From IMG/VR virus record IMGVR_UViG_3300042923_000376, positions 1 to 27,496 of that record: 27,496 nt of DNA; one strand, given 5' to 3'. Within the stretch, counting starts at the first letter, position 1. The number at the start of each line of letters is the position of its first letter. A program made the translations under genes and the position numbers. This stretch comes from a virus. This document shows positions 1-27,496 of the stretch, piece after piece. The notes below the pieces were generated by a model. It saw only the letters and a list, made by a program, of their open reading frames with translations, did no database searches and had not been told where the DNA came from.

Positions 1-75
1 CCGGTTCCCGTTCGCGTCCTCAAGCTCGATGTGGCTCGGGTCGATCGGTTTCGCGGGCTGCTTTCGCTTCGCCAT
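1..75 (-). CDS. Partial tail-module protein, N-terminal 25 residues
   Basis: Only the first 25 codons lie in the window; the gene runs off the left edge. It starts with ATG at 75, with an AAGGGGG ribosome site 5 bases upstream. The visible residues are basic at first (MAKRKQPAKP) and then acidic (IELEDANGN). By its position just after the tail-terminator-like gene it could be the major tail protein, the usual next gene in siphoviruses. The visible part is too short to confirm this, and a small unrelated protein is also possible. Confidence 0.5.
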   Translation of the reverse strand, partial: MAKRKQPAKPIDPSHIELEDANGNR

Positions 76-96
76 GCGGACCCCCTTAACTGGCGA

Positions 97-119
97 AGCC
101 CCCGCACATGGCGAGGGCT
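97..119. promoter_or_regulatory. Stem-loop between tail genes
   Basis: AGCCCCCGC at 97-105 pairs with GCGAGGGCT at 111-119 around a 5-base loop, giving 9 pairs with one G:T wobble. It sits in the 61-base gap between the tail-terminator-like gene and the next tail gene. No T-run follows on the minus strand, so it is not a classical terminator. It could attenuate transcription or protect a processed mRNA end before a highly expressed tail gene. Confidence 0.4.
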
Positions 120-136
120 CCTACGAATGGGATGGG

Positions 137-565
137 TTACTCGGGGTCTGCCGACCAACCCACTTCAACAACCGCGTAAACGATCGTCGGCTGAGGGTCG
201 GTCTGCACCTGAATGGGCAGCGGCGACGAAAACCAGAGCGGCTTCGACCGCTCCCCCGCAACGGTGAGGGTGATACCCCGACCGCCCGGGAACAGCTTCG
301 CCTCGAGCAGATCCAGAAGAACCTGAACCTGATCGGCGTCCTCGCCCACGATGTGCCCCGTGAATCGCGGGGTCTTCCGAACACGAGGCCCAGTGACGCC
401 GGTCTGCTCGTTCTGACCCTGCGCCGGATGCCACACGATGTATGGTGGCGCCGGCTTCACCGTGCTCGGAGCCGGGTACTTCGCCAGTGTGATGAACGTC
501 TTCGTCGCGAACGCAGTAATCTCCTGCGTCTTCGCCTTCAGCGCGTCAGTGTGCTTCTTCGACAT
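137..565 (-). CDS. Tail terminator-like (tail completion) protein
   Basis: This 142-residue protein is the fourth small gene after the major capsid, the place where siphoviruses encode the tail terminator that caps the tail tube and joins it to the head. Composition fits that family: a helical N-terminus, a region RVRKTPRFTGHIVGED that resembles actinophage tail terminators, then alternating beta-type segments ending in VVEVGW. The ATG at 565 shares a base with the stop of the gene before it, so translation is probably coupled. The call rests on gene order and general resemblance; no catalytic motif is expected. Confidence 0.6.
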   Translation of the reverse strand: MSKKHTDALKAKTQEITAFATKTFITLAKYPAPSTVKPAPPYIVWHPAQGQNEQTGVTGPRVRKTPRFTGHIVGEDADQVQVLLDLLEAKLFPGGRGITLTVAGERSKPLWFSSPLPIQVQTDPQPTIVYAVVEVGWSADPE

Positions 566-990
566 CAGAGACCCGCCTTCTTGTGCGCGTCATCCACAGC
601 CCGCTCAATGCCACGTATGAAGTCCGCTTCCTCCTCGTGGAGGGTCGTGACAAGCTCGTTACCGGGCGTCAGCGCGTTGGGCGAACCTGGAGCACCAAAC
701 TCCACAAGGTTGCCCAGCGGTCCGCCGTACTTCTCTTTCGAGTAGCCGATCTCCGACTCAATGATCGCCGCGCCGAACCCACGGAAGCGCTTCAGGTCGT
801 AGTCGATAGCTCGCGCCGCCTGCTTGAAGTGCCGACGCCGACGCACCTTAGCCTGTGCGCCCTTCTTGATCCTCAAGGACGTCACGTGCATCGCAGACGT
901 CAGAAACGGCCCGATGCTCTTGGGGACCGACTCGAGGTCAGCGGCCAGACGGTCCAGGTCATCGAAGTTGAAGGTGATCCCGTCCACCAT
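565..990 (-). CDS. HK97 gp10-like head-tail / tail-completion protein
   Basis: This 141-residue protein resembles the HK97 gp10 family, which works in tail completion and head-tail joining. It has the family layout: an N-terminal LDRLAADLESVP helix, a basic central stretch (KKGAQAKVRRRRHF), the turn GGPLGNLVEFGAPGSP, which is characteristic of the family, and a C-terminal amphipathic helix (IRGIERAVDDA). The ATG overlaps the previous stop as TGATG. It is coupled to genes on both sides in the connector series. Confidence 0.75.
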   Translation of the reverse strand: MVDGITFNFDDLDRLAADLESVPKSIGPFLTSAMHVTSLRIKKGAQAKVRRRRHFKQAARAIDYDLKRFRGFGAAIIESEIGYSKEKYGGPLGNLVEFGAPGSPNALTPGNELVTTLHEEEADFIRGIERAVDDAHKKAGL

Positions 991-1388
991 CAGGTCACCC
1001 GTTCAACCGGGTAGCGTGACGCGGTGACCTGACCGGCCTGCGCCTCACCCTTGGTGCGGAACACGCGACCCTCCAGCGATGGGTCAGCAGTGGAGACAGT
1101 CACTCGCCACAGCACGTTCACCACCACGTTCGGGGTGGCGCCCACCGCGACATGGATCTGCACGTCCTGAACAGCCGGGACTTGTGATCCCTGTTCCCGT
1201 TCGGACACCGTCATCGTCGGGTACTTCACCCGACCCCGCACGGCCGCGTAGACCGTCACCTCGGTGTCGGTGTACAGCCCGTCAGCATCCGGCCCGGTGC
1301 GACTGATCGTGTACGCCTTGAACGTCTCCGTGAACCGTGTTTCAGCCTGCGCGCGACCCATGCCGAGCGCCCCGCTAAGGATGCTCAC
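990..1388 (-). CDS. Head closure / connector protein (DUF6093-like)
   Basis: This 132-residue protein starts with GTG at 1388, overlapping the previous stop as GTGA. It lies second after the capsid, where head-closure (stopper) proteins are found. The N-terminus (LSGALGMGRAQAETRF) and the beta-rich middle with TVYAAVRGRVKYP and VAVGATPNVVVNVLWRV resemble the actinophage family annotated as DUF6093, which I recall as part of the head-tail interface. Assignment is by order and resemblance, and the exact structural role is inferred. Confidence 0.6.
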   Translation of the reverse strand: MSILSGALGMGRAQAETRFTETFKAYTISRTGPDADGLYTDTEVTVYAAVRGRVKYPTMTVSEREQGSQVPAVQDVQIHVAVGATPNVVVNVLWRVTVSTADPSLEGRVFRTKGEAQAGQVTASRYPVERVT

Positions 1389-1945
1389 CGGGTCTCCACC
1401 ACCGTCACGTCCCCACGCCCGAACTGGCGCCTAATGAGCGCCTGTTGCGGCTCAGGTAGCACCATCCCGGACTGTGCGCCACCGTCAGCGAACGCGGCCT
1501 TGAAGTCGTCGAGAGCGACCGACGACAGCCCCCCGAACGTGAGCCCGGCGCCAGTCTCGACCGCGAGGATTGCCTGCGACACGAGAACCGCAGAAAACGA
1601 CACCAGAATGGGCGGCGCCGTAGCAACACCCCACGTGAACGTCACGTCCACCGGGTCATCACACGACACCGTCAGATACCCGGGCCGGTACGTGTAGTCC
1701 ACCGCAACCGAATCCCGTTCGACCGCGTCCACGGACACGACCGGATACTGAGGCAGATCAACCCGCCCAGCATCCGGCCATGCCGTGAACGTCGAAGTCG
1801 TCGTCGGATAAACGTCCTGCCCGATAACCGACCGAAGGTACGCGGAAGCGTCCACCAACAGTGTGGTGACCCACTCATCCTCCGCACTCGTGAAAGTACG
1901 GTTCAGACGAGCAGCGACAGCGTCAGAGTTGGTGAACGCAACCAC
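1385..1945 (-). CDS. Head-tail adaptor (connector) protein
   Basis: This 186-residue protein lies directly after the major capsid gene, the position of the gp15/gp6-type adaptor that docks onto the portal ring. An N-terminal helical part (DEWVTTLLVDASAYLRSVIG) is followed by a beta-rich insert with LPQYPVVSVDAV and a second helical half. This is the common adaptor pattern of a small helical bundle with an inserted beta domain. The start is GTG at 1945 with a strong AGGAGG site 5 bases upstream. Its stop overlaps the next GTG start. Confidence 0.65.
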   Translation of the reverse strand: MVAFTNSDAVAARLNRTFTSAEDEWVTTLLVDASAYLRSVIGQDVYPTTTSTFTAWPDAGRVDLPQYPVVSVDAVERDSVAVDYTYRPGYLTVSCDDPVDVTFTWGVATAPPILVSFSAVLVSQAILAVETGAGLTFGGLSSVALDDFKAAFADGGAQSGMVLPEPQQALIRRQFGRGDVTVVETR

Positions 1946-1963
1946 GATGACCTCCTAGATGAC

Positions 1964-2824
1964 TTACGGGGTGGCGTCGAACTCGACCACGGCAAGAGCG
2001 GTCGGACGGACCACCTTCGCGCCGTAGACGTGGAGACCCTTGACGCCATCCGCGAACCGCTTCTCGAGACGCACAGCCTCGGTAGAAACGATCTGCTCGG
2101 CGAAGGTCGTAGCGATGCTGTGACCAGCGATCGCCAGACCACCCGTGGCGGCAGCGTCCGTGACAGCCGGCATGTTGTTCGACTTGAACAGCGACAGGCC
2201 GGCAACCTCACCGATGAACCCGTTCAGACGGGCGAGCGGCGAAGCGGAGTCACCAGCCTGGACGAACGAGTCCAGCTTCAGCAGACGACCGTGGAGCGAC
2301 GGCGACACGACCGCGAAGCGGCCCTCTTCGGGAACGTTGTCCTCGTCGAGGGTGACGCTCAGGTCCACGAAAGCGTCGTAGAGGTTCTGCTTCGTGGTGT
2401 GGATCGCGATTGTGCCGAGGTCGTTGCCGGTGCCCTGGATCGCCGTGTTCATCGCGGCGAGGAGGAACGCGTCCGACACGTCACGGAGCTGGTAGGTGGC
2501 GTTGTCGAGCGCCTGGTTCATCACGGCGCCGCCGTTGATGGCCTGTGCGCGCTCCACGTCGTCGAGCTCGAACGCGAAGTACTTCTGCTGGTCGATGAGC
2601 AGCGAACGAGTCGCGTCGTCGATGTCCTCGAACGTGATGTCCGTGTGCGCGGTGTAGGTCCCGATCGTCACGTCGTTGATCGACGTGATCTTCACCGAGT
2701 CGCCGGCACGCCGAATCTCACCCTCGTAGTCGCGGTTGACAAGACCGCCAGCGACAGCCTTCTTGCGGAGGGCGACGAGAATCTTCGCCGTCCAAAGGTC
2801 GGGTACAAAGTTGACAACAGCCAT
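1964..2824 (-). CDS. Major capsid protein, P22 coat-like family
   Basis: This 286-residue protein follows the scaffold gene and precedes the connectors. The opening (VNFVPDLWTAKILVALRKKA, then a NRDYEGEI segment) and the later GDSVKITSI, FELDDVERAQ and AVVSPSLHGRLLK segments match the HK97-fold coat proteins grouped with P22 gene 5, which are widespread in actinophage siphoviruses. It should form the icosahedral shell. There is no N-terminal delta domain long enough for self-scaffolding, consistent with a separate scaffold gene. A GAGAGG ribosome site lies 6 bases before the ATG. Confidence 0.88.
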   Translation of the reverse strand: MAVVNFVPDLWTAKILVALRKKAVAGGLVNRDYEGEIRRAGDSVKITSINDVTIGTYTAHTDITFEDIDDATRSLLIDQQKYFAFELDDVERAQAINGGAVMNQALDNATYQLRDVSDAFLLAAMNTAIQGTGNDLGTIAIHTTKQNLYDAFVDLSVTLDEDNVPEEGRFAVVSPSLHGRLLKLDSFVQAGDSASPLARLNGFIGEVAGLSLFKSNNMPAVTDAAATGGLAIAGHSIATTFAEQIVSTEAVRLEKRFADGVKGLHVYGAKVVRPTALAVVEFDATP

Positions 2825-2841
2825 GATTGGCCTCTCTTGGT

Positions 2842-3471
2842 TTAGCCCTTACCGCCGAGCAGACTCGCAAGCTGGCCGTTGGCCTCGGCTGCGACGATCT
2901 GTTCAGGGGTGAGGGACTTGAGTTGTTCACGAGTGAGCTGCTGAGGCTGCGACGCCTTGCCTTTCGCGCCCTGGTCTGCCGTACCCGCGAATTTCTTCTG
3001 ATCCACGGGGCGCAGTACCGGGTACTTCGCGATGGCGGCTTCGATCGCGTCCGTCACGGACTGCGGGACAACCTCACCGTTGGCATCGATGTCAATCTCT
3101 GACGTTTCGATCACCTTGAGAGCGAGCGCAGGATCATTGACCTTGCCCGCAAGTGCGGCCTTCAGTTCGGCCTGAACGAGGCGCTGATTGAAAGCGGTCT
3201 GCGCTTCCTGACGCGCCTCGCGTCTGGCGTTCTCAAGGGCCTGTTCTTCAGCAGGCTTGTCCTTATTCGCAACCTCGGCCTCAAGGGCTTCGAGTCGCTT
3301 CTTCAGGTCAGCCTTTTCGGCGCGGAGCGCCTTGCGCTGTTCGACGAGATCCTTCACCAGGTCGGACTTGTCCGTTTCAGGAGAAGGCTCAACCGGCGCC
3401 TCGGGGTCAACCGGGGTTTCGGGGTCTGTCAGTTCGGGGTCGACCGTCGCGGCCTGAACCTCTTCGGGCAT
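2842..3471 (-). CDS. Capsid scaffolding protein
   Basis: This 209-residue acidic protein lies just upstream of the major capsid gene. The N-terminal 30 residues are rich in Pro, Glu and Asp. A long heptad-type segment follows (LVEQRKALRAEKADLKKRL and on), and the C-terminus contains QQLTREQLKSLTPEQIV, a short helical stretch of the kind that contacts coat protein in other scaffolds. This fits an internal assembly scaffold lost or degraded during maturation. I see no protease motif in it. Confidence 0.8.
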   Translation of the reverse strand: MPEEVQAATVDPELTDPETPVDPEAPVEPSPETDKSDLVKDLVEQRKALRAEKADLKKRLEALEAEVANKDKPAEEQALENARREARQEAQTAFNQRLVQAELKAALAGKVNDPALALKVIETSEIDIDANGEVVPQSVTDAIEAAIAKYPVLRPVDQKKFAGTADQGAKGKASQPQQLTREQLKSLTPEQIVAAEANGQLASLLGGKG

Positions 3472-3499
3472 AAGGAATCACTCCTTGGTTGGGATACAG

Positions 3500-3564
3500 A
3501 AAGAGCGCCCATCCAGGCGCTCGTTTGGCACCCCAAACGGGGTGATTCACCCGCTTCACGCGGG
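3500..3564 (-). terminator. Three tandem stem-loops, the last a likely intrinsic terminator
   Basis: In the 98-base gap between the MuF-like gene and the scaffold gene, read on the minus strand, there are three stem-loops in a row. CCCGC/GCGGG lies at 3550-3564, GTTTGG/CCAAAC at 3523-3538 and GAGCGCC/GGCGCTC at 3503-3522. The last is followed by TTTCTG, a short U-rich tail. This would reduce read-through from the packaging genes, or process the mRNA, before scaffold and capsid, which are needed in other amounts. Full termination seems unlikely unless another promoter lies nearby; I see none clearly. Confidence 0.5.
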
Positions 3565-3569
3565 GAAAC

Positions 3570-4604
3570 TCAGTACAGGTAGCCGTACCGTTTGAGCAGT
3601 TCGACAGCACGCTCAGGGGTCGACGCCATCGACATGATCTGCTCGGGCATGAGCCGCAGAGTTTGAGTGCGGCGGTACCGTTCGTCGCCGTTCTTCACGA
3701 GGTTGTTCTGCGCTCGAGCCCACGACGACCGCGCCGTCGTGCCCTCACGCGTCGCGTAGACAGTCAGCGGTGACCCGTCAGCCTTCCGACCAATCACCGT
3801 GGGTTGCAGACTCGCCCGCGAATACGACCCATCAGGCCGCTTCGTGGACGTGAGAGCACCACGGCGGGCATTGACCACCTTGACCGGATCAGCGCCAGCC
3901 CTGATCGCCTCCGCGCCCGCCTTCGTGAACACCCGCTCCTGCTCGGCATCACTCAACGACTGGAAGTACGAATCAGGCGAGTCATGGAACCCGTCAGGAA
4001 CATTCCCGTCCACGATCGGCATAGACGTACACCTGCATGACGGGTGACGGTCGAAGTCAGTCCGATACCCGGTCACACCCGCGAGGATCGCGCACCTCGA
4101 GCACGCACCAGCCGACACGACCCGCACAGAGAGCGCGTAGCCCTTCCCCGTGGACAGCGTCTTGTCAGCAGACCGCCCAGCGTCCGTCACCAGCGTCTTC
4201 GCGATGATCGACATGACCGTCGCGCCCGCACGAAACGCCGCAGGAACCCCGCTGCCAGCCGATATCAGCCGCTTAGCGGTCGTGACCGCCGCGAACATTT
4301 CCGGGGCCACAGAACGCCCCTCACGAGACACCCCTCCGAACGCTTCCAGCACCAACAGAGGCCCACCACGAGCAACATCCGTCGCATCCATGACAGCGTT
4401 CGTGTACGGGACAGCCTGACGAGCCGCAGTGACCTGCGCAGCCGAAACAACCCCAGTCAGAAGCGGCGCGACACGATCCCACCCGGCATCCAACGCCGCA
4501 GGATTAATCGACCGCCACAACCGCAACGCCCGACGAGAAGTCTTGTCCGCTAGCGCGTCACGACGCCGCTGATGCTCAACAGCAACATCACGCAGCGTCG
4601 ACAT
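3570..4604 (-). CDS. MuF-like minor head protein / putative capsid maturation protein
   Basis: This 344-residue protein follows the portal, as SPP1 gp7/MuF-type minor head proteins do. The hallmark is the cysteine cluster in the second half, ACSRCAILAG followed by DFDRHPSCRC, a C-x2-C ... H-x3-C-x-C pattern seen in the actinophage minor head proteins called MuF or VG15-like. It probably enters the prohead with the portal. I chose the ATG at 4604, which overlaps the portal stop by 17 bases; the frame is open further upstream but only inside the portal gene. A protease role is often assigned to this family but cannot be shown here. Confidence 0.8.
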   Translation of the reverse strand: MSTLRDVAVEHQRRRDALADKTSRRALRLWRSINPAALDAGWDRVAPLLTGVVSAAQVTAARQAVPYTNAVMDATDVARGGPLLVLEAFGGVSREGRSVAPEMFAAVTTAKRLISAGSGVPAAFRAGATVMSIIAKTLVTDAGRSADKTLSTGKGYALSVRVVSAGACSRCAILAGVTGYRTDFDRHPSCRCTSMPIVDGNVPDGFHDSPDSYFQSLSDAEQERVFTKAGAEAIRAGADPVKVVNARRGALTSTKRPDGSYSRASLQPTVIGRKADGSPLTVYATREGTTARSSWARAQNNLVKNGDERYRRTQTLRLMPEQIMSMASTPERAVELLKRYGYLY

Positions 4605-6048
4605 CAGGATCAACCAGACCCATTTCGCCCTGCACCGCCGCCTGAACCCCAGCACCCAGAGCGTCGTCGAGCTCCTTCTCACGCATCTTCATAATGCGAC
4701 GGATCTCAGCCGGCGAACGCCCATCAAGCTCCAGCAGGTACTCAAACGGGTACCCCATCTGAGACTTCTTCAACAGAGCATCCGCAAGCTGCGCCTCAGA
4801 CCGGATCTCCGGGGACTCCCACACGATCTTCGCCAACCGGGTAGCCTCAGCCGCCTTCGTGTCACCCTTCACCAGCGCCACAAGCCGCAGCACCTCCCGC
4901 AACTGCGGGTCAGTGAACGTGATGAACTCCCCAGCCTTCTTGTTCAGACCAATCTCAGCCGACTTCAACGCATCACCCGACAGGTTCGAGATGCCCTTGT
5001 TCGCCACAAGGTAATGCGGGGGCGTGCGGGTCTGAGCCGCAATATGCCCAACCGCAATCTCAATCGTGTCCGTGAAGATGTTGAGCTGCGCAGCCGACCA
5101 CGAATCGATCTTCGCGTTGTCGCCCGTGATCGTCAGAAGACGCTTCTCCCGCAGATCCTTCATGTCCACCGGACGCGACCCGATGATCTTGCCGTCCGTG
5201 TCCAGAATGGGGATCGTCGGCGGGGTCGTGCCGAGCATCACCCGGGCATCCATCGACGCATAGTCCGCGGCGAGGAACAGGTACGCCCACAGCAGGTTGA
5301 TAGCGTCCTGCATGGGCATGACACCCTGAATCTCCGACAGCGGGTCACCCTTGAGCGTCGGCCGGTTCTGGATCTCCACAACCGGCACCACACCCAGCGG
5401 ATTCGCGACCGGCCAAGCGTCATCCGCGGAGCCGTCACGCTGAACCCACCCACCAGAAGCGGCGTACTCTTCCCGCTGCTGCTCCGACATCGACTCGAGC
5501 TCGTTAGCCGGCGACACCCGCGGACGAATCCACTTGAACACCCACTGAGCCGTGTACAGGGTCGCGTACTCGTCGCTCTCATCGACCCACGTCTTCAATG
5601 CAGCCGTCCGAAGGCGCGGGTTCTCCCAGTCGTACTCAATCTCCACGCTCGAGGGGTGCTCAAACGTGACAATCGGCTCCCCCGAGGAGTCACCCCACAC
5701 AATCACGTAGCAACGCTTCGCCGTCAACGCCGTCACGGCACCCTGCGAGAACTGCGCATCGAATTCGTTCATCTGCAACGCGTCCCACAGCTTCGACGCC
5801 GCAGTCTTCGGCATGTTTGTCACACCGATCGGCTTCAGACGCTCCGCCTCAGCGTTGACGACAGTCCCGCACCAGTTGTCGGAGAAGTCCGCATACCGGG
5901 ACGCGTTCGCCGTCTTCCACTCATCCGTAGCGAAGTTGAGAGGCTGATCCCCCTCGTAGTACGACTCCGCCTTGAGAATGTCCGGGCGACGGTTGTTCAA
6001 CCGGGTGTAGATCCGCTGGGTAAGTTTCCGGGCGTCATCCGCGTTCAT
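4588..6048 (-). CDS. Portal protein, SPP1 gp6-like
   Basis: This 486-residue protein has the features of the SPP1 gp6 portal family: an N-terminal segment with RLNNRRPDILKAESYYEGD, the next block SDNWCGTVVNAEAERL, a central hydrophobic stretch around QDAINLLWAYLFLAADYAS, and a later ISNLSGDALKSAE block. It forms the dodecameric ring through which DNA is packaged and to which connectors bind. It lies between terminase and MuF as expected. The length is normal. The GGAGGG site is only 3 bases from the ATG, a short spacing. Confidence 0.88.
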   Translation of the reverse strand: MNADDARKLTQRIYTRLNNRRPDILKAESYYEGDQPLNFATDEWKTANASRYADFSDNWCGTVVNAEAERLKPIGVTNMPKTAASKLWDALQMNEFDAQFSQGAVTALTAKRCYVIVWGDSSGEPIVTFEHPSSVEIEYDWENPRLRTAALKTWVDESDEYATLYTAQWVFKWIRPRVSPANELESMSEQQREEYAASGGWVQRDGSADDAWPVANPLGVVPVVEIQNRPTLKGDPLSEIQGVMPMQDAINLLWAYLFLAADYASMDARVMLGTTPPTIPILDTDGKIIGSRPVDMKDLREKRLLTITGDNAKIDSWSAAQLNIFTDTIEIAVGHIAAQTRTPPHYLVANKGISNLSGDALKSAEIGLNKKAGEFITFTDPQLREVLRLVALVKGDTKAAEATRLAKIVWESPEIRSEAQLADALLKKSQMGYPFEYLLELDGRSPAEIRRIMKMREKELDDALGAGVQAAVQGEMGLVDPDVDAA

Positions 6049-6063
6049 GCGCCCTCCAAGGGG

Positions 6064-7713
6064 TCAGTAGTAGATGAAGTTGTCGGACGTCGCGAGTGCG
6101 CCGTCAGCGATCGCGTCCATACGCGCCTCATGTGCGAGCACCGACGTCATCGCGAGGTCGATCTTTTGCGGGTCGGTCGGTTTGCCGATGAAGTACCGGT
6201 TGATACCCGTCGCGGGGTCCACCCCACGCGCCCGGAGGATCGCGTTACGCAGGTGCGCTTCCACGTCCACGTCACCGTCATGCTGGAAGTCCGACTCGAC
6301 GTTGTAGACGTCCGTGCGGAACCGCTCGAGCGCCGCATGCATCGGGTTCAGACGGTTCGTCGCCCACTTGATGAACACCTTGTCGCCATGCTCAGCAGCA
6401 AGATTGTCCGCCTCGGACTCCCAGAACGCCGGGTCAAGGTATGCGCGAACAATCTCGAACTCTGATGCCAGCTCCGACCATGCGGCCATGACCTCAGCCC
6501 GCGGAATACGACCGTCCCAGTCCTGCGGGCGCCAATGTGTCTTGCGACGCTTATCCCCGTACACAGGGGTGAACTGGTACCCATCGAGCGTTTCGAGCCG
6601 GATGCCGGTGTGGTCATCGTTATTCGACCCGTCGAACCCTGCACACACCTTCGTCCGCGGCGAAACCGTGATGGGCGTCTCAACCTTCCGGTCAGCCCAC
6701 TTCGTCATCTCAAACCACGAACCCGAACCAGCAACAATCCGGTTCCCGAAGAACCGCTCCGCCTCAGCCGGATTCGCCTCCGCAAGCGCCTGCGACTCCG
6801 CCTCAATCGACCGCTGATCCACCCACGGCGAACCGCCATAGTTGAACGCGAAAATCAACGCCCGATCCTTCTTCAGATCGAACCGAAGATTCGCGGGCGG
6901 CGGGAAGTAGTGCTTGAGAACGTCCTTACGCTTCGACTCATGCGTGTCCTGCGCCTGAGAAGCCTCAGCAGGGTCATACGGGTTCGTCGTCTCCGACACC
7001 CGCCCACCCATACCCGCAGCACCACGCCGCAAAGTACGCATGAACTTCTTCATCTTGTTCGAGTCAGTCCACAGACCCGTCTCATCACACTTCCCGGACG
7101 AGATACGCGCACCGAGCTTGCCGTCAGCCTTCGACGTCACAATCTCCACCCGCGAGTCACGGTTCCCGTTCGGATGACGGATGAACGCCTCACCAGTACG
7201 GATCATGTTCGACAACGGACCCGAATCGATCATCGGAATCAGCGCACCCCAGGTGTTCTCCACCTGATCCTCAACCACAGCAGCAAGCTGAATGCGCGGG
7301 GTGGGCCAGTGACGCCCCTTCGGCTCACCAACTTCGTAGAAGTACACGCCACCACACGGGCACCCATGATCCGCGCACGCGTAGAAGTCGCCCTCAGCCG
7401 CCCACCCATCGAACAGCGCGGGACCCACGAACTCGAGGCACGTCTCCGCAGCAACACCAGGCGACTTACCGACCTTCTGAGCAGCCATCCACTGCCCCGT
7501 GCGATACCGGAACGCGACGTTACGCTCACCAGGCTTCGCGGTCGGACGAACCTCATACCAATTCGCCAACCACACACGATGGTCCAACGTCGGCTGGAAC
7601 GGGTCACCAGCAGTGTCACCCTCAGGGACAACACAGTGGTTCTCAATCCACCACATGCCGAGGTAGCCGAGAGAACGTGTACGAGGCGGGATCTTGTAAT
7701 CAGGCCCCTTCAA
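6064..7713 (-). CDS. Terminase large subunit
   Basis: This 549-residue packaging motor contains a Walker A-like AAQKVGKSP at about residues 77-85, a Walker B-like KCDETGLW at about 208-215, and an RNase H-like nuclease half with GFDGS (about 358-362), YLDPAF (about 424-429) and KIDLAMTSVLAHE (about 516-528) carrying the usual acidic residues. The start appears to be TTG at 7713, overlapping the small-terminase stop by 14 bases. The next ATG would remove a conserved-looking N-terminus with PPRTRSLGY. It pumps and cuts DNA together with the small subunit and portal. Confidence 0.9.
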   Translation of the reverse strand: MKGPDYKIPPRTRSLGYLGMWWIENHCVVPEGDTAGDPFQPTLDHRVWLANWYEVRPTAKPGERNVAFRYRTGQWMAAQKVGKSPGVAAETCLEFVGPALFDGWAAEGDFYACADHGCPCGGVYFYEVGEPKGRHWPTPRIQLAAVVEDQVENTWGALIPMIDSGPLSNMIRTGEAFIRHPNGNRDSRVEIVTSKADGKLGARISSGKCDETGLWTDSNKMKKFMRTLRRGAAGMGGRVSETTNPYDPAEASQAQDTHESKRKDVLKHYFPPPANLRFDLKKDRALIFAFNYGGSPWVDQRSIEAESQALAEANPAEAERFFGNRIVAGSGSWFEMTKWADRKVETPITVSPRTKVCAGFDGSNNDDHTGIRLETLDGYQFTPVYGDKRRKTHWRPQDWDGRIPRAEVMAAWSELASEFEIVRAYLDPAFWESEADNLAAEHGDKVFIKWATNRLNPMHAALERFRTDVYNVESDFQHDGDVDVEAHLRNAILRARGVDPATGINRYFIGKPTDPQKIDLAMTSVLAHEARMDAIADGALATSDNFIYY

Positions 7714-8155
7714 CGGAGACAGCCTTCAGCCAGTCACCCGAGGAAGTCTTACGGGCAGCCGGCGCAGTAGCAGCAGGCGCCGCAGCAGTCCCATCGGAGA
7801 TCCGCCAGCCGTTCTGCCGCATCCCGGGCAGGGACAGTCCGAGCTCCGCTTCCATCCGCAGAGCCACCGTCGACCAGCCATTCACCGCATCAGGCGCAGT
7901 CGCCTTGATATACGCACGCACATAGGCGGCAACCTGAAACTTGAGGCCCAGAGACGCCCATGCTGCACCCTGAGGCTTAGCCCACAGTTCAGCCCACAGA
8001 TCCGTCTCGACCTCGAGCGCTTCAGCCAAAGGGAACGACGGGACGGGGCCGGTGTAACCATCGGCAGGAAGGTCAACCCACTCCCGATCAAGAGACCGGT
8101 ACGAGTTCGGGTCAGGTGCAGGGCCACTACGGGCACGGGCTCCACCAGAAGGCAT
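7700..8155 (-). CDS. Terminase small subunit
   Basis: This 151-residue protein lies directly before the large terminase and overlaps it. The opening PSGGARARSGPAPDPNS and the block RSLDREWVDLPADGY are typical of actinophage small terminases, as is the helical core (ETDLWAELWAKPQGAAW, then FQVAAYVRAYIKA) and the LGLSLPGMRQNGW segment near the end. It recognises the packaging site and feeds DNA to the motor. The start is ATG at 8155, preceded by GAGG at some distance. The C-terminal 30 residues are rich in Ala and Pro. Confidence 0.85.
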   Translation of the reverse strand: MPSGGARARSGPAPDPNSYRSLDREWVDLPADGYTGPVPSFPLAEALEVETDLWAELWAKPQGAAWASLGLKFQVAAYVRAYIKATAPDAVNGWSTVALRMEAELGLSLPGMRQNGWRISDGTAAAPAATAPAARKTSSGDWLKAVSVEGA

Positions 8156-8347
8156 GACATCACATCCTCAGCATCACGCTGCGCGGCATCACGCCACATC
8201 GGAACAGTCGAACACCCCTACGAAACGGGGCTGGTCAGAACGTTTTGAACCCGTCTGAGGTTTTTTCTACCTCCCCGGCGGTACTTTGCCGGGTTGCGAT
8301 GAAGGGTCTCCCCCCCCACCCCTTGTGAGTGTCAGTCGAACATCTGT
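8156..8347. other. Non-coding gap beside terminase: candidate cos/packaging region
   Basis: This 192-base stretch between HNH and small terminase has no convincing gene. It contains a dyad at 8225-8254 (ACGGG/CCCGT arms around the near-palindrome TCAGAACGTTTTGA at 8235-8248), a T-run at 8261-8266, a GC hairpin CCCGGC/GCCGGG at 8274-8293, and an 8-C run at 8309-8316 followed by ACCCC. HK97-like cos phages place cos next to the small terminase, and an adjacent HNH protein assists cleavage. The assignment is by position and structure only. Confidence 0.4.
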
Positions 8348-8698
8348 TCAGGTGTTCCATCCACCTGGCTGATGCTGTGACGTCTCACTGTCGTGGTGTG
8401 GTTTGCACAAGCCACGTCCATGTGCAGGGTCGTTGGGGTTCATGCCACGCTCGAGTAGTTCTTTGCGTGACAGTGGGTAGTGGTCAGCTACTGTGGCGAA
8501 GCTGATGCAGCCGGGTATGACGCAGATGGGGTCTCGTGTGAGTACGTGGTTGCGGAAGGCTTGGTGTCCACGGGTGTTGTATCCACGGTCCCGTGCTGTA
8601 CCCCTAGCCCTGTCTGCTGCACGCCTGTGTGCGTGGCAGCGTGACCCCTCGGTGGAGGGGTAGATCGTTGGGCATCCAGGTTGTGAGCACACACGCAT
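8348..8698 (-). CDS. HNH endonuclease, packaging-associated type
   Basis: This 116-residue protein has an N-terminal zinc knuckle (C4, C9, C21, H24) and an HNH core with VADHYP (D72, H73), a treble-clef cysteine set (C59, C64, C98) and LCKPHHD (H101, H102). I chose the ATG at 8698, preceded by GAGG; the frame is open to 8788 but that part reads through a tRNA-like element. In HK97-type phages an HNH protein coded beside the terminase is needed for cos cleavage, and this gene order (HNH, TerS, TerL, portal) fits. A homing role cannot be excluded. Confidence 0.8.
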   Translation of the reverse strand: MRVCSQPGCPTIYPSTEGSRCHAHRRAADRARGTARDRGYNTRGHQAFRNHVLTRDPICVIPGCISFATVADHYPLSRKELLERGMNPNDPAHGRGLCKPHHDSETSQHQPGGWNT

Positions 8699-8928
8699 GG
8701 TGTACCTCGGAGGTTCGTCGAAGGGAATTGCTGGCACGGCAGGGATCGAACCTGCGCGCTTCCGATTTGTCCGCCGTGCGTCCCGCACCAGCAGTCGCGG
8801 GGGTGGTGCTTGCGACCCTCTGCGGATTCCGCGAGCAGGAACGCTGATAGCTTGCGGTCCTGGTATCGCGAGAACGCCGCCCTGCCGAACGCAATAAACC
8901 TCCCGGTAGCGCGCTCAGTCATCGTCAT
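8488..8928 (-). CDS. Small protein with DCWCG motif; true end unclear
   Basis: The ATG at 8928 overlaps the previous stop by 14 bases, so this frame is probably translated. The first 50 or so residues look real: MTMTERATGRF, a helical RYQDRKLSAFLLAE, then HPRDCWCGTHGG, which could bind metal. After that the frame runs through a tRNA-like sequence and then 210 bases out of frame with the HNH gene, with no stop until 8488. The original end of this gene was probably lost when the tRNA-like element or HNH gene arrived. Function unknown. Confidence 0.4.
   Translation of the reverse strand: MTMTERATGRFIAFGRAAFSRYQDRKLSAFLLAESAEGRKHHPRDCWCGTHGGQIGSAQVRSLPCQQFPSTNLRGTPCVCAHNLDAQRSTPPPRGHAATHTGVQQTGLGVQHGTVDTTPVDTKPSATTYSHETPSASYPAASASPQ
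8731..8790 (-). other. tRNA-like element lacking a D-arm
   Basis: On the minus strand a perfect T-arm (GCAGG, loop TTCGATC, CCTGC) is followed directly by CGTGCCA, which pairs with TGGTGCG 35 bases upstream as a 7-bp acceptor stem with two wobbles. The pairing extends 3 further bases (TGC/GCA). Only 28 bases lie between acceptor and T-stem instead of about 41-43. There is no D-arm, and I find no standard anticodon stem with a U33. It is best seen as a decayed tRNA or tRNA mimic, not a working tRNA gene. Confidence 0.4.
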
Positions 8929-9163
8929 CCTCCGGGGTAGTTGTAGCGAACCTGTCCTCAGTCAAGGCCACATCCAGCATGCCGCGTTTCGTCACCCATG
9001 ACAGTTCAGGGGACGAGAGGACACCGACCGTGGATTGTCCGTCTTGCTCGAGCTCGGGTGAGCGACGGTGGCTGATGAGGACCCAGGAGTCTACGTAGGA
9101 GTCGGGTTCGACCGTGCCGTAATAGGTACGGACAGCGGCGCACAGATCCTCATAAGCGCTCAC
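8915..9163 (-). CDS. Hypothetical protein, acidic C-terminus
   Basis: This 82-residue protein starts with GTG at 9163, 7 bases after an AAGGGG ribosome site. The N-terminal part (YEDLCAAVRTYYGTVEPDSYVDSWVL) looks like a folded alpha/beta unit, and the last nine residues are almost all Asp, Glu or Pro (TPEDDDD). I do not recognise the family. Its stop overlaps the next start by 14 bases, so it belongs to the same small-gene series. The acidic tail might mimic DNA or mediate protein contact, but that is speculation. Confidence 0.6.
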   Translation of the reverse strand: MSAYEDLCAAVRTYYGTVEPDSYVDSWVLISHRRSPELEQDGQSTVGVLSSPELSWVTKRGMLDVALTEDRFATTTPEDDDD

Positions 9164-9175
9164 CTGTAAGCCCCT

Positions 9176-9301
9176 TTACTCAAGACCATTCGGTTTAGCG
9201 TCAGGGCTCGGGTCAGCCTGCTCTGCCACCAACCTGCCGATGCGGGAGTCGATGTACTCAGCCCGAAGATCACCACACGCGTCCGTGTCACACCGGCACA
9301 T
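9176..9301 (-). CDS. Very small protein with Cys pairs (41 residues)
   Basis: The ATG at 9301 overlaps the stop of the gene before it as TGATG and is preceded by a good GGAGGAG site 5 bases away, so it is likely translated despite its size. The N-terminus MCRCDTDACGDLR has three cysteines in nine residues, which could hold a metal. The rest (EYIDSRIGRLVAEQADPS) is helical and polar. No known family recognised. It sits between two other cysteine-containing mini-genes. Confidence 0.6.
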   Translation of the reverse strand: MCRCDTDACGDLRAEYIDSRIGRLVAEQADPSPDAKPNGLE

Positions 9302-9477
9302 CAGGACTCCTCCAACAGTTCGCGCTCACTATCCCGAATCCGGGCAAGCGCAACAGGTCCGTCAAGGAACACGTGACAGTCGCGGCACTGAAGCCGTCGA
9401 CCACCAGGCGTGTGGTTGATCTCGTCGCCGTAGATGCCACGCAGGTTGCTGTGCGGGCAACGCCACCAGCGCATCAT
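9301..9477 (-). CDS. Small zinc-ribbon-like protein (58 residues)
   Basis: The ATG at 9477 overlaps the previous stop as ATGA. Residues 1-36 (RWWRCPHSNLRGIYGDEIN, later RRLQCRDCHVFLDGP) give a C-x2-type pair and a second Cys/His pair, consistent with a small zinc ribbon related to phage proteins that carry a single CxxC ... CxxC module. The C-terminal half is a charged helix (RIRDSERELLEE). Possible roles are nucleic-acid or protein binding; I cannot choose between them. Confidence 0.65.
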   Translation of the reverse strand: MMRWWRCPHSNLRGIYGDEINHTPGGRRLQCRDCHVFLDGPVALARIRDSERELLEES

Positions 9478-9668
9478 TCGTCCTCGAGCAGGAAGCTGAA
9501 GTCCCAGATGCGGGTAGCGATCTTGACGAGGTTCGCTTCACCCTTGCGGTAGTGGTGGACACACCACAGCATGTCCGTACCGTGCACACGGGTGACGACG
9601 TACGCCTGCGCTGAGCACCCGTCGCACCGGTCTTGTGCGGTCGGGCGTTCCCATTCGTGGTCGTCCAT
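9474..9668 (-). CDS. DUF7455-like actinobacterial small Cys/His protein
   Basis: This 64-residue protein contains RCDGCSAQAYVV followed about 15 residues later by WCVHHYRKGEA, the C-x2-C ... C-x-H-H arrangement of the actinobacterial DUF7455 family, common in actinomycetes and their phages. It probably binds zinc; the cellular role is unknown. I use the ATG at 9668, because the open frame further upstream runs into the end of the HNH pseudogene. It ends with the acidic SFLLEDE. Its stop overlaps the next start. Confidence 0.7.
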   Translation of the reverse strand: MDDHEWERPTAQDRCDGCSAQAYVVTRVHGTDMLWCVHHYRKGEANLVKIATRIWDFSFLLEDE

Positions 9669-9679
9669 GACGCACCGCC

Positions 9680-10526
9680 TTATGCCACGCGAAGGTAGGT
9701 CGACGTTCGGCGCTTGAGCGGCTTGCTCAGCCGGTCGCGGTACCGCCACTCAGAGAGGAACCAGTTGTTCTTCGATACGTTGCAGCTTGAGCAGGCGGGG
9801 AGTAGATTCCCGATCCCGTTCGAACCTCCGGAGCTCACGGGAACCACGTGATCGATGTGGTAGCCGTCCCGCAGTGCCTCGCCGCAGTACGCGCACGCAC
9901 TTCTATGACGAGCAAGCAGACGCCTAATGTCGCGCACGCACTTCTATGACGAGCAAGCAGACGCCTAATGTCGCGCACGCACTTCTATGACGAGCAAGCA
10001 GACGCCTAATGTCGCGCTCAGTCACCTCGAAGCTAGCAACCCCGCGCAGACGTGCCCGCCTGCGACGGACAATCTCCCGCGCTCGTTCCGGATTCTTCGC
10101 CGCCCACTCCTGGTTGTGGCGCGGGTTACGCTCTTGCCACCTCTTGTAGCGCTCTCTGACCGCCTCAGCGTTCTCGGCGCGGTACCGCTCGTTGTACAGG
10201 CGGTAGTAGTCGGGGTGTTCCTCACGCCAGCGCTTGTTGTATTCGGAGTGGTAGTCAGGATTCGCCTCACGCCAGCCGCGGTTGCACTCCTGCATGTAGA
10301 CCTTGTGGCAGGGTCGGCAACGTTGGGCGAGCCCGTTGGCGGGCTTGTACTCCTTGCCACAGTCAGGGCAGAGGCGTGGTCGTGTTGCGAGATCTTGAGC
10401 CGAAACTAGCGGGTCGCCGGTCGCCCGGTATCGGCGGTAATGCCGCGGGCAGAACCCCTTGGCTCCCTTTGGCCCGACTACGCTCAAACATCCGTCGACA
10501 GAGCAGTTAGAATCGACAACAGCCAT
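9680..10526 (-). pseudogene. HNH endonuclease gene, frameshifted by tandem repeat
   Basis: Two overlapping frames encode one broken HNH protein. The N-terminal part starts at ATG 10526 with a Cys motif (NCSVDGC ... GFCPRHYRRY), a second CPDCGKEY ... CRPCHK zinc module and four imperfect repeats of the type WREANPDYHSEYNKR. The C-terminal part contains CAYCGE, HIDHVVPVSSGG and NLLPACSSCN, the full HNH core. The break lies in a 41-bp unit present three times. Removing the two extra copies (82 bp) restores one frame of exactly 254 residues. As it stands the N-terminal product ends at 9924 and lacks the nuclease core; a GTG at 9937 could still express the HNH half. Confidence 0.8.
9891..10013. 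repeat. 41-bp tandem repeat, three identical copies
   Basis: Three perfect copies occupy 9891-9931, 9932-9972 and 9973-10013. The unit begins GCGCACGCAC and ends CGCCTAATGTC. The next bases after the array (GCGCTCAG) begin with the same GCGC, so the single-copy sequence carried a CGCGC microhomology at both ends that could seed slippage. Each copy shifts the frame by two bases, and three copies break the HNH gene. Complete identity suggests a very recent event or an assembly error. Confidence 0.95.
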
Positions 10527-10718
10527 TGAATCTCCTACGCAACTAGGGGTTCTGGTGAGGCCCGGCGAGTGTTGACGCACTCGTTCGGGCCGTTTCCAAT
10601 TTTACCTGATGGCAGGGACATTCCCGGATGACCGCCGCACTCGTCCCCGCGTGATCTAGAGGTAAGGCTCGCGGCCCAGTGAGATGCGTTTCGGGGGTTT
10701 GGCGGTTGGGAAGTCGGT
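10527..10718. promoter_or_regulatory. Gap with strong stem-loop upstream of HNH pseudogene
   Basis: This 192-base stretch holds no supported gene. GGCCCG at 10559-10564 pairs with CGGGCC at 10586-10591, and inside it CGAGTG at 10566-10571 pairs with CACTCG at 10578-10583, making a 12-pair hairpin with a small internal loop. On the plus strand it is followed by a T-rich stretch (10592-10604), on the minus strand it is not. It may end transcription loosely after the metallophosphoesterase gene, or form a leader structure. A TAAAAT at about 10602-10607 on the minus strand is a weak -10 candidate without a good -35. Confidence 0.4.
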
Positions 10719-11867
10719 TTACGGTTCGACGAACTCGAGCGCGTAGACGCCTGAGTCCTTGACCGTGAAGGTGGTGATCGACGGCTTCGAATGCTCGCCC
10801 GTCTTGTTCTCGAACCATGCCGAGCCGGCGTCGAACATCGAACACGACACGATCGCCCGACCACGTGATTCCCGATAACCGGGCTGGTGGAAGTGACCGT
10901 GGCACACGATGCGTGCATCAGCCATCGGAGACCGTGTGGACGCCGCCTGATTCGCAACCCACTGCGGGATGCGGTCGTACGTGCCCGCGTGGTGTCCGTG
11001 AGTGAACGCCACCACAGTCCCATCAACGTCCACATAGGTCACGACGTCGTACTTCGACGGCGGGTAGTGAAACGTCAGGTTGAACCGGTCTGGCGCGAGG
11101 AGCGCGAACGCTTCCTCCACCGTCTTGGCGATGCCGATGCCGTGGTCTCCGTAGCCGACCTTGCCCATCGCGTTCCGAACCTCGCCGTGGTTCGAAGGAA
11201 CGGCGGCAACATGGGTCTCACCCGCGTAGGGAGCGAGTGTCAGGATCGCCTGTGTAAGGCGACGCTGCCATGCCTGCAACTGCTCAGGGAACTCGAGCGT
11301 GTTCGTCGCGATCTGGTTCGGCGCCGAAGATGTGATGCCCTCTACCGGATCACCGTTGTCCGCGATGACCAGAACACTCGGTCGCTGCTGCTTGACCTTC
11401 CAAGCCACCTTCGCAAGCGCCTGCTGGTACCGGTTGTCGAGGTCTTCGGGTCCGGTAGAGTCCGGGCCGTCCTTGCCGAGCTGACCATCTGCGAGGCAGA
11501 CCACCATCGGGAGCCCGGGCGTCTTGGCTGGCTTGATCGGCTTTGTGGGCCGGATCAGTGATGCGAGCCAGGCTGACCCGGGCGATTCCTCGTCGGGCGT
11601 GATTCGCTCGAACTGGAAGAAGAACGAGTACGTGTCTTCACGGTCATGATGCGTTTTGGTCCACTGCGACGTCTTGCCCACGATCCGGAACACATCAGGA
11701 TCGATACCGGCGAGCTCGAGGAGGGTGCGTTCGTCGGACACCATGCCGCGCACGGCACCCGTGGCCGCTTCGCCCTTACCGGTCTCGTAGTCGAGTTCGG
11801 AGTGCTTCTGGTACTTGGTGGGCGGGGTCGGCAGCGGGGCGTCGTTGAGGCGGTCTGCGAGGCTCAT
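10719..11867 (-). CDS. Calcineurin-like metallophosphoesterase (large phage type)
   Basis: This 382-residue protein carries the metal-binding motifs of the calcineurin-like superfamily in order: LADGQLGK (about 125-132), IADNGDPVEG (about 168-177, the GDxxD-like block), PSNHGE (about 224-229), FTHGHHAG (about 289-296) and CHGHFHQPG (about 322-330). The first Asp-x-His is Asp-Gly-Gln here. It likely hydrolyses phosphodiesters; its substrate and role in phage growth are unknown. I chose ATG at 11867, which overlaps the previous stop as ATGA. Its start (MSLADRL ... PPTKYQ) resembles the start of the gene before it. Confidence 0.8.
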   Translation of the reverse strand: MSLADRLNDAPLPTPPTKYQKHSELDYETGKGEAATGAVRGMVSDERTLLELAGIDPDVFRIVGKTSQWTKTHHDREDTYSFFFQFERITPDEESPGSAWLASLIRPTKPIKPAKTPGLPMVVCLADGQLGKDGPDSTGPEDLDNRYQQALAKVAWKVKQQRPSVLVIADNGDPVEGITSSAPNQIATNTLEFPEQLQAWQRRLTQAILTLAPYAGETHVAAVPSNHGEVRNAMGKVGYGDHGIGIAKTVEEAFALLAPDRFNLTFHYPPSKYDVVTYVDVDGTVVAFTHGHHAGTYDRIPQWVANQAASTRSPMADARIVCHGHFHQPGYRESRGRAIVSCSMFDAGSAWFENKTGEHSKPSITTFTVKDSGVYALEFVEP

Positions 11868-12097
11868 GCGAGGCCTCGTTTCATCCGCCACTGTCTGAAT
11901 GAGTTGTCCGACATCTCCGGGGCACCCTCAGCCACAAGCTCCTTCAACAGGGCGACGTGACCCCACTCCCGGTTGGTCGCAGCGTCAAGGATGACGGCTT
12001 GTTCCGCTTCGGGGCGGGATTCGAGCCACACGTCCATGACGGACCGGCCCGGGCGGTACTTCGCTGGCGGTGCAGCGAGACGATCTGCAAGTCCCAT
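11864..12097 (-). CDS. Small protein partnered with metallophosphoesterase, HTH-like
   Basis: This 77-residue protein starts at ATG 12097 with GGGAG 5 bases upstream. It opens with MGLADRLAAPPAKYRPG, then has helices around SVMDVWLESRPEAEQAVIL and REWGHVALLKELV and ends in MSDNSFRQWRMKRG, which looks like the recognition part of a helix-turn-helix. Similar small proteins lie just before this metallophosphoesterase in other actinophages. DNA binding is likely but not proven. The coupled overlap and shared N-terminal motif point to a joint function. Confidence 0.65.
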   Translation of the reverse strand: MGLADRLAAPPAKYRPGRSVMDVWLESRPEAEQAVILDAATNREWGHVALLKELVAEGAPEMSDNSFRQWRMKRGLA

Positions 12098-12440
12098 GGT
12101 CGCTCCCAATGGGTTGGGTGCACACTCCCCCCGGATTACGCAGGGGTGCGTGCACAGGGAAAGTGAAGAGTGCCGACCTCAGCACCGCCGTTGGCAGTCT
12201 GGCTCCGGCTGTGACGGTCACCGCGCTTAGCGAAGGCGCGACTTACGACCGTGTTTGGGTATGGTGGCCGGCTCCTGGGCCGGCCTTCCTCAACCGATCG
12301 ACGGGTTCGCCGTGTTGCCGGGAGGAATAGAAAATCCCCATCAGGCCCGGAGGACGATGGGGAGCAACGTCGGTTTGAAGGCGCGTTGCATCAACCTAGG
12401 GTCGATTATACACACACGAACGTGCGTACGCAATACCCCA
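12098..12440. promoter_or_regulatory. Non-coding boundary between early and middle/late transcription
   Basis: No gene is supported in these 343 bases. Read towards the left they contain the terminator described separately, a GGCCGGC/GCCGGCC hairpin at 12266-12285, a perfect GTGAC-G-GTCAC palindrome at 12211-12221, and a long imperfect stem at 12119-12164 just upstream of the next ribosome site. After a terminator a new minus-strand promoter is needed for 12097 leftwards, but I see no good -35/-10 pair, which hints at an activator-dependent promoter. The palindrome is a possible operator. Confidence 0.5.
12331..12363 (-). terminator. Intrinsic terminator of the early operon
   Basis: On the minus strand TCCCCATC (12363-12356) pairs perfectly with GATGGGGA (12342-12335) around a 13-base loop, and TTTTC follows immediately (12334-12330). 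This is a standard rho-independent terminator, placed about 80 bases after the stop of the last early gene at 12441. Confidence 0.75.
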
Positions 12441-12638
12441 TCAGTCAGCCTTCTGCTCCTTCTGCGCTCGAACTGCGTTCGCCAGCGCATCCGTGAGCAC
12501 CATGCGGATCCGGTGTTCCTCCTCGTAGGCGGCGATCAGAGCCGCCAGAGGCTCATGAAAGTAGTGTGCGTCGCCGGACAGGCGGTCTCGGGAGTAGTAG
12601 CGTTCGAGCGCGGCGCGGGCGTCTTCGAGCGTTCTCAC
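12441..12638 (-). CDS. Small helical protein (65 residues)
   Basis: The start is GTG at 12638, with a clear AAGGAG site 7 bases upstream; longer readings of the frame overlap the neighbouring gene and lack a site. The protein is almost all helix: RTLEDARAALERYYSRD, then PLAALIAAYEEEHRIRM and a Lys-rich end (AQKEQKAD). No family recognised. It is the last gene before the early terminator, so it should be the least transcribed of the early set. Confidence 0.65.
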   Translation of the reverse strand: MRTLEDARAALERYYSRDRLSGDAHYFHEPLAALIAAYEEEHRIRMVLTDALANAVRAQKEQKAD

Positions 12639-12679
12639 GTCAGTTCTCCTTGGTCCAGCCGCGCAGGCAGCGTCATAAC

Positions 12680-13135
12680 TCACTCCGATTCGGCGGCGAG
12701 GATGCGGAAGTCCGTTATCTGCTCGATCGGGACTCGGTCCGTCCATGAGTATCCGCTCTCGACTGTCACGGACTTGGTGGAGACGCGGACCACCTTGCGC
12801 CACGACCCGTACTTCACGTGCGTGGCGCCCTTAAGGTCGTCAGCCGTGTACCGCACTCGCTCCGCCTCAGCGATCCGGCGTTCCAGGGAGCGGATCTTGT
12901 AGGACCAGAGTTCGATCCGCTCGTCGGCTTCCCGGTGCGCACGGTCGGCGCTTGTCCACGCGCCGCGCACCTTCTGAGCCGCGCGCTGGTTTCCGGAACC
13001 GCCGAAGCCAGGGATGCCGCCGCCCATCTCATGGGCGGTCTCGGACATGAGCTCCGCCCGAGCCTTTGCCTTCTCGGCTTGCTCGAGCCAATAGCGCGCG
13101 TCCGCCAGCTTCGCCTTCATCATCTCGATTTCCAT
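12680..13135 (-). CDS. Coiled-coil conserved actinophage protein
   Basis: This 151-residue protein starts with ATG at 13135, overlapping the previous stop as TGATG. Residues 1-30 (MEIEMMKAKLADARYWLEQA) and 60-100 (RIELWSYKIRSLERRIAEAE) are charged helices likely to form a coiled coil. The C-terminal 50 residues (GATHVKYGSWRKVVRVS, then VTVESGYSWTDRVP) form a small beta-rich unit that recurs in actinobacterial and phage proteins. The function is unknown; the C-terminal unit may be a nucleic-acid-binding barrel, which is a guess. Confidence 0.65.
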   Translation of the reverse strand: MEIEMMKAKLADARYWLEQAEKAKARAELMSETAHEMGGGIPGFGGSGNQRAAQKVRGAWTSADRAHREADERIELWSYKIRSLERRIAEAERVRYTADDLKGATHVKYGSWRKVVRVSTKSVTVESGYSWTDRVPIEQITDFRILAAESE

Positions 13136-13320
13136 CAGAACGCACCCCCAACAATCCATGGCTTCTCGATGAGAACAGCCGCACCGGTCATGAGCTTCAG
13201 TTCCGCCTCGGCCTTCGGCATCGGGAAGGCGCGCAGCATACGAGTGTTGTACTGGTAGTAGCGGATGCCGCGCTTGGTGGAAACGGTCCAGATTTCGGTG
13301 GGGCGGGTGCTGTTCGTCAT
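13135..13320 (-). CDS. Small protein of 61 residues, probable leaderless mRNA
   Basis: The ATG at 13320 has no ribosome site. A TTGCAG/TACTCT promoter with 17-base spacing would start transcription at or next to the A of the ATG, so the mRNA is probably leaderless. The protein (WTVSTKRGIRYYQYNTRML, then AELKLMTGAAVLIEK) looks like a small mixed alpha/beta domain. No family recognised. It heads a short minus-strand unit with the two genes to its left, divergent from the plus-strand HTH gene. Confidence 0.6.
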   Translation of the reverse strand: MTNSTRPTEIWTVSTKRGIRYYQYNTRMLRAFPMPKAEAELKLMTGAAVLIEKPWIVGGAF

Positions 13321-13375
13321 GTAACTAGAGTAACAGGCTAGACCTTTACCTGCAACCGCAGTTACAATGTTTTCC
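13321..13375. promoter_or_regulatory. Divergent promoter pair with GTAAC repeats
   Basis: Rightward: TAGACC (13339-13344), 18-base spacer, TACAAT (13363-13368), 7 bases, then GTG at 13376. Leftward: TTGCAG (13355-13350), 17-base spacer, TACTCT (13332-13327), 6 bases, then ATG at 13320. Both would give leaderless transcripts. GTAAC occurs at 13321-13325 and 13330-13334 and its complement GTTAC at 13361-13365, so each start lies beside a copy. These are plausible operator half-sites for the HTH protein encoded on the right. Confidence 0.5.
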
Positions 13376-13552
13376 GTGACCGATTCCACTCTCGAAACCC
13401 TCCGCGCGTTCCAAGAACGCATGAACGCCATGCCGAAGCGCCGCGCCGAACTCATCGCCGAAGCCAGAGTGGCCGGCCACTCCTGGCCGAAGATCGCCGA
13501 AGCGCTCGGCATGACACACCCGGGCGCCATGAAAGCCGCCAAAGCCAAGTAG
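13376..13552 (+). CDS. Small HTH DNA-binding protein, lone plus-strand gene
   Basis: This 58-residue protein is one of only two plus-strand genes. I use the GTG at 13376, in line with the TACAAT -10 box 7 bases upstream; an ATG nine bases earlier overlaps that box. Residues 22-58 (RRAELIAEARVAGHSWPKIA, then EALGMTHPGAMKAA) form a clear helix-turn-helix of the kind seen in small actinobacterial regulators. It ends one base before the convergent minus-strand stop at 13554. Its own promoter and opposite direction make it look like an independently expressed (moron-like) gene. Confidence 0.7.
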   Translation: MTDSTLETLRAFQERMNAMPKRRAELIAEARVAGHSWPKIAEALGMTHPGAMKAAKAK

Positions 13553-13553
13553 C

Positions 13554-14177
13554 TCACCCCTCCCTGGTCTCAAGTTCGTAGGCGAGTTCTCTTGCCCCCC
13601 ACCTCTTGTCGCACGCACGACAATGAGCCGTAGATTCGTCGATCAGCGACTTGTCCGGGTTGCGGGGTGATTCGACGACAAGGGGGCGCGGGTATCGTTC
13701 CCCGTCCCGCCACCACTCCGCCGCCCCACACGTGGGGCACGGGTCGGGGAGGTCTTTCTGTCGCGGCGGTTCGATCTCCCTGCGAATGGATGCTTCCCAG
13801 CCGGTGAGCAGCCGAACCTTCGCGGCGAGGGTTCCCGGTTCGCGTTCCGTCTGCGTCCACGCCACGTACCAGGCCCGCAACGTCCGACCCGGGTCACCCT
13901 TATGCACCGTCGCTTTCGCGTCATGCGCCCAATCGGTGATCTGCGAACTGATCCGCATGAACAACATGAGGGCGCCGGAGTTGATCGGTACCCGCTGATT
14001 CGGGAGGCTCTTGGAACCTTCCCGGCTGAGGGAGAAACGGATCTCGTTCTGAAGCCGGTCCAACAGGGGCGTGTCGAACACGACACACGTGAACCGGGAA
14101 TCCTGAATCGTGTGATGCAGGAACCCCGGCTTCGTGAGTGAGTCGACGGCGTCGAGGAGTTCGGTGAGTTCGGTCAT
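13554..14177 (-). CDS. Conserved actinophage zinc-finger protein
   Basis: This 207-residue protein has a helical N-terminal part (LTELLDAVDSLTKPGFL), a middle with DWAHDAKATVHKGDP and AAKVRLLTGWEASIRR, and a C-terminal zinc ribbon with CPTCGAAEWW and, about 35 residues on, HCRACDKRWGARELAYEL. This layout recurs in actinophage early regions (some are labelled DUF7341). Function unknown; the ribbon suggests nucleic-acid binding. ATG at 14177 overlaps the previous stop as ATGA. Confidence 0.7.
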   Translation of the reverse strand: MTELTELLDAVDSLTKPGFLHHTIQDSRFTCVVFDTPLLDRLQNEIRFSLSREGSKSLPNQRVPINSGALMLFMRISSQITDWAHDAKATVHKGDPGRTLRAWYVAWTQTEREPGTLAAKVRLLTGWEASIRREIEPPRQKDLPDPCPTCGAAEWWRDGERYPRPLVVESPRNPDKSLIDESTAHCRACDKRWGARELAYELETREG

Positions 14178-14344
14178 AGTGGTTTCCCGTGGCCCTTCAA
14201 CCCACACGACGGCAACACGGACCCGTCAACATCCCTCGCTGTACCCCGCATCGGCTGCACACCACACCACGCACACGTGTACGTCGAAAACGCCATATCC
14301 CGCACGGCATCACTGATCGGTGTCTTCTTCGGCTTCTTGCTCAT
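14174..14344 (-). CDS. Small Cys-rich protein (56 residues)
   Basis: The ATG at 14344 has a very good GGAGG site 5 bases upstream and overlaps the previous stop as ATGA; the stop in turn overlaps the next ATG. The protein opens with Lys-rich SKKPKKTPISD, then YTCAWCGVQP and LPSCGLKGHG, which could form a small zinc site. It is a coupled member of the mini-gene series between the SSB gene and the zinc-ribbon gene. Confidence 0.65.
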   Translation of the reverse strand: MSKKPKKTPISDAVRDMAFSTYTCAWCGVQPMRGTARDVDGSVLPSCGLKGHGKPL

Positions 14345-14502
14345 GTCGACCTCCGATTGTTGGGGCAGTCCTCGCGCCCGCCCGTGAACGGGTTACGACA
14401 CTTGCCGCAGGCGTGAGGTGCGGGTTCAAGTGGAGGGTTCAACACCGCGTCCAACCAGCCCCGCTCCTGCTTCGTGGGACGAGACCAATGCTTCTTAGCC
14501 AT
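14341..14502 (-). CDS. Small zinc-motif protein (53 residues)
   Basis: The start is ATG at 14502, overlapping the SSB stop as TGATG, and the stop overlaps the next ATG. The protein has a basic N-terminus (AKKHWSRPTKQERGWLDAV) and a C-terminal ACGKCRNPFTGGREDCPN, a C-x2-C ... C pattern. It is too short for a clear family assignment. The tight coupling to the SSB gene suggests it is made in the same amounts and may act in DNA metabolism. Confidence 0.65.
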   Translation of the reverse strand: MAKKHWSRPTKQERGWLDAVLNPPLEPAPHACGKCRNPFTGGREDCPNNRRST

Positions 14503-14882
14503 CAGAACGGCGTCTCTTCGCCGAAGCCGCCCGGAGTGGACCATGCGTCCACGGGCTCGGGCGCTGCTGCCTGCGCCTGACCTGCACGGGTGATCGACGT
14601 CGCCCACACGACCAACGAGTAGTGCTTCTTTCCGGTCGTGTCGGTGCGGGTCTCGGTCTTCTCCGTACCGGTGACGTCGATCCGCTCGTTCTTGCCGAAC
14701 TGGGCGAGCTGGATGCCCGCTTCCCGTGACACCTTCACGTCCCTGAATGTGCGTGAGATGGTTTCCCACCGGTCCTGGTCGTTCTTCTTCGAGTGGGGTT
14801 CGGCGGTCTTGAGGACGAACACGTCGCCCTGCTGGTTGGCGACGGTGTCTTCGATGAACGCGGTGAACTTGATATCAGCCAT
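14502..14882 (-). CDS. ssb: Single-stranded DNA-binding protein
   Basis: This 126-residue protein has the OB-fold pattern of phage SSBs: FTAFIEDTVANQQGDVFVL, then RWETISRTFRDVKVSREAG, GKNERIDVTGTEKTETRT and GKKHYSLVVWATSI. It ends in a flexible Ala/Pro linker and the acidic tip FGEETPF, matching the SSB tail (DDDIPF-like) that recruits partner proteins. It coats single strands during phage replication and recombination. The ATG at 14882 follows a GGAAGGG site. It groups with the resolvase-like nuclease upstream. Confidence 0.75.
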   Translation of the reverse strand: MADIKFTAFIEDTVANQQGDVFVLKTAEPHSKKNDQDRWETISRTFRDVKVSREAGIQLAQFGKNERIDVTGTEKTETRTDTTGKKHYSLVVWATSITRAGQAQAAAPEPVDAWSTPGGFGEETPF

Positions 14883-15057
14883 TGGTTGCAACCCTTCCGA
14901 GGTAGCGTTCGATTTCTTCGGCGATAGCGAGTGCTCCGCCGTCGTGCGACTGGGTCTCCCGCATCACCTGTGCGATGTATGCCGCGCCTTCTTCCTCGAT
15001 CTCGATGAGGACGTGTGGCTCGTCGTAACGGCGCCGTCCGGGTGCGACTCGGATCAT
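14875..15057 (-). CDS. Small acidic helical protein (60 residues)
   Basis: ATG at 15057 overlaps the previous stop as TAATG and has GAGGAAG upstream. The sequence starts basic (MIRVAPGRRRYDEP) and turns into an acidic helix (HVLIEIEEEGAAYIAQVM, then LAIAEEIERYLGRV). No family recognised. It lies between the nuclease and the SSB and could be an accessory factor of either, judged by position only. Confidence 0.6.
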   Translation of the reverse strand: MIRVAPGRRRYDEPHVLIEIEEEGAAYIAQVMRETQSHDGGALAIAEEIERYLGRVATNG

Positions 15058-15470
15058 TAGTTGTCTTCCTCTTCGTCGTGTGCGACTGGGCAGTCGCAAT
15101 GGTGTTTGGGGGTGCCGCCAAGGAGGATTGTGAAGTCCTCGAGGCGGAGGATCACGTATTGGTCTCCCATGGACCCGCGCCCGTAGCCGCGGCGTTTCGC
15201 GACGACGACACCCATGGCTGCGTCGGCGTGGCCGGCTTCGATTTGGGCTTCGGTGATCCATCCGGCGAGGTCGATGCGGTTGTGGTTCTTCGCTTCGACA
15301 CAGATGGGGCCGGCGTGACTGTTGAGTCCGGCGATGTCGCCTTCGTCTCGTGCGCCTTTGCGGGCGCGGCGTTCGATCGTGCGGGTCCCGAATGCTTCCC
15401 GCCAGTAGTCGACAAGCCACGTTTCGAAGCTGGTTCCGGCCTGCCGGGCCGTGCGATGTGATCTGGTCAT
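15057..15470 (-). CDS. PD-(D/E)XK nuclease, Holliday-junction-resolvase-like
   Basis: This 137-residue protein shows the PD-(D/E)XK core: E16 in SFETWLVDYW, D45 in DEGDIAGL, and E59-x-K61 in ICVEAKN, followed by the helix with WITEAQIEAGHADAA and the strand GVVVAKRRG. Actinophage homologues are usually annotated as Holliday junction resolvases, which would cut recombination or replication intermediates before packaging. Location next to SSB supports a recombination role. An HHCDC motif near the C-terminus could bind a metal as well. Confidence 0.75.
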   Translation of the reverse strand: MTRSHRTARQAGTSFETWLVDYWREAFGTRTIERRARKGARDEGDIAGLNSHAGPICVEAKNHNRIDLAGWITEAQIEAGHADAAMGVVVAKRRGYGRGSMGDQYVILRLEDFTILLGGTPKHHCDCPVAHDEEEDN

Positions 15471-16396
15471 GCTGCGAGAGTCCCGTTCCTGTGGTGAGTT
15501 GAGTTTGCGAGGTAGATCGGCAACCCGAGCTCGGCACGGATACGCTCAACCGTCTTCACGTTGCAGCCGATGTGGTCCGCGATCTTCTTGCCGGACCAGC
15601 GGCGTTCGTTGAGGACGGTGATGACTTCGCGGCGTTGCTCTGGGTTGAGGTCTGGTTGCTCACCGGCGATTGCGGAGTCGACGGTGGATGCCCACAGTTC
15701 CTCGACGGTGGGGAGTTCGGGTTCCGCGTTGGGGTCGTCGATGGTGTCGTCGTCCCATGCGAGGGGTGACGCCCAACCGTTCTTCACGGCGATGCCACGT
15801 GACCGGGTGTACGACTGCTTCTCCACCGGCGTGTTGAGTGGTGGGGTGGTGTTCCACATTTCGTCGTAGAGCCGGGCGATGAGGTCGCGGGTGGTTGCGG
15901 TGACGACGGTGGAGCGGGTGATGTTGTACGCCCACGTTTTCGCGTGCCCTGCCCGTGCACTGATGGCCCAGAACGTCCACCCAACGGCAACGAGTGCCCG
16001 GATGCGGCGGACGGTTCCCGTGGCGTCGATCTTGCGGGGTTCGGGTGCACGGTGCCGCATTTTCGGGTGGGTGCCGAGGAGCGCGTCAGCGGTTTCCCGT
16101 TCCACACGGACTGTGACGCCACGCATGATGCGGGAGATGGTGGGGACGGACACACCGGATACGGCTTCGATGTCGGCGTAGGTCCAGTCCTCACGCATGA
16201 GCTGCATGATGCGGGGGACGGTGATGATCGCGTTGACGAACTCTTGCAGTTCGCCGTTGCGTGCCCGTGCTTCACGGTCGCGTTCCTGCTTGGCGCGGTG
16301 TGCCCTGCAGTCGGTGCAACGGCAACGGTGTTTCTGGTAGCAGGTGCCCGTGGCGCCATGCTTGTGGGTGGCGTCGCAGACGAACGGTGCGGCCAT
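15467..16396 (-). CDS. Multi-HTH DNA-binding protein with zinc motif
   Basis: This 309-residue protein begins (ATG 16396, GGAG upstream) with a Cys/His module KHGATGTCYQKHRCRCTDCR, then a helix-turn-helix with YADIEAVSGVSVPTISRIM, a second possible one with WTFWAISARAGHAKTWAYN, and a C-terminal one with GKKIADHIGCNVKTVERIR. Proteins with this layout occur in many actinophage early regions and are called HTH proteins. It likely regulates transcription or organises DNA. The hairpin 20 bases upstream may be its own control site. A further in-frame ATG lies at 16426. Confidence 0.75.
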   Translation of the reverse strand: MAAPFVCDATHKHGATGTCYQKHRCRCTDCRAHRAKQERDREARARNGELQEFVNAIITVPRIMQLMREDWTYADIEAVSGVSVPTISRIMRGVTVRVERETADALLGTHPKMRHRAPEPRKIDATGTVRRIRALVAVGWTFWAISARAGHAKTWAYNITRSTVVTATTRDLIARLYDEMWNTTPPLNTPVEKQSYTRSRGIAVKNGWASPLAWDDDTIDDPNAEPELPTVEELWASTVDSAIAGEQPDLNPEQRREVITVLNERRWSGKKIADHIGCNVKTVERIRAELGLPIYLANSTHHRNGTLAA

Positions 16397-16417
16397 GTGG
16401 GTCTCCTGGTATGCAGT

Positions 16418-16446
16418 GAGGGCCACACCGATACGGTGTGACCCTC
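16418..16446. promoter_or_regulatory. Twelve-bp stem-loop before the HTH gene
   Basis: GAGGGCCACACC pairs with GGTGTGACCCTC (one wobble) around GATAC in the 70-base gap upstream of the HTH gene. On the minus strand a T-run comes before, not after, the stem, so it is not a standard terminator. As a DNA dyad it could be an operator for the HTH protein; as RNA it could shield the leader. Confidence 0.45.
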
Positions 16447-16466
16447 GAAAAAGTGGATGCTTGTGT

Positions 16467-16838
16467 TCAGTGCTGGTGAACCGGGTCAGACTTCACCCGA
16501 CCGCACGGACACCGGTAAGTGTTCGACGCGGGCGACGTGAGCGGGAACGGGTCGCGCCAGCGATGCGGCGAGTGGTCTCCGTCGTGGCCTTGGTCCTTCC
16601 GACACATGAACGACATGCACATGGCGATGAAGTCGCTCTCGTCGTACGTGTCGACGCTCAGCAGGTGCTCGGGCACAGCGTGGCCCGATTCGACGTGGTC
16701 GCGCATGTGCTCGACAATGTCCTCGCGGGAGTGGAATTCCCACTCCTCGCCCAGCAGGCACCCGCAGCACTCGATGAAACCGCCGACGTGCGCGTAGACG
16801 TAGACGCTGGATGTCGTACTGAACCGCGCGTAGCTCAT
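16467..16838 (-). CDS. Conserved actinophage Cys/His protein
   Basis: This 123-residue protein contains IECCGCLLGEEW, the histidine-rich helix EDIVEHMRDHVESGHAVPE, and two later pairs FMCRKDQGHDGDH and RCPCGRVKSDPVHQH. The first cluster followed by HMxxH resembles a C2H2-type zinc fold as seen in several actinophage hypothetical proteins. The ATG at 16838 overlaps the previous stop as ATGA. Function unknown; probably metal-binding. Confidence 0.65.
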   Translation of the reverse strand: MSYARFSTTSSVYVYAHVGGFIECCGCLLGEEWEFHSREDIVEHMRDHVESGHAVPEHLLSVDTYDESDFIAMCMSFMCRKDQGHDGDHSPHRWRDPFPLTSPASNTYRCPCGRVKSDPVHQH

Positions 16839-16972
16839 TGCTTGTTCCGTTCGTTGTGGTCACAGTCGGTGCAGGTACACGAGTCCCGTTCGCACCCGTC
16901 GTGTCCTGGGGTGGATGGGTGGGCGCAGTACCCGGACATGGTCATAGGGACACGAACACGAGGGGTGTTCAC
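16835..16972 (-). CDS. Small Cys-rich protein (45 residues)
   Basis: The GTG at 16972 overlaps the previous stop as GTGA; an ATG at 16945 would give 36 residues. The sequence SGYCAHPSTPGHDGCERDSC followed by TCTDCDHNER holds five cysteines and three histidines in about 30 residues, enough for one or two zinc sites. It is coupled on both sides. I do not recognise a family. Confidence 0.55.
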   Translation of the reverse strand: MNTPRVRVPMTMSGYCAHPSTPGHDGCERDSCTCTDCDHNERNKQ

Positions 16973-17250
16973 GGCAGCGTGTTGCTCTCCGCAATGTGGA
17001 TTCCCAGTCGTCGGATCGCGGCGCGCTTCGTCCAGCCGCGCCCGCAGCGCGTGTGAGCAACTTCCGCGGGCGGGTAGTGCCACTCGGCGAGGTACCCGTT
17101 GAAGTAGTTTCGGATGGCCCGCCAGTTGCGGCGACGCATCTGTGGGATCACATAGCCTCGGACTCCACGCCACACGCGACGGCGCTTGATGTCCGACAGC
17201 AGACCCACCGGGTACGCCTCGATGCCGCTCTGCTCGCTGTACTTCGTCAT
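16969..17250 (-). CDS. Conserved basic actinophage protein
   Basis: This 93-residue protein starts at ATG 17250 (overlap ATGA). Its pattern, EQSGIEAYPVGLLSDIKRRR, then GYVIPQMRRRNWRAIRNYFN and HTRCGRGWTKRAAIRRLG, is one I associate with a common small protein of actinophage early regions. It is strongly basic, so nucleic-acid or membrane-surface binding is possible. No function is known to me. Confidence 0.65.
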   Translation of the reverse strand: MTKYSEQSGIEAYPVGLLSDIKRRRVWRGVRGYVIPQMRRRNWRAIRNYFNGYLAEWHYPPAEVAHTRCGRGWTKRAAIRRLGIHIAESNTLP

Positions 17251-17480
17251 TCCTGCACCTTTCGGTAGTACTTGTTGAAGTTGGTTTCGTTGATCCACCT
17301 GACCGTGTCCGTGAATCCACCATCCACATGCACCCAGCCGAGATAGTTCGGGGTGTTCCTGCGTGGGCGGGCGTCAACAATCCGCACCGGGGTATCGAAC
17401 CTGACCCACGTGTGGGGGTGACCGTACTGTTCGAGCAGCACTCCGCGGGCCGTGAGCAGGGCCTCAGACATACGCCTCAC
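17247..17480 (-). CDS. Small hypothetical protein (77 residues)
   Basis: The GTG at 17480 overlaps the previous stop as GTGA and lies 7 bases after GGAGG, a better start than the ATG three codons later. The protein runs LTARGVLLEQYGHPHTWVRF, VRIVDARPRR, YLGWVHVDGGFTDTVRW, suggesting a compact beta-rich fold. No family recognised. Confidence 0.6.
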   Translation of the reverse strand: MRRMSEALLTARGVLLEQYGHPHTWVRFDTPVRIVDARPRRNTPNYLGWVHVDGGFTDTVRWINETNFNKYYRKVQE

Positions 17481-17707
17481 GAATCCGCCTCCTCGGCGTC
17501 GAGAGCGTCCAGGTGTAGCGATATGGCGTACTCCGCGGCTACCCGCCACGACGAGATCGTGAGCGACGGGTACCAGTCGGGCACGTCATGTTCGGTGATG
17601 GTCTCGTGGTCGACGAGCCGCAGCACCGTGTCATATGGGATGCGGGTGCCCTCAAAGCAAGGCCACCCTCCCAGCACGCGGCGCTGGGAGACGATGCGTT
17701 CGCTCAC
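17477..17707 (-). CDS. DUF433-family protein, antitoxin-like
   Basis: This 76-residue protein matches the DUF433 pattern: RRVLGGWPCFEGTRIPYDTV, then LRLVDHETITEHDVPDWYPSL and a final helix. DUF433 proteins have a helix-turn-helix and are often the antitoxin partner of PIN/VapC-type toxins. No toxin gene is visible on either side; its neighbours are a 77-residue protein and the helicase-loader-like gene. It may have been recruited as a stand-alone regulator. The start is GTG at 17707, overlapping the previous stop. Confidence 0.7.
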   Translation of the reverse strand: MSERIVSQRRVLGGWPCFEGTRIPYDTVLRLVDHETITEHDVPDWYPSLTISSWRVAAEYAISLHLDALDAEEADS

Positions 17708-18045
17708 GACTCCGCCTCCGCCTTCTGGGCTTTCAACTCCCGTACGGTGGCCCAGTACGCGGCTATCCCCTCGTCGGAGAACTCCCGCACCTCGGGTTCC
17801 AGTTGCCGGCGCAACCGTGCGGTGCGTTCCCGCGCCTCGAGCACACGCTTCGAGTTGCGGATCACGTGGGCGGGCATCAACCAGTCCGACGACTCCTGGT
17901 AATGGAGTGTCGCGGCTTCTACAGCCACGTCAAGGTCCACACGGGCCAGGTCACCAGCCCACACCTTCGCCACAGACGGCGACACCTTCCGGCCATCCCT
18001 AGCCGACGCCAGGGTCAAGAGCTGGAACGCTTCCGGCTCGTTCAT
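17704..18045 (-). CDS. Helicase loader / replisome organiser-like protein
   Basis: This 113-residue protein (ATG 18045, GGAGG 5 bases upstream) has FQLLTLASARDGRKVSPSVA, then VWAGDLARVDLDVAVEAA, HYQESSDWLMPAHVIRN, and an Arg/Glu-rich helix. The pattern of a small helical bundle with LMPAHVI occurs in actinophage proteins annotated as replisome organisers or helicase loaders. It lies directly after the initiator gene and overlaps it by 47 bases, a position equal to lambda P after O. It would bring host replicative helicase to the origin; this is inferred. Confidence 0.6.
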   Translation of the reverse strand: MNEPEAFQLLTLASARDGRKVSPSVAKVWAGDLARVDLDVAVEAATLHYQESSDWLMPAHVIRNSKRVLEARERTARLRRQLEPEVREFSDEGIAAYWATVRELKAQKAEAES

Positions 18046-18772
18046 CGTTACCTCCGTAGTACTTATAGAACTCAGCGGCGTTCTCGTCGGCTCGAGCGAG
18101 CTTCGTCGCGTTGGGGACACGCTCGTTGCGGAGCCAGTAACGCCACGCAGCAAGCCAGTCCTTCTTGGTCGCGGTTCGTCCCGCAGCCGCACGCCAGTAG
18201 TCCACGAACTGTTTCGTCGCCCGATCCACGTCGATTGCCGGCACTTCCTTCGCCGCCCACTGCCTCATCTCGGCTTTCAGCACGAATGGATCAGGGATGC
18301 GGGTGGCCCGCTTTTGCGGGCTCTCTCTTCCGTTAGGAAGAGGGTCGGGAGGGGAAAGGGACTGGGATGGGGCAAGGGGAACTTCTGGCGAAGTTCCCGC
18401 TTCGTTCGGCGATTGTTCGCCCGAACCCTCCGACTCCTTCGCAACACCCTTCTTTGCAGCCCGAACCTTTTTCATCCGCTCCCGAGCCGCCAGTCTTTCC
18501 GCCTCCACCTCGGCTTTACTCGGCTGGTAGTCAGCCCAGTCGCGGAACTGCCACCCACCTTCAGCCGGTTCCCAGAGCCCCGCATCGTGTAGGTCTTGGG
18601 CTAGGGCAGGTGTGCCACCGAGGCGAGGGAGGGTCTTGGATGGCACGTACCCATCGGTGAGGTATTTCGCACACCAAGATCCGGCCAGTGACCACAGCCC
18701 AACCGCCGCCAGCGAGAGGTCCATCACCTTCGGGTGTCCGTGGAATCCGTCGTCAACCTTGAACCAGGGCAC
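17999..18772 (-). CDS. Replication initiator, lambda O-like layout
   Basis: This 257-residue protein starts at GTG 18772 with AAGGAAG 6 bases upstream, overlapping the previous stop (TAGTG). Residues 1-85 (WFKVDDGFHGHPKVMDLS ... GWQFRDWADYQPS) form the winged-helix domain seen in actinophage DnaD/replication initiators. Residues 86-110 are a basic helix, 111-160 a low-complexity Ser/Pro/Gly linker, and 161-225 a helical C-terminal domain with FVDYWRAAAG and KKDWLAAWRYWL, likely to contact the loader. DNA coding for the linker holds four stem-loops and a purine tract, a candidate origin. The layout matches lambda O. Confidence 0.7.
   Translation of the reverse strand: MPWFKVDDGFHGHPKVMDLSLAAVGLWSLAGSWCAKYLTDGYVPSKTLPRLGGTPALAQDLHDAGLWEPAEGGWQFRDWADYQPSKAEVEAERLAARERMKKVRAAKKGVAKESEGSGEQSPNEAGTSPEVPLAPSQSLSPPDPLPNGRESPQKRATRIPDPFVLKAEMRQWAAKEVPAIDVDRATKQFVDYWRAAAGRTATKKDWLAAWRYWLRNERVPNATKLARADENAAEFYKYYGGNDERAGSVPALDPGVG
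18306..18425. other. Candidate replication origin inside initiator gene
   Basis: Four stem-loops lie in 120 bases: GCCCGC/GCGGGC with TTTT loop (18306-18321), CTCTTCC/GGAAGAG with GTTA loop (18325-18342), GGGAACTTC/GAAGTTCCC with TGGC loop (18377-18398), and TTCGGCGA/TCGCCCGAA with one bulge (18405-18425). Between the second and third is a purine-rich plus strand (18336-18381). They fall exactly on the low-complexity linker of the initiator (residues about 117-156). Lambdoid phages carry their origin at the same place within gene O. Confidence 0.45.
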
Positions 18773-19362
18773 TACCCACTTCCTTTCACCCAGCGCGCGA
18801 TGTCGCCGAAGTTGACCATCCGCCGCCATGCATCCCATGAGACGCACATCTCGCGTCGAGTGAGTGAACCGTTGTACGGGTCGGTGTTGTGCGTGTGAGC
18901 GTGGACGAGCCGCCCTCCGAGGTCGGGGAGGCGCCACTGTCCGTATCGCATCTCGCCCCGCCCAGGTCCGTCACCCTGTGAGGCGTACGGGTAGTGCGAA
19001 AGCAGTACGTCTTCTCGCTCGACACGGATGCGCGAGTAGTCACGGACGGTATCGAACACGGTCGCGAAGTGCAGTGCGTGGGGTGACTGCTGGCGGTGGA
19101 TGCTCGAGACGCTGTCGTGGTTGCCAGCGATAAGCGTCTTGCGTCCGGGGAGGGTCGCGAGGATGCTCAGCGCCGCCAACTCGCCCTGACGTGCCCCGGA
19201 CGAGATGTCCCCGAGGACGAACACGTGGTCGTCGGTCTGGACTTGTCGGCGCCACTTCGCGATGATGGCCGCGTCGTGCTCGTTCGTGTCTGCAAACCCA
19301 CGGATCTGTGAGACTTTCTCGTGACCGAAGTGCAGGTCACCGATGAACCATGTTGCGGGCAT
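18772..19362 (-). CDS. Calcineurin-like metallophosphoesterase (small type)
   Basis: This 196-residue protein has the full motif set: WFIGDLHFGHEKV (D-x-H), FVLGDISSG (GD), LIAGNHDS (GNHD), LLSHYP and LVHAHTHN (H-x-H). It is the compact phage and bacterial type that cleaves phosphomonoesters or diesters with two metal ions. It lies before the initiator gene and shares a stop/start overlap with it. The substrate is unknown; roles in removing 2',3'-cyclic or nucleotide-signal phosphates are possible. Confidence 0.85.
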   Translation of the reverse strand: MPATWFIGDLHFGHEKVSQIRGFADTNEHDAAIIAKWRRQVQTDDHVFVLGDISSGARQGELAALSILATLPGRKTLIAGNHDSVSSIHRQQSPHALHFATVFDTVRDYSRIRVEREDVLLSHYPYASQGDGPGRGEMRYGQWRLPDLGGRLVHAHTHNTDPYNGSLTRREMCVSWDAWRRMVNFGDIARWVKGSG

Positions 19363-19371
19363 GACCTCTCC

Positions 19372-19581
19372 TTAGTCGTCGTTGGTTCGGTTGACGGCTT
19401 CCCGCAGGATCACCTGCTGCACCCGCCACTTCGGGAACTCGGTCAGGGCGACGATCTCGTCAACCTCGAAGCCGTAGTTGTAGGCGGTCGGGATGGCGGC
19501 GATGCGTGCGGGGCCGTGGGGTGCTGTCAGGTGGGACTCGATGAAGGCGACTTGCCAGATCGGGATGTGCTTGTCAGCCAT
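19372..19581 (-). CDS. Small helical protein (69 residues)
   Basis: ATG at 19581 with GGGGAG upstream. The protein (IPIWQVAFIESHLTAPHGPA, then NYGFEVDEIVALTEFPKWRV) is mostly helical, and the second half with EIVALTEFPKWRVQQVILRE could be a helix-turn-helix. It follows an HNH gene by 11 bases and precedes the metallophosphoesterase. Not recognised. Confidence 0.6.
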   Translation of the reverse strand: MADKHIPIWQVAFIESHLTAPHGPARIAAIPTAYNYGFEVDEIVALTEFPKWRVQQVILREAVNRTNDD

Positions 19582-19592
19582 CTCCGCTCCCC

Positions 19593-19955
19593 TCAAAAGT
19601 CAGGTTCAGGTTTGACGTCCACTACTCGCCCGTCCGGGGTGAGCCAGGCGAGTTCACCGCGGTACAGAACCGGGGTGAGTGCAGGGTTGCCCCAACTGTT
19701 TACGGACCAGCCGAGCTCGTGCCCTTCAGCACTGTGCGCAACCCCATGACAGCCAGAGTGATTACCCCCTGAGAGGCCACCAGCGCCACCGCAGAGGCCG
19801 AGAAGGTTGGAGACCTCATGTCCCCCGCCACGGGACTTGTACTTGCGGTGGTGGACGTCGGTGACGGGTCGTCTCCCGCAGCCCTCGCAAAGACCGCCGC
19901 ACCGTTCTTCGACGATGCGGCGGTTGCCAGCCGGGATGGGTTTCGCGCGACTCAT
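19593..19955 (-). CDS. HNH endonuclease (120 residues)
   Basis: The core reads C-x2-C (GLCEGCGRR), VTDVHHRKYKSRGGGHEVSN (D33, H35, H36, N50) and GNHSGCHGVAHS (N65, H66, C69, H70), a complete HNH/zinc site. The remainder (GWSVNSWGNPALTP, then LYRGELAWLTPDGRV) is a short beta tail seen in other phage HNH proteins. The ATG at 19955 overlaps the previous stop as ATGA. It could act in recombination-linked DNA cutting or be a homing nuclease; it is tightly fitted in the operon, which argues for a phage function. Confidence 0.8.
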   Translation of the reverse strand: MSRAKPIPAGNRRIVEERCGGLCEGCGRRPVTDVHHRKYKSRGGGHEVSNLLGLCGGAGGLSGGNHSGCHGVAHSAEGHELGWSVNSWGNPALTPVLYRGELAWLTPDGRVVDVKPEPDF

Positions 19956-20221
19956 AGGGGCGTGCACCCGAAGTCGGAGGTGAAGTGCATCTGCCCACCA
20001 CACTTCGTGCACATGATCCGGTAGTCCGCCGACCGGTACTCGAGGACACGTGTAGTGCACGCGAGCATTTGGTTTCCGCAGGACAGTCGAACGGTGAACG
20101 TGGCGGGGTGTGTTCCGCGCCCATGGCGTTGGCAGTGGGCGGACTCGCACTTCGGCTCTTGGTCTAGCAGCGCCTCGTCAAGGATGACCGTGTCTGCCCG
20201 GGGTGTGTCGAGAACAGTCAC
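19952..20221 (-). CDS. Zinc-finger-like small protein (89 residues)
   Basis: The GTG at 20221 lies 5 bases after GGAGG and overlaps the previous stop as GTGA. The protein has PKCESAHCQRHGRG, SCGNQMLAC and IMCTKCGGQMHF, giving paired cysteines in the first and last thirds that could bind one or two zinc ions. It is one of several small Cys-rich proteins in this operon. Family not recognised. Confidence 0.6.
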   Translation of the reverse strand: MTVLDTPRADTVILDEALLDQEPKCESAHCQRHGRGTHPATFTVRLSCGNQMLACTTRVLEYRSADYRIMCTKCGGQMHFTSDFGCTPL

Positions 20222-20475
20222 GATGCCCTCCGGTACGTAGTCGTGGTCGGCGCGTGGAGGACGTCCATGGCTTCGCGGAGACGCTTAGCGCCCGCGATGG
20301 AAGCCTCACGGTTGGCGACGTTGTATGCCTCGTCGCGGAGTGCGTAGAGGTGGAGGAGTCCGTCGCGGGGGTAGTCGCCAGGCCAACGGGGCGTCCAATC
20401 CTGGGGCCACTTCTGCCGCCATACCCCGTACATGCGGCATCCGCAGGGGCAGAGGCGAACGAATGGTCTGTTCAT
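20218..20475 (-). CDS. Small hypothetical protein (85 residues)
   Basis: I use ATG at 20475, 5 bases after AGGGAG; a GTG three bases earlier overlaps the previous stop. The N-terminus has RLCPCGCRMYGVW, a three-cysteine knuckle, and the C-terminal half is helical and basic (LYALRDEAYNVANREASIAG, then AKRLREAMDVL). It lies downstream of the exonuclease partner gene. Function unknown. Confidence 0.6.
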   Translation of the reverse strand: MNRPFVRLCPCGCRMYGVWRQKWPQDWTPRWPGDYPRDGLLHLYALRDEAYNVANREASIAGAKRLREAMDVLHAPTTTTYRRAS

Positions 20476-21026
20476 CACGACTCCCTAGTGAGTTGGGTTT
20501 TGCGTGCCTCTTTCGCGGACACGACGTCGGGGTGGTTCTGGATGCCGCGTGTACCGGCGAGATCCCATGCAGCCTTGAGTGTCGGGATGGAGTGGGCGTT
20601 TGCGATGTCGGCCAGTGCAGCCTCAAGCGCGCCCGTGTCGGACGGGAGCGGCTGCACGGTGAACGGTGCCCGCTTGCCACGGGTGACCGTCAATGCGACG
20701 GTGAGCGGGTCGGTGATGTGGGACAGCGCGCGAATGCGGATTCCACCGACCGCGTCTTTCCCGAACTTGATGGTCGGGTCACCGTAGAGGGTGATGCGCC
20801 GGCCAACGTACGCGGATGCTTCGGTCCCCCACGCGGCGATGAGTACGCGTCGCATGGACTTGCCGGGCTTGTACGGGCGTCCGGGATACTCGGCGTTGTG
20901 GAGCTCGACGGGCTGTTCGGGTCCACCTGCCTTCACTTCAACGATCGTGATCGTCAGTGGCGTCGAGGCGACGTCGTCGTAGTTGAGTTGATCCGACTTC
21001 GGCTCAACCGTCCGCGTGATGTCCAT
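20475..21026 (-). CDS. Conserved actinophage protein of the recombination module
   Basis: This 183-residue protein (ATG 21026, GGAGA 7 bases upstream, overlap TAATG) has a pattern I associate with a widespread actinophage protein: ITRTVEPKSDQLNYDDV, EYPGRPYKPGKSMRRVLIAA, YVGRRITLYGDP and GGIRIRALSHI, then LTVTRGKRAPF. The first 130 residues are beta-rich with conserved basic positions; the last 45 are helical (ALADIANAHSIPTLKAAWDL). It sits beside a RecE-like exonuclease, where other phages encode the single-strand annealing partner. I infer a DNA-binding recombination role, with no firm family proof. Confidence 0.65.
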   Translation of the reverse strand: MDITRTVEPKSDQLNYDDVASTPLTITIVEVKAGGPEQPVELHNAEYPGRPYKPGKSMRRVLIAAWGTEASAYVGRRITLYGDPTIKFGKDAVGGIRIRALSHITDPLTVALTVTRGKRAPFTVQPLPSDTGALEAALADIANAHSIPTLKAAWDLAGTRGIQNHPDVVSAKEARKTQLTRES

Positions 21027-21163
21027 TACGTTGTCTCCGCATCGAAACCTGCCGCGCGTAGTGCTGCGTACACCTGCGCAAAGAAGTCTTCGGGGAACGG
21101 GTTCCCCTCTTCGTGGCCCGCGGGCCAGATGTAGAACGTGGGGGTCTCGCCAAACTCGTCCAT
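21026..21163 (-). CDS. Very small acidic protein (45 residues)
   Basis: The ATG at 21163 begins one base after the exonuclease stop, and the stop overlaps the next start, so it is wedged between exonuclease and partner gene. The sequence (FGETPTFYIWPAGHEEGNPF, then EDFFAQVYAALRAAGFDAE) has a short beta part and a helix. It may be an accessory subunit or inhibitor-type factor of the pair, judged only by position. Confidence 0.6.
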   Translation of the reverse strand: MDEFGETPTFYIWPAGHEEGNPFPEDFFAQVYAALRAAGFDAETT

Positions 21164-21164
21164 G

Positions 21165-22013
21165 TCAAATCCGAATCTCTGAGCTGAGTGCGTAGCGTTC
21201 TTCGTGTGCCATTGCCGCCCACACGGGAGGCTCGAGGGTTTGCACGTCTTCCGGGTGTCCGGGCCACGTGTTCGTGGCCTCACAGGCCGCGTAGAGGTCG
21301 CGGGCGACCTTTGCGAGCGTCTTCCCCATGTCCTCGTACATGACCCCGAGGCGGTGGACTGCGACGAGGTAGGGGGCCGTGGTCTCGACGACGATGAACG
21401 CGAACTGGATCTCCCCGTGGGGCCGGTAGGCGTCCTTGTAGAACTCCTGCTGCACGTGGTACCCGTACTTCACAACCGTCTTCGTGAACGTGTCCCCGTC
21501 AGCGGAGTCGGAGGATGTTTTCAGGTCGATGCCGAACACACCGTTGGGGGTTTCGTCGGTGAGCGCGTCGAACCGTGCCCGAACCTTCACCCCGTCGACC
21601 TCACTGAACACGGACACTTCCCTGTGACCGGGAAGCTCGAACAACGCCCGCGCGGTCGGATGACGCAGTACCGCTTCGGACATGCCGGTGATGGGTCGCA
21701 TGTCGGCGGCTTTCATCGGGATCTTCCCCTCGAACCGCACACTGTCAGCCCACTCCTTCGCGGCTTTCGTTGATGCGGCGCCGTTCGACGCGAGCACATC
21801 ATCCGGGTACGCGACAGCTTCCGCACCAACCCCGAGAACCGCAGCGTGAACTGCCTTGCCGACGTCGAACGCGGCAGACGTGTATTCGCGTCCTTGCCGG
21901 TACTTGAACTTCGCAGGCGACCCACCGAACTCGGGGAGAAGGAGACGCGCCCCGGTGCTGGAGAGCTCGTTCCGGCCGTGATAATCAATGTCACTCATGT
22001 CGTGGATGATCAT
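21165..22013 (-). CDS. RecE-like PD-(D/E)XK exonuclease
   Basis: This 282-residue protein has the core of RecE/Cas4-type 5'-3' exonucleases: GKAVHAAVLG (H56), VKVRARFDAL (D149), GIDLKTSSD (D163 and K165) and the helix YGYHVQQEFYKDAY (Q189, Y192). The N-terminus (YHGRNELSSTGARLLL, then SPAKFKYRQG) is also typical. It would chew DNA ends to feed single-strand annealing during phage recombination. The start chosen is ATG at 22013 with AAAGG upstream; it overlaps the HNH stop as ATGA. Confidence 0.82.
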   Translation of the reverse strand: MIIHDMSDIDYHGRNELSSTGARLLLPEFGGSPAKFKYRQGREYTSAAFDVGKAVHAAVLGVGAEAVAYPDDVLASNGAASTKAAKEWADSVRFEGKIPMKAADMRPITGMSEAVLRHPTARALFELPGHREVSVFSEVDGVKVRARFDALTDETPNGVFGIDLKTSSDSADGDTFTKTVVKYGYHVQQEFYKDAYRPHGEIQFAFIVVETTAPYLVAVHRLGVMYEDMGKTLAKVARDLYAACEATNTWPGHPEDVQTLEPPVWAAMAHEERYALSSEIRI

Positions 22014-22549
22014 GTTGTGGCCTTTCGATGTGCCCATGCGCGCCGGTTGTTCTCGGCTTGGCTGACGGGCTCAAGATGGTCGGGGTTCACGCAGGCTCGG
22101 TTTCGGCACAGGTGGTCGATGGTGAGTCCAGCGGATATCGGGGACCGCACGAGCTCCCACGAGTAGCGGTGTGCGTACACGTACTTGCCGTCACCCAGCG
22201 CGAGCGTCCCGTACCCGGCGGCGGAGATGTTCGACGTCCATTCCCAGCACCCGGAATCGCGCTTCTGCACTGCATCCCAGAACCGTGACGGGTCACGCAG
22301 TGGTCGCTCGTCTCGGATCGACTGCATGGTTCCGGTCGTTCGTTGCTGGCGGGCGTGAGCTTGGCAGAAGCCGGCCCACCTTCCGCGGGAGTTCGGCTTG
22401 CGGGCGCATCCGTCGAACCGGCACTCGGTGTCCAGGATGGGGACGATGGGGGTTAGTTCGTGTCCCCTCTTGCGTTGCCATGCGTGCCCGCCGCAGAGCC
22501 CCCGCGCAACGGCCCGACGCGCACAACCATCGAATGTGCACTCGGTCAC
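22010..22549 (-). CDS. HNH endonuclease with duplicated zinc knuckle
   Basis: This 179-residue protein starts at GTG 22549 (overlap GTGA). Two similar N-terminal units, ECTFDGCARRAVARGLC and ECRFDGCARKPNSRGRW, are followed by an HNH_3-type domain: GCWEWTSNISAAGYGTL, YAHRYSWELV, TIDHLCRN (D145, H146), CVNPDHLEPV and NN at 167-168. Such proteins are often free-standing homing nucleases, and this one has many relatives with the same layout. It sits in frame-coupled fashion between small genes, so it is either long established or cleanly inserted. Confidence 0.82.
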   Translation of the reverse strand: MTECTFDGCARRAVARGLCGGHAWQRKRGHELTPIVPILDTECRFDGCARKPNSRGRWAGFCQAHARQQRTTGTMQSIRDERPLRDPSRFWDAVQKRDSGCWEWTSNISAAGYGTLALGDGKYVYAHRYSWELVRSPISAGLTIDHLCRNRACVNPDHLEPVSQAENNRRAWAHRKATT

Positions 22550-22707
22550 ATGTCCCCCTCGGGGTTGGCGGTGAAGTATTCGCGGAGTGCGGTGACAGTC
22601 GGATGGGACAGGTGAACACCGGTCCAAAGGTCACCCGGGTATTGGAAGGTGACGTACTGGGGGGTTTCGATGATCGTCACCCCGTTCGACGCTTCGTAAC
22701 GGTTCAC
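22546..22707 (-). CDS. Small beta-rich protein (53 residues)
   Basis: GTG at 22707 overlaps the previous stop as GTGA. The product reads NRYEASNGVTIIETPQYVTF, then GVHLSHPTVTALREYF, a likely beta-beta-alpha unit with an acidic end. No family recognised. Longer forms of the frame overlap the upstream gene and have no ribosome site. Confidence 0.55.
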   Translation of the reverse strand: MNRYEASNGVTIIETPQYVTFQYPGDLWTGVHLSHPTVTALREYFTANPEGDM

Positions 22708-22919
22708 GACAACTCCGAATCGGTCGGTTCGGTGCGCTCGGGGTAGCGCATGACGCACTCGGGGCAGAGGTCGCCCCAGCGCTTGGCGATGAACCAGCCG
22801 ACATGCCGCATCTCGACAGGCGCTGGCAGAAGGCTCTGCTCGCGAGCAATCCGCTCCTCGTGTCCGCACTCGTCACAGCGCCAGGTCCACACGGGTTTCG
22901 CGGTGTAGGTCCGGGTCAT
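22704..22919 (-). CDS. Zinc-ribbon-like small protein (71 residues)
   Basis: The ATG at 22919 follows GGGAG by 6 bases and overlaps the previous stop as ATGA. Motifs are WRCDECGHEERIA and, some 30 residues on, DLCPECVMRYPER, the two C-x2-C knuckles of a zinc ribbon with a helix-strand insert between them. A role in nucleic-acid or protein contact is plausible. Confidence 0.65.
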   Translation of the reverse strand: MTRTYTAKPVWTWRCDECGHEERIAREQSLLPAPVEMRHVGWFIAKRWGDLCPECVMRYPERTEPTDSELS

Positions 22920-23074
22920 GCTGTTCTCCCATTGGCGTGCTCGGCCACGTCCTGCCACCGACCTACGCCCATGCTCGTTTCGCGGTCCCGCACCCACCCG
23001 AAGACATCGAGGTAGACGGATGATGTGACTGTGGTGTTGCTGTCAAGTTCGACCAGAATGCGGCGCTTGCTCAT
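22916..23074 (-). CDS. Small protein (52 residues), TVT-beta type
   Basis: The ATG at 23074 overlaps the previous stop as ATGA and has GGGAG 6 bases upstream. The protein starts KRRILVELDSNTTVTSSVYL and ends VGRWQDVAEHANG. It could form a small beta hairpin followed by a helix. Not recognised, but the coupled start and ribosome site support translation. Confidence 0.55.
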   Translation of the reverse strand: MSKRRILVELDSNTTVTSSVYLDVFGWVRDRETSMGVGRWQDVAEHANGRTA

Positions 23075-23307
23075 GCTTCACTCCCATTCGTAGGGTGGTA
23101 TCCGCCGTCGTTGGCGATGGTCAGTTCCCGCACCACACGTTCCCGCTGCTGTACCCACGCAACCATCGCGTCGTAATGGTTCTGCGCGGACTCACGGTTC
23201 CGTTCAGCAACATGCGCGGCACTCTTCGCCCGTTCCAACATGCGGGCCGCTTCGTCACGGTGCGTCTCGGCTTCGGTGAGTGCGTCATCAGCCTCAGCAG
23301 CATTCAT
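23071..23307 (-). CDS. Coiled-coil small protein (78 residues)
   Basis: The ATG at 23307 overlaps the previous stop. Residues 5-60 are one long Ala/Glu/Arg-rich helix (ALTEAETHRDEAARMLERA, then AHVAERNRESAQNHYDAM) with heptad spacing, probably a dimeric coiled coil. A short tail ends in GGYHPTNG. Function unknown. Confidence 0.6.
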   Translation of the reverse strand: MNAAEADDALTEAETHRDEAARMLERAKSAAHVAERNRESAQNHYDAMVAWVQQRERVVRELTIANDGGYHPTNGSEA

Positions 23308-23603
23308 GACACGCTCACTTTCTCGCCGGGTTTGGCGTCCCAGCACGACTTGCGGACATCGGACAGGAACCGGATCGCGGTGAGTACGTCGCCCCATCCG
23401 TTCGGTGCGTTGTACTTCTCGCCCAGCTCCGTCAGGTCGTGTCGGATGATCTCGACCAGAGCCATGTCGATCCGTTTTCCTGCGGCGTGTGAGCCGAGTC
23501 CGTCGAGATCCTTGACCGGGTGGACGCGGAAGTCCTTGAAGAACTGGCTCATGTTGTACGTGTAGTTGTGAGACCCGTTGCCGACGTCGATGTCGTAGCT
23601 CAT
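23304..23603 (-). CDS. Conserved small phage protein (99 residues)
   Basis: The ATG at 23603 has GGAGG 6 bases upstream, one of the best sites in the window. The protein (DIDVGNGSHNYTYNMSQFFK, then NAPNGWGDVLTAIRFLSDV) has a polar beta start with a Tyr/Asn-rich NYTYNMSQFF and a helical second half. I recall related proteins in other phage and bacterial genomes that begin in the same DIxVG...NYTxN way, but no function is known to me. Confidence 0.65.
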   Translation of the reverse strand: MSYDIDVGNGSHNYTYNMSQFFKDFRVHPVKDLDGLGSHAAGKRIDMALVEIIRHDLTELGEKYNAPNGWGDVLTAIRFLSDVRKSCWDAKPGEKVSVS

Positions 23604-23764
23604 GGCTTCCTCCGGGAAGGGCTGAAGGCGACCGTAAAGATCGCGTGGAGGGTGAGGGCTGTTATGAGCCCGTAGAGGATGGCGTCGTGGAGGGTGTGGT
23701 TGCGTTCGTGGCGGGTCCATCCGGGGCGACCGTTCACCCACGCGGTTGGATCACGACGGCTCAT
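23600..23764 (-). CDS. Single-pass membrane mini-protein (54 residues)
   Basis: The ATG at 23764 overlaps the previous stop as ATGA, and the stop overlaps the next ATG. After a basic N-terminus (SRRDPTAWVNGRPGWTRHE) there is a hydrophobic span DAILYGLITALTLHAIFTVA that would cross the membrane once, ending in SRRKP. The charge pattern is balanced at both ends, so topology is uncertain. A membrane mini-protein in an early operon may modify host physiology or superinfection. Confidence 0.6.
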   Translation of the reverse strand: MSRRDPTAWVNGRPGWTRHERNHTLHDAILYGLITALTLHAIFTVAFSPSRRKP

Positions 23765-24027
23765 GGCTCGTCGTCCTCATCCGGCTCCGGGATTCCCAGA
23801 GCGCCGCACATGTCGCGCTGGAGCCGCCAGGAGTCCTCGGGGTGGTCCTGATACCAGTTCATGTACGCGTTCATGACGGAGACTGCCTCGTCGTGCTGAG
23901 CGACCATGGATCGGAGGGCCGTGACGACCGGCCCATCTGCGATCGCGTAATCCGTCTCTTCGAGTTCCTGCAACGCGAATGCGTCGTACCGCGCAAGAAC
24001 CGCGCGGGCATCATCGACTGCGCTCAT
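23761..24027 (-). CDS. Acidic helical protein (88 residues)
   Basis: ATG at 24027 follows GGAGGG closely. The protein is helical throughout: DDARAVLARYDAFALQELEE, VTALRSMVAQHDEAVSVMN, and ends in a very acidic IPEPDEDDEP. The acidity and size recall DNA-mimic or adaptor proteins, but there is no specific evidence. Coupled on both sides by ATGA overlaps. Confidence 0.6.
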   Translation of the reverse strand: MSAVDDARAVLARYDAFALQELEETDYAIADGPVVTALRSMVAQHDEAVSVMNAYMNWYQDHPEDSWRLQRDMCGALGIPEPDEDDEP

Positions 24028-24278
24028 GACGCCCTCCGGTTCCATGCGGTCATACGGGACTGAGACTTACCGAGCCATGCGAACCGGCGCGATTCCAACT
24101 CGATAACCGCCCCAGCCAGAATGAGGACCACTGTGGCTGTGGCGACCGCAAGCCCCAGCCACACCTGCCCGGTGGCCGTGAACGCGACAGCCAGGATCAC
24201 GGTTAGACAGGCGAGGGTGAAGAACGCGTTTGATGTGTAGCGGAGGTGTTTCGCCTTCCGCCTGTAATCCGTGCCCAT
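24024..24278 (-). CDS. Two-helix membrane protein (84 residues)
   Basis: The ATG at 24278 has GGAGG 5 bases upstream. Following a basic N-terminus (TDYRRKAKHLRY) two hydrophobic spans, FFTLACLTVILAVAFTATG and WLGLAVATATVVLILAGAVI, form a membrane hairpin, and the end is basic (ESRRFAWLGKSQSRM). Both termini are likely cytoplasmic by the positive-inside rule. Function unknown; a possible superinfection-exclusion or holin-like mini-protein, but its place in the early operon argues against a holin. Confidence 0.65.
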   Translation of the reverse strand: MGTDYRRKAKHLRYTSNAFFTLACLTVILAVAFTATGQVWLGLAVATATVVLILAGAVIELESRRFAWLGKSQSRMTAWNRRAS

Positions 24279-24301
24279 GACGGCCTCCATTGGGTGTGGG
24301 T

Positions 24302-24335
24302 GGGGCCGGTCTCCGGAGTAGTGAAGACCGGCCCC
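24302..24335. promoter_or_regulatory. Perfect 11-bp stem-loop after repeat gene
   Basis: GGGGCCGGTCT (24302-24312) and AGACCGGCCCC (24325-24335) pair without mismatch around a 12-base loop in the 103-base gap after the DUF7666-like gene. No T-run follows in the direction of transcription. It may act as an attenuator or mRNA stabiliser rather than a full terminator. Confidence 0.5.
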
Positions 24336-24381
24336 GCTGGGAGGTGTGTTCGTTTAGGGTTCCCGCCGAACACAGCGGGGG

Positions 24382-25443
24382 TCAGACCTCGACGACCTTC
24401 CCGCCACGCAGCGTGTACCACGTGTCGGCCTTGATCTTCTTGCCGTCGACCACGACGCCCGCCGCAGCGGTGATGTTCCAGTCGTCGTCACGCTCTACCA
24501 GCAGGATCGCGGTGCCGACCTTTCCGCGTGCTCGTCCCGCGTAGCCCGTTGCGGAAGCAGCTGACTTGTCCCCACTGGCAGTCGCGGCACCGTAGTACCC
24601 ACTGGCAGTCGCGGCACCGGAGTACCCACTGGCAGTCGCGGCACCGTAGTACCCACTGGCAGTCGCGGCACCGGAGTACCCACTGGCAGTCGCGGCACCG
24701 TAGTACCCACTGGCAGTCGCGGCACCGGAGTCCCCACTGGCAGTCGCGGCACCGGAGTACCCACTGGCAGTCGCGGCACCGGAGTCCCCACTGGCAGTCG
24801 CGGCACCGGAGTACCCACTGGCAGTCGCGGCACCGTAGTCCCCACTGGCAGTCGCGGCACCGTAGTACCCACTGGCAGTCGCGGCACCGGAGTACCCACT
24901 GGCAGTCGCGGCACCGTAGTACCCACTGGCAGTCGCGGCACCGTAGTCCCCACTGGCAGTCGCGGCACCGTAGTACCCACTGGCAGTCGCGGCACCGGAG
25001 TCCCCACTGGCAGTCGCGGCACCGTAGTACCCACTGGCAGTCGCGGCACCGTTCGGCACCTCAGCCTTGACCGCAGCGTTCGCCTTCTTCGACGTCGCGC
25101 CGGCAACCGGCTTGGCGTTCTTGAAGACAAAATCGACCTGAGCCTTGATGAGCCCGGTAAGGTCGAGCTTCGCGCCGATCTTGATCGTGCGTCCCGCTAC
25201 CTTCGAGTCGCCACCCTCCTCACCGACAGCGTCAGTCAGTTCCACAAGGTGGTACTGGGACGAGTTGGGCTTGTAGTAGCGGAGCACATCGAGCGGCATG
25301 GTGACGGCGTGGAACCCGGAGGAACAGGCTTCCACCGGCCCCTCGTGAACGTACGTCTCACCCTCGGCGTACTGGAACCCGCGGCACTGCATGTTCTGGT
25401 CGAAGCCCTTGTAGGCGACGACGGTCTTCTTCTCTTCGGACAT
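24382..25443 (-). CDS. DUF7666-like protein with 18 nonapeptide repeats
   Basis: This 353-residue protein starts at ATG 25443 with AGAAGGGG upstream. Residues 8-105 (AYKGFDQNMQCRGFQYAEGE, then SSGFHAVTMPLDVLRYYKP) match the domain called DUF7666, found in phages and bacteria. Then 18 copies of GAATASG plus two variable residues span about residues 132-291, and a short domain (ARGKVGTAILLVERDDDW) closes the protein. The Ala/Gly/Ser/Thr-rich repeat probably forms a beta-helix or stacked fold that presents the variable pair. Function is unknown; a binding or decoy role is a guess. Confidence 0.75.
   Translation of the reverse strand: MSEEKKTVVAYKGFDQNMQCRGFQYAEGETYVHEGPVEACSSGFHAVTMPLDVLRYYKPNSSQYHLVELTDAVGEEGGDSKVAGRTIKIGAKLDLTGLIKAQVDFVFKNAKPVAGATSKKANAAVKAEVPNGAATASGYYGAATASGDSGAATASGYYGAATASGDYGAATASGYYGAATASGYSGAATASGYYGAATASGDYGAATASGYSGAATASGDSGAATASGYSGAATASGDSGAATASGYYGAATASGYSGAATASGYYGAATASGYSGAATASGYYGAATASGDKSAASATGYAGRARGKVGTAILLVERDDDWNITAAAGVVVDGKKIKADTWYTLRGGKVVEV
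24571..25050. repeat. 18-copy 27-bp tandem repeat
   Basis: Eighteen units of 27 bp lie head to tail inside the DUF7666-like gene (17 full steps plus the 21-base constant part of the last unit). The constant part is identical in all units. Variation is confined to two positions: TAC or GAC, then TAC or TCC, so only the pairs Tyr-Tyr, Tyr-Ser, Asp-Tyr and Asp-Ser occur. The unit is a multiple of three, so copy changes keep the frame. Confidence 0.97.
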
Positions 25444-26042
25444 GTCGTCCCCTTCTGTTGGTTGGTGCGCGCCGGGGACTCGCTCCCCCGGTGTCTGCTA
25501 CGCCGCGCGGCGAATCGGCTTCTCCTGTCCTCCCCGTCCGGTAACGGGCAATGAGAACGTCAACGTGCACGGCTGCACGCAGATCAGGGTTGGACAGGTG
25601 CGCGCCCCGCGCGCCCTCTGTCCGGTGCCAACCCCGTTGTCACCGATTCGCAAAATTGATGTATCAGAGCGGCCGTAGCAGGCTCTGACCAGATGTGACC
25701 CCTTCGAAAGAGTCCGAGGTGCGTGCCGGGGCGCTATCCCCTCAACGCAATCGTTCGCTTCACCGCGTATCTCGCGGCCACACTGCGAACACCCGCCGTA
25801 ACGGTGAATCCTGTTTCTTCGACAAGTCCCACGACCCACGACCGGCCGCTAACTCCATTGCCCACTTTTGAATCCCTCTGACTCGAGCCACCCTTCGGTG
25901 CTTCCGCCACCCCACTCCGGGGGTTCCCGCCGCATTGACGATTCGTTCGCCGTGCGGGGAGGTATGTGAAGTTGTTCTCCGGGCGCGCCGGATAGTGCCC
26001 GGGTCGCGTGTGACTGCGACGGGGGCCGGTGAGACGAGCGGG
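25444..26042. promoter_or_regulatory. 599-base stretch with no confident gene, highly structured
   Basis: I see no gene with clear support here. A complex minus-strand hairpin at 25587-25634 has three stacked stems (GGGTT/AACCC, GGACAG/CTGTCC, GCGCGC/GCGCGC with a CCC loop). CCGGGC/GCCCGG at 25979-26002 follows the last small gene. Two weak minus-strand frames exist: 25734-25910 (58 residues, GTG, weak GGAG site) and 25498-25839 (113 residues, with GGCSQCGREI). The region may hold an early promoter for the DUF7666-like gene, a non-coding RNA, or an attachment site; none is proven. Confidence 0.4.
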
Positions 26043-26120
26043 TTACTCGAGCTCTGGGATGTCCGTGGGGAGTGCCGGGTCTTCTGTGAGGATGTCCGGA
26101 ACAGGACGCGACGGAATCAT
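26043..26120 (-). CDS. Possible 25-residue acidic mini-protein
   Basis: The ATG at 26120 overlaps the previous stop as TGATG and has GGAGGG 6 bases upstream, the same coupling as its neighbours. The product is MIPSRPVPDILTED followed by PALPTDIPELE, rich in Pro, Asp and Glu. It is very short and has no recognisable fold, but the start signals are as good as those of accepted neighbours. Confidence 0.4.
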   Translation of the reverse strand: MIPSRPVPDILTEDPALPTDIPELE

Positions 26121-26284
26121 CAGAAGCCCTCCGTCGATCTCACGACGCACTGCCAAACCCGCGCGTCCCGCTGCTTGGTCTCATGGATCTTGAAGAGGCG
26201 CGTACGCTCTGCGGTGGCGTGGTCGGAGTAGACGCCAAGTACGGTGCCGCTGAGGGTCAGCACGTAGACGATGTTCTGTTCCAT
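26120..26284 (-). CDS. Small DUF7336-like protein (54 residues)
   Basis: ATG at 26284 with GGGGAGG 7 bases upstream and a TGATG overlap. The pattern NIVYVLTLSGTVLGVYSDHA then AERTRLFKIHE resembles the short DUF7336-type proteins (strand, GVYS turn, helix over A/E-rich positions) found in many phages and bacteria. The function is unknown. It is the second to last gene before the long non-coding gap. Confidence 0.6.
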   Translation of the reverse strand: MEQNIVYVLTLSGTVLGVYSDHATAERTRLFKIHETKQRDARVWQCVVRSTEGF

Positions 26285-26409
26285 CAGCCGGCCTCCCCGT
26301 TCGCGTCCCACCCGGCGTTGAACACGCACTGCGCGAAATCCTGCTCAACCTCACCCAACGGGCCAAGGGTCGCGAGGAGTTGACCAAACGCGAACTCACG
26401 CTCACTCAT
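26284..26409 (-). CDS. Very small protein (41 residues)
   Basis: The ATG at 26409 overlaps the previous stop as TGATG, and its stop overlaps the next ATG the same way. The sequence SEREFAFGQLLATLGPLGEV then QDFAQCVFNAGWDANGE suggests two short helices. No family recognised. Coupling on both sides is the main support. Confidence 0.55.
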   Translation of the reverse strand: MSEREFAFGQLLATLGPLGEVEQDFAQCVFNAGWDANGEAG

Positions 26410-26636
26410 CACGCACCCCCCTTGAGTTCGCGCACCCACTCAGCGAACCCGAGCGGGTCGGCCGTCACGATCCCGGAGCCCTCGTGCACCCACAGGTGCG
26501 CTGTACCCGACTCCCACGACGGAGACCAGTAGCCGCGCTTCTCGAGCGCTTTGGCCTGCACCTCGACGGACGCGAACGTCTCGCCACCGAAGTCACGGTC
26601 GAACTCCCAATCCCAGGAGTCAGTCCATCGGGTCAT
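26409..26636 (-). CDS. Small Trp-rich protein (75 residues)
   Basis: ATG at 26636 lies inside the end of the preceding membrane-protein gene, a 17-base overlap. The sequence TRWTDSWDWEFDRDFGGETF, then LEKRGYWSPSWESGTAHLW and EWVRELKGGA has seven tryptophans in 75 residues, a notable excess. It probably forms a small mixed alpha/beta fold. Function unknown. Confidence 0.6.
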   Translation of the reverse strand: MTRWTDSWDWEFDRDFGGETFASVEVQAKALEKRGYWSPSWESGTAHLWVHEGSGIVTADPLGFAEWVRELKGGA

Positions 26637-26787
26637 GACGCACCGCCCTCGTCTCAACCAGCAGATCCACGAACAGGAGGATCGCGCCGACACCAAGCGG
26701 CACCACCCCGTCCACCCCGAAACACACAAGGGCGGCGCCGAAGAAGAACAGGAACCCTCCAGCGATCGCATTCAACGCCCGGAACAT
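26620..26787 (-). CDS. Membrane mini-protein, two hydrophobic spans (55 residues)
   Basis: ATG at 26787 follows GGGAGG by 7 bases and overlaps the previous stop as TGATG. Two hydrophobic spans, LNAIAGGFLFFFGAALVCFG and VVPLGVGAILLFVDLLV, make a membrane hairpin; the C-terminal ETRAVRHDPMD is polar. It sits right after the excisionase-like gene, among the first genes expressed on induction or infection, where superinfection-exclusion proteins are often found. That role is inference. Confidence 0.6.
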   Translation of the reverse strand: MFRALNAIAGGFLFFFGAALVCFGVDGVVPLGVGAILLFVDLLVETRAVRHDPMD

Positions 26788-26987
26788 CACGCCACCTCCC
26801 GCTCGGTGTCGGCGGGGATCAGGCGGGCCTGGTTCCAGTCATCCAGGTCGGTCGCGTAGAACGCGTTCCGCTTGCCCTGCTTGTAATGCTTCGGGCCAGC
26901 ACCCTGCGAGATCAGGTTGTACAGCGTCTGCACTGCCATACCGCAGTACTCGGCCGCCGCCTTCGACGTGAGAACCGGGCCGCTCAT
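26787..26987 (-). CDS. Excisionase-like / MerR-type HTH protein
   Basis: This 66-residue protein reads TSKAAAEYCGMAVQTLYNLI, then GAGPKHYKQGKRNAFYATDL and DDWNQAR, the winged HTH_17 pattern shared by phage excisionases and small MerR-like regulators. The ATG at 26987 overlaps the previous stop as ATGA. As second gene of the early operon behind a Cro-like gene, it could be excisionase (directing prophage excision) or a second regulator. No integrase lies in the window to decide. Confidence 0.7.
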   Translation of the reverse strand: MSGPVLTSKAAAEYCGMAVQTLYNLISQGAGPKHYKQGKRNAFYATDLDDWNQARLIPADTEREVA

Positions 26988-27214
26988 GCAGGCTCCCCGA
27001 TGATTGCCTCAACGGGCCGGTCGAGTGCGCCCGCGATGCGGAGGAGGTTCCGTACGGTCAGCGCTTCAGGCTTGACCTTGAGCTGGTGACGGAGCGTCGA
27101 CCGTGCGATACCGGACGCTTCGGCCAACCATGTGAACTTGCGTCCCTCGGTCTCGAGGACCCGCAAGACTCGCGCGGCTGCTTCGCCGTCTGCGAGGAGT
27201 GTGTCGGTTGCCAT
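26984..27214 (-). CDS. Cro-like XRE-family HTH repressor
   Basis: This 76-residue protein contains a standard XRE helix-turn-helix: FTWLAEASGIARSTLRHQL, then KPEALTVRNLLRIAGAL. It is the first gene of the leftward operon, divergent from a plus-strand gene, which is the classic Cro position. The ATG at 27214 has no ribosome site and lies 6 bases after a TACGCT -10 box, so its mRNA is probably leaderless. It should repress the divergent gene and dampen its own promoter. Confidence 0.75.
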   Translation of the reverse strand: MATDTLLADGEAAARVLRVLETEGRKFTWLAEASGIARSTLRHQLKVKPEALTVRNLLRIAGALDRPVEAIIGEPA

Positions 27215-27325
27215 GACCTAAGCGTAGACACCCATATGGCAACTTCGCAACCCCATGTGGCCATATTTGTGAACTTTTTGGCGATCAGTTTGTATCAGGC
27301 GGGTATCCGGCGCCTCTGACGGGAT
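27215..27325. promoter_or_regulatory. Divergent switch region with promoters and operator-like repeats
   Basis: Leftward: TTGCGA (27250-27245), 18-base spacer, TACGCT (27226-27221), 6 bases, ATG at 27214. Rightward: TTGTGA (27267-27272), 17-base spacer, TTGTAT (27290-27295), upstream of the ATG at 27326. CCATATGG (27232-27239), CCATGTGG (27253-27260) and CCATATTT (27261-27268) look like related operator sites; the first two are 21 bases apart, two helical turns. The first lies in the leftward spacer and the third touches the rightward -35 box. Confidence 0.6.
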
Positions 27326-27496
27326 ATGACGAAGACCCAAAAAGCCGCTTCGACCACGTTTATTGCAACGGGAACGGCTAGTATCGACGCCGTGGATGAC
27401 GCGCCCCTGACCACCGCTGACGTGGTGCGCGAACTAAAGAAGGAAGCTCTCGACGTGTACGGCACGCGCGGGAAGTTCTCTGACGCCATGAGCGAG
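27326..27496 (+). CDS. Partial N-terminus, probable immunity repressor
   Basis: The plus-strand frame is open from ATG 27326 to the window end. A GTG at 27392, 7 bases after TAGTAT, is an alternative leaderless start like that of the plus-strand HTH gene at 13376. The visible part ends with LTTADVVRELKKEALDVYG then TRGKFSDAMSE, which suits the start of a helix-turn-helix repressor. Divergence from a Cro-like gene with shared operator-like sites supports this. The rest, and any integrase, lies outside the window. Confidence 0.55.
   Translation, partial: MTKTQKAASTTFIATGTASIDAVDDAPLTTADVVRELKKEALDVYGTRGKFSDAMSE

Follow-up and report, generated by a model that had tools for sequence, protein, structure and literature searches.

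The stretch analysed here, hereafter the window, is the 27,496 bp of the IMG/VR record IMGVR_UViG_3300042923_000376. It carries a replication initiator gene with several DNA features inside its coding sequence (Table 1).

Table 1. Genes, protein domains and DNA features at the initiator locus
Feature	Position	Strand	Evidence or remarks
Replication initiator gene, 257 aa	17999..18772	-	phrog_2447 'replication initiation protein', E 1.6e-50
N-terminal winged-helix DNA-binding domain (predicted), residues 1-112	18437..18772	-	AlphaFold2 and separate NTD-only model
C-terminal helical domain (predicted), putatively of primosomal DnaT/DnaD-like type	18002..18298	-	phrog_3992 and phrog_11896 'primosomal protein'
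Small gene, 113 aa, overlapping the initiator's end	17704..18045	-	phrog_8924, unknown function
Iteron array, GAAC/GTTC half-sites at 18379, 18393, 18404, 18415, 18423	18379..18426	-	11-bp phasing
C-rich tract, CCC every 5-6 nt on coding strand	18342..18379	-	G-runs on plus strand, G-quadruplex-capable
Hairpin 1, ctcttcc-GTTA-ggaagag on plus strand (coding-strand loop TAAC), 7 bp	18325..18342	.	Perfect; shape conserved, stem sequence free
Hairpin 2, gcccgc-TTTT-gcgggc on plus strand (coding-strand loop AAAA), 6 bp	18306..18321	.	Perfect

The initiator gene and the elements within its linker

The GTG start of the initiator gene overlaps the TAG stop of the upstream gene. Homologues in many named phages are annotated as 'replication initiation protein', and the N-terminal domain matched the phrog_2447 profile in 69 of 69 homologues. 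AlphaFold2 modelled residues 11-100 with pLDDT of ~90-98, a disordered linker at residues ~113-157, which coincides with the DNA element described below, and a helical C-terminal domain beyond it. The match of the initiator to phrog_3992 has an E-value of 3.7e-12; Pfam DnaT (PF17948) was found in 6 of 73 aligned homologues, the window's own protein having no match. Judging by these profile matches, the C-terminal domain is predicted to serve helicase loading or ssDNA binding, which we consider probable. A PDB sequence search with the initiator gave irrelevant weak matches only.

The product of the small gene was matched at 12 loci and adjoins the initiator in most of them. The original prediction had taken this gene for a helicase loader; that is possible but unproven, the function of phrog_8924 being unknown. 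Behind it lies a DUF433 gene (PF04255; 17477-17707, minus strand). Elsewhere in the window, a 353-aa protein (24382-25443, minus strand) consists in part of ~20 tandem repeats GAATASG[Y/D][Y/S]G.

Perfect hairpins (stem of at least 6 bp, loop of 3-5 nt) were counted in 120-nt segments across the record. The segments richest in hairpin stem (22 bp) all fall in the linker region, while the maximum elsewhere in the 27,496 bp is 13 bp. There are three perfect hairpins, all with tetraloops: hairpins 1 and 2 and one at 18377-18398, whose 9-bp stem is the longest in the window. A fourth inverted repeat (~18402-18425, ~9 bp with one bulged C) was read directly from the sequence, its 5-bp core being also detected in the analysis. 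We compared the linker with 5000 synonymous shuffles, made by codon usage or by permutation. Three or more hairpins appeared in 0.08% (codon usage) and 0.02% (permutation) of them, and no shuffle reached a total stem of 22 bp (0/5000). The stem-loops are real and beyond chance. RNA folding energy over the whole hairpin stretch did not stand out from codon-shuffled controls (z -0.9); thus, the signal is one of local perfect pairing rather than of general stability.

On the plus strand, GTTC occurs three times at a spacing of 11 bp, with GAAC on both flanks; for CGAAC/GTTCG in the window, three copies were observed against 0.43 expected from codon shuffling (p 0.002). Codon-shuffle p-values of this iteron class are biased because the class was defined by the number of motifs; the phasing is unaffected. 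The adjoining tract is the sole four-run G3+ motif of the plus strand in the window.

The original prediction, made from sequence alone, had placed four stem-loops (three perfect, one bulged) in 18306-18425, together with a purine-rich plus-strand tract, within codons of the initiator linker. All of this held, the tract lying at 18342-18379 and the linker at residues ~113-157. Its statement that there is no classical iteron array failed: the GAAC/GTTC array is present, and stem-loops 3 and 4 fall within it. Its suggestion that recognition may depend on the stem-loops has to be corrected; recognition by the initiator is more probably through the iterons than through the hairpins, a likely reading for which there are no binding data.

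Conservation of the element among relatives

We collected relatives from IMG/VR (35), further ones through the N-domain profile, 18 from bacterial genomes and 20 named phages, giving 118 distinct loci. Many loci are mutually related, so locus counts overstate the number of independent events. An HNH endonuclease gene was seen directly upstream of the initiator in L041, L042, L043 and L048. A recognisable tract was present in 107 of the 118 loci, and the order of parts in the linker was the same nearly everywhere: short repeats, the C-rich tract, then a hairpin in most loci and often a second one. This anatomy is shown directly. Immediately after the tract, 52 of 107 loci have a stem of at least 7 bp, as compared with 83 of 4720 random windows from the same loci, and the hairpin is retained across differing C-terminal domains. 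At 44 of the 107 loci the position where a stem would be expected has none that reaches 6 bp, and some of these loci have another, non-hairpin box.

In L105, L117 and L137 (similarly in L042, L049 and L053) the box TAGTGGTCACCTTGGGGAGGGG...GTCACCT replaces the hairpin behind the tract; it could perhaps be an alternative form of this part of the putative origin.

The covariation test was anchored on the loop motif CT[AG][AC][ACG]G alone, ignoring pairing, to avoid circularity. Pairs 2-8 of the hairpin were Watson-Crick in 278 of 371 cases, against 112.5 +/- 10.5 after swapping arms among loci (maximum of 1,000 swaps: 142) and 89-142 upon sliding one arm. There were 41 different 7-nt stem arms among 53 rows, with all four Watson-Crick pair types at nearly every position. 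Such free stem sequence under strict pairing means that the shape is under selection. Neither G-U nor A-C pairs (0 and 0) occurred among 298 stem pairs, a count in which the inner four pairs per hairpin are Watson-Crick by selection; the lack of G-U pairs indicates DNA rather than RNA. Conservation at the DNA level is shown. Among the stem-loops, shape is conserved in hairpins 1 and 2 alone, stem-loops 3 and 4 being part of the iteron array. The coding-strand loop C-TRMV-G is conserved, and counterparts of hairpin 2 have CAAG loops in several relatives. Loops on the non-coding strand are mostly [G/T]NNA closed by C-G, resembling known DNA mini-hairpins of very high stability.

A further hairpin, cgacgaa-(A/G)CAG-ttcgtcg, recurs in L003, L008, L015 and L029 (locus ~3520-3547) in the C-domain codons for TKQFVDY; it may merely follow conservation of the protein there.

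Across all tracts, CCC runs were spaced by 5 nt 310 times and by 6 nt 110 times, and their codon phases were distributed as 177/201/169. As the runs occupy all codon phases, the tract is not dictated by the protein. Tracts with five or more runs were found 87 times inside initiator genes and never (0) elsewhere in 758 kb; restriction to initiator genes is therefore shown. A G-quadruplex is possible on the opposite strand in 96 of 107 tracts. As a universal principle, however, it had to be rejected, since the tracts of the split-gene phages Barkley26 and Avani are not G-runs; only the short-period tract is general. In L104 and L110, tract-like GGAACAAGGA repeats stand on the coding strand, the reverse of the strand composition that the C-rich tract usually has.

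In the GAAC/GTTC class (41 loci) the spacing of sites in the same orientation peaks at 11-12, 22-23, 33-34, 44-45 and 56-57 bp. The period that fits best is 11.3 bp, and sites occur in all three codon frames, which points to helical phasing of binding sites and not to a peptide repeat. Other clades have GTAACG, GTCCC/GGGAC or GTGAC repeats at the same linker position. Mapped on the tree of N-terminal domains, iteron class requires 15 changes, against 34.6 +/- 1.7 (minimum 30) when shuffled; C-domain type fits the same tree more loosely (24 changes; shuffled 33.3). Iteron class thus tracks the phylogeny of the N-terminal domain, as expected if the initiator recognises its own gene. The phylogenetic link is shown; binding is inferred.

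Three phages (Sarge, B22 and Barkley26) have an initiator ORF that stops after the N-terminal domain and is followed by ~190-210 non-coding bases. Read by eye, this DNA contains repeats resembling iterons, a tandem tract of short units (CCAAGA in Sarge, CCCGTA in B22) and, after these, an inverted repeat (ACTCA-CCT-TGAGT in Sarge). Avani resembles these phages, but an annotated gene overlaps the region. The repeats of split-ORF phages differ from those of the main class.

A DNA-only search of IMG/VR for the tract plus CTAAAG, a pattern that fixes the loop and not the stem, returned 36 loci. The initiator domain adjoined the match in 34 of them, the other two being at contig ends, and 21 of the 26 loci new from this search had a stem of at least 7 bp. 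The pattern CCCATCCCATCCCATCCC alone was less specific (initiator domain at 22 of 80 loci). The element also occurs in an 86-kb circular Saccharopolyspora plasmid, where the hairpin has a 9-bp stem and a TAAC loop.

Interpretation as a replication origin and its rivals

We consider it likely that the DNA coding for the initiator's linker serves as the replication origin of the phage, an in-gene origin of theta type with an iteron/tract/hairpin mechanism; the origin role is inferred, there being no functional data. The lambda O plan put forward by the original prediction, with the origin in the initiator's own linker, was supported by every comparative test run except GC skew: hairpins exceeded codon-shuffled controls (overall folding energy did not), hairpins 1 and 2 are conserved in relatives through covariation, phased sites track the domain tree, split-ORF phages keep the order of parts, and the reciprocal search leads from DNA back to the gene. 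It remains an inference. Cumulative GC skew (window, Microbacterium phage Appa and Arthrobacter phage Shoya) had no turning point at the initiator gene; it was uninformative and does not mark an origin. It also counts against the origin reading that the tract is C/G-rich, unlike classic AT-rich unwinding elements.

In the proposed mechanism, the N-terminal winged helix would bind the GAAC/GTTC iterons inside its own gene, whose phasing places them on the same side of the DNA helix. The resulting nucleoprotein complex would open the adjoining short-period C/G tract, and the exposed single strand would fold into the shape-conserved hairpin or hairpins, which may be the landing or priming site for a primosome in which the C-terminal domain, of DnaT/DnaD-like type, would work with helicase and primase. 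Tract melting and the role of the hairpin are, like the identity of the origin, inferred without functional data.

The first rival is that the initiator mRNA contains a cis-acting RNA element: its hairpins would regulate how the replication genes are transcribed or translated or how their mRNA decays, and the repeats would be incidental. The hairpins do lie within a transcribed region, and coding-strand C-UAAC-G would also form a stable RNA tetraloop. Still, RNA would tolerate the G-U pairs that are entirely missing from the stems, the 11.3-bp phasing suits duplex DNA, the folding energy is unremarkable, and there is neither a terminator-like site nor an Rfam match. Scans for Rfam families, tRNAs, promoters and Rho-independent terminators (G+C-rich stem plus T-run) found nothing. 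We regard this explanation as very improbable.

Also very unlikely is the view that the element is an operator only, by which the initiator represses its own gene through GAAC/GTTC, with the origin elsewhere. Initiators often autoregulate, and the iterons match the phylogeny of the binding domain. However, an operator has no need of a C/G tract specific to these genes or of a covarying hairpin set in a fixed order, and no sigma-70-like promoter was detected in 17600-19000, the scan being restricted to that promoter type.

Third, the shared linker DNA could be a recombination joint that promotes swapping of C-terminal domains, its conservation reflecting exchange. In favour of this, the N-domain tree demands more changes of C-domain type than of iteron class (24 versus 15), and HNH genes lie just upstream in many relatives. 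Yet homology-based exchange would not keep free stems with strict pairing, and similar arrays survive in the non-coding DNA of split genes. As a sufficient explanation we find it very unlikely; exchange of C-terminal domains could, though, be a by-product of the origin.

Chance in a low-complexity Ser/Pro/Gly linker of a GC-rich genome, to which C/G-rich proline, serine and arginine codons would contribute, is practically eliminated by the codon-shuffled, slid and swapped controls and by the reciprocal search.

Returning to the origin reading, a bolder version would make the element a distinct class of origin used by many actinobacterial phages, where shape and loop are the features by which a hairpin of single-stranded DNA is recognised: a C-[G/T]NNA-G loop on the non-coding strand, with free stem, beside a G-quadruplex-capable short-period tract, would direct strand-specific priming or helicase loading. 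We put this forward tentatively, as at present the balance falls slightly against it.

The plan is common to many phages of actinobacteria and apparently undescribed; we found no description of such an element in the literature searched, subscription journals being mostly outside coverage. As far as that literature shows, the origins of most actinobacterial phages are unmapped, while initiators of the phrog_2447 kind match ~585 phage records. In many of those phages the element offers an exact, testable location for the origin, as well as a rule linking binding domain to iteron. It is a clean example of selection acting on one DNA stretch in two capacities, as code for a protein linker and as a DNA structure, and new plasmid replicons for use in actinobacterial genetics could be derived from it.

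Comparison with known systems

The one experimental study of actinobacterial phage origins that we found dealt with RepA prophage replicons from the cluster A mycobacteriophages Miko, Rachaly and Jeeves, for which repA and its flanks suffice for replication; the origin was presumed 'within or immediately adjacent to repA' and is unmapped, no repeats having been identified (PMC7157519). Hairpins of single-stranded DNA are used for priming in the IncQ ssi, the G4 ori and the N4 hairpin promoters, the IncQ ssi lying beside initiator iterons. The similarity of the phage hairpin to these is a resemblance only; no primase or polymerase is assigned to it.

In Bacillus subtilis oriC, initiator boxes lie beside a short-period single-strand recognition tract (DnaA-trios), and DnaD reads one strand (PMC10201434). 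Here too, boxes adjoin a short-period tract, whose function is inferred; the initiator and the tract sequence are different, and there is a hairpin in addition.

The rep gene of pSK41 carries its origin with Rep boxes centrally, the linker coded by the origin (121-199) being dispensable as protein, and RepA has a winged-helix N-terminal domain and a host-specific C-terminal domain (PMC5703833). The phage initiator likewise has a binding domain, a putatively origin-bearing linker and exchangeable C-terminal domains. No hairpin or C-tract is noted for pSK41 in the relevant sections of PMC5703833. The RepA_N Pfam family (PF06970) had no match in the window protein or in 73 homologues. In Foldseek searches, the RepA_N structure 5kbj ranked first (E 0.4) and 4pt7 fourteenth with the full model, and they ranked 10 and 16 with the NTD-only model; none of these hits was significant (E 0.2-0.7 across both models).

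The lambda origin is situated inside the initiator gene O (PMC6022878). It lies between the parts for the N-terminal DNA-binding and C-terminal helicase-loading domains of O, with the loader gene next, and is composed of four 18-bp iterons and an AT-rich region. As in O, the phased GAAC/GTTC repeats, to which binding is inferred, are within initiator coding sequence between two domains. Unlike in lambda, the half-sites are short and recur every 11.3 bp, they are accompanied by a G+C-rich tract with a 5-6-nt period and by covarying hairpins, and no AT-rich element lies beside the iterons. The in-gene origin plan itself is therefore precedented by lambda ori/O and pSK41 RepA_N; what appears new is the hairpin/G-tract module.
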